64,000 bases of DNA from Bacillota bacterium (GCA_013177945.1 JABLXW010000007.1:1-64000), one strand, 5' to 3'; shown: positions 1 through 64,000, numbered from the stretch's first letter. Numbers and translations are program-made. The notes: a model not told the origin generated them from the sequence alone.

Positions 1-111
1 GAGGGAAGCAAAAAGGCCGCGCTTGCGGTGGCGCGGCACAACCTCGCCCTCCTCCCCGGTGAAGCGGAACAGGAGAAGTATCTCAACCAGATCGAACTTC
101 TCGATGCCTGA
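1..111 (+). CDS. C-terminal fragment of a TPR-like protein (5' end outside window)
   Basis: An open frame enters from the left edge and ends at a TGA. The 36 visible residues are rich in Ala and Leu and end in YLNQIELLDA; the pattern of small residues followed by LPGEAEQEKYL resembles the last helices of a tetratricopeptide repeat. That is a weak family inference from one repeat. It is transcribed towards flgK, and its stop lies only about 68 bp from the flgK stop, so it occupies the place where flgL would normally follow flgK. Confidence 0.55.
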   Translation, partial: EGSKKAALAVARHNLALLPGEAEQEKYLNQIELLDA

Positions 112-178
112 GTTTTTTGCGCCGGTGCATGAAATGCGGCCGAAAAGAGCCGCCTGAATCACGGAGGCATCCGGGGAA

Positions 179-1612
179 TCAGCGGCCGACAAGCCCCATC
201 CGGCTGATGATGAGGTCCAGCATTTCGTCCATCGTCGTGATCACCCGCGCCGCGGCGTTGTAAGCGTGCTGGAACCGGATCATGTTCACCATCTCCTCGT
301 CGAGGGAGACGCCGGAGACCGCCTGGCGGTTGTTCTCAAGCTGGGAGACGAGCAGCTCCTGGTTCTCCACCATCCGGTTCGCCTCCTGGGCGGCCACCCC
401 CAGCTGCCCGACGGCCGACCGCAGGTAATCCTCAAAGGTGGTACCACCAAGACCATCAATCGGCTTCTGCTTCAGCTGGGCGAGCTTCAGCGCGTTGCTG
501 CCATCTCCTTCATAGTAATCAGGAGGAGGGGTTGAATTTGGCGAAGCAGCAGCAATATTATTTAGATCGGCCTCGATCTTGTCATCCACCGCAATCATAG
601 CTGCAGTTACTCCCGCAGGGTCGAAAAAATTCACGTTATTGATGCCGTTCAGGTTATAACCATTCTTGTGAATACTATTAACTTCGGTCACAAGAGCCCT
701 TGCCAGATTATCTAATTTCATTTGGACTTCCCGGACGAAGCTGTCGCGCATCTCGATCAGGCCGCGCAGGGTGCCGGCTTCAATCTGAACAGGCTGGCCG
801 TCGGCCTCCCAGAGGACCTTCAGGAAGCCGTCGTTGTTCGGGTCGGACTCGGTCTTGAGCCCGTAAAACTCTTCCCCCTGCACGAGGGGGCGCCCCCCGA
901 TATTTATGTTAACCAATCCCCTGTCGTCCTCATGCGCCTGGAAGTTGACCAGCTTCGCCAGCTGGTCCAGCAAAACGTCTCGCTTGTCCCGCAGGTCGTT
1001 CGCCCGCGCCCCCGTGACCTCGATCTTGAGGATCTGCTGGTTCAAAGCGGCAATCTGGCTCCCCAGGGAGTTGATCTCTTTCACCTTCACTTCCACCGCG
1101 CTGTTGAGGTCCTCCTGCAGCTCCCAGAGCTGGCGGTCCATGTGGTTGAAGGTCTCCGCAAGAGCCATCCCCCGCTGGCGGACCACCGAGCGCGCCGCCA
1201 GGCTCTCCGGGTTCTTGCTCAACTCCTCCAGCGCCTGCCAGAACTGCTCGAAAACGGCACGCAGGCCGCTGTCGGAGGGCTCGTTTAAAATCACCTCCAC
1301 CTTGCGGAGGGCGTCCCGCCGCGCTTCCCAGTACCCAAGCGTCTTGTTTTCGTGGCGCACCTGGAGGTCCAGAAACTGGTCGCGCAGGCGGCGGATTTCG
1401 GAAATCTCAACACCTGTTCCCACCTGGGCCGCTCCCCAGGGCCGGTTCAGGGCGGGAACGGGAAAAGGAGTCGTGGTCGTGAGAACCGCCTCCTGGCGCG
1501 TGAACCCGGGCGTATTGGCATTGGCCACATTGTGGCCCGTTACATCCAGGGCGCGCTGCTGGGCCTGCAGGCCGCGCCGCCCGATCTCGAGACCGAAAAA
1601 AGTCGAGCGCAA
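179..1612 (-). CDS. flgK: flagellar hook-associated protein 1 FlgK
   Basis: FlgK forms the first hook-filament junction ring. The N-terminus RSTFFGLEIGRRGLQAQQRA followed by HNVANANTPGFTRQ is the flagellar rod/hook family signature, and the C-terminus (EEMVNMIRFQHAYNAAARVI, then MDEMLDLIISRMG) is the matching coiled-coil end. The middle (about residues 320-390) is Asn/Pro-rich and AT-richer, the usual variable surface domain. The frame is open to an ATG at 1633, but a TTG at 1612 is preceded by AGGGAGG at 7-nt spacing and gives the usual start LRSTFFG, so TTG is preferred (477 aa). It is last of yvyF-flgM-flgN-flgK. The usual downstream flgL is absent; a convergent gene lies there. Confidence 0.93.
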   Translation of the reverse strand: MRSTFFGLEIGRRGLQAQQRALDVTGHNVANANTPGFTRQEAVLTTTTPFPVPALNRPWGAAQVGTGVEISEIRRLRDQFLDLQVRHENKTLGYWEARRDALRKVEVILNEPSDSGLRAVFEQFWQALEELSKNPESLAARSVVRQRGMALAETFNHMDRQLWELQEDLNSAVEVKVKEINSLGSQIAALNQQILKIEVTGARANDLRDKRDVLLDQLAKLVNFQAHEDDRGLVNINIGGRPLVQGEEFYGLKTESDPNNDGFLKVLWEADGQPVQIEAGTLRGLIEMRDSFVREVQMKLDNLARALVTEVNSIHKNGYNLNGINNVNFFDPAGVTAAMIAVDDKIEADLNNIAAASPNSTPPPDYYEGDGSNALKLAQLKQKPIDGLGGTTFEDYLRSAVGQLGVAAQEANRMVENQELLVSQLENNRQAVSGVSLDEEMVNMIRFQHAYNAAARVITTMDEMLDLIISRMGLVGR

Positions 1613-1703
1613 GAAGATCCCTCCCTGGATCATTTACCTCAAGCACTTAGAGCAAAGCTCCCGCAAGCTGCAAGAAAACGGGGCGCTCTTCTGCCCCCTT
1701 TTT

Positions 1704-2306
1704 TTAGACCTGGCGGACCAGCCGGCTCTGTGGAGAGGTTACCTTTTTTACGGCACCCTTTTTGTTCCCCGCCTCCCGGTAGGTCCCGGCTTCGGCGCTC
1801 CTCATCAGGAGGTTGAGGGAAAAATCCACGTAGCGCTGAAAGCGCTCGAGAATCTCTCCGTTCTCCCGGTTCAAACGCCGCAGCTCCTCCAGGATCGCAT
1901 GGAGGGAGGCATAACGATCCGTCAGATCAGGAAGGTAGCGGCTGAGCCGGCCGTGCACCTGCTTCATGAGGTCCGGCTCCAAGGAAGCGGCGGGATCTTC
2001 CGGAAGCTCGAACTCCCGCGCCAGCCGCTCGTAAAGGGAGTACCGGGTCTCTTCCAGCGTCCTCGCCTCGGCAAGCAATACCGTTTCCTCTCTTAAAATA
2101 GCTTCCAGGGCGCTGAGCTGGGCTTCACCTACCGGTCCTGCCAGGAGAACCTGGCGTTTTTCCCGCGCCAGCTCCAGCAGCTTCAAGTAAAGCTGCTCTT
2201 GACGAAAAAGCCGGGCGGTCAGTTCCTCTTTCCAGGGCTCCGGCAAACTCTGGGACTCGGAATAATAGGGCGCCGCCCCGGCCTCTCTATTCTTTTTTCG
2301 GGCCAT
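1704..2306 (-). CDS. flgN: FlgN-type flagellar export chaperone
   Basis: A 200-residue, highly charged, helical protein between flgM and flgK. FlgN family members bind the hook-associated proteins FlgK and FlgL and deliver them to the export gate. The central two thirds is long amphipathic helices (for example ELTARLFRQEQLYLKLLELA and LHAILEELRRLNRENGEILE), consistent with the family coiled coil. It is a little longer than common FlgN proteins because of a polar N-terminal 20 residues and a basic tail. Assignment rests on length, helical character and gene order more than on any catalytic motif. Confidence 0.8.
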   Translation of the reverse strand: MARKKNREAGAAPYYSESQSLPEPWKEELTARLFRQEQLYLKLLELAREKRQVLLAGPVGEAQLSALEAILREETVLLAEARTLEETRYSLYERLAREFELPEDPAASLEPDLMKQVHGRLSRYLPDLTDRYASLHAILEELRRLNRENGEILERFQRYVDFSLNLLMRSAEAGTYREAGNKKGAVKKVTSPQSRLVRQV

Positions 2307-2377
2307 CTTCCAACCCCCCGCGCAGTCAAAACCTTTTTTAATTTCGGACTCCCGGGCTATCGCGCCCCCGGGAGCAG

Positions 2378-2689
2378 CTATACCAGGTAGTCGATCAGAA
2401 ACCTTCCGAGCATCTTTTCCGCCACGACTTCGGCAGGAACCGCGTAGGCACCGCTTTCCAGCGCTTCTTTAATTCGCTGGATCCGCTCCTCCCTCACCTC
2501 AGGCGCTTTTCGGGCAGCCTCCAGGGCGCGCCTGTAGAAAAGTGCTTCTTCTGAGAGTTCGGCCCGGTCCCCTCCCTCCTGGCGCTTTACCTGCACCTCA
2601 CCGGAGGCGCGCTGCTCTTCGGCGCCCCTGGCCTGGCGAACTCCGTACAACCGGAGAACCATCTGGATCTGCTGACTTGAAACGATCAC
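2378..2689 (-). CDS. flgM: anti-sigma-28 factor FlgM
   Basis: FlgM binds the flagellar sigma factor (SigD/FliA) until the hook-basal body is complete. The 103-residue protein starts at a GTG behind GGAGGAGGAGC. Its C-terminal half (REERIQRIKEALESGAYAVP, then EVVAEKMLGRFLIDYLV) is the conserved FlgM sigma-binding helix pair with the I..I...I.SG.Y.V....A..ML pattern. A Glu/Arg-rich linker precedes it. It lies upstream of flgN and flgK, as in Bacillus and many Clostridia. Confidence 0.9.
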   Translation of the reverse strand: MIVSSQQIQMVLRLYGVRQARGAEEQRASGEVQVKRQEGGDRAELSEEALFYRRALEAARKAPEVREERIQRIKEALESGAYAVPAEVVAEKMLGRFLIDYLV

Positions 2690-3055
2690 GGCGGCTCCTC
2701 CTCCTGGGGATTAAAGCCCCCCGTACTCCCCCATGCTTCTAAAAGAGGCCTGCTCTCATTCTTCTGCTTAAATTTTCCCGAACTCCTTTTGATATGCCCC
2801 TTTCGGGTCTCCCGAGCGGGCGCGGCTCTCAACTTAAATGCCGGTGCTTTCTTCTCCCATAGCTCCTGTTCTTTCCAGACCTGCCGGCCCAGTTCCAGGT
2901 GAAACAGCATGCTTTTTTCCTCAAGGCTTCTCTATTTATTTTTCGATCAAAAAGACCTGCGCCTTGAATCTTCTCGTTCCCGTCAATTGCCCCTTGAGGA
3001 AAAAAAATTGCCTTTTTCTCGTTCTTTCCCGCGCAACCGGCTTTTTTAACCCGGG
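2690..3055 (-). other. intergenic region upstream of flgM
   Basis: About 366 bp without a gene I believe. It is AT-rich near yvyF and contains a small perfect hairpin, TCGGG-AGA-CCCGA on the minus strand near 2809-2821. An independent promoter for flgM-flgN-flgK is expected here, but I could not find a convincing SigD promoter (TAAA...GCCGATAT). A 74-codon open frame (2686-2910) overlaps the flgM start and looks like chance. Confidence 0.5.
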
Positions 3056-3502
3056 CTAGCGGCGCGTTTTCCGGTACCGATCTGCCGTGTGCATCCTGAC
3101 CTTTTCCCGCGCCTCCTGCTCCTGGCGCCGGACCAGGGGCCTCTCCTCAGCCTGGCCTGGCTGCCGGCCCTCCAGATGGCTCACATCCTTCAAAGAACTG
3201 CTTAAAGCGGCCCGGCACTCCGGGCAGAAACGGCCGCTGGAAATCGGCTTGCGGCAGCGCTCGCATTCCAGCAGCGGCTGTCCGGCCGGAATCAGCCTTC
3301 CCTCCCGAAGAAAAGAAACAATCTTCTGCTCTGAAACTCCTGTAGCCCTGCTCACCTCCAAAACCGTAGCCCCGGGGTTTTCTTCCAGGTATTTTTCCAC
3401 CCTTTGAAAAGAGATTTCCTCCTTTTCAAGACAGTCCGGACAGAGATTGCGCGTGACAAATGCGAACACCTTGCCGCACTCGGGGCAGTTGCGCAATTCC
3501 AC
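3056..3502 (-). CDS. yvyF: YvyF/TIGR03826-type flagellar operon zinc-ribbon protein
   Basis: A 148-residue protein beginning MELRNCPECGKVF, with a second cysteine pair in LCPDCLEKE and a third group CERCRKPISSGRFCPECRAAL near residues 78-100. Between them is a short HTH-like segment (TVLEVSRATGVSEQKIVSFL). This is the arrangement of the TIGR03826 flagellar operon proteins found upstream of flgM in Firmicutes. Their biochemical role is not settled; a regulatory or chaperone role is inferred from location. The start is GTG with GAGGAGG close upstream. Confidence 0.87.
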   Translation of the reverse strand: MELRNCPECGKVFAFVTRNLCPDCLEKEEISFQRVEKYLEENPGATVLEVSRATGVSEQKIVSFLREGRLIPAGQPLLECERCRKPISSGRFCPECRAALSSSLKDVSHLEGRQPGQAEERPLVRRQEQEAREKVRMHTADRYRKTRR

Positions 3503-3931
3503 TTCCTCCTCACCCCCACCCCACTGCTGTCATTCTGAAGAAAACCGGAAACTCTCTCCCCAGGAAAGGGTTGCAGACCTACTTCCAGTATACCAGAGGA
3601 AACCTCTTCCTTCAACAAAAACCCGCGAGGAGCCTTTTCCAGAATGTACTTAATGCTAACCGTGCCAGTTTTGAGCAGAAAGTACAGGAGCACAGGCGCC
3701 AGCCGCTCTCATCCAGCACCTGAAATGCAGGCATTATCTTCTCCCTTCCTGCTTTTGCCTTCCTGCTGCTTATTATACCAAAAAAATCGAACGCTTCGCT
3801 TTTGCTTCCACCCCGGCAGAGCGTAAATTTTAAGCTCAGCCCGGGCGGCTTTCCGGCACCCGGGGAGGCCGGCCGACTCCTCCTTTCGCAGGTAGGGCGA
3901 GAAAAGGCTTCCCGGCCCGCGCAGCCGGCAG
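3503..3931. other. intergenic region between DUF1614 gene and yvyF
   Basis: About 430 bp. On both strands I see only short open frames with no recognisable protein pattern. The half nearest the DUF1614 gene is GC-rich with several short inverted repeats; the half nearest yvyF is AT-richer and is the likely place for the yvyF promoter. No known riboswitch pattern was recognised. Confidence 0.45.
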
Positions 3932-4570
3932 CTAGCCGAGAAAGGCAGCGATGATTCCCACCAAAAAGATTCCGTCGAAAATCCCTGCTCCCCCGATGCT
4001 CACCATCTGCGCCCCCAAATTCTGAATCGCCCTCCAGTTCAAAAGGTCGGCGCCAATCAGGGTGCCCATCGTTCCCGCCACGTAGGCAACAGGTGCGGTC
4101 TGCCCCGGAGGTGCGAGAAGGAGGGCCGCTGCCGCCGCAACGAGGGGAGGAACGAAGGCAGGCATCACGATCCCGACCCCGGGCTGCGGCCGGGCCATCA
4201 GCTTTGCCGCCAGCGCCACGACCACCAGGGCCAGCAAGGTGGGAAGGAGAGGGGCCCTGGTCAGGAGGAGGTAAAGGGAAAAGAGCACGGGGAGACCCGC
4301 TCCCCCGACGTTGAAGCAGATCACCTGCTCCTGAACCACAGGCGGGTAGTAGAAGAAAAGAAGGGGGAAGGGGAGCACACGCTCCCGGAGGATCGTGCGG
4401 CGCCGGGAGAGGGGAATGTTGATCAGGCTTCCCAGCACAGAAGCTGTCAGAAAAAGCACCGCCCCCTCCGGAGAAAGCCCGAGGCGCGCGAAGGAAAGGG
4501 TCGCCACGTTAAAAAAGAGGAGCAGGAGCAGAAGGGGAACTAAAAATACGAAAAAAATAAAGGGCATCAC
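3932..4570 (-). CDS. DUF1614 family membrane protein
   Basis: A 212-residue, almost wholly hydrophobic protein with about six to seven predicted membrane spans. The family-typical segments are a central ICFNVGGAGLPVLFSLYLL and a C-terminal IGGAGIFDGIFLVGIIAA, and the protein ends at the membrane. DUF1614 has no established function. The GTG/ATG start overlaps the stop of the upstream MFS gene, so the two are translationally coupled. It is the last gene of the comFA-comFC-MFS run. Confidence 0.85.
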   Translation of the reverse strand: MMPFIFFVFLVPLLLLLLFFNVATLSFARLGLSPEGAVLFLTASVLGSLINIPLSRRRTILRERVLPFPLLFFYYPPVVQEQVICFNVGGAGLPVLFSLYLLLTRAPLLPTLLALVVVALAAKLMARPQPGVGIVMPAFVPPLVAAAAALLLAPPGQTAPVAYVAGTMGTLIGADLLNWRAIQNLGAQMVSIGGAGIFDGIFLVGIIAAFLG

Positions 4571-5976
4571 TCAAAAACCTCCTGATCGCCTGGAAGTTTT
4601 GGCAGCAGACGCGCCCTCACGACCGAAAACACCGCCGCGAGGGCTGCCATTCCTGCCGAAAAGAGAAAGACCGCCTGCCACCCCTCGAGGAAGGCCGCCA
4701 CCTGCTCTCCCGGCGCAGGATGCCCAACTCCCTTCAGGTACAGCTGCCGGATAGTGGAAAACAACATGACAACGACCGCGGTCCCAACGGTCATCCCGAT
4801 ATTGCGAACAAGGGCGTTCATTCCTCCTGCCACACCGAGCTTCTGAAAGGGGACCGAGCCCATTACGGTGCTGTTGTTCGGAGACTGGAACATCCCCATC
4901 CCCACGCCAAGGACGACAAGGCGCAGGGCAATTTCCAGATATGAGGCCCTCTCTCCCATAAAGCTGAGCGAGAGGAGGGCGAGAATGTTAAGGAAAAGCC
5001 CTCCTGTTGTCAGCCCTACGGGGCCCCAGCGGTCGGAAAGCCAGCCGCTCACCGGGGCGACAGCCGCCATCATCAGGGGGTACGGGCTCATCAAGAGGCC
5101 GACCTGATAGGGGGGATACCCCAGCACCTCCTCCAGGTAAAAGGGGGTGAGCAGCATCATTCCCGACATGGATAAAAAAGACAGAAAGGCCGCAGCAAGG
5201 GAGGTGCTGAAGAGGGGAAGGCGAAACAGCTCCAAATCCAGGAGCGGATGGGGCTGCCTCCTTTCCCACCAGATAAAAGTTGCGGCAACAATCACACCCG
5301 CCAGGAACAGGCCCCAGCGGACAGGGGGCGTCCCGGCACCGGAAAGGCCGAGCAGGAGCATGATAATCGCCCCGGCAAAAAGGAGGGCGCCGGGGTAGTC
5401 GAACCCCTCCCCCCGGCGGGCCGGGCGGTCCTGCGGCAGCAGCCCGAGAGCGGTAAAAAAGGCCAGGGTGCCCAGCGGAAGGTTGATCAGAAAAACCCAG
5501 CGCCACCCAAGGATATCAACCAGAAATCCCCCCAGCACGGGCCCCAAAAGGGCGCCGATCGCCACCACGCTTCCCACGATACCCAGCGCCCGGCCCCTTT
5601 CCTCCGGAGGGAAGGTGGCCGCGGTGATCGCCATCCCGTTGGCCATCGGCATTGCCGCCCCGAAGGCCTGAATGACGCGGCCCACCAGCAAAATGAAAAA
5701 CCCGGGGGCAAGACCACAAATCAGGGAGCCGCTGATCAGAACCAGGAAACCGCCGGTGTAGATCCGCTTTCTTCCCACCAGATCTGCAAGCCGCCCCGCC
5801 ACCAGCAGGGTCGCCGAAACCGTGAGAAGAAAAACGAGGATCACCCACTGCAAAACCTTGAGGTCGAGGCCCATCACCCGCGAGATGGTAGGGAGAGCAA
5901 CATTGACGATGCTGTTGTTGACCACCGAAATGAAAGTTCCAAAGGCAATGCTGGCTAAAATCCACCACCTTCTCAC
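4567..5976 (-). CDS. MFS drug exporter, DHA2 (EmrB/QacA-like, 14 TM)
   Basis: Major facilitator protein with about 14 membrane segments. Motif C-like and antiporter signatures are visible: VVNNSIVNVALPTI in TM1, RLADLVGRKRIYTGGF in loop 2-3 (motif A) and AIGALLGPVLGGFLVDILGW in TM5 (motif C). A longer frame runs to 6024 inside comFC, but a GTG at 5976, two bases past the comFC stop and preceded by CAGGAGGAAAG, gives VRRWWILASIAFGTF and is preferred (469 aa). Substrate is unknown; proton-driven export of lipophilic compounds is typical of the family. It is translationally coupled to comFC and the DUF1614 gene. Confidence 0.88.
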   Translation of the reverse strand: MRRWWILASIAFGTFISVVNNSIVNVALPTISRVMGLDLKVLQWVILVFLLTVSATLLVAGRLADLVGRKRIYTGGFLVLISGSLICGLAPGFFILLVGRVIQAFGAAMPMANGMAITAATFPPEERGRALGIVGSVVAIGALLGPVLGGFLVDILGWRWVFLINLPLGTLAFFTALGLLPQDRPARRGEGFDYPGALLFAGAIIMLLLGLSGAGTPPVRWGLFLAGVIVAATFIWWERRQPHPLLDLELFRLPLFSTSLAAAFLSFLSMSGMMLLTPFYLEEVLGYPPYQVGLLMSPYPLMMAAVAPVSGWLSDRWGPVGLTTGGLFLNILALLSLSFMGERASYLEIALRLVVLGVGMGMFQSPNNSTVMGSVPFQKLGVAGGMNALVRNIGMTVGTAVVVMLFSTIRQLYLKGVGHPAPGEQVAAFLEGWQAVFLFSAGMAALAAVFSVVRARLLPKLPGDQEVFE

Positions 5977-5977
5977 T

Positions 5978-6739
5978 TCAGCTTTCCTCCTGCCGGCCTT
6001 GTTCCTTGATTGCAGCCGTGGCAAGGGTCACCACGTAGACGGAGGAAACCCCGGCCTCCAACAGGGTATGGCAGCACTCTGCAGCGGTGGCACCGGTGGT
6101 GTAAACATCATCCACCAGGAGCACCGTTTTCCCCCGGAGGCGGGGGGCATCCTCGCCTGGCAGAAAGGCCCCGGCCAGGTTCACCCGGCGCCCGGCCCGG
6201 GAGAGGGAGGTCTGGCTGGGCGTCTCCCTGCCCCGGAGCAGAGCCCGATCAACCAGGGGGAGCCGCAGCTCCCGCGCCACCGCCGCCGCAAGGAGGGCGG
6301 CCTGGTTGAAGCGGCGCTCCTTTTCCCGGCTGGGGTGGAGGGGCACCGGAACCGCTCCTGCAAAGAGGCGGCAGGGAAAGTGATCTGCCGTAAGCGCGGC
6401 CATCAAAGCACCGAGGGGGGCTGCCAGCTCCCTTTTTCCCGCAAATTTAAAAAGGTGCAGGGCATCCCTGACAGGCCCCGCGTAGGGTGCGACGCCGCGC
6501 GCAAGAACAAAGGGGGGGCGCTCTCCCTCACACTCCGGACAGAGCCCCGCCCCGGAGGAAAAATTCCCGAAGCGGCCGCAGTGAGGGCAAATTTCCATTC
6601 CCCGCCCCAGCTCTGCCCAGGCTCTCAAACAGGCAGGGCACAACTGCCCGGGATCCCCGGGCCGCCCGCACAGGGGGCAAAGGGATCCGGCTGGAAAAAT
6701 GAGGTCCTGAATGGTGTTAACGATTTCCCCAAAGACCAC
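5978..6739 (-). CDS. comFC: ComF family phosphoribosyltransferase-like protein
   Basis: A ComFC/GntX-type protein needed for DNA uptake in competent bacteria. The N-terminal zinc ribbon has CPLCGRPGDPGQLCPAC and CPHCGRFG...CPEC. The C-terminal phosphoribosyltransferase signature VLLVDDVYTTGATAAEC holds the PRPP-binding acidic pair. The conserved RFNQAALLA precedes it. A GTG start overlaps the end of comFA by about 23 bp. It forms an operon with comFA upstream and the MFS gene downstream. Confidence 0.92.
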   Translation of the reverse strand: MVFGEIVNTIQDLIFPAGSLCPLCGRPGDPGQLCPACLRAWAELGRGMEICPHCGRFGNFSSGAGLCPECEGERPPFVLARGVAPYAGPVRDALHLFKFAGKRELAAPLGALMAALTADHFPCRLFAGAVPVPLHPSREKERRFNQAALLAAAVARELRLPLVDRALLRGRETPSQTSLSRAGRRVNLAGAFLPGEDAPRLRGKTVLLVDDVYTTGATAAECCHTLLEAGVSSVYVVTLATAAIKEQGRQEES

Positions 6740-8822
6740 GGCTTTCTGCCTCTCTCCTTAGAATCTCCTGCAGGACGGCGGGATAGTCAGGGCGCAAATA
6801 ACCGGCGCGCAGGGCCTCGGTGTTGAAAGCCCGGATCTGAGCCAGGGCCTCCTCCATCTCCCGGGTGACCCGGGGAGCCGCAAACCAGACTTCGCCGCCA
6901 GGATAGTCAGGGCTCCGCCCGCAGCGCCCGGCGATCTGAACGAGGGTGGGCGCATCGAAAACCACGTGATCCGCGTTCAAAACGAAGACGTGAACCCGCG
7001 GCACGGTGACACCGCGCTCCATGATGGTTGTGGTTACCAAAACGGGGAACTCTCCGGCAAAAAAACGCTCCCGCTTCAGCAAACGGGCGGGGTCCCCGGC
7101 GTGGCTCCACTCGATCCAGGCAGGAGAGAAATCCTCCAGCGGAGGCTTTCCTGCTGCGGCGCGCAATGCCCTCCCGACGGCCTCCGTCATTTCCACGGTG
7201 GGAACGAAGAGAAAAACCTGGACGCGCCGCCCCGCCACGGCCTCTTTAATCAAAGCAAGGAGATCCCCGTGCAGGACGCATCCCCCGCGGACGGTTCGGA
7301 GCGGCCGGAGCCTTAAAAAACGGGGTTCCGGGAGAGGAAAGCCGTGCGGCCGGGCGGGAATCTTAATTACATCGACCAGTCCCCGGCGCGCCCCTGCCAG
7401 CAGCGATCTGTCAGGTGTTGCCGTGAGGTAAACCAGCTTCCCTCCGGGGCGGCGCGCCCGGGCCACCCCAAAGCGAAGCATCCTGCTGCCAGGATAAGGA
7501 AAGGCATCCCCTTCGTCGAGGATCACCAGGTCAAAGCTCCGGTCGAACCGGAGCGTCTGGTGGGTTGTTGCGACAACCAGGGAAGCATCCCTCCCCCAGT
7601 TCCCGCTCCCACCGTAAAGGGCGACCACCTCCCCGCTCCCGAAGGCCCGCGCCAGGCGGGGCGCCACCTCCAGCACCACATCCCGCCGGGGGGCGGCAAA
7701 AAGCACCTTCTTCCCGCCTGCAAGGGCCTCCCCGATCAGCGGAAAAGAAACCTCTGTTTTTCCGGCCCCGCAGGCCGCCCAGACCAGACAGGCGCGGCCG
7801 GAGTTCTCCTGCCTTCCCAGCTCCAGAAGAGCATGGGCGGCGGCCTCCTGCGGAGGGGTCAGCTCCAGCTCCATCCGGAAGCGCAACCCCTGTCCCCTTC
7901 CTCCCCTCCCGGGCGGCTCCGCGCTTCTGCAGGGCTCCCCGGCCCCGGGTGCACGGTTTTCCGGGGCAGAGCCCGGGAGCCGGAAGAGGAGGGGAGGGCA
8001 GAAAATTCTCTCCCTCCCTTCCTCGCCCTGAAGATGTGCTGCCGCCCCGGGAAACAAAAGCCTGGCAACCGGCGCAAGCCGGGCCGCGGCCCGGGCCGGC
8101 AGCCCCGGGCCCGGAATTGACGCCTGCGGCCTTCCTCCTGTATAGAGGAACTCGCAGAGGCTTACCCCTCCCATGATCAAACATTCCGGGCAGACGGCGC
8201 ACTCCGTGCTGCCGCATTTCCGGCAGAGGCCCGGCCGGGGAATCCCCTCCCAGCCGCAGCGCTGGCAGCGGACGAGGCTCCCCTTTAAGGGGAGGAGGGC
8301 AGGAAGCAGAAAAACTCTTCCGGCAAGGGAGAGCGCCTGCAGGATCCTGGCCAGGTGACTGCTCCGGGCTCCTGCGCCCCGGCCGAGGAGGCGGGCAATT
8401 TCGCTCCTCCGGAGCAGGCGCCCCGCAAGCAGCCTCTCCACCTCATCAAGCTCGTCTCCTGCAGGAAGGGAAAGCGAACTCCCCTCACCGCGCCCGGAAG
8501 ACTCGGAAAAAAGCTTAAGGGATGAAGGAAGGCTCTCGGCGAAGTTTTTTGCGGAGCGGTAAGCATACGGCCCCAGGGCGCGCAGGAGCCGTTTTCGAAG
8601 CTGCTCCCATCTGAAAGGGAGCCTGCCGCCTTCCTGCAAGCCTTTCCGGAGGTCCAGGAGGATGCAGGCGGCAATCCCTGCCGGGAGAGGGGCGCCCAAA
8701 CAGGCGAAGCTCCTGTAGCCCCGGCTCCTGCGCAGGTAAGCGAAATCAAAAGCCGGCTCCGGAGAAAGGAAAATGAGTCTTTCCCCTGCCCCCTCAGCCA
8801 GGTATAAAGAAAACAGCCCCAC
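6717..8822 (-). CDS. comFA: ComFA-like ATP-dependent DNA helicase/translocase
   Basis: A 701-residue superfamily 2 helicase related to ComFA, the motor that helps pull transforming single-stranded DNA into the cell. A four-plus cysteine zinc finger occurs at about 186-214 (CQRCG...CRKC...CAVCPEC). The helicase core follows: Walker A GAGKTE (352-357), DEGD box (436-439), TATP (about 468) and motif VI QIAGRCGR (629-636). The N-terminal 180 residues and the low-complexity Pro/Gly/Arg linker (about 270-315) are longer than in Bacillus ComFA. The GTG start is behind GGAGGTGAGGG. With comFC and a Tad pilus next door, natural competence is plausible. Confidence 0.9.
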   Translation of the reverse strand: MGLFSLYLAEGAGERLIFLSPEPAFDFAYLRRSRGYRSFACLGAPLPAGIAACILLDLRKGLQEGGRLPFRWEQLRKRLLRALGPYAYRSAKNFAESLPSSLKLFSESSGRGEGSSLSLPAGDELDEVERLLAGRLLRRSEIARLLGRGAGARSSHLARILQALSLAGRVFLLPALLPLKGSLVRCQRCGWEGIPRPGLCRKCGSTECAVCPECLIMGGVSLCEFLYTGGRPQASIPGPGLPARAAARLAPVARLLFPGAAAHLQGEEGRERIFCPPLLFRLPGSAPENRAPGAGEPCRSAEPPGRGGRGQGLRFRMELELTPPQEAAAHALLELGRQENSGRACLVWAACGAGKTEVSFPLIGEALAGGKKVLFAAPRRDVVLEVAPRLARAFGSGEVVALYGGSGNWGRDASLVVATTHQTLRFDRSFDLVILDEGDAFPYPGSRMLRFGVARARRPGGKLVYLTATPDRSLLAGARRGLVDVIKIPARPHGFPLPEPRFLRLRPLRTVRGGCVLHGDLLALIKEAVAGRRVQVFLFVPTVEMTEAVGRALRAAAGKPPLEDFSPAWIEWSHAGDPARLLKRERFFAGEFPVLVTTTIMERGVTVPRVHVFVLNADHVVFDAPTLVQIAGRCGRSPDYPGGEVWFAAPRVTREMEEALAQIRAFNTEALRAGYLRPDYPAVLQEILRREAESRGLWGNR

Positions 8823-8913
8823 TCCCTCACCTCCGGATGCAGCGGCCCCGGGTCACCCGCTGCCAGAACACTTCTCTTTATTTTACCACATTTTCCCCGG
8901 ACCCTGTTGTCTG

Positions 8914-9234
8914 CTAAAAGAAAAGACGGAACAGGGCCGTGCTCAACATTCCCACCAGAAGCGTCCAGCCCAGGCTCTTCGTTTTCAGGGCGGCAGCCAG
9001 GGTTGGAAGAGAGGCCCAGAGATAGACGTTTTTCAAGGAGAAATCCAGCCTCTCTCCGGAGGCGAAGACTCCCGCAGCAACCATTACCGCCATCACCGCG
9101 CAGGGGGTGAAATCCAGGAACCTCTCCAGGGTTCCGGGCAGTTTCTTTTTTTTCAGGACTGCCACTGGAAGGACCCGGAGGAGGTAGTTCAGCCCCGCGA
9201 TCACCAGGACGACCCAGATTGCTTTCTGCTCCAT
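8914..9234 (-). CDS. azlD: AzlD-type branched-chain amino acid transport subunit
   Basis: A 106-residue membrane protein with four hydrophobic segments and the family-typical RVLPVAVLKKKKLPGTLERF and TPCAVMAVMVAAGVF. AzlD is the small partner of AzlC; together they export branched-chain amino acids and analogues. Its start lies inside the azlC 3' end (34-bp overlap), a common azlCD arrangement. Confidence 0.9.
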   Translation of the reverse strand: MEQKAIWVVLVIAGLNYLLRVLPVAVLKKKKLPGTLERFLDFTPCAVMAVMVAAGVFASGERLDFSLKNVYLWASLPTLAAALKTKSLGWTLLVGMLSTALFRLFF

Positions 9235-9938
9235 TTTTCCAAAACAACCCCCCCGGCGGCGGCAAGCAGCGCAGCCAGGATGATGTTCCAGGAACTGAAG
9301 GAAATAAAATTCAGCACGAGAAACAGGGCGATCGCCAGGAGGCCGACAGCCAGCTTCAGGCGGTCTGTCACCTGCCAGACCAGCAGGCAGATGAACATCG
9401 CCGGAAGGGCAAAATCAAGCCCCCATCTGTCAATGTTCCGGAGCATCCCGCCCAAAAAGGCCCCCGCGCAGGACCCGGCAATCCAGGCAAGGTGGGCCGT
9501 GGGGAAAAGGCCGCAAAGATAGGAAACGGCCGGCTCTTCCCTGGTGAAGCGGGAAACGCTCACAGCGTAGCTCTCATCGGTGATCTCCGCGGAAATCAAA
9601 GCGAGAAACCATCCGGGCAGCCTCCGGGTGTAGGCGGCGAAAGAGGCGCTCAGCAGCAGATAGCGGAGGTTGACGAGAAGGACGGAGGCGATCATCGCGA
9701 GGGTTCCGCTCCCAGCCGCAAGCAGGGCCACCAAAATAAACTGACCGGAACCGGAATAAATCAGAAGGGACATCAAACCCGCCATGCCTGCGGTCAACCC
9801 GGCCATCCGGGCAAGCCCCCCGAAGGCCAGCCCCAGGGGGAGATACCCGAGGACGATCGGAAGGGCGTCCCGTACACCGCCGGCAAAGGAGGCACCTTTC
9901 TTCCCTTTCTCATCCCTTACTTCATCCCTTGGTTCCAT
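9201..9938 (-). CDS. azlC: AzlC family branched-chain amino acid exporter
   Basis: A membrane protein of about 245 residues opening with GVRDALPIVLGYLPLGLAFG, the AzlC/YgaZ N-terminal signature, followed by SLLIYSGSGQFILVALL and ITDESYAVS. An upstream in-frame TTG (9968) sits too close to its GGAG; ATG 9938 has GGGAG at 9-nt spacing and is preferred. It pairs with azlD to form an exporter, probably for branched-chain amino acids. Confidence 0.9.
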   Translation of the reverse strand: MEPRDEVRDEKGKKGASFAGGVRDALPIVLGYLPLGLAFGGLARMAGLTAGMAGLMSLLIYSGSGQFILVALLAAGSGTLAMIASVLLVNLRYLLLSASFAAYTRRLPGWFLALISAEITDESYAVSVSRFTREEPAVSYLCGLFPTAHLAWIAGSCAGAFLGGMLRNIDRWGLDFALPAMFICLLVWQVTDRLKLAVGLLAIALFLVLNFISFSSWNIILAALLAAAGGVVLEKWSRKQSGSSW

Positions 9939-10154
9939 CAGCCTTCGCTCCCTTCCCCAGCCTGACAAACTCCTTTTTTATCCTTCAACCTTGCCCGGAA
10001 AATACCTGCCTCTTCCGTGCAGAAAAATTCAAGGCTGCCGCTCTGGAGCAACTTTAAATTCCGCCAGGACAATTCCGGAGAGCGAAGGGCCGCCGCTCCA
10101 CACCGGCGCAGAACCAAAGACCGGAAGGAATTTGCGCGGCGGCTGAAACAAAGG

Positions 10155-10508
10155 TCAGGAAAAGCAGGTGCGCAAGGCGAGGCGGTCGCCCACCCGGCTT
10201 TCGCTCCAGCGGATGATCCCTGCAGGAAGCTCCAGCACCGCACGCGCCTCCCGGATGATGGGGCTGAACCGGAAGGGGGGCATCGCCTCGATGGTGTGGA
10301 CGATCACCAGTTCCTCGCTTAAGAAAACCACATCGATGGGGAAAGACATAAACCAGGAATGGATTGCATTACACGGCTTCAGGAGGAGGCCCTTCCCTAC
10401 AGGGAGGCTGCGCTCCCCCAGCAGCCCCTTCAAGCGCCTCCAGAAGGAGAAGGCAACCTGAACCTCCCGCGCCAGGACAACCTGGCGGGTGATATTGTAT
10501 ACCTCCAT
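10155..10508 (-). CDS. DUF192 family protein at the end of the Tad operon
   Basis: A 117-residue protein matching the DUF192 pattern: RLKGLLGERSLPVGKGLLLKPC, then IHSWFMSFPIDVVFL and a final ESRVGDRL. The fold is a small beta barrel of unknown role. It lies about 50 bp downstream of tadC on the same strand, a recurring position in Clostridia, so a function linked to the pilus or envelope is possible but not shown. No signal peptide is visible. Confidence 0.85.
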   Translation of the reverse strand: MEVYNITRQVVLAREVQVAFSFWRRLKGLLGERSLPVGKGLLLKPCNAIHSWFMSFPIDVVFLSEELVIVHTIEAMPPFRFSPIIREARAVLELPAGIIRWSESRVGDRLALRTCFS

Positions 10509-10555
10509 CCTCTCACCCCTTTTTGAGAAAACCGGAAAGCCTTCCGGCCCGGAGG

Positions 10556-11482
10556 TTAAAGATGCCTCATGATCTGAATCAGGGCGGGGCCGAGCAGAAC
10601 GACGAAAAGAGCGGGAAAGATGAAGAAAACAAGGGGAAGGAGCATTTTGACCGGGGCCTGTATCGCCTGCTCCTCGGCCCGCTGGCGCCGCTTGCGGCGC
10701 ATTTGCCCCGCCTGCAAGCGGAGGACATTTCCGATGCTCACACCCAGCTGGTCGGCCTGGGTCAGGGCCCCTACGAAAGCCATCAGGTCCTCCGCCCCAA
10801 CCCGGTCCGCCATATCCTTGAGAGCCTCGCGCCGGGGCTTCCCAAGTTTCATCTCCTGAAGGACGCGCCCGAACTCTTCGGCTAAAACCCCCCGAAACCT
10901 TTCCGTAACTTTAACCAGGGCGATCTCGAAGCTCAAACCTGCCTCCACGCTCACGGTGAGGAGATCCAGCACATCGGGAAGGCTGCGCACCACCGCAGCG
11001 CGCCTCTCTTTAATGCGAAGTGCAAGGTAAAGTTCGGGGAAAAAGGCTCCCAGAAGGGCGCCTGCCAGAAGAAGCAGGCAGATCCCCCATCCGCCGGCAC
11101 CAAGCAGCCGCCCCGCACCGGCCGCGGCGGCGCCGAGGCCGAGGGCAAGGAAGTACTGGACCAGGCGGAACTCGCCCGGGCCCAGCCCGCCGGGACTGCC
11201 CGCCGCCTGCAGGCGCCGCTGGAAGTGGTGCCGCTTTTCGGCGCTCATCCGCCTGGCAAAGGCCTGCGCCAGCCGATCCCAGGCCGGTTTTCCAAGCCGC
11301 ACCAGAAGCGGCTGCCGCAGCTCCTCCCGCAGGAGGCTCTCCCTCTTTTTGCCCTCCCTGAGCTGTGCGAGCCGCTCTCCCACAAGGATCTGGTTCCGGA
11401 AAACAAAGGCGTGGATGCCTACCAGGGCCAGATAAACACTTAAAAAGATTAACCCAAGAGTAAGGTAAAACAGGGATTCCAC
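10556..11482 (-). CDS. tadC: type II/IV secretion F-domain platform protein TadC
   Basis: An inner-membrane platform protein of the Tad pilus, with an N-terminal span, two central spans (about residues 105-155) and a C-terminal span ending near LLGPALIQIMRHL. The T2SSF domain is marked by VRSLPDVLDLLTVSVEAGLS and LGVSIGNVLRLQAGQMRRKR. It follows tadB by about 20 bp and is presumed to form a heteromeric platform with TadB that couples the CpaF ATPase to pilin assembly. Confidence 0.9.
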   Translation of the reverse strand: MESLFYLTLGLIFLSVYLALVGIHAFVFRNQILVGERLAQLREGKKRESLLREELRQPLLVRLGKPAWDRLAQAFARRMSAEKRHHFQRRLQAAGSPGGLGPGEFRLVQYFLALGLGAAAAGAGRLLGAGGWGICLLLLAGALLGAFFPELYLALRIKERRAAVVRSLPDVLDLLTVSVEAGLSFEIALVKVTERFRGVLAEEFGRVLQEMKLGKPRREALKDMADRVGAEDLMAFVGALTQADQLGVSIGNVLRLQAGQMRRKRRQRAEEQAIQAPVKMLLPLVFFIFPALFVVLLGPALIQIMRHL

Positions 11483-11501
11483 GATCTCGACTCCCCTGAT
11501 T

Positions 11502-12467
11502 TCAAACGCGAATGTCCACTATCCGGCGGATCAGGAGCACACCCAGGATTTCCCCAAGGGCAGCCCCGCCCAGGAGAATAAGGCCTAAGGGCTCGGTGAA
11601 AAGAACCCCGACGTAGAGCGGGTTGATGAGGAAAAGAAGGGCCAGCAGCGCAACCGGCAAAAGACCGATGATCAGCCCCGAAATCCTCCCCTGGGCGGTG
11701 AGGGTCTTGATTTCCCCTTTAATGCGGATCCGTTCCCGGATGGTTTCGGCGATGTTGTCCAGAATTTCGGCGAGATTCCCCCCGATCTGGCGCTGGATCA
11801 GGAGCGCCACGACGATCAGGTCGAGGTCTTCGCTTCCCACCCGTCGGGATAAATTGCTGAGGGCGGCCTCGGCGGCTGTCCCCAGCTGCATCTCCCGAAA
11901 GGCGCGGCCGAACTCCTCCGCAAGGGGAGGGGGCATTTCCCTGGCGACCGTTTCCATGGCCTGGAGGAAGCTGTAGCCGGCCCGCAGGGAGTTGGTCATC
12001 ACGACGAGGGCATCGGCCAGCTGGTTGTTGAAAAGATGCAGCCGCCTCTGCCGGGCGCGCTCCAGGTACAACCAGGGCGCAAGGAGCGCAAACACCCCGC
12101 CCAGCACAGCCAGACCGGGATTGTTCGTAAAAAGCCACAGGAGGAAAGGGACCCCCACCGCAAGCAGGAGATTGAGAAAGAGAAACTCTTCCCCCCGCAG
12201 GGGCAGAGAGGCGCGGGCAAGCTTTGCCTCCACCTTATCGCTGAACTTCAAGGAGGCAAAAAACCTTCCCCCCTGCCGCAGGAGGGCGCGGCCGAGCGCT
12301 TTTTTCCCGGCGCGGGACTCATCCTCCCCCTTTTGCGAAACGTAGCGAAAGAGCCGCTCCTGGACCAGCTGCCGTCCGCCCGTAAAAAAATCCACCAGCC
12401 CCAAAACCAGAAGGGCTGTCGCCCCAAAAACCAGGACAAAAAACACCTTCAGGAGCACTTCGATCAC
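11502..12467 (-). CDS. tadB: type II/IV secretion F-domain platform protein TadB
   Basis: Second platform protein, 321 residues, with two N-terminal and two C-terminal hydrophobic regions. The F domain is recognisable in QLADALVVMTNSLRAGYSFL and RRVGSEDLDLIVVALLIQRQ, followed by GGNLAEILDNIAETIRER. It starts at a GTG 12 bp after the cpaF stop and belongs to the same transcript. Confidence 0.9.
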   Translation of the reverse strand: MIEVLLKVFFVLVFGATALLVLGLVDFFTGGRQLVQERLFRYVSQKGEDESRAGKKALGRALLRQGGRFFASLKFSDKVEAKLARASLPLRGEEFLFLNLLLAVGVPFLLWLFTNNPGLAVLGGVFALLAPWLYLERARQRRLHLFNNQLADALVVMTNSLRAGYSFLQAMETVAREMPPPLAEEFGRAFREMQLGTAAEAALSNLSRRVGSEDLDLIVVALLIQRQIGGNLAEILDNIAETIRERIRIKGEIKTLTAQGRISGLIIGLLPVALLALLFLINPLYVGVLFTEPLGLILLGGAALGEILGVLLIRRIVDIRV

Positions 12468-12479
12468 ACCCCCTGAAGC

Positions 12480-13862
12480 CTACAAAAGCGGGCCGCGGAA
12501 GATTTCATCCGCCAGCTGGATCCCCGCCGCCTGGAGCTTGCTCAAAAACTTCGGTCTGATCCCGGTGCTCCGGAAGTACCCCGATACCCGCCCCCGCGCC
12601 TCAACTCCGGTCTGGACAAAGACAAAGAGGTCCTGGAGCACGATGGTGTCCCCCTCCATTCCCTGCACCTCGGTGAGATGGGTGATCCTCCGGCTCCCGT
12701 CCCGAAGCCGGCTCTGGTGGACGACCAGATCGAGGGCTGCAGCAATCTGCTCCCGGATCGCCCGCACCGGGAGATCCATCCCCGCCATCAGGACCATCGT
12801 CTCAAGCCGGGCGAGAAGATCCCGGGGAGAGTTGGCATGGGCGGTGGTGAGAGACCCGTCATGCCCTGTATTCATGGCCTGGAGCATATCCAGAGCCTCG
12901 CCGCTCCGGACCTCCCCGACCACAATCCGGTCCGGGCGCATCCGGAGAGCGTTCCGGACAAGATCCCGCATCGTCACCGCGCCCTTTCCCTCGATGTTGG
13001 GAGGGCGGGTTTCCAGGCGCACCCAGTGCTCCTGGTGCAGCTGGAGTTCCGCCGCGTCTTCAATCGTAATGATCCGCTCCTCCTCGGGGATAAAGGACGA
13101 GAGAACGTTCAGGGTGGTCGTTTTCCCGGAGCCGGTTCCTCCGGAAACGATGATGTTCAAACGGGCCTTCACGCACGCTTCAAGAAATTTCGCCATCTCA
13201 ACGGTCATGGTTCCGAAGCGAACGAGGTCCCCGACCTGAAAGGGGTCCTTGCTGAACTTTCTGATGGTCAGGGTCGGGCCGTTGAGGGCGAGGGGGGGAA
13301 TGATGGCATTCACCCGGGAACCGTCGGGAAGCCGGGCATCCACCATCGGGGAGGCCTCGTCGATGCGCCGCCCGAGAGGAGCGACGATTTTTTCGATGAC
13401 GTGCAGGACGTGGGCGTCGTCCCGGAACTGGATCTCCGTTTTTTCCAGCTTCCCGCCCCTTTCGACGTATACCTGGTAGGGGCCGTTAACCATCACTTCG
13501 GAAACAGAAGGGTCCTGCAAGAGCGGAGTGATGGGGCCCAGCTCAAAGACTTCGTCCAGCAGCTCCCTTAGGAGACGCTGCTGTTCGGCGCGGCTCAAAG
13601 CAAGCCCTTTCTCCGCAAGGAAGGCCTGGATGACTTCCTCGACCAGGGCTGCAGCGCGCTCCCGGTCTCCCTCCTCACCGGCTTTCACGGGCCGCAGCTC
13701 CTCCTCAAGCTCCTCAACTACCCTCTGGTGCAGGGCAAACTTCAAATCCCAGAGGGGGTCGCGGCGCGCCCCCGGCCGCCTGTTTCCCCCGGGAGCACGC
13801 CCCGTCTCCTGAGAAACAGACCTCTGTTCCTGAAGCCTTTTCAGAAGCGACAAGAGAACCAC
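12480..13862 (-). CDS. cpaF: CpaF/TadA pilus assembly ATPase
   Basis: The secretion ATPase that powers assembly (and often retraction) of Flp pili. Its 460 residues contain the CpaF N-domain with ITPLLQDPSVSEVMVNGP, Walker A SGGTGSGKTTTLN, the Walker B/Asp-box region IITIEDAAELQL and the His-box TGHDGSLTTAHANSPRD. GTG start. It is downstream of cpaE and upstream of tadB, the canonical order. Confidence 0.95.
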   Translation of the reverse strand: MVLLSLLKRLQEQRSVSQETGRAPGGNRRPGARRDPLWDLKFALHQRVVEELEEELRPVKAGEEGDRERAAALVEEVIQAFLAEKGLALSRAEQQRLLRELLDEVFELGPITPLLQDPSVSEVMVNGPYQVYVERGGKLEKTEIQFRDDAHVLHVIEKIVAPLGRRIDEASPMVDARLPDGSRVNAIIPPLALNGPTLTIRKFSKDPFQVGDLVRFGTMTVEMAKFLEACVKARLNIIVSGGTGSGKTTTLNVLSSFIPEEERIITIEDAAELQLHQEHWVRLETRPPNIEGKGAVTMRDLVRNALRMRPDRIVVGEVRSGEALDMLQAMNTGHDGSLTTAHANSPRDLLARLETMVLMAGMDLPVRAIREQIAAALDLVVHQSRLRDGSRRITHLTEVQGMEGDTIVLQDLFVFVQTGVEARGRVSGYFRSTGIRPKFLSKLQAAGIQLADEIFRGPLL

Positions 13863-13880
13863 TCTCCCAAGCGCGTTCCG

Positions 13881-15116
13881 TTAAACAAACTGAGAGCGGA
13901 GGCGGCCAAGGAGGCCCCGCCCCTTCTTCTGCCCGTCCCGGCTTTCCCGCTGCTGCACCAAAAGGCAAGTCAGCTGGCGCAGGCTCTCGGCAACCCGGCT
14001 CTGGGGGTGGCTCAGGAGGAAGGGCACCCCGCTGTTAACGGCCCCCACCACGAGGCGGCCGTCGCTCGGAATCTGGCTGGTTAAGGGGAACTCCAGGACC
14101 TTTTCCACATCCCCGGGCCCGATTCCCATTTCCGGGGTTGCCCGGTTCAAAACAACCTTCACTTTATCCTTGTGGTGCAGGGAATCAAGCACCTCGAGAC
14201 CGAGCTTCACGTTTTTTAAAGTCGGGAGGTCCAGGGAAGAAACCAGCAGAATCAGGTGGGCATAATCCAGGGCCACCAGGCTCGGATCGGTGAAGATGCC
14301 CGGGGTATCGATCAGGATGTAATCATAACGCGTCTTTAAGAGATTAATGACCTTTTCCACAAGGGGTGCAGTCACCAGCTCCGCATACTCGGGGCGGGAG
14401 GGGGCCGCCAGGACCCGCAAACCCGAACTGTGCTTCGTGAGATAAGATTCCAGCAGCTCTCCGTCGAGCTGCTGAAACTCCGCTGCAAGGTCGGAAATGG
14501 TCTGGCGCGGCATCAGGTTGAGCATGACCGCGACATCTCCAAACTGCAGGTCGAGGTCCAGCAGAACGACGGAGCAGCCGAAATCCCGCACCAGGCAAAC
14601 CCCCAAATTTACGGCGAGGGTTGTTTTTCCCACCCCGCCCTTGGTGCTGAAAATGGCAATCACCTGGGCTTCAGATCTTCTGCCCGGCAGCAAGGCGCCC
14701 TGGGCGTGAAGCTGCCGCTTCTTTTCCATCTCGTAAACCCGGTAAATGGTTGCGGTCAGCTCGTCGCTGGTAAAAGGCTTAACGATATACTCCCGCGCCC
14801 CGGCCGCCATCGCCCGGCGCAGGTACTCCTGCTCCCCCTGGACGGACATGATGATAATGGCGCTCCCCGGCACCCGCAGGGAAATGGCCTCGGTGGCGGC
14901 AATCCCGTCCAGAACCGGCATGTTGATATCCATCAGGATGATGTCGGGCCGGAGCTTCTCGGCTTTTTTCACCGCCTCTTCCCCGTCCCGCGCCTCCCCG
15001 ACGACCTCGATCCTGGGCTCAAAATGAAGCAGGCACCTGATGTTTTCGCAGGTTTCGGGGACATCATCTACGATCAAGACCCGAATGGGTTCCAAGCTTT
15101 CACCTTCTTCCGGCAA
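13881..15116 (-). CDS. cpaE: CpaE/TadZ-like ATPase with intact receiver domain
   Basis: A 411-residue fusion. Residues about 10-125 form a response-regulator receiver with the acidic pair VDDVP, the phospho-acceptor in IILMDINMP and the conserved Lys in VKPFTSDEL. Residues about 155-400 form a ParA/MinD-like ATPase with deviant Walker A FSTKGGVGKTT. CpaE/TadZ proteins position the pilus machine. In many homologues the receiver is degenerate; here all key residues appear intact, so phosphorylation control is plausible. No dedicated kinase is adjacent; DegS is encoded upstream. Confidence 0.93.
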   Translation of the reverse strand: MPEEGESLEPIRVLIVDDVPETCENIRCLLHFEPRIEVVGEARDGEEAVKKAEKLRPDIILMDINMPVLDGIAATEAISLRVPGSAIIIMSVQGEQEYLRRAMAAGAREYIVKPFTSDELTATIYRVYEMEKKRQLHAQGALLPGRRSEAQVIAIFSTKGGVGKTTLAVNLGVCLVRDFGCSVVLLDLDLQFGDVAVMLNLMPRQTISDLAAEFQQLDGELLESYLTKHSSGLRVLAAPSRPEYAELVTAPLVEKVINLLKTRYDYILIDTPGIFTDPSLVALDYAHLILLVSSLDLPTLKNVKLGLEVLDSLHHKDKVKVVLNRATPEMGIGPGDVEKVLEFPLTSQIPSDGRLVVGAVNSGVPFLLSHPQSRVAESLRQLTCLLVQQRESRDGQKKGRGLLGRLRSQFV

Positions 15117-15133
15117 CCCTGCTGGTCTGCTGC

Positions 15134-16063
15134 TTATCTGGAAACGGGACCCTCGAGAGGCCCCTTCTCTTCGGAGGGGCCGGAAACACCCGGACCGCCG
15201 CCCGGGAGATTCGGGAGGGACTCGCGGTAGGCGGCAATCTGGCGCCAGCGCTCCAGCTCTGCCTGCCGGTGGAGGCGGTGGTACGCCTCGGGGACCGTCG
15301 GCAGGTAAAGGAAGTCCTCCAGCTCAAAGGGCGCCGAAGAAACCTTTCCCTTTTCTACAGGAGAGCGCAGGGCCAGCCTGATGGTTCCCTCTTCATCTGC
15401 CAGGACGAGCGGCTTTGCCTCTTCCGGCGTTACGGCAAGGGTCACCGTTTTTACCTCAACCTTTTTCTCCTTCCCCTGCTCCCGGACGAACTCCAGATTT
15501 TTGCCAACAGCCAGGACCTCCACATCCTGGAGGGCCACGATGGTGATCACCCTGTCCTCCCGTTTTCCAGGCTCAGTTTTGCCTGGCATCGGCACCTCCA
15601 CCGTCCCGATGACATCCACCCGGTCCCCGGGCTGCACGTGCCAGCCGACCGCCGTCACCTCGTCCGCAGCCACCGTAACGGCTCGTTTTCCCGGGGGAAC
15701 AAGAAAAGACAGCCCGGCCTTTGTCTCCGTTTCCCTGACCACGCGGTCGAGGAGCACCTGCTCTCCGGCAACCAGCGGCTCCCGCGTGATTGCCCCGACC
15801 ACATCCTCCAGCTTCCGGGCAGCGCGGGGGTGAATGTACGCAGCAGGCATCTCCACCACATCCAGCATTTCCCGCGCCACGCGGACTTTTGCCGGAACCC
15901 CGGACCGCGCCACAACAACGGAACCCTTTTCCACGTGAGTCCGGGCCTCCTCTGCCAGGCGAAGGTAATAAGAGCCGGCCCCCGCAGCCAGGGCGGCCAG
16001 AACAAGCGCAGCCGCAATCATGATTTTGGGACGGGACACGCTTTTCACCCCTCTGTGCTTCAA
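15134..16063 (-). CDS. cpaB: CpaB/RcpC Flp pilus assembly protein
   Basis: A 309-residue protein with one N-terminal membrane anchor (IMIAAALVLAALAAGAGSYY), a SAF domain (VAREMLDVVEMPAAYIHP through VAGEQVLLDRVV) and the RcpC domain with VGWHVQPGDRVDVIGTV. It acts outside the membrane in pilus assembly. Its 5' end overlaps tadG by 4 bp. The C-terminus is a Pro/Gly/Glu-rich tail with no recognised motif. Confidence 0.9.
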   Translation of the reverse strand: MKHRGVKSVSRPKIMIAAALVLAALAAGAGSYYLRLAEEARTHVEKGSVVVARSGVPAKVRVAREMLDVVEMPAAYIHPRAARKLEDVVGAITREPLVAGEQVLLDRVVRETETKAGLSFLVPPGKRAVTVAADEVTAVGWHVQPGDRVDVIGTVEVPMPGKTEPGKREDRVITIVALQDVEVLAVGKNLEFVREQGKEKKVEVKTVTLAVTPEEAKPLVLADEEGTIRLALRSPVEKGKVSSAPFELEDFLYLPTVPEAYHRLHRQAELERWRQIAAYRESLPNLPGGGPGVSGPSEEKGPLEGPVSR

Positions 16064-17061
16064 TGAATCAGCCTGACGGCATAAAGACCGTAATCATCCC
16101 CGCCGCCCTCCGCTTCCCCCGGGTAAACGGTCCGCACGAAGCGTCCGATCACGTTGTTTTTGTTCCCCTGGCCTTCCACACCCTCCAGGAAGAAAGCGGC
16201 AAAGGCGCGGACCTCCACCTTTTTGGGATGCCCGCCCTGTTCTTCCACAACCCTGACAACCGGGACGATTACGAGCCGGGGGCAGTTCCGTGCAAAGTTT
16301 TCAAAGGTGCACCCATCTGTACACTGCGCGATGCGGTACGCGACGCCCTCGCTTGTGGGGCCCGACATGTTCCCGCCTTCGGTCAGGATGATGTCACCTA
16401 CCCGGAGGACCCCCTGGTAGCCGTATTTGATCCTCTCCTCGTAGTCGCGGGCGCCTCCGCCGGGGTTGTTGTCGGGGTCGAGGGCGCCGTACCAGCCGTG
16501 CATCCTCCCATCTTCCCCTTCGCTGGCTCCCCCGCTTCCCGCACCCTCTTTCAGGACGTACTCCCGGCCGAAAATCAGCTCCTGCTCTTCAATGCCGAAG
16601 GGGACGACACCGGCAGCACCGGTTAAGGGCGCCACCGTTGCCGTCGCCGCAGCCCTCACCTCCTGGCTGGCAAAACCCAGAACCCGGGCAAAAAGAAGCT
16701 GGACCGTCCGGCGCGGCCTTACGGTCAGAGAACGGCAGTCATCCGCAACCTCGACCTCCACCTGGTCCGGGGGAACGCCGTTGGCTTCGGCATAAGCCCG
16801 GGCCACCGCCTGCGCCTCCTCGGGGCGGGCGGGAAGCTCCTGAACGCCCGCAAGGGCCGCCGCATCTGCGGCATTGACCAGGCGCGCCCGGTGGCTGTAG
16901 AGGAGGCCGACATCGGTAACGAGGGCCGTGCAGCCCAGCAAACCGACGAGAGCCAGCGCAACCAGGACGAGGGCGGTCCCTCTCTCGTTCCCGGCCAGGA
17001 AAATTACACTAACCTTTACCCGCCCGGCTATTTTTTTCAGCACCTGCGACGACCTCCCCAT
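16060..17061 (-). CDS. TadG-like Flp pilus assembly protein
   Basis: A 333-residue pseudopilin-like protein with one N-terminal span inside ERGTALVLVALALVGLLGCT and the following LVTDVGLLYSHRARLVNAAD and AAALAGVQEL, the TadG-type N-terminus. The rest is extracellular with no recognised domain; two cysteines in QCTDGCTFENFARNC could pair. It starts immediately after the tadE stop and overlaps cpaB by 4 bp. Family role: minor pilin/assembly component. Confidence 0.83.
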   Translation of the reverse strand: MGRSSQVLKKIAGRVKVSVIFLAGNERGTALVLVALALVGLLGCTALVTDVGLLYSHRARLVNAADAAALAGVQELPARPEEAQAVARAYAEANGVPPDQVEVEVADDCRSLTVRPRRTVQLLFARVLGFASQEVRAAATATVAPLTGAAGVVPFGIEEQELIFGREYVLKEGAGSGGASEGEDGRMHGWYGALDPDNNPGGGARDYEERIKYGYQGVLRVGDIILTEGGNMSGPTSEGVAYRIAQCTDGCTFENFARNCPRLVIVPVVRVVEEQGGHPKKVEVRAFAAFFLEGVEGQGNKNNVIGRFVRTVYPGEAEGGGDDYGLYAVRLIH

Positions 17062-17478
17062 TCATTCAACCCGCATCGTGGCCGCCGCCGTCACGGGAAA
17101 AGGGTTGGGAGCAAGCTCTGCGATGAGCGGCACCACGAGAGGCACGCTGTAATTCACCTCGACGCGGAGGGAATCCCCCCGCACCCGCCCTCCCTCGGGA
17201 GGCGCGATCTCGATCTGGAGGCGGGTTTTGTCAAGACCTGCAGCAGCCTGTTCAACGGCGGCCGTGATTTCTGCATCTGTCCCCCCCACCACACCCACCC
17301 GTGCCCCCTCCCGGGCGGCCTGGGTGACCACCAGGCAGGCGTGAAAAACCCTGCCGAACTCGATGATCCCGAAAACCAGAAGCAGGAGCACGGGAAGGAT
17401 CAGGGCAAGCTCCAGAAGGGCCTGCCCCCTGCTGCCGAGGAACAGGAAGAGAATGGAGCAACGCGGCTTTCCCGACAT
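17062..17478 (-). CDS. tadE: TadE family pseudopilin
   Basis: A 138-residue protein with the TadE N-terminal signature SRGQALLELALILPVLLLLV followed by GIIEFGRVFHACLVVTQAAR, including the Glu that prepilin-like substrates carry after the cleavage site. The prepilin peptidase encoded just upstream is the likely processing enzyme. The C-terminal part is a small beta-rich domain. Confidence 0.88.
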   Translation of the reverse strand: MSGKPRCSILFLFLGSRGQALLELALILPVLLLLVFGIIEFGRVFHACLVVTQAAREGARVGVVGGTDAEITAAVEQAAAGLDKTRLQIEIAPPEGGRVRGDSLRVEVNYSVPLVVPLIAELAPNPFPVTAAATMRVE

Positions 17479-17484
17479 CGGTCT

Positions 17485-18030
17485 TCACCACCAGGCCGGC
17501 AGGAAATTTCCGAACCAGTAGGCCATCAGTGTACCTAAAAAAATCGCCGCACCGTAGGGGAAAAGGGAGCTGTACGGATTCCGCTCCAGCATGAGAAGAG
17601 CGCCTGCGGCGGCGCTCCTTTTCCCCACAAGCAAAACCCCGCAGGCGAGAGCGAGCCGCCTGAAAGTGGTCCAGATCTGGCGGCGCCAGAACAAAATCCC
17701 CAGCGCGATCACCCCCCCGGCAAGGGCGGTTCCCAGGGCGGCGTGAAAGACAAAGAGGGGCCCCTTCAGGGCCCCCACCGCACCCAGCAGCTTGACGTCA
17801 CCGGCGCCCAGGCCCCCCAGGGCAAAGGGAATGAAAAAGAGGAGCAGGCCGAGGCCCAGGCCTGCCGCGCTGAATTTCAAACCGGAGAGGCCGCCCCGCG
17901 CCGCGTAGAAGATCATCCCCGCCGCAGCTGCAGGAAAAAGAACTTTATTGTAAATCCTGCGCTCCTTCAGGTCTGTGTAAAGGCAAACCGCCAGGGTCGC
18001 CACCAGCACGAGATCGGGCAGAACGGCCAT
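17485..18030 (-). CDS. TadV/CpaA-type prepilin peptidase
   Basis: An A24-family aspartic prepilin peptidase of 181 residues with about six spans. The two catalytic aspartates lie in LYTDLKERRIYN and GLGAGDVKLLGAVG (GxGD motif). The open frame extends 78 codons upstream, but that part is non-membrane, lies in a strongly structured RNA region and has no family similarity; ATG 18030 is preceded by GGGGAGGGTTGGGG and gives the expected N-terminus MAVLPDLVLVATLAV. It should cleave Flp, TadE and TadG-like pseudopilins. Confidence 0.9.
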   Translation of the reverse strand: MAVLPDLVLVATLAVCLYTDLKERRIYNKVLFPAAAAGMIFYAARGGLSGLKFSAAGLGLGLLLFFIPFALGGLGAGDVKLLGAVGALKGPLFVFHAALGTALAGGVIALGILFWRRQIWTTFRRLALACGVLLVGKRSAAAGALLMLERNPYSSLFPYGAAIFLGTLMAYWFGNFLPAWW

Positions 18031-18078
18031 CCCCAACCCTCCCCAACTTGTTACACCAAACACCGAATCGCAGAGACG

Positions 18079-18180
18079 TTGCCTGCCCTCTGGGAGCCGG
18101 CATAAGTCCGGCAGGCAAGCTTTCGGATATTCCGCACGCTTGAACTTACGGATAAACAGAGACCCTACCTGGGTAGGGTC
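18079..18180 (-). other. structured intergenic RNA between flp and the prepilin peptidase gene
   Basis: On the flp transcript (minus strand) three helices stand in a row. The first is a near-perfect palindrome at 18161-18180 (GACCCTACC, 2-nt centre, GGTAGGGTC). The second is a two-part stem at 18117-18141 (AAGC/GCTT enclosing CGGA-ATA-TCCG). The third is a 9-bp stem with arms 18079-18087 and 18110-18118 (TTGCCTGCC/GGCAGGCAA) around a 22-nt loop. There is no U-tract, so it is not a simple terminator. It fits an RNA-stability or read-through control element separating an abundant pilin from its assembly genes; I did not recognise a known riboswitch. Confidence 0.5.
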
Positions 18181-18214
18181 GCAACAGGGAGAGGAGCCAA
18201 CTTTAAATCCCTTT

Positions 18215-18388
18215 TTATTCTGTCTTTTTAAAGCCTTCTGTAATATTAGTGAACACACTAGCAATTTCTTTCTTTAACGCAAGCAAACTTCCAATCAGGA
18301 GCACTGCCACCAGCGCAATAATCAGCGCATATTCACTCAACCCCTGTCCATCTTCTTCCCGCACCAGCCTTGCCAGGATCTCCCGCAT
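18215..18388 (-). CDS. flp: Flp/Fap family type IVb major pilin
   Basis: A 57-residue pilin precursor: a short charged leader ending REEDG, then QGLSEYALIIALVAVLLIGS, the Flp cleavage site and hydrophobic assembly helix with the conserved Glu at +4 and Tyr at +5, and a short polar tail. ATG 18388 is chosen; a GTG three codons upstream lies too close to GGAGGGG. It is the first gene of the Tad pilus run and has its own leader region. Confidence 0.93.
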   Translation of the reverse strand: MREILARLVREEDGQGLSEYALIIALVAVLLIGSLLALKKEIASVFTNITEGFKKTE

Positions 18389-18479
18389 CTCCTTCACCCC
18401 CTCCGGTCTTTTTTTATTTTAGAGTTCGCTTGATCATCCTCGCACCGCGCCGCAACTCCCGGCTTCCTGCTCTGCGTAA

Positions 18480-18485
18480 ATTGTA
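18480..18485 (-). promoter_or_regulatory. candidate -10 element for flp
   Basis: On the minus strand TTGCTACAATT contains a good -10 hexamer TACAAT about 95 bp upstream of the flp start. A -35 at 17-bp spacing (TTTTAC) is weak, suggesting an activator. An inverted repeat TGTAGC...GCTACA (about 18482-18526) brackets this segment. Confidence 0.4.
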
Positions 18486-18582
18486 GCAAGATTTTTTATG
18501 CCGTAAAATCGCCCCTGGGTCGCTACATACCGGGACTTTTACTCCAACTTTTCCATAAGACCTAAGTCCCAACAGGATTCCC

Positions 18583-19107
18583 TCAGCTTCGCCCGGGCCT
18601 CCCGCCCGGTTTTCCCCTTTTGACCAGGGTGACGGCGCAGTGCTCGAAGGGAGCCTGAACTGCTTCCCCCTTTAAGAGGCGCGCCGCGAGACGGGTAATC
18701 AGGCGCGGATGGACCTGTCCGGTAAGGTGAAAATAACAGATCACTTCCCCCCGGCAGGCGCGGAGCCCCACCTCAAGGGGCCTGTCGCCCGGCCGGTGCT
18801 CTTTCATGAGAATAAACTGGAAGGGAGCCACCCTGCTCAAGCGCTGCAAAATCTCCGGCGTCTCGTCCCGGGAGGCGTCATCCACCACAACCAGCTCAAA
18901 GGAGGGCACCAGGGTATGGTAAAAAGAAAAGATGTCCCGAACCAGGCCTTCGATGACCGCAGCCTGGTTCCGGACGATCAGGAGGAGGCTCACGCAGGGG
19001 TGCTCCGCGGTGCGGTTCCTGAAAAAGCGGGCCACGCGGCAGGTAAGCAAAATCAGCCCGTAAAGGGCCAGGAGGTAAACAATGCACAAAAAAACACCCG
19101 AGGCCAC
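18583..19107 (-). CDS. short membrane-anchored family 2-like glycosyltransferase
   Basis: A 174-residue protein with one N-terminal span (VFLCIVYLLALYGLILLTC) and a GT-A nucleotide-binding start: VSLLLIVRNQAAVIEGLVRD, then FELVVVDDASRDETPEIL, the GT2 Asp motif. It ends soon after where the second half of the catalytic domain would begin, so it is about half the usual length and lacks the usual acceptor-side motifs. It lies between degU and flp on the same strand, starting at a GTG behind GGGAGGG. It may be a degenerate or a non-catalytic relative; function is unknown. Confidence 0.7.
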   Translation of the reverse strand: MASGVFLCIVYLLALYGLILLTCRVARFFRNRTAEHPCVSLLLIVRNQAAVIEGLVRDIFSFYHTLVPSFELVVVDDASRDETPEILQRLSRVAPFQFILMKEHRPGDRPLEVGLRACRGEVICYFHLTGQVHPRLITRLAARLLKGEAVQAPFEHCAVTLVKRGKPGGRPGRS

Positions 19108-19169
19108 GGCTTTCCCTCCCTTCTCCCCTGCTCCAGTATATGCCGGGAAAGAAGGGAGGGTTAAAAAGG

Positions 19170-19820
19170 CTAGACTTCCACCATCCGCTTCTTGATGGCG
19201 TAGATGGCAGCCTGGGTGCGGTCCTCGACCTTCAATTTCCGAAAGATGCTGGTAATGTGGTTTTTTACCGTTTTCTCGCTGATGAAAAGCTTGCGGGCGA
19301 TGTTGCGGTTGGATTCCCCGCGGGCAATTAAAGCAAGCACCTCTTTCTCTCTTTCCGTCAAGGCGCTGATCCCGTCGTCCTCGCGCGGGGGTGAGCTGAG
19401 GCGGTTGATTTCCCCCAGCAGCCTGCCGGTAACCACAGGGTGCAGGGCAGGCTTTCCTTCCATGACATTATAAATCGCTTTTAAGAGTTCTCCCGGCTCT
19501 ACATCTTTGAGCAGATATCCCGAGGCCCCCGTCCGGATCACCTCGAGAACCTCTTCATCCTCGGCGACCGTAAGGATGATGATCCTGATTTCCGGAAACT
19601 CCCTCCGGATCACCCGGCTCGCTTCGATCCCCCCCGTTCCCGGCATCTTTAAATCCATGAGGATGACATCGGGGCGCAGGGCGCGGGCGAGGTTAATCGC
19701 CCCCTGCCCGTCCCCCGCCTCTCCAACCACCTTCAAGCGGGGATCCAGCTCCAGAACACGCCGCAGCCCCTCCCTGATGAGAGGATGATCATCAGCAATG
19801 AGTATCCTGATTTCCTCCAA
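19170..19820 (-). CDS. degU: DegU-type response regulator (NarL/FixJ family)
   Basis: Receiver domain with LIADDHPLIREGLRRV, phospho-acceptor in VILMDLKMPGTGG and Lys in GYLLKDVEPGE, then a LuxR-type HTH (LTEREKEVLALIARGESNRN, ISEKTVKNHITSIFRKL). The frame opens at a TTG at 19841, but the second TTG at 19820 has GGGGGAGG six bases upstream and is preferred. It overlaps degS by 29 bp. In Bacillus DegU controls motility, competence and exoenzymes; here it sits directly upstream of the pilus locus, so pilus control is a reasonable inference. Confidence 0.9.
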   Translation of the reverse strand: MEEIRILIADDHPLIREGLRRVLELDPRLKVVGEAGDGQGAINLARALRPDVILMDLKMPGTGGIEASRVIRREFPEIRIIILTVAEDEEVLEVIRTGASGYLLKDVEPGELLKAIYNVMEGKPALHPVVTGRLLGEINRLSSPPREDDGISALTEREKEVLALIARGESNRNIARKLFISEKTVKNHITSIFRKLKVEDRTQAAIYAIKKRMVEV

Positions 19821-20958
19821 CTGTTTCCTCCCCCTCTTCAATGGGAATTGTCACGATAATTTCTGTCCCCTGCCCGGAGGCAGATTTAATCCTCAATTCT
19901 CCCTCCAGCAACTGGGCGCGCTCCTGCATGTTCAGCAGCCCATAGTGCTCGCCCCGCGCCTCCACGGCCTGGAGATCGAATCCCTTGCCGTCATCCTTGA
20001 CCACGGCAACCACCCGCTCTGAAAGGAGCTCCAGCTTCACGACAACCCTGCTCGCCTCGGCATGCTTGATAACATTGTTAAGGGCCTCCTGGATGATCCT
20101 GAAAATGGCAACCTCGTAGGTCCGGCCGAGCCGCCTTTCCCGTCCGAAAAAGAGAAATTCGATGGGGAGGCCGTGCCGCTCCTCAAGTTCCCCCAGCAAG
20201 CGGCGCAGCCCTCCCACCAGGCCCAAATCATCCAGGGCCATCGGCCGGAGGTCGAAAATGATTTTGCGGATATCCTGAAGGCTGCTTCTCACCATTTCTT
20301 TGAGCCGGGCGAGTTCGCTCTTCACCCGGGCCGGGTCCCGGGTCAGAAGCTGTTCGCAGTACTCCGTTCTCAGTACTATATTCGCCAGAGCCTGCGCCGG
20401 CCCGTCGTGAATTTCCCGCGCCACCCGCCGCCGCTCCTCCTCCTGGGCCTGGACAATCCGCAGCCCGATCTGCTGCTGCCGCTGCAGACCTTCGAGCTTC
20501 AGGTTGATCTCCTGCAGCGTCCCCTGGAGAAACTGGAGCACGACCCCGATCTGGGTCACCAGGGTCTCGGCCTTCTCCACGGTGCGGGTGAGGCGCTTCA
20601 GGCTCCGCTCCAGCTCATCCCGGCGCCTGCGCAAGTTCTTCTCCTTTTCCTGGAGCAAAAAGAGCTGAATTTGCACCTCTTTTGCATTGTCGTACGCTTC
20701 TCTGATTGCCTCTTCACTGTGCTTGTGGAAATCGCGGCTGACCTCCATCAGCCGGACGCGGGCCTGTTTTTCTAAAAAGGTATAGCGGTCGACTTCCTGA
20801 ATGGTTTCCAGCGTCTCCTGCTTGATGGCCATAAGCTCCTTTTTAACCCGCTCCACTTCGCTCCGGGCAGTCTCGGCAATATCGAAGATGGCTTCCTTCC
20901 CTTTGTCAACGGCCTCGATGGTCTCTTTGACAACCCGGTCCAGCGCCTCCAGTTCCAT
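19792..20958 (-). CDS. degS: DegS-type sensor histidine kinase
   Basis: A soluble kinase without membrane spans. Residues about 1-170 are a long coiled coil typical of the DegS sensor domain; the HisKA_3 phospho-acceptor is in EERRRVAREIHDGPAQALAN; the HATPase N box is EALNNVIKHAEA and the G box KDDGKGFD. ATG 20958 (AGGGGG at 8-nt spacing) is chosen over a GTG eight codons upstream. It is cotranscribed with degU. Confidence 0.92.
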   Translation of the reverse strand: MELEALDRVVKETIEAVDKGKEAIFDIAETARSEVERVKKELMAIKQETLETIQEVDRYTFLEKQARVRLMEVSRDFHKHSEEAIREAYDNAKEVQIQLFLLQEKEKNLRRRRDELERSLKRLTRTVEKAETLVTQIGVVLQFLQGTLQEINLKLEGLQRQQQIGLRIVQAQEEERRRVAREIHDGPAQALANIVLRTEYCEQLLTRDPARVKSELARLKEMVRSSLQDIRKIIFDLRPMALDDLGLVGGLRRLLGELEERHGLPIEFLFFGRERRLGRTYEVAIFRIIQEALNNVIKHAEASRVVVKLELLSERVVAVVKDDGKGFDLQAVEARGEHYGLLNMQERAQLLEGELRIKSASGQGTEIIVTIPIEEGEETVGGNQDTHC

Positions 20959-21064
20959 CCTGCAAGCCCCCTGCCGTTTCACCGGGCAAAAATAAAGAAT
21001 GGCTTAACTGCGCAATTCGACATAAAAAGGAAACTTCCTGCCAGAAGCGGAAAGAAAAAACAGG

Positions 21065-22486
21065 CTAAAGTCCCAGGACCCCGCGCGCACTTTCCTGAAG
21101 GCCCCGGAGCTTCTCCGGATCGGGAGCTTCAGCATAAATCCGGAACAGAGGTTCTGTTCCTGAAGGGCGTACCAGAACCCAGCTTCCATCCTCAAGAAGA
21201 ACTTTAACGCCGTCCCTGGTATTTCGTTCCACGACCCGCTGCCCGTTAAGCCGCTCCGGATGCCAGTCCTGCATCCGCTCCAGAAGCTCTTCTTTCCGGG
21301 CGGGGTCACACTTCAGGTCAAGCCGGGCGCTCACCAGGCGCCCGTATTTCGCCTGGATTTCCTCCCGGTACTCCCGCAGAGATTTCCCCCTTGCGGCAAC
21401 CATCTCGAGAATCAAAGCAAGGGCAAGGATTCCGTCCTTTTCCGGGATGTGCCCCTGGACGCTCAGGCCCCCGCTTTCCTCGCCTCCTAAAATGCTGCGG
21501 TGCTGGAGGAGAGACTGCCCGATGTACTTAAACCCGACGGGTGTTTCCACAACGGGAAGGCCGAAGGAATCGGCGATCCGGTCCAGCATGTGGGTTGTCG
21601 CCACGGTCCGGGCGACCGCCCCGCGCCAGCGCCGGTGCTCGAGAAGATAGTGCAGCAGCATATATAAAATCTCGTTCGGAGTCACGTAGCTCCCATCCCG
21701 GTCGACGACTCCAAACCGGTCGGCGTCGCCGTCCAGCGCAAGGCCCAAATCGGCCCCCTCCCTGAGAACTGCCTGCTTGAGTTCGGCCAGGGCGGCGGCT
21801 GTGGGTTCGGGGAGAGAACCCCCGCACAAAACATCCCGGTAGTTGTGAATGACCTGCAGGCTCTTACAGGCCCCCCCCAAAAGCTCCTCCACGTAGCCGA
21901 TCCCTGCTCCCCACATCGGATCGATCACCACCTTCAGGTTCCCCCGGCAAAGGGCCCCGTAGTCGAGCAGCCGCCGGAGGTGGGCCAGATACCCCGGCTT
22001 CGCATCGTAGTCCCTGATGAGCCCCCTTTCCCGGGCCGCCGCGAGGGGAAGGGCCGGAATCATCCCGCCGTCCTTCAAAAGCCGGATGTTCCTTTCAATC
22101 GCCTCTGTGATTTCGGGGACCGCAGGGCCCGCGTACTCCGGAATAAATTTAATCCCGTTGTATTCTGGAGGGTTGTGGCTGGCGGTGATCATCATGGCGC
22201 CGCCCGCCTGCAGCGCCTTGATCGCGTAGGCGGCAACCGGGGTGGGGGTTGCCTCAACGGTGAGCCAGCACGGGACCCCGCTTCCGGCAAGGACTTCGGC
22301 CGCGGCGGCAGCAAAGCGCTCCGAAAGGAAACGGTTGTCGTACCCGATCACGATCCCGCGCTCTTCCAGCCCCGCCTCCTTTACGTATCGGGCGATGGCC
22401 CGGGCGACAAGCCTGACATTCGTAAAGGTGAAATCTTCTGCAATTACGGCCCGCCAGCCATCGGTTCCGAACCTGATTTCGCCCAT
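21065..22486 (-). CDS. phosphoglucomutase/phosphomannomutase family protein
   Basis: An alpha-D-phosphohexomutase of 473 residues. The active serine is in MMITASHNPPEYNG, the Mg-binding loop is LDGDADRFGVVD, the sugar loop is GGEESGGLS, and the phosphate-binding loop is VRPSGTEPLFRIY. It interconverts hexose 1- and 6-phosphates; whether glucose, mannose or both cannot be told from the motifs. ATG 22486 follows AGGGG at 8 nt; an adjacent TTG is also in frame. Confidence 0.92.
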   Translation of the reverse strand: MGEIRFGTDGWRAVIAEDFTFTNVRLVARAIARYVKEAGLEERGIVIGYDNRFLSERFAAAAAEVLAGSGVPCWLTVEATPTPVAAYAIKALQAGGAMMITASHNPPEYNGIKFIPEYAGPAVPEITEAIERNIRLLKDGGMIPALPLAAARERGLIRDYDAKPGYLAHLRRLLDYGALCRGNLKVVIDPMWGAGIGYVEELLGGACKSLQVIHNYRDVLCGGSLPEPTAAALAELKQAVLREGADLGLALDGDADRFGVVDRDGSYVTPNEILYMLLHYLLEHRRWRGAVARTVATTHMLDRIADSFGLPVVETPVGFKYIGQSLLQHRSILGGEESGGLSVQGHIPEKDGILALALILEMVAARGKSLREYREEIQAKYGRLVSARLDLKCDPARKEELLERMQDWHPERLNGQRVVERNTRDGVKVLLEDGSWVLVRPSGTEPLFRIYAEAPDPEKLRGLQESARGVLGL

Positions 22487-22563
22487 CAAAGCAACCCCTT
22501 TCTGGATCTTCCTGTCTTCTGTCTAATTATAGTAATTTTTCCTTCCGGCGAAAAGGGTCGGAA

Positions 22564-22601
22564 AACAAAAAAGCGCCTCGGAATAAAACCCGGGACGCGC
22601 T
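22564..22601 (-). terminator. rho-independent terminator after the DUF421 gene
   Basis: On the minus strand, AGCGCG...CGCGCT-type arms (22597-22601 with 22572-22576, extended by G/C pairs) are followed by CTTTTTTG. It lies 17 bp past the DUF421 stop. Confidence 0.6.
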
Positions 22602-22617
22602 GCCGCCGAAAACCGGC

Positions 22618-23364
22618 TTAACCTGCCTGATTCTTCTGGCCCGGATCATCCTGAACCTGGGTGTCATGGGTTAGTTCATCCCGCTTCTTGTCGACATAGA
22701 GATTCCCCTGGGCATCCAGGCTGGCCAGCATCACCTGCTTGGGAGAGTTGATCCCCTGCTTTTTCAGTTCGCTGATGAGCCAGGCCTCATCCAGGTTGTT
22801 TTGCTGGAGATTCTGGTAAATTACCTGACCATCAACGATTAACTCGCTGCTTATCCCTTCGTAAGAGCTGGGAACCTGAAGGTCCTCCCGGGTCACCGGC
22901 TTTTTGTGGGACTTCAGCAGGACGCTTAACTGGCCGTTGGGCTCAAGCACCGCAAACTCCACATCGGAGATGTTGAAAACCCCCTTCTCCCGCAGCTGGG
23001 CAAGGAGATCGTCAACATTGTAGCGGAGCCGGGCCATGTTCTTTTCCATAATTTTTCCGTTCTGAACAACAATGGTCGGCTCCCCTTCCAGCAACTTCCT
23101 GGCAACCCTGCTCTTCAAGGAAACGTAGCCCATCAGGTAGGTTAGAGCTCCAAAAGTAATGAGGGCAACGAGAATCACCCACGGGCTGACCAGGGTATCG
23201 ATCGCCAGCCCCGCCGCAAGAGACCCGATGGTGATCCCCGTAATGTACTCGTAAAAAGTCAACTGGCTCAACTGCTCCTTTTCCAGGATCCGGGTCAGGA
23301 CCAGAACGGCAAAAAAGGCGAGAACCGTTTGGAAAATCACTTTGAGATAGAGAGTATAGGGCAA
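22618..23364 (-). CDS. DUF421 (YetF-like) membrane protein
   Basis: A 248-residue protein with three N-terminal spans and a cytosolic or surface beta domain. The conserved DUF421 start LTRILEKEQLSQLTFYEYI and GITIGSLAA, then LEGEPTIVVQNGKIMEKNMA and RLRYNVDDLLAQLREKGVF, are clear. Family members are linked to spore or envelope processes in Firmicutes, without an assigned reaction. A charged 30-residue tail follows. A 41-codon gene lies 32 bp upstream. Confidence 0.88.
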   Translation of the reverse strand: MPYTLYLKVIFQTVLAFFAVLVLTRILEKEQLSQLTFYEYITGITIGSLAAGLAIDTLVSPWVILVALITFGALTYLMGYVSLKSRVARKLLEGEPTIVVQNGKIMEKNMARLRYNVDDLLAQLREKGVFNISDVEFAVLEPNGQLSVLLKSHKKPVTREDLQVPSSYEGISSELIVDGQVIYQNLQQNNLDEAWLISELKKQGINSPKQVMLASLDAQGNLYVDKKRDELTHDTQVQDDPGQKNQAG

Positions 23365-23395
23365 AGCGCCTCACACCTCCGTTAAATTTTCGAAA

Positions 23396-23521
23396 TCAGC
23401 GGGATTTAAAAAGGGCTTCCCGCCGGATCTTCTCGGTTACCCGCCGGAAAAGGTCAAAGATCTCCCCCCGCTCCGGAATCCGGCGGAAGACAACAAATTC
23501 CTTTTCTGACGCTGCCACCAT
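23396..23521 (-). CDS. small 41-residue protein upstream of the DUF421 gene
   Basis: An ATG preceded by CGGGGGTGAA opens a 41-codon frame encoding a strongly charged peptide (MVAASEKEFVVFRRIPERGE, then EIFDLFRRVTEKIRREALF). It ends 32 bp before the DUF421 gene on the same strand. The pattern of hydrophobics every three to four residues suggests an amphipathic helix. No family recognised; it may be a real small protein or chance. Confidence 0.45.
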   Translation of the reverse strand: MVAASEKEFVVFRRIPERGEIFDLFRRVTEKIRREALFKSR

Positions 23522-23624
23522 TTCACCCCCGGGTTTTCAGTCCTTTCCGCTGCTGCTTCCCTCCGAAGTATGACCAGTTTCTCCCCTTTCTATTCCTGCA
23601 GGCAGCCTGACCTTTTTCCGGGCC

Positions 23625-23647
23625 AAAAAAAGACCCCGCGCGCGGGG
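23625..23647 (-). terminator. rho-independent terminator after the OFA antiporter gene
   Basis: Perfect 7-bp GC hairpin at 23634-23647 (CCCCGCG/CGCGGGG) followed on the minus strand by TCTTTTTTT. It lies about 50 bp past the stop of the antiporter gene. Confidence 0.85.
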
Positions 23648-23696
23648 AGTATGGTGAGCAAAACGGTTTTTTCGGTTGAGCTCTCTTTCTTTACCT

Positions 23697-24929
23697 TCAG
23701 GCTCCTGATGCAGCTTCCGGAGCCTTTGGAGTTCCTGCAAGCCGGATCAGCAAGGCTCCGATCACGCATAATGCGGCAGCAATCAGGTAGGCCTGGTCGT
23801 AAACGCCGGTTATATCCACCACTTTCCCGGCAATGATCGGCCCCACAACACCGCCCACACCCCAGGCGGTAAAGACGAGGCCGTAGTTGATCCCGGCATG
23901 CCTGGTCCCGTAATATTCGTAAGTAATCGAGGGGAAGAGGGATAAGAGAGAACCGTAGCAGTAACCGGCGACAAGAGCGCCTATGGTTAATGTTCCTGCT
24001 GTTGTGAAATTCCTGAAGAGGAACATGTTCAGGGCCTGAATCAAAAGCACAAGGGTCAGGGTATTGACGCGGCCGATGATGTCCCCCACCCACCCCGAAA
24101 TAACGCGGCCCCCCGCATTGAAGACTGCCAGCAAAGCAACGAGAACAAAGCCGTAGGCAACCCCCGCCTGGCTCTTCGCGATCGTTGCCAGGTGGCCGAT
24201 GATCATCAGCCCGGCCGAGGCGCCCAGCACGTAGGTGATCCAGATCAGGTAAAAAGCAGGAGTTTTCATCATTTCGTGCCAGTCGTACTCGTGCCTGGCC
24301 ACAGCCTGGTGCGGTTTTTTCTTCTCCTCAGGGACGGCAGGAGGCGGAGCCGGCTGGTAGTCCTTGGGCGGGAAAACTACGAACTGGGAGAGCAGGACGA
24401 TTGCCACCAGAAAGATAATGCCCTCGACCAGAAAGGCCCTTGAAATTCCAAACTTAAGAAGATAATTGGTCAAAGGTGCAATGTAAACAGAGGCCAGACC
24501 AAAACCGGCGACCACGAGGCCGGAGATCAATCCCCGCTTGTGGGGCCCAAACCACTTCACAGCAGCCGGGGTAGGTGCGGCATAGCCCAAACCCATCCCT
24601 GTCCCAAGCAGAATCCCGAAGGCAAGGATTAACATTCCCAGGTTCTGGGTAACACTGGCAAGGAGCATCCCCCCGCCTGCAAAAACACCGCCTAAAGTTG
24701 CCACAATCCTGGGCCCCCACTTGTCTGTCAGGCGGCCCGCAGGAACCATGATCAAAGCAAAGACAATGATCGCCACCGTATAGGGCCAGGAAGCGGCAGT
24801 ATGGGTCCAGTTGAGCTGTTCGATCAACGCCTTTTTAAAGACACTCCAGGAATAGAGCACCCCGAGACAGAGGTTGACCCCCATTCCGGCAAAGGTGACA
24901 ACCCATCCCCTTGCCTGGCTGTCGCTCAC
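23697..24929 (-). CDS. MFS transporter, oxalate/formate antiporter (OFA) family
   Basis: A 410-residue, 12-span transporter. OFA-family features include the N-terminal GVNLCLGVLYSWSVFKKAL, AGRLTDKWGPRIVATLGG (motif A), GTGMGLGYAAPTPAAVKWF and PHKRGLISGLVVAGFGLAS. The second half has GRVISGWVGDIIGR. A central Lys/Pro loop separates the two halves. The family exchanges oxalate/formate or other small monocarboxylates; the substrate here is not determined. GTG start behind GGAGGTGG. It is followed by a strong terminator. Confidence 0.9.
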   Translation of the reverse strand: MSDSQARGWVVTFAGMGVNLCLGVLYSWSVFKKALIEQLNWTHTAASWPYTVAIIVFALIMVPAGRLTDKWGPRIVATLGGVFAGGGMLLASVTQNLGMLILAFGILLGTGMGLGYAAPTPAAVKWFGPHKRGLISGLVVAGFGLASVYIAPLTNYLLKFGISRAFLVEGIIFLVAIVLLSQFVVFPPKDYQPAPPPAVPEEKKKPHQAVARHEYDWHEMMKTPAFYLIWITYVLGASAGLMIIGHLATIAKSQAGVAYGFVLVALLAVFNAGGRVISGWVGDIIGRVNTLTLVLLIQALNMFLFRNFTTAGTLTIGALVAGYCYGSLLSLFPSITYEYYGTRHAGINYGLVFTAWGVGGVVGPIIAGKVVDITGVYDQAYLIAAALCVIGALLIRLAGTPKAPEAASGA

Positions 24930-25622
24930 TCAAAACCACCTCCGTTTTTCAATATAAAAAATCGAACAGGCCGTTTCCTCTTTCCTCCCCTGCTTTTTTC
25001 TCCTCCCCCCTCTCCTTTGAATATCAAAAGCAAAGATGCCTTTCGCTGATTCCATAATCTTCGAAAAATTAAGAATTCCAGGAAAACAGATTGCACAAAT
25101 ACGAAAGTAATCCGGAAAGCAAATACCAGCGCGTAAAGGAAAACAGGACAAGAGAAGATACGGTGCTGCACAAAAAATTCTGCATGAGGTAAGTGCTTCA
25201 GGCAGGTCAGCTTGCAAGGTAGGTGGCTTCTGAAAGTGAGGGTTCCAAGAAGCAAAAGCTCCGATGCTATTTTGCAAAAAGTTTAACAGGTCCCCGCTCA
25301 AATGTCAACCGTTTAATTTTCCTGGGGGGTCATCCCCACTTTTTCAGCCCAAACTATTTGCAGCTCCCCGGCTTAAGCTTTCTTCCGGGCACGGAGATCG
25401 AAAGAATGGTCCTCGACCAGGGCCTGGTCACGCCCCGGCCATCACGTAGACAAGTTCAAAAAACCAGCCGGGCGGGCGTTCCTGGTTGGATAGGGTATTC
25501 GAAGGTCTTGGCCATTGCCTGGTAGCCTTTTCCAAGGGGCGGCTGCTTTCCTCCGGGGCCTGGCTAAAAGAAGCAGCACCGGAAAAGGAGGAGCCTTTAC
25601 TCCCACTTTTGGATACAAACGG
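24930..25622. other. intergenic region left of the restriction-modification island
   Basis: About 690 bp. The first 300 bp are AT-rich with overlapping short minus-strand frames (24926-25301) that show no protein-like pattern. The rest changes composition several times and contains a 14-bp sequence repeated on the far side of the island. I see no transposase remnant or RNA gene. Confidence 0.5.
25308..25321 (+). repeat. left copy of 14-bp direct repeat flanking the R-M island
   Basis: ACCGTTTAATTTTC occurs here and, identical and in the same orientation, at 28968-28981. The two copies bracket the methyltransferase, nuclease and C-protein genes. Confidence 0.6.
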
Positions 25623-25651
25623 TTGACAGGAAGTCAATCCAGCGCTATAAT
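25623..25651 (+). promoter_or_regulatory. consensus SigA promoter of the HTH-methyltransferase gene with overlapping inverted repeat
   Basis: TTGACA (25623-25628), a 17-bp spacer and TATAAT (25646-25651), a perfect match to the vegetative consensus. The -35 lies within an inverted repeat TTGAC-AGGAA-GTCAA (25623-25637), a candidate operator for the HTH domain of the encoded protein or for the C protein. Confidence 0.85.
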
Positions 25652-25689
25652 GCCTATAAGTACCAAAGGCTGGCAGGAGGTTTTTTCCT

Positions 25690-27840
25690 GTGAGAAGCTA
25701 TTTGAGAGAAATGCGTCAAAAATCCGGCGTTGCGCTAAAAGCTATGGCAAGGGATCTGGGAATAGATCCCGGGTTCTTAAGCCGTGTGGAGCGAGGACTT
25801 GTGAGCGCGCCAGACCACATCATTGAGGTTTATTGCAAACGATTTGGAACGCTACCCGATGACATTACTTCGCCTCCAGAGTTCGGCTATCTACGCGAAA
25901 ACACCGCACAATACCGTGTCACTCAATTCACCTTTCCTTTTGAATCAAAACCCCCGGCGCCGGCCAGGGCCGATCTTCTGCCAAAGGTTGAAGCCTCTCC
26001 TTTACACGATGCACCGCCGGTGTTCTATCTTTCTCATAACCCGTATCTCGCCGATTTAACCGATCCCACGCGGCCCCCAAAATTCGTACCTTTGCCTTAT
26101 ACGAACAACATATCTGCTGGTAAGAACTCTTACGTATACGATGCCCATACATACCATACAAAGGTCCCGCCAGAAGGCTTAAAACTGTTGATTGACTATT
26201 ATACCCGTTCCGGTGATGTTGTCCTGGACCCGTTCTGTGGCTCCGGGATGACCGGTGTTGCGGCAACCGAAATGGGGCGCAAGGCTATTCTGGTTGATCT
26301 ATCACCAGCTGCCACTTTCATTACCTGGAATATGCTTACACCGGTTCCTGCGCATCGCTATCTTCAAGCCGTCCAGTGCGTTTTAAAACATGCCGTGGAA
26401 TTAGAACAAAGGCTTTACAACACTCATTGCCGCGTTTGCGGACGCACTGTTCCCATGCTCTATATGGTATGGAGCTACGGCGTTTTATGCCGCTACTGTG
26501 GCCGAGAACTTATTCTTTGGGACGTTGCCCGCGACGAGCGGCCTAGCCCACGTGAAAGCAAGATAAGGACTGAATTTCCCTGTCCATACTGTGGCAAAAA
26601 CCTGAAGAAGAGACTGTTAAAGAAAACCAGACGGTACCCTGTCCAGGTGGGGTACAAATGCTGCCAGCGAGGCCTGAAAGAAGCGGTTGCTTCACCTGAC
26701 GAACACGACCTGGCCCTGCTGGCCAAGATTGAAAGTGACGGGATACCAAAGGATTTATGGTACCCCGTGGACCCTTTCCCCGAAGGCGTAAATACCAGAC
26801 AACCAATCGCGGCCGGGATTACAAGCGTGGATAAAGCTTATACGCCACGAGCACTTTGGGCTATGGCGTATTTATGGGATGTCGCTGCGCGGTGGCCTGA
26901 CCCTGAGATACGCACAAAGCTTTTCTTCACGCTAACATCTCTCTACCAGCGTGTGACGGTGTTCGCAGAATTCCGGTTCTGGGGAGGGAGTGGAAACACA
27001 GCCAACTTCAACGTACCAGGCATAATGAATGAACAAAATGTCTTTAGAGCCTTCGAACGTAAGGCTCATACCATAAGCTGGTATTTGAGCAACGCGCCAA
27101 AGGCAGCCCGGCAGTTTCGCATCAGCACCCAATCTGCGTGCTGGCTGCCGCAGATTCCGAGCAAGTCTATCGATTACATCCTGACAGATCCACCTTTTGG
27201 AGGCAATATCAACTACTCTGAAATGAATTTCTTGTGGGAAAGCTGGTTACGGACCTTCACCGACAATACGGAAGAAATCATCATCAACGACTCGCAGGGG
27301 AAGGGGTTAGAGGAATACAAGAAATTGTTAACAAAAGCGTTGGTTGAAGCAAGGCGTGTACTTAAAGACGATGGCTGGATGAGCATCATGTTTCATAATT
27401 CGTCGGCCAAAGTCTGGGAAGCTTTCCAGCAAGCCATTTTTGACGCAGGGTTTGCTATCGAAGGCATACAGATATTTGACAAGAAGCATGGCACATTTAA
27501 ACAGTTTGTTTCAGAAAACGCGGTCGGTTACAACCTTGTTTTGCACTGTCGCAAGGCAAGAGCACCACAAAGCATAGAAGAAAACGGCAAGGCAGAAGTC
27601 CACCGCCAGATAACAGGATTCATCAGGGAGGCATTATCTCGATCTCGCGACCGGTATGTTATAAAGTACAGTCACGTTCCGCGAAAAAAAGAACTGGACT
27701 ACCGCAAGTTATATGCAGAATGGCTGGCCACTGCGTTGCCGGTGACGCGCATTAACATAAGTTTCGAAGAGTTCCGGTCAATTGTAAACCGCGTTATCTC
27801 GGAATACGATGCCGCAAACTCAGTAATTCGTCCAAAGTGA
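25690..27840 (+). CDS. DNA methyltransferase with N-terminal XRE helix-turn-helix and internal zinc-finger-like region
   Basis: A 716-residue protein. Residues 3-40 form an XRE-type HTH (LREMRQKSGVALKAMARDLG, FLSRVERGL). AdoMet-binding motif I is LDPFCGSGMTG (179-189); the catalytic motif is TDPPFGGN (499-506), pointing to N6-adenine or N4-cytosine methylation. Between them lie about 300 residues with cysteine pairs at 247/250, 267/270, 298/301 and 324/325, probably zinc ribbons within the target-recognition region. The order motif I, large insert, motif IV resembles the alpha group. GTG start behind AGGAGG. Codon use is AT-richer than neighbours. Its 3' end overlaps the converging nuclease gene by 47 bp. 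Confidence 0.87.
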   Translation: MRSYLREMRQKSGVALKAMARDLGIDPGFLSRVERGLVSAPDHIIEVYCKRFGTLPDDITSPPEFGYLRENTAQYRVTQFTFPFESKPPAPARADLLPKVEASPLHDAPPVFYLSHNPYLADLTDPTRPPKFVPLPYTNNISAGKNSYVYDAHTYHTKVPPEGLKLLIDYYTRSGDVVLDPFCGSGMTGVAATEMGRKAILVDLSPAATFITWNMLTPVPAHRYLQAVQCVLKHAVELEQRLYNTHCRVCGRTVPMLYMVWSYGVLCRYCGRELILWDVARDERPSPRESKIRTEFPCPYCGKNLKKRLLKKTRRYPVQVGYKCCQRGLKEAVASPDEHDLALLAKIESDGIPKDLWYPVDPFPEGVNTRQPIAAGITSVDKAYTPRALWAMAYLWDVAARWPDPEIRTKLFFTLTSLYQRVTVFAEFRFWGGSGNTANFNVPGIMNEQNVFRAFERKAHTISWYLSNAPKAARQFRISTQSACWLPQIPSKSIDYILTDPPFGGNINYSEMNFLWESWLRTFTDNTEEIIINDSQGKGLEEYKKLLTKALVEARRVLKDDGWMSIMFHNSSAKVWEAFQQAIFDAGFAIEGIQIFDKKHGTFKQFVSENAVGYNLVLHCRKARAPQSIEENGKAEVHRQITGFIREALSRSRDRYVIKYSHVPRKKELDYRKLYAEWLATALPVTRINISFEEFRSIVNRVISEYDAANSVIRPK

Positions 27841-28483
27841 AGGGCTTGGGTTCAATCTGGAGAATATCTGCATTGGCAGGAATCTCGTACAATACGTAAA
27901 ACTGGCTGCCCCTGGATGTCCATTTGAACTGCGCTGGCCGCGGAGTTGTAATAATATTTCGGCTCTGGCCTTTTGCCTTACCACTGTCACGCCATGTATA
28001 TTTATCTACGTCATAGATGGGCGGATCGATCTCCCAGTATATGAATTCGCGTCTTCGCAACCTTAACAGGATGCTAATTCGATCCCAGTTTTGGCTGGCT
28101 ATGGTATTGTACGCGCTTAACACGCGTGCACCGAGTTCGCTTGCGTCGAGGGAGTGTAATTCGTTTTCCTTCAACAACTCATCTACGGGTGGGCGTGCTA
28201 CAATCAAATCCTCGCGGTATCCCAGGAAATCCCTCGCTGCCCTGCGCTTTTTGCTGATAGCGTGGTCCAGGCTTTCCGTTTTGACTGAGTATCTTATGCC
28301 GTTTACGACAACGTCGGGATTCGGTCGATTGTCGCGTTTCCCTGACCAGGTTCCACCTTTTATACGGGCAAAGATCTGCTCCCAGACCGGCCCTGGCATA
28401 TCGATACCGAAAGGAAGCGAATAGTAAAGCTCCAGCAATTTTTGTGCCTCAATAATTTCTTCGTCCGACAGGTAATTACCCAT
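27794..28483 (-). CDS. candidate type II restriction endonuclease
   Basis: A 229-residue protein of no family I can name, encoded between a methyltransferase and a C-type regulator, the position of a restriction nuclease. A PD-(D/E)XK-like core is visible: NPDVVVNGIRYSVKTE, with Asp57 and Lys68 and a Ser where the usual Asp/Glu stands, followed by Glu70. An Arg/Lys-rich segment (SKKRRAARDFLGYRED) follows. ATG 28483, which overlaps the regulator gene by 8 bp and has GGAGGG 11 bp upstream, is preferred over an earlier in-frame start. The nuclease role is an inference from context and this weak motif. Confidence 0.65.
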   Translation of the reverse strand: MGNYLSDEEIIEAQKLLELYYSLPFGIDMPGPVWEQIFARIKGGTWSGKRDNRPNPDVVVNGIRYSVKTESLDHAISKKRRAARDFLGYREDLIVARPPVDELLKENELHSLDASELGARVLSAYNTIASQNWDRISILLRLRRREFIYWEIDPPIYDVDKYTWRDSGKAKGQSRNIITTPRPAQFKWTSRGSQFYVLYEIPANADILQIEPKPFTLDELLSLRHRIPR

Positions 28484-28724
28484 CGCTGCTCTGGCCCTCC
28501 ATGTCCAGAGGCGAAACAATCCCTTCAACTAATTCGGCCAAACTGACGCCAAGCGCCCGAGCGAGGGCCACAATGTTTTCCAGGGAAATATTCCGTTCCC
28601 CGCGCTCTACCGAGCCTATGTACGTCCTGTGAAGGCCCGCCCTTTCAGCCAGTTCTTCCTGGGAAAATCCGCGTCGTTTTCGCAAGCGGCGAACATTTTG
28701 ACCAAAAACTTTCTTTGGGTCCAT
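28476..28724 (-). CDS. C-protein-like XRE regulator of the restriction gene
   Basis: An 82-residue single-domain HTH protein: FGQNVRRLRKRRGFSQEELA, ERAGLHRTYIGSVERGERNI and SLENIVALARALGVSLAELV are the five helices of the C-protein/434 repressor fold. C proteins of type II systems delay nuclease expression until DNA is methylated. It is cotranscribed with the nuclease (8-bp overlap), has no Shine-Dalgarno sequence, and lies just behind a tandem palindromic operator, all typical of C proteins. Confidence 0.85.
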   Translation of the reverse strand: MDPKKVFGQNVRRLRKRRGFSQEELAERAGLHRTYIGSVERGERNISLENIVALARALGVSLAELVEGIVSPLDMEGQSSDG

Positions 28725-28745
28725 AAACCAATCTTATTACATGAT

Positions 28746-28770
28746 GATTAAAAGTCTACATACTATAAGT
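28746..28770 (-). promoter_or_regulatory. tandem C-box operator upstream of the C-protein gene
   Basis: Two short palindromes, ACTTATAGT (28762-28770 on the minus strand) and GACTTTTAATC (28746-28756), with centres 15 bp apart. This matches the known C-protein operator layout of paired GACT...AGTC-like half sites. TAATAA, a possible -10, follows nine bases before the ATG, suggesting a leaderless transcript. Confidence 0.7.
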
Positions 28771-28967
28771 AGCAATCCAGGCATCCACGAGACCTCCGCA
28801 GGACCAAAAGAGCTACATGGGTAATGGTCAGCACAAACCGCCGCACAGAGAAGACGCGCTCCCTACAGGTCAGGGGATGCTGGACGATCTTTATAAACTT
28901 TATAAAGCTATAAAGCTCCCGGCAGCGTTCCGAAATTTTTTCCCTGACATTTTTACTGACGCCTGAC

Positions 28968-28981
28968 ACCGTTTAATTTTC
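28968..28981 (+). repeat. right copy of 14-bp direct repeat flanking the R-M island
   Basis: Identical to 25308-25321. It ends at the stop of the downstream phosphodiesterase gene, a likely boundary of the inserted segment. Confidence 0.6.
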
Positions 28982-29456
28982 AAGGCAGCTCAAAAATTTC
29001 CACGTTGTAGCCGGAAGCCTGGAATTCTAAAACTGCATAGGTGGATTTCTCCTGGAGCCGGGGCCGGGCGATGCTCCCGGGGTTGAGGAAATAAACCCCC
29101 TCGATCTCCCCGTGCTGGGCGACATGGGTGTGCCCGAAAATCACCATCTCCGCCCCAATCTCGCAGGTGCGGTAATAGAGGCGCAGCAAACCATGCTTGA
29201 CCCCGTACAGGTGGCCGTGGGTCAGGTAGATGCGGCGCCCCCGAATTTCCAGAACCTCCTCCACAGGCCCCAGGACGCTCCTGTCGCAGTTTCCCATAAC
29301 GGCCTTCACTTCAATCCCGAACACCTTTCCCAGGTGGAGGGCGTCCCGGTAATAATCCCCCGCATGGACCAGCAGATCAACCGCTCCCATTTGCGCCACG
29401 GCCCTTTCTGCCCTCCTCAAATCACCATGCGAGTCACTTAAAATCCCGACCCGCAT
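28980..29456 (-). CDS. YfcE/MJ0936-type metallophosphodiesterase
   Basis: A 158-residue calcineurin-like phosphoesterase with all metal-binding motifs: [37 protein letters not shown] and IFGHTHVAQ. Family members hydrolyse phosphodiesters in vitro; the natural substrate is unclear. ATG 29456 with AAAGGAGG is preferred over a longer frame. It overlaps the rdgB 3' end by 23 bp and belongs to the rph-rdgB-yfcE run. Confidence 0.92.
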   Translation of the reverse strand: MRVGILSDSHGDLRRAERAVAQMGAVDLLVHAGDYYRDALHLGKVFGIEVKAVMGNCDRSVLGPVEEVLEIRGRRIYLTHGHLYGVKHGLLRLYYRTCEIGAEMVIFGHTHVAQHGEIEGVYFLNPGSIARPRLQEKSTYAVLEFQASGYNVEIFELP

Positions 29457-30069
29457 CCCCTGCCTCCTTTCTTTCATCCAGCAGGCGGACAAGAACATCA
29501 CGCGCCAGGCGCAAGGCCCGGGCGCGGTGGCTGATCTGATTCTTCACCTGGGGCCCCAGTTCCGCAAAGGTCTTCCCCAGGGAGGGAACGAAAAAAAGGG
29601 GATCGTAGCCAAAACCGCTCTTCCCCCGGGGGAAGAAGGTTATTCTCCCCTCGCAAACTCCCTCGCTCAGAAACTCCTCCCCCCATGGGGTGACGACGGC
29701 GATCACACAGCGAAAGCGCGCCGTCCGCCTGTCGAAGGAAACCCCCTCCAGGGCGGCCAGGAGCTTTCTGTTGTTGGCTTCGTCATCGCCGCCGGGCCCG
29801 GCAAAACGGGAGGAGCGGACCCCGGGCGCCCCTCCCAGGTGATCCACCTCGAGCCCGGAGTCGTCTGCAAGGGCGACCAGTCCCGTCGCAGCAGCAACGG
29901 CGCGCGCCTTCAAAAGAGCGTTTTCCCGCAGCGTGGAGCCCGTCTCCGGAATTTCGGGGAGGCCGGGAAAGTCCGCAAGGGAAAGGAGCTTCACGGGAAG
30001 GTCCGCCAGAAGCTCCCGAAATTCAGAAATCTTGCCCGGATTCCGGCTGGCAATCACGATCTTCTGCAT
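29434..30069 (-). CDS. rdgB: XTP/dITP diphosphatase (RdgB/HAM1)
   Basis: House-cleaning enzyme that hydrolyses ITP, dITP and XTP to monophosphates. Motifs: [18 protein letters not shown] at the N-terminus, [29 protein letters not shown] and ISHRARALR. The frame extends 43 codons upstream into rph, but ATG 30069 gives the family N-terminus [13 protein letters not shown]. It overlaps rph by 47 bp, a common rph-rdgB arrangement. Confidence 0.95.
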
Positions 30070-30787
30070 GGATTTCACCCAGCAGTTCTTTTTGGAGCGC
30101 GATGAGCTCCCTCGTCCCCCGCCTTGCCAGGTCCAGGAGCAGGGAGAGTTCCTCGCCGGTGAAAGGCCTTCCTTCGGCAGTCCCCTGGATCTCCACAAAC
30201 TCTCCGCTTCCGGTCATCACGACATTCATATCAACCTCGGCGCGGGCGTCCTCCTCAAAGGAGAGATCGAGGCACAGCTCCCCATCTACTTTCCCCACAC
30301 TTACGGCGGCAACATAGTCGCGCAGGGGCAGCTCCTCCAGGAGCCCCTGCTCCCGGAGGAGCCGCAGGGCATCTACAAGGGCCACGAAGGAGCCGGTAAT
30401 CGCCGCCGTGCGCGTCCCCCCGTCGGCCTGAATGACGTCGCAGTCGATCCAGATCGTTCGCTCCCCCAGCTTCTCCAGGTCCACGACGGCCCGGAGAGAA
30501 CGGCCGATGAGCCGCTGGATTTCGCAGGATCTTCCGTTGAGCCTCCCCCTCGTAATGTCCCGCGGGGTTCGCACCGAGGTGGAGCGGGGAAGCATGCTGT
30601 ACTCGGCGGTAACCCACCCCTTCCCTTCCCCTTTGATGAAGGAGGGAACCTTGTCCTCGATGCTGGCGGTGCAGATCACCTTCGTGTCCCCCATCTCGAT
30701 GAGGACCGAACCCTCGGCATACTTCAAATAGTGACGCCGGATGCGGACGGGGCGTAATTCCCCGGGCCTTCTTCCATCAGGGCGCAT
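30023..30787 (-). CDS. rph: ribonuclease PH
   Basis: A phosphate-dependent 3' exoribonuclease that trims tRNA 3' ends. Starts [16 protein letters not shown]; then [56 protein letters not shown] and [20 protein letters not shown], all family hallmarks including the phosphate-binding Arg residues. ATG 30787 with GGGAG is chosen over a TTG three codons earlier. The protein is close to the usual length. Confidence 0.96.
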
Positions 30788-30838
30788 CAAAACCAACTCC
30801 CAATCTTTGTTATCCCAAGTTTAGCACAAGAACGCAAT

Positions 30839-31402
30839 TTAAGGAAGAAGCTTCCGGTACCGGGCGGGGCCGCTTTCGTAGAGATTGCGGCCCCGGCTGT
30901 CGATGGCCACGATGACGGGAAAGTCCCTGACCACGAAGCGGTAGACGGCCTCCGGGCCCAAATCAGGATAGGCAACCACCTTCACCTCTTTGATGCACCG
31001 GGAAAGGAGCGCGCCCGCCCCTCCCGTCGCTGCGAGGTATACCGCGCCGTATTTCTGCAGGGCCGCAACCACCTCCGCGCTCCGGTTGCCCTTCCCAACC
31101 AGCCCCCGCACCCCGTAAGCCAGGAGGGGTGGGGTAAAGGGGTCCATGCGCCCGCTCGTGGTGGGGCCTGCCGCACCGCAGACCCGTCCTGGGGGTGGAG
31201 GCGTCGGGCCCACGTAGTAGAGGACCTCACCCCTGAGGTCAAGGGGGAGCTCTTCCCCCTGCGCCAGGGCCGCCGCAAAGCGCCGGTGCGCCTCGTCCCG
31301 CGCTCCGTAGAGCACCCCCGTCAGCAGGAGCCGCTGCCCGGCCTCCAGCTCCCGCGCTGCTGCCGCCGTGAAGGGAACCTTGAGAGAAACGGGCTCATTC
31401 AT
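30839..31402 (-). CDS. class I fumarate hydratase, beta (C-terminal) subunit
   Basis: A 187-residue Fe-S hydro-lyase beta domain: VGPTPPPPGRVCGAAGPTTS, RMDPFTPPLL, GKGNRSAEVVAALQKYGAVY and FPVIVAIDSRG are family signatures. With the alpha subunit it interconverts fumarate and malate (or acts on tartrate; the sequence alone does not separate these). The ATG overlaps the alpha subunit gene by 8 bp. Confidence 0.92.
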   Translation of the reverse strand: MNEPVSLKVPFTAAAARELEAGQRLLLTGVLYGARDEAHRRFAAALAQGEELPLDLRGEVLYYVGPTPPPPGRVCGAAGPTTSGRMDPFTPPLLAYGVRGLVGKGNRSAEVVAALQKYGAVYLAATGGAGALLSRCIKEVKVVAYPDLGPEAVYRFVVRDFPVIVAIDSRGRNLYESGPARYRKLLP

Positions 31403-32255
31403 CCTCTTCCCCTCCCCAGACCCAGGTCCGGTGCCGCGCCGCGTGGCAGCTGATGCTCACCCCGACGGGAAGGCCCGCGATGTGCGTGGGGTATGTTTCG
31501 ATGTGAACGGCAAGGGCGGTAACCGTCCCCCCTAACCCCCCGGGCCCAAGGCCGAGGGCGTTCACCGCCTCCTTGAGCTCCGCTTCCAGTGTCGCCACTT
31601 CAGGGTCGGGGTGGAAAGCCCCGAGCGGCCGCAGGAGAGCGCGCCTGGCAAGGAAAAGTGCCTTCTCCGCCGTCCCCCCCAGCCCCACTCCCACGACCAC
31701 AGGGGGGCAGGGGTTTGCCCCGGCCTGCCTGACGGCAGCAGTGACGAATTCCTTCACGCCCTCCCTCCCGGCAGTGGGCCTCAGCATCCCCAGCGCGGTG
31801 CAGTTCTCGCTTCCAAAACCCTTCGGCATCACGGAGAGGCGGAAGGCAGCCCCTGGCACGATCTCGTAATGGATGACAGCAGGAGTATTGTCGCCGGTAT
31901 TGACCCGGCGCAGGGGATCGGCCACCACCGACTTCCGCAGGCAGCCCTCCCGGTAGCCTCTCGCCACACCCCGGTTAATAGCATCCCCCAGGCTGCCTCC
32001 TGTAACTCGAACCTCCTGCCCGATCTCCACAAAAACCACCACCAGGCCGGTATCCTGGCAGAGGGGAATCCGCTCCTGCCGGGCGAGAGCGGCATTCTCC
32101 AAAAGATCTTTAAGAATCATGCGCCCCAGAGGTGATTCTTCCTGCTCCAGAGCCGCTGCAAGGGCGGCTTCCACATCGCAGGGAAGTTCAAAGCTGGCCT
32201 CCTGGCAGAGTTCTGCAACCCTCGCCTCGATCAGGTCTGCAGTCAACTCCCGCAC
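31395..32255 (-). CDS. class I fumarate hydratase, alpha (N-terminal) subunit
   Basis: A 286-residue Fe-S hydro-lyase alpha domain. The 4Fe-4S ligands are expected in IPLCQDTGLVVVFV, GFGSENCTALGML and VGVSISCHAARHR, all present. GGLGGTVTALAVHIETYPTH is also typical. The GTG start is behind GGGAGGGTG. An oxygen-sensitive two-subunit fumarase is usual in strict anaerobes. Confidence 0.93.
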   Translation of the reverse strand: MRELTADLIEARVAELCQEASFELPCDVEAALAAALEQEESPLGRMILKDLLENAALARQERIPLCQDTGLVVVFVEIGQEVRVTGGSLGDAINRGVARGYREGCLRKSVVADPLRRVNTGDNTPAVIHYEIVPGAAFRLSVMPKGFGSENCTALGMLRPTAGREGVKEFVTAAVRQAGANPCPPVVVGVGLGGTAEKALFLARRALLRPLGAFHPDPEVATLEAELKEAVNALGLGPGGLGGTVTALAVHIETYPTHIAGLPVGVSISCHAARHRTWVWGGEEDE

Positions 32256-32307
32256 TTTTCACCCTCCCGCACCCCAAAATGGGGCAAAAGATTTCAGGCA
32301 AAAGATT

Positions 32308-33105
32308 TTAAAAGAAGACGGTCAGCCCCTCCCGCGCCAGCAGGAGATCCCCGGCAAAAACCGCCCGCGCCTCCCGGTAGGTGACTCTTAAATCATGTTC
32401 GGGCCAGAAGTGGGTGAGAAGAAGCCTCTTCACGCCGGCAGATGCCGCCAGCAGGCCGGCCTCCCTTGCGGTGAGGTGGCCGGAGACCCCCAAGCCCCGG
32501 TCCTTTTCCTGCAGGGTAGCCTCGCAAACCAGCAGGTCGGCGCCTCCCGCAAACTCCACCAGAGCCTCGAAAAACCCCGTGTCGCCGGTGTAGACCAGGG
32601 TCTTTCCCTCGTTTTCGAACCTTACAGCCAGATTCGGCAGGGGATGGTCTGTTAAAAGAAAGGAAACCCGCCCGCCGGATGCCCCCTGAAAACAATTCCC
32701 CAGCAGCTCCCCCAACGGAACGGCAAGGGAAGACCTGCAGGCTTCGGGAGCAATCCCTCTGAACTCCAAAACATCGGGGTAACTCCTCCAGGTTTCCGCG
32801 TCTTTTTCAGGCGCCAGGGGAGCGATCAGGGGGAGGGGAAGGGACCGCGACCCCTCCCGGCGCGCCCCGGCAAGGGCATGGCGGAGGCAAAAGAGATCGA
32901 CGTAATGATCGGGATGGAAATGGGAAATGAAAACCGCCGTCAGCTCCCGGAAATCGGTGCAGCGCCGGAGCCAGGCAAGGCTCCCGTTCCCGCAGTCCAG
33001 AAAAAGGGAAAGGTTTTTCGAAACAAGCAGGTAGCCCGGGCAGGCCCCTCCTGCCGCAGGATAGGGAGCCCAGCAACCCAAAACCGCAAGGTACACCGGA
33101 ATCAC
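32308..33105 (-). CDS. MBL-fold metallohydrolase (RNase Z-like)
   Basis: A metallo-beta-lactamase fold protein of 265 residues with VFISHFHPDHYVDLFCLRHA (HxHxDH), VYTGDTGFF (metal-bridging Asp) and LLLTHFWPEHD (late His). The N-terminus VLGCWAPYPAAGGACPGYLL resembles the RNase Z/arylsulfatase-like branch, but the exosite arm of true RNase Z is not evident. Substrate is unknown. The GTG start overlaps the murI stop. Confidence 0.85.
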   Translation of the reverse strand: MIPVYLAVLGCWAPYPAAGGACPGYLLVSKNLSLFLDCGNGSLAWLRRCTDFRELTAVFISHFHPDHYVDLFCLRHALAGARREGSRSLPLPLIAPLAPEKDAETWRSYPDVLEFRGIAPEACRSSLAVPLGELLGNCFQGASGGRVSFLLTDHPLPNLAVRFENEGKTLVYTGDTGFFEALVEFAGGADLLVCEATLQEKDRGLGVSGHLTAREAGLLAASAGVKRLLLTHFWPEHDLRVTYREARAVFAGDLLLAREGLTVFF

Positions 33106-33959
33106 TCACTTCCCGGAGAACTCTTCCCGGTAATAATTTCCCGCCTTTCCTCGTTCAGGTTAACCTGCTCGACGGTGAAAGGAAAGCCGCCCAGAAACTG
33201 CCGCCCGGCAGTATAAAACGAACGCGGCGAGCCGCTTGCATAAAAGCGGTGCCTGGGGTTCCGGCTGCTCCGGCTGCTCCCCTCTCCTCCGAGGAGAGCG
33301 ACGAGTTCCTTTACCGTTTCCTCGGCGGGATCCACAAGCTTCACACCGGGCCCCAGGATTTCGGCGATCACGGGAGCCAGAAAGGGGTAATGGGTGCAGC
33401 CCAGCACCAGGGTATCGATTCCTGCCCTCCGCAGGGGCTCAAGATATTCGGCGGCAGCCTCACGGGCCTCGGGGGTGTCCAGTTTTCCCGCCTCCACAAG
33501 AGGGACAAAACGGGGGCAGGCCTGCATGAAAACCTCCACCCCTGCGTCGAAAAGCCTCAAGGCGCGGGGATAAGCGCCGCTCCGGACGGTGGCTTCTGTG
33601 GCAATGACCCCCACCCTTTTATTCTTCGTCGCCTCCAGCGCAGCCTTTGCGCCCGGTTCCACCATGCCGAGGATGGGAAGATCGTATTTCTCCCGCAAAA
33701 AGGGGAGGGAAACCGAAGAACTGGTATTGCAGGCAGCAATGACGACCCTGGCCCCCAGCCCGATCAAAAAAGAAACAATCTGGTCGCCAAATTTAATCAG
33801 TTCCCGGGGAGAGCGGGAGCCGTACGGAACATGAGCCGTGTCCCCGAAATAGATTATTTCCTGCTCAGGAAGGTGAGAAAAAATGAGCCGGGCCACGGTC
33901 AAACCCCCCACGCCGGAATCAAAGATTCCAATCGCCCGCCCCGGCTGCGAACTTCTCAT
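33102..33959 (-). CDS. murI: glutamate racemase
   Basis: Makes D-glutamate for peptidoglycan. The two catalytic cysteines are in VVIAACNTSSS and LVLGCTHYPFL; IGIFDSGVGGLTVAR and YFGDTAHVPYGSRSP are the N-terminal signatures. ATG 33959 with GGGAG is preferred over a TTG 13 codons upstream. The C-terminal 40 residues, rich in Ser and Arg, extend past the usual end and contain YASGSPRSFYTAGRQFLGG, a feature of many Firmicute MurI proteins. Confidence 0.95.
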   Translation of the reverse strand: MRSSQPGRAIGIFDSGVGGLTVARLIFSHLPEQEIIYFGDTAHVPYGSRSPRELIKFGDQIVSFLIGLGARVVIAACNTSSSVSLPFLREKYDLPILGMVEPGAKAALEATKNKRVGVIATEATVRSGAYPRALRLFDAGVEVFMQACPRFVPLVEAGKLDTPEAREAAAEYLEPLRRAGIDTLVLGCTHYPFLAPVIAEILGPGVKLVDPAEETVKELVALLGGEGSSRSSRNPRHRFYASGSPRSFYTAGRQFLGGFPFTVEQVNLNEERREIITGKSSPGSE

Positions 33960-34603
33960 CACAACCAGCTCCCTTTCAACTTGCCTTCCGCCGTCCAAAT
34001 GCCCCGCCCTGCCCCGACCCTGCGTCCTGTAATGCCATTCTAAAGCAAATTCTTATAGATTATATCATAAAAATTTTTTAAAAAGCTCTCTTTACAAAAA
34101 ACTCCTCCTCAGTTTATAATGGTGGATATACACCCCGAAAAACCACCCATCTTCAACCGGATTTGCTCCTTTCTCACCAGGAAAAGACATCTCTCCAGAA
34201 CCCAATCCGGGGATCGCTCCAGCAGAAACCTCATGTTTCATCTTCCGGCTTCTTCTTGTTTTCGCCAGGCTTCCTTGAAATTTTTAGCAGCTGCACCACG
34301 CTGCCGCCCCTGCGGGGAGGTGGAAGGGGTATTTTGTTAAGTTGAGCCAACTTCAAGCGTTCAGCAAAGGCCGGGCGGGGAGCTTGCAGATTAGATGCCC
34401 GTGAGGGTTATTCTTTATTAATCTCACCGGAAAGCCCCCTCTAGAAAGACAGGGGCACAAAGGACGGCTGGGACAGGACAGCCCGAAGCAGCGTCTGCCG
34501 GAGAGGCCCGGTCGATGAGGCAGGAAACCCCTTTCGGGAGGAGGGGGTGGTTCCCCAAGTTGGGAGGTCTTTTCATTTAGGCGGTAAAGGGGGTTAAGAC
34601 AGT
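33960..34603 (+). other. long intergenic region and structured leader upstream of the acetate-type transporter
   Basis: About 640 bp between divergent genes. The left 150 bp are AT-rich. From about 34380 the plus strand folds well on paper: AGATTA/TAATCT (34388-34393 with 34419-34424); CCCCT/AGGGG; GGCTG-GGACAGGA-CAGCC inside GACG/CGTC (34463-34495); TGCC/GGCA; and ACCCC/GGGGT (about 34527-34549). AAAGGGGG then precedes the ATG. I do not recognise a known riboswitch. A hairpin AAGTTG-AGC-CAACTT lies at about 34339-34353. Confidence 0.45.
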
Positions 34604-35197
34604 ATGTGTGAGCAAAACACCGTCAGGGCCGAAGTGAGCCAGGTCGCGGCCACCGCCGATCCCGCTCCGCTCGGACTCGGCGGGTTCGCCCTGACAACTT
34701 TCGTGCTGAGCATGTCCAACGCCAAGTTTGTTGTGGGCGAGGCATTCCTGGGGCTCGCCTTTTTCTACGGGGGACTCGCCCAGCTGCTGGCCGGAATGCA
34801 GGAGTACAAAAAGAACAACGTCTTTGGCGCGACTGCCTTCTCCACGTACGGGGCTTTCTGGATGTCCCTCGCCTTGATGACTTTACTCGTAGCGTGCGGC
34901 GTCCCCGTAAAGTGGGGCGGGTCGCTCACAGGGATCTTCCTGATCGGCTTCACCATCTTCAACACCTATATGTGGATCGGTTCTTTCCGGGTAAGCGTCG
35001 CCGTCTGTGCAATCTTCACGACCTTAGAGATCACCTTTATCCTGCTGGACCTGGCAGAATTCGGCCTGATCTCCAGCGTGCCCGGAGGAATTATGGGTAT
35101 TATCTGCGCCTTCACTGCCTGGTATACTTCAGCAGCAGGAGTCCTCAACACTGTTTATAAGCGCACCGTGCTGCCCGTAGGTCCCTTGAGCAAATAA
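34604..35197 (+). CDS. GPR1/FUN34/YaaH (SatP-like) acetate transporter
   Basis: A 197-residue, six-span membrane protein with the family signature DPAPLGLGGFALTTFVLSMS near the N-terminus and VYKRTVLPVGPL at the end. The family carries acetate and succinate with protons, or acts as an acetate channel. It stands alone on the plus strand, with a long structured leader and a bidirectional terminator behind it, so it is probably monocistronic. An acetate carrier fits an acetogenic or syntrophic lifestyle, though that is an inference. Confidence 0.92.
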   Translation: MCEQNTVRAEVSQVAATADPAPLGLGGFALTTFVLSMSNAKFVVGEAFLGLAFFYGGLAQLLAGMQEYKKNNVFGATAFSTYGAFWMSLALMTLLVACGVPVKWGGSLTGIFLIGFTIFNTYMWIGSFRVSVAVCAIFTTLEITFILLDLAEFGLISSVPGGIMGIICAFTAWYTSAAGVLNTVYKRTVLPVGPLSK

Positions 35198-35226
35198 AAC
35201 CTTTCCCCAGCCCGGCCTCAAAATAA

Positions 35227-35267
35227 AACCCGGCCTCCGGCTTCTTGCCCGAGTGCCGGGTTTTTTT
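35227..35267. terminator. bidirectional rho-independent terminator between satP-like and amidase genes
   Basis: Arms AACCCGGC (35227-35234) and GCCGGGTT (35255-35262), followed by TTTTT on the plus strand and preceded by AAATAAAA, which gives U residues on the minus strand. It sits between two convergent genes. Confidence 0.85.
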
Positions 35268-35301
35268 GTCCGCGAAACGGAAAAAGGGCGCGGCAAAAAA
35301 G

Positions 35302-37416
35302 TTATTCGGTGAGAAAGCGGACGATCCCCCGGGCGATGGCTGCGGCAGCCTGCCGCTGGAACTCGGGATTGGCGAGCAGCTGCTCCTCGGCGGGATTGCT
35401 GAGGAAGGCAACCTCCACCAGGGCGGCGGGCATCGCGGTGTACCTCAGCACCGCGAAATTGGCTTCAAAGATCCCGGCATCCCGCAGCCCCAGGGCCCGG
35501 ACGAGCTCCTCCTGGAGCAGCCGGGCCAGGTACAGGCGTACCTCCCGCTCGGGGCCGGGTGTGGTGTCTGGAGGGGCGTAGGTATAAGTTCCTGTCCCTC
35601 CGACAGCCGCATTGGAGGCAGAGTTGGCGTGAATGCTCACAAAAACATCGGCCTGGCTGGCGTTTGCCTTATCGGCGCGCTCCCGCAACTCTACTTCCTG
35701 ATCCCCATCCCTGGTCAAAACCACCTCAAGACCCTGCTCCCGGAGCGCCTCTGCCGCCAGCAGGGCAATCGCCAGGTTGACGTCCTTTTCCCGGATGCCG
35801 GAGGGCCCGATCGCCCCGGGGTCGCGCCCCCCGTGCCCCGGATCGAGAACCACCCGGCGCCCGGCCAGCCCCGAAATTCTGATCCTGATCAGAAGCTCCC
35901 GGGCACCGGCGCGGGGCTCTGCTGTAAAAGAAGCACCCCCTGCCGCCTCCACCACGAGGCGGACCACATCCGGCTGGTACTGCCCGAGGCGCGCCTCGCC
36001 AGGCTCCGGGAAGTTCGCCTCCCTTTTCCAGCCCAGCAGAGCGGGGTGCAAAACAAAACCAGAAAAATCGAAAACGAGCCGCCGCGGACTGCGCAGGGTA
36101 AAAGCACGGTAGGCAAGGGGGGCCGTCCCCCGCAGGGTGATCAGAAAAGTTTCCCCTTCGAGAGCGGCTTCCGCCTGCAAGATCTGATAAGGGATGACCA
36201 CCCGCAACTCCCCTGCAGCAGGCGTTTCCACCTGGTAAAAAACAGGCAGGGGGTTTTCTTCGAAAAGAAGCTCCACTTCGGCAGCGCCAGCCTCACCCTC
36301 AGGGAAACGGGTGACAACCTGCTCCAGCCCGGCTTCCCGGACATCTATCTCCAGGGGAGAGCGGACGACCGTAACCCCGGGGACGGTTACGGTCAGGCGC
36401 CGGGGGTTTTCCTTCTCCTCCCACTTGCAGGCAGCTTCTCTATTGACCGATAGGGTGACCACAAGCCGCCCCGGCTCCCGCCCCACCTTCACCTCAAGCG
36501 TAGAGGGCTCGTCCCGGCTGGGGGGTGGTGCTTCGTACACCTGAACCAGCCAGCCGGCAATCCACCCTCTTTTTCCCTGAAATTCTACCTCGTACCAGTT
36601 GCTGCTGCTGCGCGCCCGCGCCCGGAGGACATCTCCGGCGCGCACCTGGCCCAGAAGAGGGTAACCGGTCCCCGGCCCCGACCTGATGTTGACGATCTCC
36701 TCTTTTACCACCAGGTAAACCGAAACAGGAGTGATTTCCTGCCCACCCCGGGCGCGGCCCACCATCACGGCCGCCTCCGCCCTCGTAATGGAGCGGGTGG
36801 GGCGAAACGTCCCGTCGGGATAACCCCCCAGGATCCCCTTCGATACAAGCGCGGCCACCGCGGGGCGCGCCCAGCTCTCGATCTTCCCGGCATCGGCAAA
36901 CCCCAGGCTTTCCCTCCCCTCCAGGCGAAGCAGCCTCGCCAGAAGACAGGCTGCCTCCTGGCGGGTGACGGCCTTTTGGGGCTTGAAGCTTCCGTCGGGG
37001 TAGCCCTGGGCATAGCCGGCCTCCAGGGCAGCCTGCACCTCTCGGGCAAACCAGTCTTCAGGTTTCACATCTTTGAAAAGGGCCCGCGCCCCCTGAGTTG
37101 ACTTCACGTGGAAAGCGGCGTTGACCAGCGTTACGAACTCGGCGCGGGTCACCGCCCGGTCGGGCCGGAAGGTCCCATCCGGGTACCCCTTCAGGTAGCC
37201 CCCGGCAACCGCCTTCTGAATCTCCCCGGCCGCCCAGTGCCCCTCCAAATCGGCAAACCCCCCGGCAAAGGCCAGGGGTGTGATCGCAAAAAAGCAGCTC
37301 AGAACCACGGCCCCTAAGAAGAAAAGAAAAAGGGCCGCCGGTGTCAGGAAGCCTCTTCCCACCGGGAGACCCCAGTCAAAATTTTTTCGCCCATTTTTCG
37401 ACGCGGACCCTGCCAT
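35302..37416 (-). CDS. SLH-domain N-acetylmuramoyl-L-alanine amidase
   Basis: A secreted wall hydrolase of about 700 residues. Order: signal peptide (LFLFFLGAVVLSCFFAITPL, AFA cleavage site); three SLH repeats (GYPDGTFRP, GYPDGSFKP, GYPDGTFRP); a bacterial SH3 domain (VNIRSGPGTGYPLLGQV); two AMIN-like beta domains; and an Amidase_3 catalytic domain with VVLDPGHGGRDPGAIG, REKDVNLAIAL, VSIHANSASN and VEVAFLSNPAEE (Zn ligands His, Glu, His and catalytic Glu). SLH repeats anchor it to pyruvylated wall polymer. ATG 37416 is chosen for its GGGTGG; earlier in-frame starts exist at 37437 (ATG) and 37476 (TTG). Confidence 0.92.
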   Translation of the reverse strand: MAGSASKNGRKNFDWGLPVGRGFLTPAALFLFFLGAVVLSCFFAITPLAFAGGFADLEGHWAAGEIQKAVAGGYLKGYPDGTFRPDRAVTRAEFVTLVNAAFHVKSTQGARALFKDVKPEDWFAREVQAALEAGYAQGYPDGSFKPQKAVTRQEAACLLARLLRLEGRESLGFADAGKIESWARPAVAALVSKGILGGYPDGTFRPTRSITRAEAAVMVGRARGGQEITPVSVYLVVKEEIVNIRSGPGTGYPLLGQVRAGDVLRARARSSSNWYEVEFQGKRGWIAGWLVQVYEAPPPSRDEPSTLEVKVGREPGRLVVTLSVNREAACKWEEKENPRRLTVTVPGVTVVRSPLEIDVREAGLEQVVTRFPEGEAGAAEVELLFEENPLPVFYQVETPAAGELRVVIPYQILQAEAALEGETFLITLRGTAPLAYRAFTLRSPRRLVFDFSGFVLHPALLGWKREANFPEPGEARLGQYQPDVVRLVVEAAGGASFTAEPRAGARELLIRIRISGLAGRRVVLDPGHGGRDPGAIGPSGIREKDVNLAIALLAAEALREQGLEVVLTRDGDQEVELRERADKANASQADVFVSIHANSASNAAVGGTGTYTYAPPDTTPGPEREVRLYLARLLQEELVRALGLRDAGIFEANFAVLRYTAMPAALVEVAFLSNPAEEQLLANPEFQRQAAAAIARGIVRFLTE

Positions 37417-37525
37417 CCGAACCCACCCTTGCTGCATCTTGCTTGATTTTTTTGCAAATGGCGATTTCGACACCAATTTCCAAATTTCCTGCCGGAAACA
37501 AGGGTGGGAAAAAATAAGTTATTTA

Positions 37526-38161
37526 TTAATTTTTAACAAAGGTCAGATTCCGGAGCAGCGGTTCATCCACGGGGATGTGGCCGGCCAGGGTTTTGCGGAG
37601 CTGGCCCTCCACCAGGATCCTGACCCTTGCCACGGTAGGGAACTCCGTCAGGGTATTCACAACCGCGTAAACGGCCAGCGCCTCCGCCTTCGGATCCTGC
37701 CCGGGGATTTTTGTGGCTGCCCGGTTTAAATCAACAATGCACAGGCCGTCAGGCCTGATATTCAGGTCCCGGACCTCCGTCCCGGCCGGGAGGCTCGGCC
37801 TGAGATCCTTGCCGGCAGGCCCCGCGCAGAGGGCTTCCAGCGCCGCCCTTGCGATGCCGGGAACCTTCACGACCTCCCGGGTTTCCCGGATAAGGTAGCG
37901 TCCCGCCTGGTCCGTAAAATAAAGAGTCACCTTCGTTTTTTCCGGCCCCTCCGGAGGGGCACCCAAATCCTCGGGGAGCAGATCCGGCAAACTCTCCGAC
38001 TGCGCCGGGGCGCGGCCCTGCTTCATCCCCCGCAGCCTCTCGGCCAGGTCGCACCCCCCGGTGGCAAGCAGGGCAAAGAGCAATCCTGCCAGTACCAGGA
38101 AACCCAAACGCAGCCTCGCGCTCCGCCTCTCCTCCTCCCGCAGCTGCTCGAAATTCCTCAT
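37526..38161 (-). CDS. GerMN-domain membrane-anchored protein
   Basis: A 211-residue protein with an N-terminal hydrophobic stretch (LGFLVLAGLLFALLATGGC), possibly a lipoprotein signal with an imperfect lipobox (TGGC). The GerMN domain follows: KVTLYFTDQAGRYLIRETRE, ALEALCAGP, LPAGTEVRDLNI, LCIVDLNRAAT and VNTLTEFPTVARVRILVEG. GerMN domains occur in spore and cell-wall proteins. ATG 38161 behind AAGGAGGG is preferred to a longer frame. It lies about 50 bp upstream of the amidase frame on the same strand, a frequent pairing. Confidence 0.88.
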   Translation of the reverse strand: MRNFEQLREEERRSARLRLGFLVLAGLLFALLATGGCDLAERLRGMKQGRAPAQSESLPDLLPEDLGAPPEGPEKTKVTLYFTDQAGRYLIRETREVVKVPGIARAALEALCAGPAGKDLRPSLPAGTEVRDLNIRPDGLCIVDLNRAATKIPGQDPKAEALAVYAVVNTLTEFPTVARVRILVEGQLRKTLAGHIPVDEPLLRNLTFVKN

Positions 38162-38238
38162 ACAAACCCTCCTTCCTTTAAATGGTTGTCCTTCCTGGAT
38201 CATCCTATGCCCGGAAGGAGGATTTTATGACTGCGGAT

Positions 38239-39147
38239 TCAAGCCGAGGGGAGTTCAACACGGCTGTAGGAAAGCCTGGGAAAACAGAGGATAAACGAGG
38301 TCCCCTCCTCTTCGTTGCTCTCCACCCAGATCTTCCCGCGGTTTTTCTCAACGAGATTCTTCACAATGTAAAGACCGAGCCCCTCTCCCTTTCCGGCTTT
38401 TGTGGTGAAGCCTTTTTGAAAGATCTTGCCCAGATACTCGCGGGGAATGAGGGGGCGGAAGTTTGTGATCCTGATCACATAAGCGTTCTGCTCCTCTCTC
38501 ATTTCAAAATAAATGCGCCGCTGCTCCGGGGGAACTGCCTCCACCGCGTCCAGGGCATTGTCGATCAGGTTCCCCAGCACCCGTGAAAAATCAAGAGGGG
38601 AAATTCCGAGCAGCATCAAATCGGTTTTTAAGTCAACGGCAAAGGAAATGCCTGAGGCCTCAGCCTGGGCTATCTTGCGCATAAGCAGCCCCGCAATCTC
38701 GGGCCGGTGCATTAAGGTGTTGAATACCTTTGAAGATTTTTGAATTTCTTCGTTGACCTGGCTGATGTAATCCTCGACGACGTCGCTTTTCCCCACCTGT
38801 ATGAGGCCGTAAATCACCTGGAGGTGGTTCAAAAAATCATGGCGTTGCGCCCGCAGCATATCCACCATCTGCCGGGTTTCCTGGAGGCGAACCCGGTTGA
38901 CCTCGGCCTCTGCCTGGGCGCGCACCAGCTGCACTACGTTCCTGAGCATAAATATTGCCACCAGGCTGAAAAATCCCCCGGCGGCAACGTAAAAAGCGGC
39001 TAAAGCCGTGAGTGCCCGTTCCTGCAAAAGATCGAAAACATTCCAGAATTGAAGCACCCCGAAAAACAGAACAAGAAAGGCCTGCGCCAGAATCACGTTG
39101 AGGAGCAGGATCGCCCGCCGGTCGAAAGGCAGCTTTACACTTCCCAT
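38239..39147 (-). CDS. Spo0B/AgrC-type sensor histidine kinase with two membrane spans
   Basis: A 302-residue kinase. Two spans (about 13-35 and 46-69), then a coiled coil, then the Spo0B-type phospho-acceptor LRAQRHDFLNHLQVIYGLIQ with His103, and a GHKL ATPase: NLIDNALDAVEAV (N box), KIFQKGFTTKAGKGEGLGLY and IVKNL (G boxes). The catalytic half is that of AgrC-like and citrate/malate sensor kinases, but the five-to-seven-span AgrC sensor is missing. It is last in a run with agrB, agrD and two small membrane proteins. No response regulator is adjacent. Confidence 0.9.
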   Translation of the reverse strand: MGSVKLPFDRRAILLLNVILAQAFLVLFFGVLQFWNVFDLLQERALTALAAFYVAAGGFFSLVAIFMLRNVVQLVRAQAEAEVNRVRLQETRQMVDMLRAQRHDFLNHLQVIYGLIQVGKSDVVEDYISQVNEEIQKSSKVFNTLMHRPEIAGLLMRKIAQAEASGISFAVDLKTDLMLLGISPLDFSRVLGNLIDNALDAVEAVPPEQRRIYFEMREEQNAYVIRITNFRPLIPREYLGKIFQKGFTTKAGKGEGLGLYIVKNLVEKNRGKIWVESNEEEGTSFILCFPRLSYSRVELPSA

Positions 39148-39278
39148 CGCTTCGCTCCCAAAACAAAAATAACAACCATCCCGGTCTCAGCTTAAAAGAA
39201 CCCATAATTTCGCTTGCGGACTGCTTGCTGGTAAATTACGACAAGCTCTCTGAAAATCCTGCCTTATCTTGATAATAC

Positions 39279-39758
39279 TTATAGTCTCCCCATCGCACCG
39301 GGATCGCCTGTTTCGAACTGGAAGAGCTGGAACTTATAGAGCCTGCAAAGCAAGGCGAGAATGCCCAGAGGGAGATCCTCCAGGAGCCCAAAAAAGAAAC
39401 GTAAAACCGGGTTCTCCAGCACTTCTTTAAAATCCCAGCCCAGGAGCAAGACCGCTCCGAAAACGGATGCGGTTCCTGTGAGCAGGAGCAGGGTGAAGCT
39501 GAGCAGGCCCGCCGCGCTGGCAATTCCCCACGGCACCGGCAAGGAAAAGCGCAAAAAAAGGATCAGGACAAGAGCCCCGATTACAGTATGAGCACCTATG
39601 GGAATGTAATGAAGATCGGTGAGGCTCCGGATGAGAAACCCCGCCACCCCCACGACAATTCCACCCCAAAGGGTTTTTCTCCAGCCCGGCGCAAATCCCA
39701 GCAGGCTGGGGCCCATATAAAACAAAAGCGCTCCCTCCACCAGGGCGTTGAGCAGCAT
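39279..39758 (-). CDS. small multispan membrane protein B of the agr-like cassette
   Basis: A 159-residue protein with about five hydrophobic spans and no known domain. It is a clear paralogue of the upstream gene product (39871-40380): both share VEG-L--Y near the start, then R-L---YIP-G-HT----LV--L--R, PWGI/EWGV, and a C-terminal L-LAL-C-L--F pattern. ATG 39758 lies behind GGGGAGGGGG. Placed between agrD and the kinase, it could be the sensor or an export accessory; this is inference. Confidence 0.75.
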   Translation of the reverse strand: MLLNALVEGALLFYMGPSLLGFAPGWRKTLWGGIVVGVAGFLIRSLTDLHYIPIGAHTVIGALVLILFLRFSLPVPWGIASAAGLLSFTLLLLTGTASVFGAVLLLGWDFKEVLENPVLRFFFGLLEDLPLGILALLCRLYKFQLFQFETGDPGAMGRL

Positions 39759-39824
39759 TCCGCCCCCTCCCCTTGCGAAGTTTGTTCTGAAAAGCTTCTC
39801 AACGGAATCTGGCGCTTTAAACGC

Positions 39825-39859
39825 AAGTTGGGACCCGGCTTCCGGCCGGGTCCCAACTT
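39825..39859 (-). terminator. strong hairpin between the two paralogous membrane protein genes
   Basis: Perfect 14-bp arms, 39825-39838 and 39846-39859, with a 7-nt loop (arm AAGTTGGGACCCGG). On the minus strand the downstream bases (GCGTTTAAAG) make a poor U-tract, so it may be a leaky terminator, attenuator or RNA-processing barrier rather than a full stop. Confidence 0.55.
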
Positions 39860-39870
39860 CTTGCTCTTTT

Positions 39871-40380
39871 TCACTCTTTTTCTTCTTCTACGCTCGGAAG
39901 CTCTTTGAGTTCCCTCTTCAAATCAATGAGGTGAAACCCCGTCAGGGCGCAGACCAGGGCAAGGACGACAACAGGGAGCTCCACCAGCCAGCCCAGCAAA
40001 ATGTGCAGCCATACGTCGGCCAAAATCTGGTCGATGCTCATTTTAAACAAGCCTGTTACAGGAACCAGCAAGCAGGCCTCGGACAACTGCACCAGGATGA
40101 AGCCCAGCAGGGCGGCAACTGTTCCCACTCCCCACTCGATCCGCGCGACATAGCGGTACAGGAGCACCATCACCAGAATCATCACAAGGGTATGGGAGCC
40201 GAAGGGGATCCCGGTGTAGGCATAGAGCCCCCGTAAAAGGTAAACAGCAAGGCCAGATACAACACCAATTACGAGCAAACGGAAAAGGGGTATCCGCAGT
40301 CTTAACAGAGAAAGAGAACAATAAGCCATCAGGCTTCCTTCTACCATATGAAGAAAAAAGAGCACCCTGAGATCCTCCAC
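39871..40380 (-). CDS. small multispan membrane protein A of the agr-like cassette
   Basis: A 169-residue protein with about five to six spans and a charged cytosolic tail (HLIDLKRELKELPSVEEEKE). The frame opens at a TTG at 40395, but a GTG at 40380 has GGGAGG seven bases upstream and is preferred. It lies 16 bp downstream of agrD. Paralogue of 39279-39758. Conserved polar positions inside spans (VEGSLMAYCSL; YTGIPFGSHTLVMILV; EWGVGTVAALLGF) suggest a binding or catalytic pocket. No family name can be assigned from sequence alone. Confidence 0.78.
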   Translation of the reverse strand: MEDLRVLFFLHMVEGSLMAYCSLSLLRLRIPLFRLLVIGVVSGLAVYLLRGLYAYTGIPFGSHTLVMILVMVLLYRYVARIEWGVGTVAALLGFILVQLSEACLLVPVTGLFKMSIDQILADVWLHILLGWLVELPVVVLALVCALTGFHLIDLKRELKELPSVEEEKE

Positions 40381-40396
40381 AAAGCCGCCTCCCAAG

Positions 40397-40534
40397 CTAT
40401 CTATTCTTTAACACCTCCGGCACTTTAGGTTGATAAAAGGAGAGGGTACACAAGGGGCCAACAAAACCGGCAGCGACAACCGAAAGCGCCAGGGCGGTGA
40501 AACCTGCTGCCCAAACAGCCAGCTTTTTAAGCAT
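40397..40534 (-). CDS. agrD: AgrD-like cyclic lactone/thiolactone autoinducer prepeptide
   Basis: A 45-residue peptide: Lys-rich start MLKKLAVWAAG, an amphipathic/hydrophobic leader to about residue 27, then Cys29 in GPLCTLSFYQPKVPEVLKNR. The C-terminal -YQPKVPEVL tail with prolines and charged residues is the recognition region processed by AgrB in clostridial AgrD peptides. If ring closure uses Cys29, the macrocycle lies within CTLSFY. ATG 40534 behind GGAGGGAAGGAG overlaps agrB by 8 bp; an in-frame start 23 codons upstream is discounted. Confidence 0.88.
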   Translation of the reverse strand: MLKKLAVWAAGFTALALSVVAAGFVGPLCTLSFYQPKVPEVLKNR

Positions 40535-41204
40535 CTCCTTCCCTCCTTTCTGAAAAGAGCCTTCCCACGCCTTTTTCCAGGCGCGGGAGGAGCCGGCAGG
40601 CAACCGGCGTCAGGGTGAAGAGCTGCCACCATAATCCCAGGGTGCTTGCAAAAAGAACCTGCCGGAGGAAAACCTCTTCCTCCGGCAGGAAACCTCTCCA
40701 GGTCAGGCCGGGGGCTGCAGCTGCAACCGCCAGCAGGGTCCAGCCCGAAACCACGTATTTTGCGACCCTCTTCTTTGAAAGCTCCTCTTCCAGGGAGAAG
40801 GACCGCGCCGCGCAGCCGGCCGGAGCGTAAAGGTGAACAAGCAAAAAGCCGGCGGGACCGGTCAGGAGCACAATGAAAAACAAAACCCGGAGGCTCACCG
40901 CAATTCCCGCCTCCTGCGCCGCGAGGCCGATCAGGGTAAAAACAGCCCCCCCGAAGAGAGCGCAGAAGTAAGGATTTGAGGCGTGCACGCCACCGGCAAC
41001 GGCCCGCAGGGCCGCCCCGGTAAAAGCGGCCGCAAGGACAAGGGGAACAACCCCTGCCGCCAGGCCCCCCAAAAGGAGCACCGCCAGGCTCAAGAGAGTG
41101 CTCAGAACAACCTCCAGGCCGTAGGTGAGAACCGGAATTTGCGCCTCAGGAAGGTTTAAAACTTTTGCCAACCCCGCGCTGATCCTGCCGGAAAACCGGT
41201 GCAT
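40527..41204 (-). CDS. agrB: AgrB-like accessory gene regulator protease
   Basis: A membrane cysteine protease that cleaves and cyclises AgrD. Its 225 residues have about six spans. The catalytic pair is in LRAVAGGVHASNPYFCALF, a His and a Cys seven positions apart, matching the His77/Cys84 spacing known in Staphylococcus AgrB. ATG 41204 with GGAAGG six bases upstream is preferred over a GTG eight codons earlier. It starts the cassette agrB-agrD-A-B-kinase. Confidence 0.92.
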   Translation of the reverse strand: MHRFSGRISAGLAKVLNLPEAQIPVLTYGLEVVLSTLLSLAVLLLGGLAAGVVPLVLAAAFTGAALRAVAGGVHASNPYFCALFGGAVFTLIGLAAQEAGIAVSLRVLFFIVLLTGPAGFLLVHLYAPAGCAARSFSLEEELSKKRVAKYVVSGWTLLAVAAAAPGLTWRGFLPEEEVFLRQVLFASTLGLWWQLFTLTPVACRLLPRLEKGVGRLFSERREGDA

Positions 41205-41350
41205 TCTTTTCCTTCCATCCTTCTCCACACATGATAATTTTTTGAAGTATACGACATTAATTCCAGTTATTCCTCCTTTTTTATCTGAAAAATTTGCAAA
41301 ATATTTCGTGTTTTTTCGACTTTTTGAGACCGCGCCCTGCCTTTCGCAGG

Positions 41351-41671
41351 CTAAATGATTTCGGTTTGATAGCTGATGATCTGGGCATGGTTCTGGTTTT
41401 CGAGAAATTTCACCACCGCGTTCAAAACCTGATAAGCGTGGCTCTGCTCGTTGCTCACAGAGACGAAGGCCACGGTTGCCCGCTGCCAGAGGTCCTGCTG
41501 GTCCACCTCGGCAATCGAGACGTTAAAGCGCGCCCTGATCCGGTCAAGGATGCTCTTTAAAACACGCCGCTTATCCTTGAGGGAAGCCGCCTCCCCCAGG
41601 TAAAGCTCGACAATACAAACCCCCACTGCAACGTGGGCCGACTCTCCACCCGGCACCGGAAAACCCTGCAT
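41351..41671 (-). CDS. DUF503 (YlxP-like) protein
   Basis: A 106-residue protein with the DUF503 pattern VGVCIVELYLGEAASLKDKR, RVLKSILDRIRARFNVSIAE and VDQQDLWQRATVAFVSVSNE. YlxP-family proteins are often encoded near rbfA and infB and are thought to act in ribosome-related processes; here the gene stands apart. ATG 41671 behind AAGGAGG is chosen over a long upstream frame that runs through the intergenic region. Confidence 0.9.
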   Translation of the reverse strand: MQGFPVPGGESAHVAVGVCIVELYLGEAASLKDKRRVLKSILDRIRARFNVSIAEVDQQDLWQRATVAFVSVSNEQSHAYQVLNAVVKFLENQNHAQIISYQTEII

Positions 41672-41902
41672 GTTCAGAACCTCCTTGCTCTCTCCCTGCA
41701 AAGCTGGAGCGCTCCGGCTTATCTGTAGCCGGCAGCGGCTTTCTGCACGCACCCCTGCCCCTCCAGTTAGTATAACCGGCGCAGACCAGGGATTCAAGCC
41801 TCCCGGCCTCACCGCCCCCTCCCCTTCCTGCAATTTTAAGTTCCCCGGCCAAAGCCTTTCCTCCCTTCCGGCCGGACGGATTGAGCGCGCAGGAAAGGCT
41901 CC

Positions 41903-41949
41903 AAAAAACAAAAAGAGCCGGGCACCCCGGAGAAAAGGTGCCCGGCTCT
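41903..41949 (-). terminator. rho-independent terminator after the TPR/CuAO-like gene
   Basis: 13-bp perfect arms (41914-41926 with 41937-41949; AGAGCCGGGCACC) followed on the minus strand by TTTTTGTTTTTT. It begins 9 bp past the stop of the upstream gene. Confidence 0.9.
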
Positions 41950-41957
41950 GTTCCTGC

Positions 41958-43037
41958 CTACTGCTCGTTGACCGCTACCACCTGGCCGTCCTCGAACCAG
42001 TCGACGCTGGCACCCAGGTTTTCGCTCACGAAGCGGAGCGGGATGACCGTCCGCCCGGGCGGAACCACCCTGGCGGGCGCGTCGAGGGCCACCCTCTGCC
42101 CGCCGACCTCAGCCTCGGCGCGGCCCACACGCAGGACTACCGTCTTCCCGTCGGCCGGGTTCGTGATGGTGACCACGCCGTCTTTGTAGTCCACCTCCAG
42201 ACCCAGAGCCTCTGCTATCGCCCGGACAGGCACCATGGTGCGGCCGTTCTCGATGAACGGCTCGGAGTCGAAGGTGAGCTTTTTGCCGTTCACGAACACC
42301 TTGACGCCTTTCCTGCCCGCTTTCTCGTAGAGTTCGCCGATTTTCCTGTACAGGTCCTCATCTTTCGGCTCAACGGTGAGAGCCTCCTCCATGTCCTCCG
42401 CCGCTTCCTCTACCATGCCGAGCTCCTCTTTCAGGATGCCTTTGTAGGCGTACACGGCACCCGGCACGGTCTCGGGTGATTCAAGCAGCTTCTCCAGTTC
42501 GGCCAGCGCCGCCTCGCGGTCGCCCTTGGCCCTGAAACACTGGGCCAGCAGCACTGCTACTTTCGCCGTGGGGTGCGTCAGCAGCCCCTCCAGCTTCTTG
42601 AGTGCCTCAATGGCCTTGTCGTACTCCCCGACGTTGCGGTAGGCCACCGCCAGCTTCCAAAGCAGCTTCGTGTCGTCAGGCTCTTCCGCCAGCTTGCTTT
42701 CCAGTTCGGCGATGCGCTTCTCGAGGCCCCTCGCCCCCGGCTCAGCAAATTCTCCGTTCTCAAATTCGCCGTTTTCAAATTCCCCGTCACCTTCGGCGAT
42801 CTCCTGCTCGAGCCTCTGCTCCACCCTTATCCGCAGTTCGTCGCCCTCGTTGCGCGTGCGGGTCTGTACCTGCTCCTGCACCTGGAGCTGGGCCAGGGCT
42901 CGGGTCTGCACCTGCTCTTGCGCCTGGGATTGAGTTTGCACCCGAACCTGTCCTTTGCCTGCCAGCGCGGGCCCGGCGAGCATGAACACAAGGAACAGTG
43001 CCAGGACCGCACTCGCCGCTCTTTTAAGGTTCTGCAC
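41958..43037 (-). CDS. secreted TPR protein with copper amine oxidase-like (stalk) domain, under a c-di-GMP riboswitch
   Basis: A 359-residue exported protein. Signal peptide ALFLVFMLAGPALA; a Gln/Thr/Val-rich repetitive segment (residues about 28-65: QVRVQTQ, QEQVQTR, QVQEQVQTRTR); three near-copies of EFENG (about 86-98); TPR repeats (about 110-225: LLWKLAVAYRNVGEYDKAIE, AVLLAQCFRAKGDREAALAE); and a C-terminal copper amine oxidase N1-like domain with ENGRTMVPVRAIAEALGLEV and VIPLRFVSENLGASVDW. The domain usually serves as a wall or matrix module, not an oxidase. GTG 43037 behind AAGGAGG is preferred over an upstream GTG. Confidence 0.88.
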   Translation of the reverse strand: MQNLKRAASAVLALFLVFMLAGPALAGKGQVRVQTQSQAQEQVQTRALAQLQVQEQVQTRTRNEGDELRIRVEQRLEQEIAEGDGEFENGEFENGEFAEPGARGLEKRIAELESKLAEEPDDTKLLWKLAVAYRNVGEYDKAIEALKKLEGLLTHPTAKVAVLLAQCFRAKGDREAALAELEKLLESPETVPGAVYAYKGILKEELGMVEEAAEDMEEALTVEPKDEDLYRKIGELYEKAGRKGVKVFVNGKKLTFDSEPFIENGRTMVPVRAIAEALGLEVDYKDGVVTITNPADGKTVVLRVGRAEAEVGGQRVALDAPARVVPPGRTVIPLRFVSENLGASVDWFEDGQVVAVNEQ

Positions 43038-43176
43038 AAAAACCGACCTCCTTCTCACATGGCCTGTTTCAGAAACTCCAAAACGCCTGCTTTAGAACTC
43101 TCCAGAAACAAACCTGGCCGACCACCTCCTCCTGATGGGCGGCCGGCTGCCGAAGGGAATTGCTGCCTTCCGGTTT

Positions 43177-43266
43177 CCCCAGCAGCCGGGCTGCCATAGC
43201 GAATCAACCGCTTCAGGCCCCTTGGCTTTGCGCCCCCGGCTTTCGCCGGGTTTGCCCTTGGTGGGG
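43177..43266 (-). promoter_or_regulatory. cyclic di-GMP-I (GEMM) riboswitch aptamer
   Basis: The minus strand carries the class I consensus in order: closing stem CCCCA/TGGGG (43262-43266 with 43177-43181), GGGCAAACC, a CCGGC-GAAA-GCCGG tetraloop stem, GGCGCAAAGCC, GGGGCCTGAAGCG, and ATGGCAGCC. The GAAA tetraloop, its receptor and the GCAAAGCC junction are all present. Downstream, GCAGCCGG (43143-43150) can pair with CCGGCTGC of the aptamer 3' strand (43182-43189), an alternative helix that would disrupt it. The riboswitch lies about 140 bp upstream of the TPR/CuAO-like gene. Confidence 0.88.
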
Positions 43267-43604
43267 TCCTTCCCTCTACCAGCAAATACGAAGCGTTCCC
43301 CTTTTTTCGGAGGGTCTCTGTTGAAGAACTGAAAAAGTACCTGTGAAAAAAGAGGTCCTGGGACCTTATCCGCCTGGCTGTGGCTCGAACCGGAAAGAAA
43401 GACTTTTATCTGGGAGATGGTTTTGGTGGAAATTCAAGAGCGGACAAAAACTGCTCCAGTATTTAACCGACACCCCGTCCTTTGCGAAACCAGCCTTGCG
43501 CGCACCGGGCAAAGGTGCCGCCGCGCCTCTTCGAGTTCTTCCTGCTCGTTTAAGGAGGAGGAGCGGCGGCGGAAGTTCCTGCCAATCGCACCGGCTGAAT
43601 GCTT
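43267..43604. other. intergenic region upstream of the c-di-GMP riboswitch
   Basis: About 340 bp between the riboswitch and the uspA stop. It should contain the promoter of the riboswitch transcript; an AT-rich stretch near 43300-43350 is the best place, but I could not assign a clear -35/-10 pair. No gene-like frame. Confidence 0.45.
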
Positions 43605-44063
43605 TTAGGTTTTCTTCTCCCGAACCACCAGGACAGGGCAGTGAGCGTAGCGCACAACGTACTCTGCGACACTGCCGATTAAGAGGTAGGTGAGGCGGGA
43701 ATAACCGTGTGACCCGACGACGATCAGATCTGCGCCCTGTTCCCGCGCCCAGTCCACAATGACCTGGCGGGGGCTCCCGCTCAAGACAGCTCCGCCTACG
43801 TCACTGAGGCCGGCCTTTTCAGCAAGCCTCACAACCTCGTCTACGGCGCGGTCTCCCTCCTCCTGCAAAGTCTCCAGCGCAAGGTACTGGTAGGCCCCCA
43901 GGTGAAAGGCGATGTGGGTATTGACGACGTAGATCACCCGCAGCCGGGCGTTGCTCAGGCGGGCTAAGGAAATGGCGTGGCGCGCCGCGTGCAAAGCCGT
44001 GGCGGAGCCGTCGGTCGCGGCAACAATCAGCCTGTAAGAAACCCCATTCTGGTCTTCAGACAC
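43605..44063 (-). CDS. universal stress protein UspA family
   Basis: A 152-residue UspA domain: YRLIVAATDGSATALHAARH at the start, and the ATP-binding loop GADLIVVGSHGYSRLTYLLI, GSVAEYVVRYAHCPVLVV at the end (G-2x-G-9x-G-S/T type). GTG 44063 behind GGGGGAGG is preferred to a TTG 16 codons upstream. It lies 70 bp downstream of a permease gene on the same strand; UspA proteins often regulate such transporters. Confidence 0.9.
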   Translation of the reverse strand: MSEDQNGVSYRLIVAATDGSATALHAARHAISLARLSNARLRVIYVVNTHIAFHLGAYQYLALETLQEEGDRAVDEVVRLAEKAGLSDVGGAVLSGSPRQVIVDWAREQGADLIVVGSHGYSRLTYLLIGSVAEYVVRYAHCPVLVVREKKT

Positions 44064-44133
44064 GGGCAAACCTCCCCCAAAGTATTCTCCTCCATTTACT
44101 TCGCTAAACAACGGTTCAGTCCTTCACCTGCGC

Positions 44134-45417
44134 TCAATGAAAATGGAAGACCAGAAGGTACAACCAGGAAATCAGGATTGAAACAAGCATGAGCGGGAAG
44201 GCCACCTTAAAGAACCTGATAAAAGAGAGGGTCAACCCGTTCCGCTCCGCCAGCCCCGCAACGATTACGTTGGCAGCGGCACCAACAATCGTTCCATTCC
44301 CGCCGAGGCATGCACCTAAAGCAAGCGACCACCAGAGGGGATTGAGGTTTGCAATCCCTCCAAAGTGCCCTATTTCCTGGATTAGAGGAATCATCGCCGC
44401 CACAAAGGGAATGTTGTCGACAACGGAGGAGGCGAGGGCCGAAAACCATAAAATGAGGGTCCCGGTTGCCAGCACCCGGCCTTTTGTAAGCTCCAAAGCG
44501 GCCCGTGCCAGCTCCTCAATAATCCCCACCTTTTCGAGCGCCCCTACGATGATGAAAAGCCCCGTGAAAAAGAAAATTGTCGGCCATTCCACGCTGAGGA
44601 GCACATCCTCAATTTCTTCCCTGGCGATGAACAGCAGCAGCACCGCCCCGGCGAGGGCAATCGAAGCGGTTTCTATATTAAGCAGACCATGCAGGAAAAA
44701 GCCTAGGATCGTCAAGCCGAGCACGATCAGGGACCGGCGCATCAGCCTGCAGTCTTTGATCTGGGCGGCGGCGTCGAATGTTTTCACCTTTTCTTTCAGG
44801 TGCTCTTCTATAACGAGCTCTCTGCGGTAAATCAGCCAGATGAAAAATAAAGTGACAATGAAAACAACGAGGGCCACGGGGGCGAGGTTGATGAGGAAGT
44901 CAAGGAAGGTGAGTTTTGTGGCGCTTCCGATCATGATGTTAGGGGGGTCTCCGATCAGGGTGGCAGTCCCTCCAATGTTGGAGGCCAGGATTTCCGTGAC
45001 GATGAAAGGGACCGGGTTCAGGCCGAGTTCGTACACGATGGAAAAGGTCACCGGCACCACAAGGAGGACGGTCGTAACATTGTCAAGAAAAGCGGAGGCA
45101 ACCGCAGTCAGGACCGCAAGACCTGCCAAAATCCGGAAAGGCTCCCCCTGCGCAAGGCGCGCCGCCCAGACCGCGAGGAACTCGAAAACCCCGCTCCGCC
45201 GCGTCACCCCGACGATGACCATCATCCCCACCAGGAGGCCAATGGTGTTAAAGTCTATGGCGTGGACAGCCTCCTCCTGCGTGAGCAGGCCGCTTGCCAG
45301 AACGGCCATTCCTCCAGCAAGGGCGGCCACCGCCCGGTGAATTTTCTCCGTAACGATCAGGCCATAAACCAAAACGAAAATTCCTGCTGCCAAAACAACC
45401 GGCCATTCTCCCGCCAT
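44134..45417 (-). CDS. ArsB/NhaD-type (ion transporter superfamily) permease
   Basis: A 427-residue transporter with about 11 spans. Family features: ILASNIGGTATLIGDPPNIM, the repeat equivalent ACLGGNGTIVGAAANVI in the second half, and SAFLDNVTTVLLVVPV and SVVDNIPFVAAMIPL as paired Asp-Asn motifs in each half. Members carry arsenite, Na+/H+ or organic anions; specificity cannot be told here. A terminal FHFH is unusual but unassigned. Followed by a UspA gene. Confidence 0.87.
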   Translation of the reverse strand: MAGEWPVVLAAGIFVLVYGLIVTEKIHRAVAALAGGMAVLASGLLTQEEAVHAIDFNTIGLLVGMMVIVGVTRRSGVFEFLAVWAARLAQGEPFRILAGLAVLTAVASAFLDNVTTVLLVVPVTFSIVYELGLNPVPFIVTEILASNIGGTATLIGDPPNIMIGSATKLTFLDFLINLAPVALVVFIVTLFFIWLIYRRELVIEEHLKEKVKTFDAAAQIKDCRLMRRSLIVLGLTILGFFLHGLLNIETASIALAGAVLLLFIAREEIEDVLLSVEWPTIFFFTGLFIIVGALEKVGIIEELARAALELTKGRVLATGTLILWFSALASSVVDNIPFVAAMIPLIQEIGHFGGIANLNPLWWSLALGACLGGNGTIVGAAANVIVAGLAERNGLTLSFIRFFKVAFPLMLVSILISWLYLLVFHFH

Positions 45418-45644
45418 TTCTCCCGGCCCCTTTCAGCGCGAAAAATCCCTGCCACCGAATCAAGATCCTATCAGAAATTTCCCGTCTCGACAATATTCTG
45501 TCAAATTTTACCCAGCAGCAATTACGGTCTGGGCTATTCGCCCGGCGGTGCGCTTAATGCCATCACCACTTGCTGGGTTTCCTGGTAAAAACACCCGGGC
45601 CGAAAGCTTTTTAAAAAGTTTGAGGCAGCGGCCCTGCCCCCTTT

Positions 45645-46658
45645 TTATTCTTTCCACCGGGGACACCAGGCAGTCGGCTGCCTGTGAGGGAGACGAGCAG
45701 CCAGAACGGCATACTGAATGGACGCGAACAGGCACCGGGGGGAAGAATGCCCGGGCGCCGCATTAATCCGGTAGAGGCGCGCCGGATCCTGACGCTGCTT
45801 GTTCATTCCTTCCAGAACGGTAAACATGTAGCGAAAACCGGCAGCACGCAGTACTCTGATCAGGCATGGATCGTAGGCGCCATAAGGAAAGGCAAAATAA
45901 GGAGTTTCGTGGCCGAGTCTCAACCGGACTGTTTCCTGAAAGCGACGGCCGTCGGCGAGCATTCGGTTCTCGTATTCTTTTTCCGTTTCCTCATGCCGCT
46001 GCCGAAAGTCGTAGATGCGGGCAACCGTCGCCGGTCTCACGAGACGGGAGGACGTAAGCACACCGTAGTGTTGATTGTAGGTATGCCCGCCAATGGTCAC
46101 CAGTCCGCTTTCCTCCAGCGCCTGTACCTGGGGCCAGGTAAGGAAAGCCGGTTTCGTTCCGATATACTCCCCTATGAGAAACACCGCTGCCGGGGCGCGG
46201 TGCTTTTTGAGTACAGGCAGAACATATTGATACATTCCCCTGTACCCGTCATCGAAGGTCAAGACAACGGCATTTGGAGGGACCGCCGCCCTCCCTTCCA
46301 GAAATGCGGCCAAAAGCGAAACCGGGATGATCCGGAACCCTTTCTGCTCGAGAAACTCCAGCTCCGCCTCAAACTGCTCCGGTGTAATGGTCCCTCGACC
46401 CGAGTGGGGGCTCACATTATGGTACATTAAAACCGCGACCGCATCCCTGTAATAGACCGGGGCAGGGGGATTTTTTTTCGGTTTCACCGGTTCCAGGGGA
46501 GATCGTTGAACGGAGGGCTTCAGAGGTGCTTCACCGCTCCCGCTGCCGCCCCCGTGCAAAGGAGACCGGTAACTATGGAGAAACGCCGCAATCAAAAAAA
46601 CTGATAAGATAAAGCCGCTCATTGCGAGCTTCCTTTTTTTAATTGAACCCCTTGCCAT
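45645..46658 (-). CDS. membrane-anchored polysaccharide deacetylase
   Basis: A 337-residue NodB-type deacetylase. One N-terminal span (MSGFILSVFLIAAFLHSYRS), a Pro/Gly linker, then VAVLMYHNVSP, VVLTFDDGYRGMYQYVLPVL (Asp-Asp motif), IGGHTYNQHYG (metal-binding His pair) and YFAFPYGAYDP. It probably deacetylates a wall or exopolysaccharide amino sugar. ATG 46658 has GGAGG five bases upstream, within the four codons that separate it from an earlier ATG. Confidence 0.9.
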   Translation of the reverse strand: MARGSIKKRKLAMSGFILSVFLIAAFLHSYRSPLHGGGSGSGEAPLKPSVQRSPLEPVKPKKNPPAPVYYRDAVAVLMYHNVSPHSGRGTITPEQFEAELEFLEQKGFRIIPVSLLAAFLEGRAAVPPNAVVLTFDDGYRGMYQYVLPVLKKHRAPAAVFLIGEYIGTKPAFLTWPQVQALEESGLVTIGGHTYNQHYGVLTSSRLVRPATVARIYDFRQRHEETEKEYENRMLADGRRFQETVRLRLGHETPYFAFPYGAYDPCLIRVLRAAGFRYMFTVLEGMNKQRQDPARLYRINAAPGHSSPRCLFASIQYAVLAARLPHRQPTAWCPRWKE

Positions 46659-46697
46659 TTTTTCCTCCATTTAGTCCATAGTAACAAGATTTTAATG

Positions 46698-46731
46698 AAC
46701 TTGATTGAATCTCAAACTTGATTGAATCTCA
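46698..46731. repeat. perfect 17-bp tandem duplication
   Basis: AACTTGATTGAATCTCA occurs twice head to tail (46698-46714, 46715-46731), between the deacetylase start and the kinase stop. It lies in the likely promoter region of the deacetylase gene. Confidence 0.9.
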
Positions 46732-46814
46732 TTCCGTGTGGCGGGGTCATTTCGCTCGTTCTTCCCGGGTCGCGAGCCCTGACTTAAGAGCGAGGCCCCA
46801 TCTCTACGGGATGA

Positions 46815-48257
46815 TCACGATTTAGGAGGTTGGGCGGCGCTGGACGCAAGACGCTGACTGGAAAGAGGGAGAGAAAGGCAAAATGTTGTCCCTCCGCCTG
46901 CCTGGCTGAAGACCGCAATGTCGCCACGGTGGGCCTCTACGATTAATTTGCTGATCGCCAGCCCCAAACCGGTGCCCCCTCCCGTGGCATTACCCCTGTA
47001 AAATCTTTCAAAAATAAAGGGGATCTCCCCGGGCGGAATGCCGGGGCCCTGATCCGCGACAGCCACCATACCGCTGTTTTCCTCAACTTTGCCTTCCACC
47101 TCGACCCTCCCTCCGCCGGGGGTGAACTTCAGAGCGTTGTCCAGAAGATTTACCAGAACCTGGATCAGACGCGCCCGGTCCCCCTGCACGATGGCGGGCT
47201 TTTCAGGTAAATTGAGCAGCAGAACCACCTTTTTTTCCTGAGCCAGTGGAAGCAGAGATTCGGAAGCCTCGCGGCAGACCTCCCAGAGATCCAGAGTTTC
47301 CCAGTGATACTCCATCTCTCCCGCCTGCATCCTTGCCATATCGAGCAAATCGTTTGTAATCCGCGCCAACCTCTGCGTCTCCCGGTAAACCTGAGAAAGG
47401 TAGTACTTTTGGTCTTTTTCCGGAATCGTCCCGTCTATAATTCCCTGAATGAAGCCGCTGATAGATGTTAAAGGAGTGCGTAATTCGTGGGAAACGTTGG
47501 CAAGAAACTCCTGGCGGTTTTTTTCAATGAGCTCCAATCTCCAGGCCATCTCGTTTAAAACCTCTGCCAAGACACCAATCTCATCGCGCCTTTCCATTTC
47601 GAGACGCTGGCTGAAATCCCCCTGGGCGAATTTCCTGGCAATTTGCTGCACTTCTTCCAGCGGGTGGGTGAAGTGGCGCGCGGCAAAATAGACAACGGGA
47701 GTTGCAAGCGCCAGCACCAGCAGCGAGGCAAGCCAGATGAGGCTCAAAGTTTCGCCAAGGAGCGCCTTTACATTGCTGGCCGCAGTATAGGCAACAAGGG
47801 TTGTCTGCCGGGATAGAACGGAGAGGGGGGAAGAGACGACAAGCAGCTCTAAATCAGGGCTCCCCGGCACACCCAAGATGGCTGCCTTCTGGCGCCCGGC
47901 CCGGGCAAGAACCTGTTTTAAAAACCCCGGATCGGAACTAATTCCCGCAATCCCGCGCTCCGTGCTGACAAGAAGGGAGTTCCCGCGAAAAACAGCAAGA
48001 TGCACCCCCGAGGAGCGATCGATGATCCTGAGGGCTCTCTGCCAGTTCTTTTCCGAAACTTCTTGCCTCACCATCCTGGTCGTAACCTCCTGGGCCTGGG
48101 CGACCACATCCCAAAGCAGCTTTTCGTGCCGGCGGAAAACGTAGCCTCGAAAAAACCATAGCAGCAGGAGATTCATGATCAGGACGACGCCAATCGTAAC
48201 CCCCAGTTCTATCAGCAGGAGCTTCCCAAAAACACTCCTTATTTTTACTTCTCCCAT
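46815..48257 (-). CDS. PhoR/ResE-type sensor histidine kinase
   Basis: A 480-residue membrane kinase. Span at about 10-33, an extracellular sensor domain, second span at about 170-192, a HAMP domain (VVYFAARHFTHPLEEVQQIA), HisKA with EFLANVSHELRTPLTSISGF, and HATPase with LVNLLDNALKFTPGGG, VADQGPGIPPGEIPFIFERF and GGTGLGLAISKLIVEAH. It overlaps the upstream response regulator gene by 13 bp, so the pair acts together. The stimulus is unknown. Confidence 0.93.
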   Translation of the reverse strand: MGEVKIRSVFGKLLLIELGVTIGVVLIMNLLLLWFFRGYVFRRHEKLLWDVVAQAQEVTTRMVRQEVSEKNWQRALRIIDRSSGVHLAVFRGNSLLVSTERGIAGISSDPGFLKQVLARAGRQKAAILGVPGSPDLELLVVSSPLSVLSRQTTLVAYTAASNVKALLGETLSLIWLASLLVLALATPVVYFAARHFTHPLEEVQQIARKFAQGDFSQRLEMERRDEIGVLAEVLNEMAWRLELIEKNRQEFLANVSHELRTPLTSISGFIQGIIDGTIPEKDQKYYLSQVYRETQRLARITNDLLDMARMQAGEMEYHWETLDLWEVCREASESLLPLAQEKKVVLLLNLPEKPAIVQGDRARLIQVLVNLLDNALKFTPGGGRVEVEGKVEENSGMVAVADQGPGIPPGEIPFIFERFYRGNATGGGTGLGLAISKLIVEAHRGDIAVFSQAGGGTTFCLSLPLSSQRLASSAAQPPKS

Positions 48258-48958
48258 TTTTCTCCATCCTCGATCTCGAATTTGTAGCCGACACCCCAGA
48301 CGGTCTTGATCTGCCAGGGCAAATCCGGTCTTTCAATTTTATCCCGCAGGCGGTTGATGTGGACGTCAACCGTCCGGCTCGTTCCCGCGCTGATGTGATA
48401 GCCCCAAACCTCTTTCAGGAGATATTCTCTGGTAAAAACCCGGTTCGGTTGCGAAACCAGCACCCAGAGCAACTCGATCTCCTTGGGAGTAAGCTCCACC
48501 GGCTGTCCGTTCACCTTCACCTCATAGCGCATCAAATCAACCCGGAGACCCGGCACGGCAACCGGACCCGGGGGACCGGTTTGCTTGCTGCTCCGCTTGA
48601 GAACCGCTTTGACACGGGCGAGAAGCTCCAGGGGATCGAACGGCTTGACAACATAGTCATCGGCGCCAAGATCGAATCCCCGGAGTTTGTCGGTAATCTG
48701 ACTCTTTGCCGTGACAATAATAATCGGAACCCCCGTCTCTGCTCTGAGTGCCCGGCAGACCTCCCAGCCGTCTGCCTGGGGAAGCATCAGATCGAGAACC
48801 ACCAGGGCGACGTCCTCTCGTTTTACCTGGTCAACTACCCCGCTCCCTGTCGGCGAGACGATGACCCGGTAGCCCTGATTGGCCAGGTAAAGCCTGATCA
48901 GTTCTGCTATGTTCTGATCATCTTCAATTATCAGGATGGTTTTTTCTAACGATGTCAA
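48245..48958 (-). CDS. OmpR/PhoB-family response regulator
   Basis: A 237-residue regulator with receiver residues in ILIIEDDQNIAELIRLYL, VALVVLDLMLPQADGWEV (phospho-Asp) and DDYVVKPFDPLELLARV, and a winged-helix DNA-binding domain ending VWGYHISAGTSRTVDVHINR, LRDKIERP and TVWGVGYKFE. The start is TTG behind GGAGAGGAG. It pairs with the overlapping kinase. Confidence 0.93.
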   Translation of the reverse strand: MTSLEKTILIIEDDQNIAELIRLYLANQGYRVIVSPTGSGVVDQVKREDVALVVLDLMLPQADGWEVCRALRAETGVPIIIVTAKSQITDKLRGFDLGADDYVVKPFDPLELLARVKAVLKRSSKQTGPPGPVAVPGLRVDLMRYEVKVNGQPVELTPKEIELLWVLVSQPNRVFTREYLLKEVWGYHISAGTSRTVDVHINRLRDKIERPDLPWQIKTVWGVGYKFEIEDGEKWEK

Positions 48959-49071
48959 GGGTCTCCTCTCCTGCTCCGGTTACCTGTATTGCCATAAATT
49001 TATTTTACTTTTCTCCTGCCGCTTGTTAAAGCATACCACTTAATTAAAGAACACCGAATAGCTTCAGAAAA

Positions 49072-50190
49072 CTAAAGCCCGGCCTCGGCCAGCCTGGCAA
49101 TGGCTGCAGCACCCCGCGCTGCCGCGCCCGGAGGCTGAACCAGTCTTCCCTTTTCCCGCATCTGTTCCCGAAAACCATCCGGTGCGCTCAGCAAAAACTC
49201 CACCTTTGCCAGCAATTCGTTGTTGCCATAAGCTGCCAAAGCCGCTCCTTTTTGAACAAAATAGGAGGCATTTGCCGCTTCCTGCCCTCCCACCCAGCGG
49301 TGGATAAGAACCGGTAAACCCAGCGCTGCGGCTTCCGCGAGGGTGAGAGCGCCTGCTTTGGTAATGATTAAATCTGCAGCTGACATAACCGGCGCCACCC
49401 TCTCCGTGTAACCGATAATTTTAAAATTCGGGCAGCTCCCAAGTTCTCTGCTTAGTTTCCTGTATAAACCGCAATCCCTGCCCGTAAGCACAACCACCTG
49501 CAGCTCATTCTGAAAGCGGAGCAGCTCCCGCGCCACCCTGCCCACGTCACCGAGGCGGGCATAACTGCCCCCCGCAACAAGAACCACCGGAAGATCGTTT
49601 CTCAGTCCTAAGGCGGCACGCGCCCGCGTCCGGTGTACAGGCTCTTCAAATTCCGGGTGCACCGGAATCCCAACAGGGAGGATGCGTTCAGGCGGCACTC
49701 CCCGCTTTTCCAGGGATACCTTGACGTCACCGGTCGCCACCAGGTAAAGATCTACTGCAGGGTGGCACCATTCGGCATGAACAGCAAAATCGGTAATCAC
49801 CATCACAAGGGGGAACTTCAGTTTTTTCCTTATTTTGATTTCGCCACAGATCCGGCCCGGGGTCGGGAACGTAGCCACGACCACGTCAGGCATGGCGCGC
49901 AGCAGCCTCTGCATGGTCGGGAACCCCAGGTAATCCGACAAATAACAACCTGAGCGAGGCTCCGGCTTATCCGTGAACCGGTAAAACCAGTCGTAAAAAA
50001 AGGGAGCTTGGGACACGCATTGAAGATAGAAGACCCGCATCAGGGCATCAAGAGAGGGGTGAAGAAGGTGGACAAAGTCGGAAACCTGGACTTCCCAGGC
50101 GGGATTTCTTTTTTCGATTGCCGATTTTAAAGCCCTTGCCGCGCGCCGGTGGCCCTCCCCGTAGGGCGCGCTCAGGATCTGCACGAGCAT
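49072..50190 (-). CDS. MGDG synthase/UgtP-like processive glycosyltransferase
   Basis: A GT28-type enzyme of 372 residues. N-terminal MGDG_synth domain: ILSAPYGEGHRRAARALKSA, VSDFVHLLHPSLDALM, VVVATFPTPG and VMVITDFAVHAEWCHPAVDL; C-terminal UDP-sugar domain: VVLVAGGSYARLGDVGRVAR, LIITKAGALTLAEAAALGLP and GGQEAANASYFVQKGAAL. It probably transfers a sugar to diacylglycerol for glycolipid or lipoteichoic acid anchors; the sugar is not determined. Confidence 0.88.
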   Translation of the reverse strand: MLVQILSAPYGEGHRRAARALKSAIEKRNPAWEVQVSDFVHLLHPSLDALMRVFYLQCVSQAPFFYDWFYRFTDKPEPRSGCYLSDYLGFPTMQRLLRAMPDVVVATFPTPGRICGEIKIRKKLKFPLVMVITDFAVHAEWCHPAVDLYLVATGDVKVSLEKRGVPPERILPVGIPVHPEFEEPVHRTRARAALGLRNDLPVVLVAGGSYARLGDVGRVARELLRFQNELQVVVLTGRDCGLYRKLSRELGSCPNFKIIGYTERVAPVMSAADLIITKAGALTLAEAAALGLPVLIHRWVGGQEAANASYFVQKGAALAAYGNNELLAKVEFLLSAPDGFREQMREKGRLVQPPGAAARGAAAIARLAEAGL

Positions 50191-50384
50191 AATCTCACCC
50201 GATCCCTGCAGCTGAGAAACAGTAGATGGTGCAAGAAACAGTTTATACCAGAATTGGTAACAAGAGTTTAAACAAAATGTAAACAGTTTGTAACAAGGAA
50301 AAGGGTTTTTTTAAGGTAGGCAGAATAAATTCAAGCAAAGGGGTTATTCGGAAGAGTGATCCGGCACACTTAGGGGGGAGAGCC

Positions 50385-51218
50385 ATGAGAATCGACGTCC
50401 ACGTGCATATCCTGTCTCCGGATTTCATCCGGGACATCCAGAGGAACCTGGAACGGGACGCCCACTTTAAGCTGCTTCACGAGGGTCCGAAAGCCAAATT
50501 TGCAACAGCCGAGGACGTCCTGGCCAATATGGAGAAAACGGGGATCGACAGGTCCGTAGTGTTTTCCTTCCCCTACCGCGACCTGGGGATGTGCCGGGAG
50601 GGGAACGACTACATCATTGAAACGGTGAGACGCTACCCCGACCGGTTTATCGGCTTTGCGGTCGTTCCACCCCAGGAGTCGGGGATGGAGCAGGAGCTGA
50701 TCCGCTGCCGGGAAGCCGGGCTGAAAGGGGCAGGAGAGATCATCCCTGCCGCCGTCCACGTTGACATCTCCGACCAGAAGCAGGTGGGGCGCTTCGCCGG
50801 GGTTTGCCGGGAGCTCGACTTTCCCATCCTGATGCACGCAAACGAACTGGTAGGCCACTACTACCCGGGCAAAGGAAAAATGGGGCCCGAACACGCCTAC
50901 CACTTTGCCGTCAACAACCCGGAAAACAAGATCATTTTCGCCCACTGGGGAGGAGGGCTCTTCTTCTACGAGTTGATGCCGGAGCTTCGGACCTCCTTAA
51001 GCCACGTTTACTACGACACGGCAGCCTCCCCCTTCCTCTTCCGGCCGCAGGTCTACGAAGCCGCCCGGCTTGCCGGGGCGCTTCCCAGGGTCCTGCTGGG
51101 GAGCGACTTCCCGCTTCTGTCGCCGGCGCGCTACTACAAAGAGTGGGAGCAGACAAACCTCACAGAGGAGGAAAGGGCCGGCATCTGGGGGGAAAATGCG
51201 GCCCGCCTTCTTCTTTAA
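50385..51218 (+). CDS. amidohydrolase family protein (metal-dependent TIM barrel)
   Basis: A 277-residue Amidohydro_2-like enzyme. Metal ligands are suggested by RIDVHVHILSP (HxH), the His in PILMHANELVGHYYPG and IIFAHWGGGLFF, and the late Asp in RVLLGSDFPLLSP. Members include decarboxylases and hydrolases of cyclic or aromatic acids; the substrate is unknown. ATG behind GGGGGAGAG. Transcribed alone, divergently from the glycosyltransferase gene. Confidence 0.87.
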   Translation: MRIDVHVHILSPDFIRDIQRNLERDAHFKLLHEGPKAKFATAEDVLANMEKTGIDRSVVFSFPYRDLGMCREGNDYIIETVRRYPDRFIGFAVVPPQESGMEQELIRCREAGLKGAGEIIPAAVHVDISDQKQVGRFAGVCRELDFPILMHANELVGHYYPGKGKMGPEHAYHFAVNNPENKIIFAHWGGGLFFYELMPELRTSLSHVYYDTAASPFLFRPQVYEAARLAGALPRVLLGSDFPLLSPARYYKEWEQTNLTEEERAGIWGENAARLLL

Positions 51219-51359
51219 AAGTTCACCTGCTCCCCCTCGCCAGGCAACAGGCAGGGCGCGCTCCCGTACCGCCCCGGCGGCAGACCGCAAGGCTTCACCG
51301 GTTTTTATTTTATTCTATATTCTAGCATTTTCCGGGAACTGCGAAAAGTTGACGGCTTT

Positions 51360-52502
51360 TTACGGCTGCCAGGCAGCGTCTCCGGCTCCGGAAGCAACCT
51401 TTTTGGGGGAGGCCGCGTCGGCCCCGGCAACGTAGAGGTCCCACTTGAACCCGTCCTCCCCGGCGGCCTTCGCAAGGAGAATCTTCTTTCCGTCCGGGGA
51501 GACCTCGAGCCAGCTCGCCCAGCCGGGCACCTCCGCAAAAGGCGAGGCCTCCCCTGTCGCCACATGCAGCACTTCGTACCTGGGAACCTGCAGCTGGGCC
51601 TGGGGTGCGTAGACAAGGGACTCGCCCCCGGGCAGCCACTGCGGATCCCCTGCCGTGGGGGAGAGCACGGCCTTCTTCATCCCCGACTTCCGGTCGAGCA
51701 GCCACCAGCAGCTTCCTTCCCCGGCGGGCTCCGCATAGATCAGCGCATACCTGCCGTCCGGAGACCAGAGGGCCTCAACGGGGGCCTCCCCGCTTGCCCA
51801 GATTACCTGGCTGAAAAGCTCCTCCGGCTCTCCTCCCGCCGCGGGAAGGGTGACAAGGCGCGCTTTGACTCTCCCTCCTTCCCCTTCACCGGCGGTGATC
51901 CAGAAACTGATCCTGTTTTCCCGGGGAATCTGCCGGGGGTGCCACACCCTCTCGTTCCCGCCTTTCCCGGACGTATACAGAACGCGCGCGCGGAAAACAT
52001 CCCCCTCCTCCCGCGCCACCCAGATCGTGTCCAGGCTCGCCAGGACAAGGGAATCTCCCTCCGGGAGCCAGGCCATCTCCCCCGGCTCCAGGGGAAGGGG
52101 ACCCTGGGGGCCCAGCACGGGCTTAACCTTCCCTTTGAGATCCAGTACCCCGGCATAGCCCGTTACCCACTCCCCGCTGCGTTCAACTGCGGTCAAGACC
52201 GCGATTCGCTCACCGTCCGGCGCCCAGGCCCCCAGCGCCATGCTTCCGGTTCTGCCGATTTTACGCGCTCCTTCCCCTGATGCCCTGACGACCCAGATGC
52301 ACCCCTCCTGCTCGTAAGCGAGCAGGCGCTCCTCCGGGAGGATCTCCCGTCCCTGCTTAACCGGACCTCCCCGCCCGGGGCCGGCCTCCCGCGCGCCCCG
52401 GCACCCGCTCCCTGCAGCCAAAAGCAGCGCGCTGATTAAAAAGCAGAAAAATAAGGACCAGAACTTTCCTCCGTGCCGCTTGCTTCCTCCCAACTTCACC
52501 AT
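51360..52502 (-). CDS. lipoprotein with WD40-like (TolB/PD40) beta-propeller repeats
   Basis: A 380-residue exported lipoprotein: signal peptide with lipobox SALLLAAGSGC, a Gly/Pro linker, then a propeller with blade motifs WAPDGERIAVL, WLPEGDSLVL, WSPDGRYALIY, WLPGGESLVYA and VSPDGKKILLA. No enzyme motif; such proteins usually bind ligands or partners at the envelope. AGGAG touches the ATG at 52502, so a TTG three codons in (52493) may be the true start. Confidence 0.82.
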   Translation of the reverse strand: MVKLGGSKRHGGKFWSLFFCFLISALLLAAGSGCRGAREAGPGRGGPVKQGREILPEERLLAYEQEGCIWVVRASGEGARKIGRTGSMALGAWAPDGERIAVLTAVERSGEWVTGYAGVLDLKGKVKPVLGPQGPLPLEPGEMAWLPEGDSLVLASLDTIWVAREEGDVFRARVLYTSGKGGNERVWHPRQIPRENRISFWITAGEGEGGRVKARLVTLPAAGGEPEELFSQVIWASGEAPVEALWSPDGRYALIYAEPAGEGSCWWLLDRKSGMKKAVLSPTAGDPQWLPGGESLVYAPQAQLQVPRYEVLHVATGEASPFAEVPGWASWLEVSPDGKKILLAKAAGEDGFKWDLYVAGADAASPKKVASGAGDAAWQP

Positions 52503-52717
52503 CTCCTTACAGAATTTCCATTTTTATTCGCCGCCCAAGGTCCAGATCCTGCTTCAACCGTTCTCCCTGGTTCCCCGCTCCTTTTATGTTTAGTTTTCCA
52601 ATCAAATTCAGATTAAGGAAGGACACCCCGGGAAAAGATAAAAATAAATTTTGATTGGACAGCAACCGGCAAGAGATGGTAAAATTGGGTAAACAACATG
52701 AAAGGAGAGTGCGGGCC

Positions 52718-54220
52718 GTGCGTGTCTTGCTGGTTTACCCCAGGTACCCGGAGAGCTTCTGGAGCTTCAAGTACGCCCTCAAGTTCATCAGCAAAAAGGC
52801 CGCCTATCCCCCGCTGGGGCTCTTAACCGTTGCCGCGATGCTCCCCCCCGGCTGGGAAAAAAGGCTGATCGACCTGAACGTGAAAAGGCTCACCGACGAG
52901 GACCTGATATGGGCCGACTGCGTCTTCATCAGCGCGATGGCGATCCAGAGAAGCTCCGTCAATGAAATCCTGGCGCGCTGCAAATCCCTGGGAGTCAAGA
53001 CCGTGGCGGGAGGGCCCCTCTTCACCACCGAACCTGAAGCCTTTGAAGAGGCCGACCACCTGGTCCTGAACGAAGCCGAAGCCACGCTCCCCGCGTTTCT
53101 GGAGGATCTGGAAAAAGGGTGCGCCCGGCACATTTACACAAGCAGCGAAAGGCCCGACCTGTCCAGGACGCCAGCGCCGGCGTGGGAGCTCATCGACTTC
53201 CGGGACTACGCTTCCATGAGCATCCAGTTTTCAAGGGGCTGCCCTTACGACTGCGAGTTCTGCAACATCACCTCACTGTACGGGCGCAGGCCCCGTTTAA
53301 AGAGCAGGGAGCAGCTGCTGCGGGAGCTGGACTCCCTTTACGGGCACGGCTGGCGGGGGAGCGTCTTCGTCGTCGACGACAACTTCATCGGCAACAAGGC
53401 CAGACTGAAGAAAGAGGTCCTCCCGGCCCTGATCGAGTGGATGGAAAGGCGCAGGCACCCGTTTTCTTTCATCACGGAGACCTCGATCAACCTGGCGGAT
53501 GACGAAGAGCTGATGGATCTGATGAGGAGGGCAGGATTCACCCACGTCTTCATCGGGATCGAGACGCCAAGCGAGGAGAGCCTGAGGGAATGCAACAAGT
53601 TCCACAACATGAACCGGAACCTCCTCGCCTCGGTAAAAAAGATCCAGAACCACGGCTTCCAGGTAAGCGCAGGGTTCATCGTGGGCTTCGACAGCGACAC
53701 CCCCTCCATCTTCGAGAGGCAAATCAGCTTCATCCAGAAGAGCGGAATCGTCACCGCCATGGTCGGCCTGCTCAACGCCCCCAGGGGAACGCGATTATTT
53801 GAACGCCTGAAAAGAGAAAAGCGGCTGCTGCCCAACTTCTCGGGCAACAACACCGACTTTTCCCTCAACTTCATTCCTAAAATGAATCCCCAGATGCTGC
53901 TGGAGGGCTACAGGAAGATCGTCACGACCATCTACTCCCCGGGGCCTTACTACGAGCGGATCTGGGAGTTTTTCAAAGAATTCAAGCCCGCAAGAAGGGC
54001 GAGAATCACCCAGCTTCGGCTCTGCTACCTGGCGGCCCTCTTCAAGGCGATGTTCTACCTGGGAATCCTCGATAAGGGAAGAAGGCATTACTGGAAGCTT
54101 CTTCTGAAGACCCTTGTGCGGCGCCCGCGCTTCCTTCCGGATGCCATTACCTTTGCAATTTACGGCTTCCACTTCCGAAAAATTTTCAACACCCAACCTG
54201 CCGCTCAAGCAGGCAAATAA
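52718..54220 (+). CDS. B12-binding radical SAM protein with DUF4070-type C-terminus
   Basis: A 500-residue enzyme. An N-terminal cobalamin-binding-like domain (VRVLLVYPRYPESFWSFKYA, PPLGLLTVAAMLP, ADCVFISAMAIQRSSVNEIL, VKTVAGGPLFTTEP), then a radical SAM core with the 4Fe-4S motif CPYDCEFCNIT, and FVVDDNFIGNKARLKKEVLP and FTHVFIGIETPSEESLRECN. The C-terminal domain matches the DUF4070 group (PKMNPQMLLEGYRKIVTTIY). Relatives include B12-dependent methylases such as HpnR; the substrate here is unknown. A TTG at 52655 opens the frame but lies in a promoter-like segment; GTG 52718 behind AAAGGAG is preferred. Confidence 0.88.
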   Translation: MRVLLVYPRYPESFWSFKYALKFISKKAAYPPLGLLTVAAMLPPGWEKRLIDLNVKRLTDEDLIWADCVFISAMAIQRSSVNEILARCKSLGVKTVAGGPLFTTEPEAFEEADHLVLNEAEATLPAFLEDLEKGCARHIYTSSERPDLSRTPAPAWELIDFRDYASMSIQFSRGCPYDCEFCNITSLYGRRPRLKSREQLLRELDSLYGHGWRGSVFVVDDNFIGNKARLKKEVLPALIEWMERRRHPFSFITETSINLADDEELMDLMRRAGFTHVFIGIETPSEESLRECNKFHNMNRNLLASVKKIQNHGFQVSAGFIVGFDSDTPSIFERQISFIQKSGIVTAMVGLLNAPRGTRLFERLKREKRLLPNFSGNNTDFSLNFIPKMNPQMLLEGYRKIVTTIYSPGPYYERIWEFFKEFKPARRARITQLRLCYLAALFKAMFYLGILDKGRRHYWKLLLKTLVRRPRFLPDAITFAIYGFHFRKIFNTQPAAQAGK

Positions 54221-54238
54221 GCCCGGGTTTTCGCGCGG

Positions 54239-55561
54239 CTACAGGCGGATCCGCTGCCAGCGCCCCCGCTGAAACTGGGCAGTGATCAGCAGGGCGCGAA
54301 CCAGCCAGTCGAAAGCGGTAATCAGCCAGATGACGGGAAGCCCAAAGGAAAAAACGTAAATCGAGAGGTAGAAAAGGGGAAGGCGCAGGAGCCAGGTGCT
54401 CAGGACCGTAATCAACATCGGGGTGCGGGTATCCCCCGCCCCCCGCAGGGCGCCGGCCAGAACCATCTCCAGAGCAATGGTCGGCTGCTCGAAGGCGGCA
54501 ATCCGGAGGCACAGGGAGCCCAGGGCAACCACACTCGGGTCCCGGGCAAAAACCCGGATCACATACTCCGGAAGAAAAAGAAATGTAAGGGAAATTCCGC
54601 ACATCACAAGAAGGGCGATTTTCGCGGCCTCCCAGCCATGGCGGTGCGCCTGGGCGTACTTTCGCGCCCCCAGGCTCTGCCCCACCAGCGTGGTGGCGGC
54701 CACCGCGAAGCCGTAGCCGGGCATGTAGGACAGGGATTCTGCCGTCAGCGCCACCTGGTGCGCGGCAAAGGCCAGAGTGCCCAGGCCGGCCAGCATGAGG
54801 CTCCCGACAATTCTGCCCAGGCTGAGAAGCGCTTCTTCGAAACCTGCAGGAACGCTCAGCTTGAAAATCCTGGAGATCAACACCCTATCGATGCTGATGA
54901 AATCGGTAAAGCGGACCCTGAGAGGGGTCAGCCCCGAGGCCAGCAGGTACAAAACCAGGATGCACCCCACGGTTTGGGCAAAGGCCGTGGCAAGGGCCGC
55001 GCCCCGGACGCCCAGAGCAGGGAAACCGAATTTCCCGAAGATCAAAACGTAGTCTGCCCCAACGTGAAGGAGATTGGTGAACCCTGCAACCAGCAGGGGG
55101 ATTTTGGTGAGCCCGGCGCCCCGAAAGATTCCGTTGCCGACGAAAAGCAAAAGGGCAAAAGCAGCAGGGGTCCCGGCGATCTGGAGGTAGCCGGCCGCAA
55201 GCCGCCGGACCTGGAATTCAAAGCGAAACAGGTTCAAGATCTGCGGGGCAAAAAAGAGCGCGACGAGCCCGAACCCTGCTCCGATCAAAAGGGCAAGGAA
55301 GAGGGCCTGCCCCGCGACCCGGCTCGCCCGCTCCCGATCCCCGGCTCCGACGGCACGGGCGATCAGGGCGGTTGCTCCTGCCGCCAGGGCAGAAAAAACG
55401 AAAAGAGCCGAAAAATAAAGCTGCGCACCCAGACCGACGGCAGCCAGGGCCCGGGGGCCGAGACGGCCCACAAAGGCCACATCCACGATGTCCAGGAGCA
55501 TGTAGAGCATCATTTCCAGCACAGCCGGCCAGGCCAGGGCAAAGATCTTTCTTCTGATCAT
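54239..55561 (-). CDS. MATE family multidrug/sodium efflux transporter
   Basis: A 440-residue, 12-span protein with two homologous halves. The N-terminus IFALAWPAVLEMMLYMLLDI, VDVAFVGRLGPRALAAVGLG and the GATALIARAVGAGDRERA region, plus AAHQVALTAESLSYMPGYGF, AVAATTLVGQSLGARK in the second half, are MATE signatures. It converges on the radical SAM gene with stops 18 bp apart. Substrate unknown. Confidence 0.92.
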   Translation of the reverse strand: MIRRKIFALAWPAVLEMMLYMLLDIVDVAFVGRLGPRALAAVGLGAQLYFSALFVFSALAAGATALIARAVGAGDRERASRVAGQALFLALLIGAGFGLVALFFAPQILNLFRFEFQVRRLAAGYLQIAGTPAAFALLLFVGNGIFRGAGLTKIPLLVAGFTNLLHVGADYVLIFGKFGFPALGVRGAALATAFAQTVGCILVLYLLASGLTPLRVRFTDFISIDRVLISRIFKLSVPAGFEEALLSLGRIVGSLMLAGLGTLAFAAHQVALTAESLSYMPGYGFAVAATTLVGQSLGARKYAQAHRHGWEAAKIALLVMCGISLTFLFLPEYVIRVFARDPSVVALGSLCLRIAAFEQPTIALEMVLAGALRGAGDTRTPMLITVLSTWLLRLPLFYLSIYVFSFGLPVIWLITAFDWLVRALLITAQFQRGRWQRIRL

Positions 55562-55853
55562 GGACCCATCTCCTGGAGTTTATTATTTCTTGCCCCGCCC
55601 GGGTTCTTCCTCTTTCCGGCGCCTTCTTCCCATCTACATCACGGCCGCATCAGTTCCCTGCTTCCCGCCAGGCCAGGATTGCCCGCCCCGGAAGCTTGCA
55701 TTGCCTCCAGATCACCCTTAAAATAAATTTTAGCCGGAGAGCGAGCCTGGACGCTCTGCAAGGAATCCGGATGACTGGATCATCGATCCTTTGCCGGTGC
55801 TGCTCGAAGCGGCGTGAATGCAGCTCAAAATTTAAGTTGAGGGAGTGAAAAGA

Positions 55854-56399
55854 ATGTACTGGGAACAGAAGGGGCGGGTGAACACTGCAGCAACGGCGGA
55901 ACTGGCCGTGAAGAGAGCGCAGGAACTCAAGATCCGCCACCTCGTGGTTGCCTCCAACAGCGGCTTTACTGTTGAGCACTTCCTGGACAAGGGCCTGGAG
56001 GTGGTCTGCGTCACCCACCACGTGGGGTTCACGGGGCCCGGGGAGGACGAGATGTCCGCCCAGGTGAGGCAGCGCCTGCAGGACAAAGGCGTGAAAATCC
56101 TGACCACCACCCACCTCCTGGCGGGGGTCGACCGCGCCCTGCGCAATAAGTTCGGCGGCGTCTACCCGGCGGAAATCATCGCCCAGACGCTCCGGATGTT
56201 CGGACAGGGCGTGAAGGTCTGTGTGGAAATTGCCGGAATGGCCCTTGATGCCGGACTCATCCCCTACGGGGAAGAGGTGATCGCAGTTGGAGGCTCCGGG
56301 ACCGGCGCCGACACTGCAGTGGTCATCGTCCCTGCCCATTCCAACAACTTCTTCGACACCAAGATCAAGGAGATCATCTGCAAGCCCCGGGAGTTTTAG
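55854..56399 (+). CDS. stand-alone pyruvate kinase alpha/beta-domain-like protein
   Basis: A 181-residue protein resembling only the C-terminal (PK_C) domain of pyruvate kinase: NTAATAELAVKRAQELKIRH, LVVASNSGFTVEHFLDKGLE, VCVTHHVGFTGPGEDEM and EEVIAVGGSGTGADTAVVIV. No catalytic barrel is present, so it is not a pyruvate kinase; small proteins of this type are common in anaerobes, with no assigned role. ATG 55854 (GAGGGAG at 8 nt) is chosen over GTG 55845. Its TAG overlaps the stop of the convergent pdaB-like gene. Confidence 0.85.
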   Translation: MYWEQKGRVNTAATAELAVKRAQELKIRHLVVASNSGFTVEHFLDKGLEVVCVTHHVGFTGPGEDEMSAQVRQRLQDKGVKILTTTHLLAGVDRALRNKFGGVYPAEIIAQTLRMFGQGVKVCVEIAGMALDAGLIPYGEEVIAVGGSGTGADTAVVIVPAHSNNFFDTKIKEIICKPREF

Positions 56400-57175
56400 G
56401 AGCGTTTCTTCTTCTGAATTCCGCTGTGCCTTTCGATGTAGTATTCTCCCTTGATGAGGAGTTCGGAGATGGGTACAATCCTGTAGCCCTGCTCCTTGAG
56501 CTCTTTGAGGATGACCGGAAGCGCCTCGGGGGTGTACCGGGCGTTGTTGTGAAAGAGCACGATGGCGCCGGGGTGGGCAAGCTGCAGAACACGGTCGACC
56601 ACCGCCTCGGCGCCGGCTTCCTGCCAGTCCAGGGAATCGACGCTCCACTGGATGACCTCATACCCCAGGCTGCGGGCGGTCCGGATCACATCGTTGCTGT
56701 ATTCCCCGAACGGAGGGCGGAAAAGCCGCGTCCGCTTCCCGGTCAACCTGTAGATCATCTCTTCGTTCTCCAGCAGCTCCTTTTTCAGCTCCTCCTGAGA
56801 CAGGGAGGCGCAGTGGGGATGGGTTGTGCTGTGGTTCCCCAGCTCGTGCCCTGCGGCAGCGATTTTCTTCACCACTTCCGGGTATTTTTTCACCCAGATT
56901 CCGGTCAGAAAAAAGGTCGTTTTCAGGTCGTGTTCTTTCAAAATCTCCAGCAAGCGAGGGGTGTAATCGGCCCCCCAGGCCGCATCAAAGGAAATGGCGA
57001 GCTTTTTTTCTTTCGTATCAACCGCGTAAATGGGAACCTCCCGGTCGAGCCCTGCCAGAACGCCGGCGACCCGCCCCGCCAGCCCGGTGCAACAAAAGAT
57101 CCCGGCCAGGAAAACCATCCCGGCAACGGCTCCCCAACGCAGCAGGACATGCCTCCTTAAAAAAATTAAGCGCAC
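56396..57175 (-). CDS. PdaB-like polysaccharide deacetylase (sporulation type)
   Basis: A 259-residue membrane-anchored deacetylase: N-terminal span, then VPIYAVDTKEKKLAISFDAA, the PdaB/YlxY hallmark with the catalytic Asp, AAGHELGNHSTTHPHCASLS (His pair), LFRPPFGEYSNDVI, and PGAIVLFHNN near the end. In Bacillus PdaB is needed to keep spores stable. It is one of two deacetylases in the window but belongs to a different subgroup. Confidence 0.9.
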   Translation of the reverse strand: MRLIFLRRHVLLRWGAVAGMVFLAGIFCCTGLAGRVAGVLAGLDREVPIYAVDTKEKKLAISFDAAWGADYTPRLLEILKEHDLKTTFFLTGIWVKKYPEVVKKIAAAGHELGNHSTTHPHCASLSQEELKKELLENEEMIYRLTGKRTRLFRPPFGEYSNDVIRTARSLGYEVIQWSVDSLDWQEAGAEAVVDRVLQLAHPGAIVLFHNNARYTPEALPVILKELKEQGYRIVPISELLIKGEYYIERHSGIQKKKRS

Positions 57176-57263
57176 GGGACCACCTCCCCTGCTTTCTTCT
57201 AGAAGTATTTTATTCCGGCGGAGGCGGCATCATGCGCTTTTTTCTTTTTCGCAGCCGAAACTT

Positions 57264-58295
57264 TTACGGCAGAACAAAGACTCCTTTCAGCATATCCTGC
57301 TGCTTGGCCCGGGAAATGGCATCCTGCACCTGGTCCAGGTGAAACCGGTCCGAAATCAGGTCATCCACAACAATCCTTCCCTCCCCAAGCAGCTTTAGGG
57401 CGGCCTCGAAATCGGCCGGGGTGGAGGCGAAATTCCCCGTAATCACGATCTCTTCGTTGCGGATACGGGCAGGGTCGAGCTGGATGAAACCCGCCGCGGG
57501 CCCCCCGAAAATGTTCAGGATCCCGCCTTTCCGCACCATCGGCAGGGATGCTTCGATCACCTCGGGGATGCCCAGAGCAATGATCACAACCTCCGCCCCG
57601 TCGCCCCGCGTTATTTTCTTGACTTCTTTCACGGGATCAACCCGCCCGGCGTCAATCACCTCGTCGGCGCCCATCTGGGCGGCGTAATTCAAGCGTCTGG
57701 CCAGCTTGTCGATCATGATCACCTGCGCCCCTTTTTCCTTGTTCACCTTGAGGTGAAGGAGCCCCATCGGGCCCGATCCCACGACCACCACGCGGGCTCC
57801 GGGAGCCACCCGGTTGGTGCGGGCGGCTGCCACGCAGCAGGACAGGGGTTCGGTAAGCGCGGCGGCCTCAAAGCTTAAATGCTCAGGGATCGGAAGAATC
57901 CCCCCGTGCGCCACGATCTGGCGCGGGATCAGCACATACTCTGCAAACCCCCCGGTGATCCCGTCGGCCAGCCCAAACCTCTGGCTGCACAGATTCTGCC
58001 GGCCCTGCAGGCAGTAGTCGCACCTCCCGCAAAACGCATAAGGGAAAACCACAACCCTCTGGCCGCTCTCGAAGCCGGCCGCATGTTTCCCCACGGCCGC
58101 AATCTCACCGGCAACTTCATGCCCCAGAATCTGCGGAAGCCTGCGGGGCGCCCCCTGGCCCAGGAGGCTCTTGATGTCGTCGGCCGAAATCCCTGCAGCC
58201 CGGACGCGGAGCACCACCTCGCCGGGCCCCGGGCAGGGATCGGGAACCTCCTCAAGCCTGATGTCGTTTTTTCCGTACATTACTGCGGCCTTCAC
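57264..58295 (-). CDS. zinc-type medium-chain dehydrogenase with altered catalytic site
   Basis: A 343-residue MDR protein similar to threonine/sorbitol dehydrogenases. GHEVAGEIAAVGKHAAGFES holds His/Glu of the catalytic zinc site; the four structural zinc cysteines are in CGRCDYCLQGRQNLC; the Rossmann motif is VVVGSGPMGLLHL. At the usual catalytic Cys position (GICxxD) the sequence is AAGISADDIK, with Ser in place of Cys, so zinc binding or chemistry may differ. GTG start behind GAGGAGGG. Confidence 0.88.
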   Translation of the reverse strand: MKAAVMYGKNDIRLEEVPDPCPGPGEVVLRVRAAGISADDIKSLLGQGAPRRLPQILGHEVAGEIAAVGKHAAGFESGQRVVVFPYAFCGRCDYCLQGRQNLCSQRFGLADGITGGFAEYVLIPRQIVAHGGILPIPEHLSFEAAALTEPLSCCVAAARTNRVAPGARVVVVGSGPMGLLHLKVNKEKGAQVIMIDKLARRLNYAAQMGADEVIDAGRVDPVKEVKKITRGDGAEVVIIALGIPEVIEASLPMVRKGGILNIFGGPAAGFIQLDPARIRNEEIVITGNFASTPADFEAALKLLGEGRIVVDDLISDRFHLDQVQDAISRAKQQDMLKGVFVLP

Positions 58296-58346
58296 GATTA
58301 GCCCTCCTCTTTTTCTGTTCTCATCTTTGAATGCCTTGCGCCGGGA

Positions 58347-59054
58347 TTACAGGTTTTCCTGCCTTTTATAATTTCTCACCCGCTGCACGAGATCCCGGAT
58401 CTTTGAAGGGTCCTTCTTCCCGGGGAAGGTTTCGACCCCGCTGGAAAGATCCACCCCGGCAGGGTTTACAAGATCCAGGGCCGCCTGGACGTTCTCCGGA
58501 TTGATCCCCCCGGCCAGAAAAACGGGGCCGGGCGCTTCTGCAACAAGAAGACGCGCCAGTTCCCAGTCGTGCTGCAAACCCGTCCCCCCGCGTTGCAAAA
58601 CATCCCCCCGCCTGACCGCCGTATCCAGGACCGCAGCCTGGGCCCCGGCCCGAAAGCAGCAGGCCATCATTTTTGCGAGCGCGGCAGAAGAAAGGTTTGC
58701 CCCGGAACTTCCGGCAGGAGGGAGGTGAAAGGACTGCCAGATCGCGAGAGAAGGGAAAGCATCCCGAAGCCTTCGGATCAGGTCGGGGTGGGGCTCCGCC
58801 AGCAGCTGCAGGCCGTAAGGGGAAATCTCCGTCCCGATCCGGGACAGGGATGCAAAATCGCTCCGGTCGGTTAAGATCAACACGGGAAGGGGAGAATTCC
58901 GCACCAGGGCGCGGGCCTCTTCAAAACCGAGGCGCCGGGGTGAAGAAGAAACCTCCAAAATCACCCCCGCCCAGTCGACGCCCGCTTCTCCAACAGCCTC
59001 CAAATCCGCCCGGTTTGTAATGCCGCAGATCTTGATTTGATAAGTTTTCCCCAC
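58347..59054 (-). CDS. trpF: phosphoribosylanthranilate isomerase-like protein
   Basis: A 235-residue TIM barrel with TrpF landmarks: IKICGITNRADLEAVGEAGV, VLDTAVRRGDVLQRGGTG, FLAGGINPENVQAALDLVNP and AGVDLSSGVETFPGKKDPSK. The catalytic Cys (ICGIT) is present; the second acid lies in VLDTA. It is not in a trp operon, and loops differ from typical TrpF (EVSSSPRRLGFEEARAL), so it may serve as the cell's only TrpF or as a divergent paralogue. GTG start behind GGAGG. Confidence 0.82.
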   Translation of the reverse strand: MGKTYQIKICGITNRADLEAVGEAGVDWAGVILEVSSSPRRLGFEEARALVRNSPLPVLILTDRSDFASLSRIGTEISPYGLQLLAEPHPDLIRRLRDAFPSLAIWQSFHLPPAGSSGANLSSAALAKMMACCFRAGAQAAVLDTAVRRGDVLQRGGTGLQHDWELARLLVAEAPGPVFLAGGINPENVQAALDLVNPAGVDLSSGVETFPGKKDPSKIRDLVQRVRNYKRQENL

Positions 59055-59273
59055 GGATCCTCCGACCTTCTCTCCCGTAAATAGTCTAGATTATTTTATC
59101 ATACGTCCCGCTTCTCCGGAACCCCCGACGACCCCGGTTCGTCCGCGCCGGTTTCTCTCAACCCGAGCGTTCTTATCTTGCCGGTTTATGCTAAAATTAT
59201 CTACAAAGCTTTCTTTTCCGGACCCGAGAAAGAAAAAGGCAGTTTTGTAAATCCTAGAAAAGGAGAGGAATTC

Positions 59274-59810
59274 ATGTTTGGAACCTGCTACTGCCAGAAA
59301 CTGGAACCGGAAGACTGGCATGAAAGGGAGCACCGCTGGGAAGAGCCCAGGTTCTTTTACCACGTTCCCACGCGCATGGCCCTGCACAACCCCCTTGCCT
59401 ACAACGAAGACATTTCCCGGGCAATGACCGAGGCCAAGGGAAAAGGCTACATCGTTGCACCAGATGCCCTGATTCTCCTCAAGAGCGGCCTGTTCCGGGG
59501 GGAAATTTTTCTCGAGGTCCGGCTCCCCCAGGGGATACAGGACCGGCACCGGACCGGCCCCCCGCCCGCCTCCTGCCGCCGCCTCCGGGGGCGCTTTTAC
59601 ACAATCGTTTCCGGCGCGCCCCTCTCCCAAATGGGTGCTGTCATCGAAAAACTCCTCGCAGATTTGAAGAAAAAGGGAGAAAGGGTGGAGGACCTCTACC
59701 TCTGCCTGGGTTCCTGCCCGCTCTGCAGCAGGGAAAAAGGGAATCTCACGGCAATCATTGCCCAACTGGCAGGAAGAACAGAGGTTAAAAATCCGGCGAA
59801 AGGGACATAA
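59274..59810 (+). CDS. protein of unknown function with a C-terminal cysteine cluster
   Basis: A 178-residue protein I do not recognise. It begins MFGTCYCQKLEPEDWHEREH, has an Arg/Pro-rich middle, and ends in LYLCLGSCPLCSREKGNLTA, a CLGSCPLC cluster that could bind metal with the N-terminal CYC. Around IVSGAPLSQMGAVIEKLLAD a small alpha/beta fold is likely. ATG 59274 behind AAAAGGAGAGG is preferred over a longer frame. Monocistronic, just upstream of groES. Confidence 0.65.
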   Translation: MFGTCYCQKLEPEDWHEREHRWEEPRFFYHVPTRMALHNPLAYNEDISRAMTEAKGKGYIVAPDALILLKSGLFRGEIFLEVRLPQGIQDRHRTGPPPASCRRLRGRFYTIVSGAPLSQMGAVIEKLLADLKKKGERVEDLYLCLGSCPLCSREKGNLTAIIAQLAGRTEVKNPAKGT

Positions 59811-59884
59811 TCACTGCTGGAAAACCCGGAAACATTTCCCGGGCCTGGGGCTGCTAACGTTGTTAACGTGCTCTCAAAAAAGTG

Positions 59885-59913
59885 TTGACAAGGAACACCT
59901 TAATCTGTATATT
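59885..59913 (+). promoter_or_regulatory. SigA promoter of groESL
   Basis: TTGACA (59885-59890), 17-bp spacer, TATATT (59908-59913), about 14 bp upstream of the CIRCE operator. Confidence 0.9.
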
Positions 59914-59926
59914 TATCATAGATTTA

Positions 59927-59953
59927 TTAGCACTCAACTTCAGAGAGTGCTAA
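59927..59953 (+). promoter_or_regulatory. CIRCE operator (HrcA binding site)
   Basis: TTAGCACTC, a 9-bp spacer, GAGTGCTAA: a perfect match to the CIRCE inverted repeat. It lies in the transcribed leader just after the promoter, so HrcA should repress groESL until heat stress. Confidence 0.97.
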
Positions 59954-60008
59954 CAGCTGCACAGAAACCTTTCAGCAAAACAAACCATTTTCCTAAGGAG
60001 GGTTGCTA

Positions 60009-60293
60009 ATGCTGAGGCCACTTGGTGACCACGTGGTGGTGAAGCCTCTCTCAAGGGAGGAAAAAACAGAAGGAGGGATCATCCTGCCCGACACCGCGAA
60101 GGAAAAGCCCCAGGAGGGAGAAGTGATCGCCGTGGGGCCGGGTCGTCTCCTTGAAAACGGAACCCGTGTTCAGCCCGAAGTGAAGGTGGGCGACAGGGTA
60201 GTTTACGCAAAATACGGAGGCACCGAGGTCAAAATCGAAGGTGTCGAGTATCTCATCATGCGGGAAAGCGACATTTTGGCCGTTAAAGAATAA
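60009..60293 (+). CDS. groES: co-chaperonin GroES
   Basis: A 94-residue Gro[42 protein letters not shown] (mobile loop) and [20 protein letters not shown]. Forms the heptameric lid of GroEL. ATG 60009 with AAGGAGG at 7 nt is preferred over a TTG two codons earlier. First gene of groESL. Confidence 0.97.
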
Positions 60294-60312
60294 AATTTCG
60301 AACTGCCGCTGA

Positions 60313-61959
<1,647 letters not shown>

Positions 61960-62001
61960 AACCAGAGCGCTAAACCAGCAGGCAGCGCAAGACTGCCGCA
62001 A

Positions 62002-62037
62002 GGCCCCCCGGCTCCCACCGGGGGGCTCTAATTTTTT
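62002..62037 (+). terminator. rho-independent terminator after groEL
   Basis: GCCCCCCGG-type arm (about 62003-62011) pairs with CCGGGGGGC (62018-62026), followed by TCTAATTTTTT. Confidence 0.85.
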
Positions 62038-62071
62038 CCTGTCACCCACCATGCATCCTTAGTATCCTTTT

Positions 62072-62116
62072 ATCTGAGTTGTCCCCAGTTTCCGGGGCAC
62101 CAAACTTAGCTCAGAT
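62072..62116. repeat. interrupted inverted repeat between groEL and bioY
   Basis: ATCTGAG (62072-62078) and CTCAGAT (62110-62116) form the outer arms; CAGTTT and AAACTT pairs lie inside. It could be a second weak terminator (CCTTTTGTTTG follows) or a relic element. Confidence 0.45.
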
Positions 62117-62197
62117 CCTTTTGTTTGTTGCTCGTGAGAATAAAGTAAAATATAACTGGGCCCGCAGCAAAACGTCAACTCCTGACTGTCTGCCTGG

Positions 62198-62226
62198 TTG
62201 ACTTTTTGGGGCCGCCAGGGTAAAAT
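62198..62226 (+). promoter_or_regulatory. SigA promoter of bioY
   Basis: TTGACT (62198-62203), 17-bp spacer, TAAAAT (62221-62226). The -10 covers the in-frame ATG at 62225, so translation must begin further on. No BirA-type operator was seen here. Confidence 0.8.
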
Positions 62227-62254
62227 GAAAGAAAATTTCTGGGAGGGATTGTCT

Positions 62255-62860
62255 TTGGCGGTAAGCACCTGGGAAAAACTGGAGAATTTGCGGTGGGAGG
62301 TATTCCACCGGCGGAAAACAACGGCCCTTCCGGTGAAGCTGGCGCTGAGCCTGCTCGGTGCTGCGGTCATCGGCCTGGCGGCCCAGATCAAGATCCCCCT
62401 TCCCTGGACTCCTGTTCCCATCACCGGGCAGACCTTTGCCGTGCTTTTAACGGGCGTCCTGCTGGGCGCCGACGGGGGCTTTCTGAGTTCGGCGCTCTAC
62501 CTCCTGCTTGGCGGGGCGGGAGTGCCCTGGTTCGCCGGAGCAAGCGGCGGGCTGGCGGCGCTGGCAGGGCCGACCGGCGGCTACCTTGCCGGCTTCATCG
62601 TGGCTGCATGCTTCACGGGTTTCATGTGCGACCGTTACTCCTTTGCGCGCCGGCTTCCGGGCCTGATTCTGGTGATGCTGGCCGCCAACTTCATCCTCAT
62701 CCACGGCCCGGGGCTGCTCTGGCTGGGCCACGCGACCGGAACGCACTCGTTCAGGGAACTCCTCATGCTCGGCACGCTTCCCTTCATTTCCGGAGACCTC
62801 GTCAAGATCGCGGCAGCCGCAGCACTGGCCCGCAGCATCCTCCCCCGGCGCGGGTTTTAA
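62255..62860 (+). CDS. bioY: BioY-type biotin transporter (ECF S component)
   Basis: A 201-residue, six-span protein with the BioY signature: AAQIKIPLPWTPVPITGQTF, AVLLTGVLLGADGGFLSSAL, YLLLGGAGVPWFAG, TGGYLAGFIVAA and ISGDLVKIAAAAAL. It binds biotin for uptake, alone or with an ECF energy module, which is not encoded nearby. TTG 62255 behind GGGAGGG at 7 nt is chosen because the upstream ATG overlaps the promoter. Confidence 0.92.
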   Translation: MAVSTWEKLENLRWEVFHRRKTTALPVKLALSLLGAAVIGLAAQIKIPLPWTPVPITGQTFAVLLTGVLLGADGGFLSSALYLLLGGAGVPWFAGASGGLAALAGPTGGYLAGFIVAACFTGFMCDRYSFARRLPGLILVMLAANFILIHGPGLLWLGHATGTHSFRELLMLGTLPFISGDLVKIAAAAALARSILPRRGF

Positions 62861-62930
62861 CGTAAGGCAGCCGTCCAGCAGCCCCTTGACAGGGAAAGAT
62901 TTACCGGATAAGATCAATTAAAACTTGCCG

Positions 62931-63046
62931 AGGGAAAGGGGAGTAGCCCGCAGGGCAGCAGCCCTGTGAGCCCGGGCGTCAGGACGCGCAAAAGACCACG
63001 CGCCGCCCTGGCTCCAAGCAGGCGCTTGGGTGCAAGACCTTTGTTC
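62931..63046 (+). promoter_or_regulatory. yybP-ykoY family Mn2+ riboswitch
   Basis: The conserved 5' segment AAAGGGGAGTAG (62935-62946) and 3' segment GCAAGACCTTTG (63032-63043) close the aptamer; the loop element GGCGTCAGGACG (62985-62996) sits between them in the L1 position, and paired helices (CAGGGC/GCCCTG) fill the rest. This family senses Mn2+ and commonly precedes P-type ATPases and Mn exporters, as it does here. Confidence 0.9.
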
Positions 63047-63089
63047 TGGTGGTGAATGTTTGCCGTACCGGGACAGAGGTCTTTTTCGT
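63035..63089 (+). terminator. regulated terminator of the yybP-ykoY riboswitch
   Basis: AGACCTTTGTTCT of the aptamer 3' strand (from 63035) can pair, with G-U pairs, to GGGACAGAGGTCT (63070-63082), followed by TTTTTCGTTTT. Aptamer closure would use up the same bases, so Mn2+ should prevent termination and switch the gene on. Confidence 0.75.
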
Positions 63090-63266
63090 TTTCCGGCACC
63101 TTCTTCGCTGCAGCCTAAACCTGATGCCGGAGTAATTCTTTCCGGGAAGGAAATCTTATTTTAAGGAGGCAGAGAAATTGGCACCAGCAAGGGCAGCCGG
63201 CCGGAGGTCCGGGAAGGATAATCTGATTTGCCCGTCCCACGGGGAGTGTACGGAGGGATGCTGCTT

Positions 63267-64000
63267 ATGTACTGGCACAGCCTAGAACCTGAAGAAATCG
63301 CGGCAAAGCTGGAGACTAACCTGGAACGGGGACTTACCCCGGAACAGGCGCGGGAAAGGCTCGCCACAACCGGCTACAACGAACTGGCGAAGACGAAGAA
63401 GAGGCCCCCCTGGCAGATGTTTTTCGACCAGTTCCGGGAGCTCCTCGTCCTCCTGCTGGTGGCGGCCGCCGTTGTCTCTGCCGCGGTAGGCGAAGTCCTC
63501 GATGCAGGGGTGATCCTTGCAATTGTGATCCTGAACGCCTGCATCGGATTCATCCAGGAGTACCGGGCAGAGCAGTCCCTGGAGGCCTTAAAGAAACTGG
63601 CCGCCCCCAGGGCGCGGGTGATCCGGGCGGGTGAAAAGCAGGAAGTAGCCACCCGGGAAGTCGTGCCCGGGGACCTGATCCTGATCGAAGCAGGAGACTT
63701 CATCCCTGCCGACGCGCGCCTCATCTCCAGCACGAACCTGAAGGTGGACGAATCGGCGCTCACCGGCGAATCGGAACCGGTGGAAAAACAGGCCCTGCTC
63801 CTGCCCGATGAGGAAATCGGGATCGGAGACCGCACCAACCTGGTCTTCATGGGAACAACCGCAACCTACGGAAACGGCACCGCCGTCGTGGTTGCAACCG
63901 GCATGAGGACAGAAATCGGAAAGATTGCCGGGATGCTGGAAGAAATGCCCCGGGAGCAGACGCCCCTCCAGCGCAAACTGGAAGAAATCAGCAAGTGGCT
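63267..64000 (+). CDS. P-type cation-transporting ATPase, P2 (Ca2+/Mn2+-like), 3' end outside window
   Basis: First 244 residues of a P2-type ATPase. The N-terminal cation-ATPase domain starts MYWHSLEPEEIAAKLETNLE, with GLTPEQARERLATTGYNEL; spans follow (LLVLLLVAAAVVSAAVGEVL, GVILAIVILNACIGFIQEYR), then the actuator domain with VVPGDLILIEAGDFIPADAR and the TGES loop DESALTGESEPVEKQ. The phosphorylation site (DKTGT) lies beyond the window. The Mn2+ riboswitch in its leader suggests Mn2+ (or Ca2+/Mn2+) export. ATG 63267 has GGAGGG at 9 nt. Confidence 0.92.
   Translation, partial: MYWHSLEPEEIAAKLETNLERGLTPEQARERLATTGYNELAKTKKRPPWQMFFDQFRELLVLLLVAAAVVSAAVGEVLDAGVILAIVILNACIGFIQEYRAEQSLEALKKLAAPRARVIRAGEKQEVATREVVPGDLILIEAGDFIPADARLISSTNLKVDESALTGESEPVEKQALLLPDEEIGIGDRTNLVFMGTTATYGNGTAVVVATGMRTEIGKIAGMLEEMPREQTPLQRKLEEISKW

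Follow-up and report, generated by a model that had tools for sequence, protein, structure and literature searches.

Among the described systems with which the present locus can be compared is agrBDCA of Staphylococcus aureus, in which the receptor AgrC combines a multispan peptide sensor and a kinase in the same protein. A different arrangement is found in the BceS/BceAB-type kinases, two-span proteins without a sensor whose signal reaches them through another membrane protein with multiple spans, namely an antimicrobial-peptide ABC transporter. In the case of AgrC, the truncated form AgrC 134-430, consisting of two helices and the cytoplasmic catalytic part, is a constitutively active kinase in vitro, and approximately 2-fold stimulation of two-helix truncated AgrC by peptide has been reported (PMC3841183). 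With regard to clostridia, agr loci have been described as incomplete or as containing hypothetical genes, e.g., the Clostridium perfringens operon CPE1563-CPE1562-agrB-agrD, in which two hypothetical genes are co-transcribed upstream and agrC is lacking (PMC2706048), and for this organism VirS is a proposed receptor of the peptide (PMC7492741).

The locus studied here comprises five consecutive minus-strand genes, agrB, agrD, the genes for two related multispan proteins termed A and B, and a kinase gene, spanning positions 41228-38239 of a stretch of 64,000 nucleotides from a Bacillota bacterium, the whole of which is referred to as the window. It shares with agrBDCA of S. aureus the adjacency of AgrB and AgrD, a kinase that is comparable from AgrC position 139 onward and the usual peptide ring size, but differs from it in that the sensor appears to reside on separate proteins and in two copies, that the kinase is a two-span protein with a SPOB_a phospho-acceptor domain and that no AgrA is encoded beside it. 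The likeness to BceS/BceAB-type systems lies in the combination of a two-span sensorless kinase with a separate multispan protein; there, however, the partner is the ABC transporter, whereas in the window it is a five-helix protein that is elsewhere fused to kinases. The kinase has the same anatomy as laboratory-truncated AgrC 134-430, i.e., the last two helices plus the catalytic part, but the window form is a natural one and the missing part appears to be encoded by the neighboring genes. On the basis of the sequence comparisons presented below, we consider it likely that the cassette is an agr-type peptide quorum-sensing system with a split receptor kinase, in which A and B most likely act on a kinase that has retained only the last two helices.

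AgrB (40527..41228, minus strand; 233 residues from a GTG start) matches PF04647 with 84.2 bits (E 9.8e-24; gathering score 23) and, as read in the sequence, carries an H...C pair (GGVHASNPYFC) like that of AgrB peptidases. The end of agrB is overlapped by agrD (40397..40534, minus strand), which encodes an autoinducer prepeptide of 45 residues matching TIGR04223 with 32.7 bits (cut-off 19). Its tail reads ...GPL-CTLSF-YQPKVPEVL, and that of the homologue in the same-genus genome ...GPLCTFSLYQPEVPEVLKNR. Judged against known prepeptides, the peptide ring is likely formed by CTLSF, which precedes YQPKVPEVL.

At the other end of the cassette, the kinase gene (38239..39147, minus strand) encodes a protein with two hydrophobic membrane spans and no N-terminal sensor that matches SPOB_a (PF14689, 71 bits) and HATPase_c (PF02518/PF14501, 72 bits) and in which the H, N and G boxes are intact (H103, N193, N197, G256, and G258). 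Its alignment to the AgrC model NF046015 is restricted to positions 139-396 of 414 and reaches 67.9 bits as compared to a cut-off of 500; multispan peptide sensor and kinase, which form a single protein in one-chain AgrC, are not found in the same protein here. As the alignment starts only at AgrC position 139 and protein A has five helices, the missing sensor corresponds approximately to what A and B may supply.

Protein A (39871..40395, minus strand), a stand-alone five-helix receptor-like domain with homologues fused to kinases, has 174 residues when read from a TTG start and 169 residues when read from the GTG at 40380. The latter follows GGGAGG, provides a better fit to the same-genus homologue and is the probable start. 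Protein B (39279..39758, minus strand; 159 residues) is 33% identical to A (E 5e-16), and the two can be regarded as true paralogues. Both have retained the arginine and the glycine that are more than 90% conserved in the A-type family, and B has also kept the conserved R...G.H motif. The same-genus genome shows the same order of genes and likewise contains both A and B. The window proteins A and B are intact and share 74 and 64% identity, respectively, with their counterparts there. In a tree of A-type domains, A and B are placed on separate branches and B groups with the same-genus B and is not sister to A, which identifies B as an old branch of the family as far as the tree can tell, not as a recent copy of A.

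Searches with A and B yielded nothing at E ≤ 1 in Pfam and a single, insignificant match in NCBIfam (B, E 0.08). No model in Pfam, NCBIfam or PHROGs describes the A-type family and no enzyme family was consistently matched by its members. A link to SpoIIGA (Peptidase_U4) was considered but is not supported: it was indicated for a single one of 95 A-type proteins (3e-5), and when profiles were compared, using 30 SpoIIGA proteins, the probability did not exceed approximately 3%. Structure prediction with AlphaFold2, using 95 sequences, resulted in a single-chain model of protein A with five membrane helices and a mean pLDDT of 93.4; a mixed alignment of A proteins, kinases and fusions split the A proteins badly and was kept out of this prediction. 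Comparison of the model to the PDB (Foldseek, VIA-align) did not return anything convincing (best Z 4.4), and matches in BFVD were weak throughout.

In 61 relatives that were searched, A-type proteins occur immediately before two-span kinases, mostly beside AgrB, and the A-type domain was also detected within longer open frames of about 450 residues; a genome scan recovered such fusions in open frames of 445-496 residues with E values down to 8e-38. These longer proteins, kinases of 440-480 residues, consist of an A-type domain, two helices and a SPOB_a-type kinase, i.e., they contain the window A and kinase parts in one chain, and representatives such as those at loci L062, L130 and L139 are accompanied by AgrB and AgrD and in most cases by a LytTR regulator. 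A profile built exclusively from stand-alone A-type proteins scored 56-130 bits with the N-termini of 15 fused kinases, while 749 shuffled sequences did not exceed 8.2 bits and 99 AgrB proteins did not exceed 5.6 bits. Since the scores of the fused kinases are far above those of the controls, the relation is genuine and does not stem from hydrophobic composition, and as stand-alone A proteins often occur immediately upstream of a two-span kinase, A plus kinase can be viewed as one natural seven-span protein. The AlphaFold2 single-chain model of a fused kinase (mean pLDDT 86.9, pTM 0.61) features five helices, followed by two helices running into the signaling helix and by the kinase domains, and solved histidine kinases, AgrC among them, are matched by the kinase portion of this model. 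When 85 kinase domains were arranged in a tree by a quick method, the distribution of fused and split forms required eight changes, at least four of which are forced by well-supported branches; such repeated interchange is expected if the separate pieces jointly work as the fused protein does.

To what extent the family is tied to agr genes is evident from a census of 135 A-type domains and their 4 kb neighborhoods, from which the window and the same-genus locus were excluded. In this sample, which is biased because its loci stem from the higher-scoring matches, 61 domains immediately precede a two-span kinase, 24 form a single protein with a kinase of the two-span type, 28 have a kinase of another type or in another position nearby and 22 are accompanied by AgrB/AgrD with a kinase absent within 4 kb; AgrB or AgrD is encoded within 4 kb of 114 of the 135. 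Because of the 22 cases without a kinase and the 28 with a different type or position, A is not bound to the kinase type of the window alone. On the level of whole genomes, the A profile matches 153 of 398 genomes of the phylum, 142 of these 153 contain AgrB and 142 of the 165 AgrB-bearing genomes contain A, corresponding to an odds ratio of 125 that is uncorrected for kinship. The AgrB loci read in genomes without a match to A mostly have a conventional one-chain kinase of 418-447 residues next to AgrB. Phage and plasmid searches did not reveal a close relative of the cassette, and the sole plasmid match to an A-type protein was discarded as its record is mislabeled.

Among the suggestions for following up the locus made in an earlier note on this DNA were to search A and B by profile and structure and to examine across genomes whether they accompany agrBD; neither a named family nor a known fold was matched, while co-occurrence is borne out by the figures given above. 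Likewise, homologues were not found mostly away from agrBD, nor did they belong to a named enzyme family, either of which was to count against the note's reading of the locus.

Does the sensor of classical AgrC belong to the same family? Fused kinases align to the AgrC model nearly from end to end (12-395, 8-395, and 16-398), and comparison of the A profile with a profile of 24 classical AgrC-like sensors gave collinear matches with a probability of 57-59% (P ~1e-4), with reversed and AgrB controls at 1.5% or below. Among 95 stand-alone A-type proteins, one matches NF046015 (2.3e-4), the sole NCBIfam model matched. Isolated A-domains did not match the AgrC model, and an AgrC-like kinase encoded on a plasmid of Paraclostridium bifermentans scored near background and not significantly. 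We therefore regard homology of A with the classical AgrC sensor as suggestive and not secure. The profile and fusion evidence and the extent of the AgrC alignment together indicate that A and B most likely represent sensor domains of the AgrC type that have become detached and have diverged strongly, and we assign them to the sensor domains of agr-linked kinases, most likely working like the AgrC sensor.

A response regulator, including one of the LytTR type, is not encoded beside the cassette. The genome contains two LytTR regulators on other contigs, one of them (C13) in a second agr locus and the other (C11) adjoining another SPOB-type kinase. At the second agr locus, a further A-type gene is accompanied by a separate kinase gene, AgrD-like genes and the LytTR regulator, and the AgrB encoded there is broken by a frameshift. 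A response regulator was found within 4 kb in none of 18 split loci belonging to the clade of the window kinase, some of which lie on short stretches, as opposed to 21 of the 24 fused A-type domains. The consistent lack of a regulator in the related split loci implies a trait that is stably kept in the clade. The genetic layout as outlined in the earlier note, that is agrB, an AgrD-type prepeptide, two related multispan proteins and a kinase with two spans but no sensor, without a neighboring response regulator, was thus recovered in every part, with the five predicted helices of A and the AgrC alignment from position 139 as additional details.

In the proposed mechanism, AgrB would cut and cyclize AgrD, and the resulting autoinducing peptide would leave the cell and be recognized from outside by A and perhaps by B, to which it is predicted to bind. 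As five-helix equivalents of the N-terminal AgrC-type sensor, A and B may pack onto the two kinase helices within the membrane, forming a putative complex that rebuilds the seven-span arrangement, and would thereby switch autophosphorylation of the kinase on or off. The phosphate would then pass to a regulator encoded elsewhere, candidates for which are either LytTR protein of the genome or a regulator of sporulation. The least certain element concerns the relation between the two sensors: they may be alternative inputs to one kinase or halves of one heteromer. In the window, there are two A-type proteins per kinase, while a simple one-to-one split needs only one.

A split receptor had been the first reading put forward in the earlier note, and it gains strong support from the 24 kinase fusions and from the 61 of 135 domains that stand alone directly upstream of a two-span kinase. 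The note's second reading, a role in export, immunity or modification of the peptide, can be extended to the proposal that A and B are partners of AgrB in processing, export or anchoring of AgrD or in immunity, with the two-span kinase sensing peptide or membrane by itself. Such a role would suit the 22 domains that are accompanied by AgrB/AgrD but not by a kinase in the 4 kb neighborhood, for which AgrB is often the next gene downstream and overlaps with the end of the A-type gene, and the reported stimulation of two-helix truncated AgrC by peptide is also in its favor. Yet A-type domains are fused to kinases, while AgrB fusions were not seen among the loci read, and pairs of A and kinase occur without detected AgrB in genomes G005, G008, G012, G013, G019 and G049, several of which are incomplete assemblies. 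As AgrB was not found there, a processing helper would be without a task in these organisms, and both observations weaken this explanation to such a degree that we consider it improbable. Very improbable indeed is a decaying cassette, the kinase of which has lost sensor and regulator and in which A and B are what is left of a disrupted gene for AgrC. While the missing regulator, the two spans of the kinase and the frameshifted AgrB of the second locus are in line with decay, the split order is conserved with intact frames across many families, kinase boxes as well as A and B are intact in the window, the latter with the above-mentioned identities to their same-genus counterparts, and the regulator is consistently absent from the 18 related split loci. 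AgrB-partner, immunity and decay readings are therefore all ranked below the split receptor.

A refinement that does not exclude the split receptor is that A and B constitute one heteromeric receptor, or else two receptors for two peptides, feeding into one kinase; A might read the peptide of the cassette itself and B another one, e.g., that of the second agr locus. This is plausible, though we hold it only tentatively. It accords with the age of the B branch, its maintenance in both members of the genus with arginine and glycine retained, the existence of a second agr locus in the genome and the recurrence of tandem A-type genes in 11 further loci, with the tandem at L165 made up of two fused kinases. 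Numerous changes of the tandem state are seen in the A-type domain tree, so that the presence of more than one receptor represents a recurrent state. On the other hand, the second agr locus has a receptor of its own, and G005, the nearest relative outside the genus, has A and kinase between the same flanking neighbors but lacks B, agrB and agrD at this site.

Agr with a sensor that is most likely detached is a widespread new variant of agr, and the A-type family is unnamed. The claim of an undescribed system made in the earlier note accordingly holds for the detached sensor domain, for which there is no name, but not for the system as such, which is still agr and not a new kind. A detached AgrC sensor was not found described in the open literature searched, in which the phrase "split histidine kinase" is in use. 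Going further, A and B might represent a large family of free-standing agr-peptide receptors that plug into different kinases, with one kinase served by two receptors and some cells equipped with receptor and kinase but no peptide, listening to others; this generalization is rather speculative. The different kinases would be the two-span SPOB_a type here and possibly HisKA/PAS types at other loci.

For clostridial agr loci called incomplete for want of an annotated agrC, the A-type family would explain where the receptor is located. As it sits by agrBD in most of the AgrB-bearing genomes sampled, it supplies testable genes, and with a naturally separate receptor, sensing of the peptide could be uncoupled in vitro from control of the kinase. 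If one kinase is indeed served by tandem receptors, this would offer a simple means of combining two signals. The order of genes in CPE1563-CPE1562-agrB-agrD is the same as in the A-A-AgrB-AgrD loci L142, L144 and L148, a likeness in gene order alone. In a set of genome contigs, neither an exact match to the C. perfringens agrB primer (PMC2706048) nor loci related to a protein A query were found.

The gap between the genes for A and B contains a hairpin with a 16-pair stem (39825..39859, minus strand), which is absent from the same-genus genome. It was picked up by a terminator scan on the plus strand but is predicted to fold stably in gene direction, too, and is a possible attenuator.

A-type genes, i.e., members of the family formed by the five-helix membrane proteins A and B, occur together with a two-span kinase in L032 (from G005, the nearest relative outside the genus), L036, L038, L041, L042 and L067, all of them loci read in related genomes. 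Neither agrB nor agrD was found near these A-kinase pairs, and a search of the genomes carrying them did not reveal any AgrB. It is possible that these loci are listeners or that they represent losses. In L032, the pair is flanked by the same genes as the window cassette. Directly behind the window kinase (window 35302-38203) reside genes for a GerM-type (Germane) lipoprotein and an SLH-domain amidase in an order common to the window, the same-genus genome G001 and G005, and this conserved neighbourhood is tied to sporulation or the cell wall. Within the cassette, a 16-pair hairpin is located between genes A and B (window 39825-39859) that is not present at the corresponding site of the same-genus genome. 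This hairpin could cause B and the kinase to be expressed less strongly than agrBD-A.

A second agr locus in the window's own genome (L060:5358-8724, corresponding to contig C13 about 123357-126723) comprises an A-type gene, a two-span kinase, a broken AgrB, a LytTR regulator and AgrD. Its AgrB is frameshifted into two overlapping frames of 138 and 122 amino acids, which may be genuine or an assembly error. Near this locus, an AgrD-like frame (L060:1985-2167) features arginine at the expected position of the ring cysteine (STARWFHWYQPKLPEKG vs. STTCWFHWYQPKVPEKG) and the usual thiolactone could therefore not form.

A distinct clade of A-type proteins is encoded in L121, L123, L145, L152, L153, L118, L142, L144 and L148, nine loci with the arrangement A-AgrB-AgrD and one or two A genes each. 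The two-span kinase is absent from all of them, and a HisKA/PAS kinase is frequently adjacent. L140, which contains three A genes, falls outside this clade. In L165, a tandem pair of fused A-kinase genes (1642-4489) adjoins a single AgrB/AgrD pair. An A-AgrB-AgrD locus with 57.5% G+C was also encountered in a record labelled Klebsiella pneumoniae plasmid (L163, NZ_CP061968.1 10006-18425), which most likely reflects contamination by, or mislabelling of, Firmicutes sequence.
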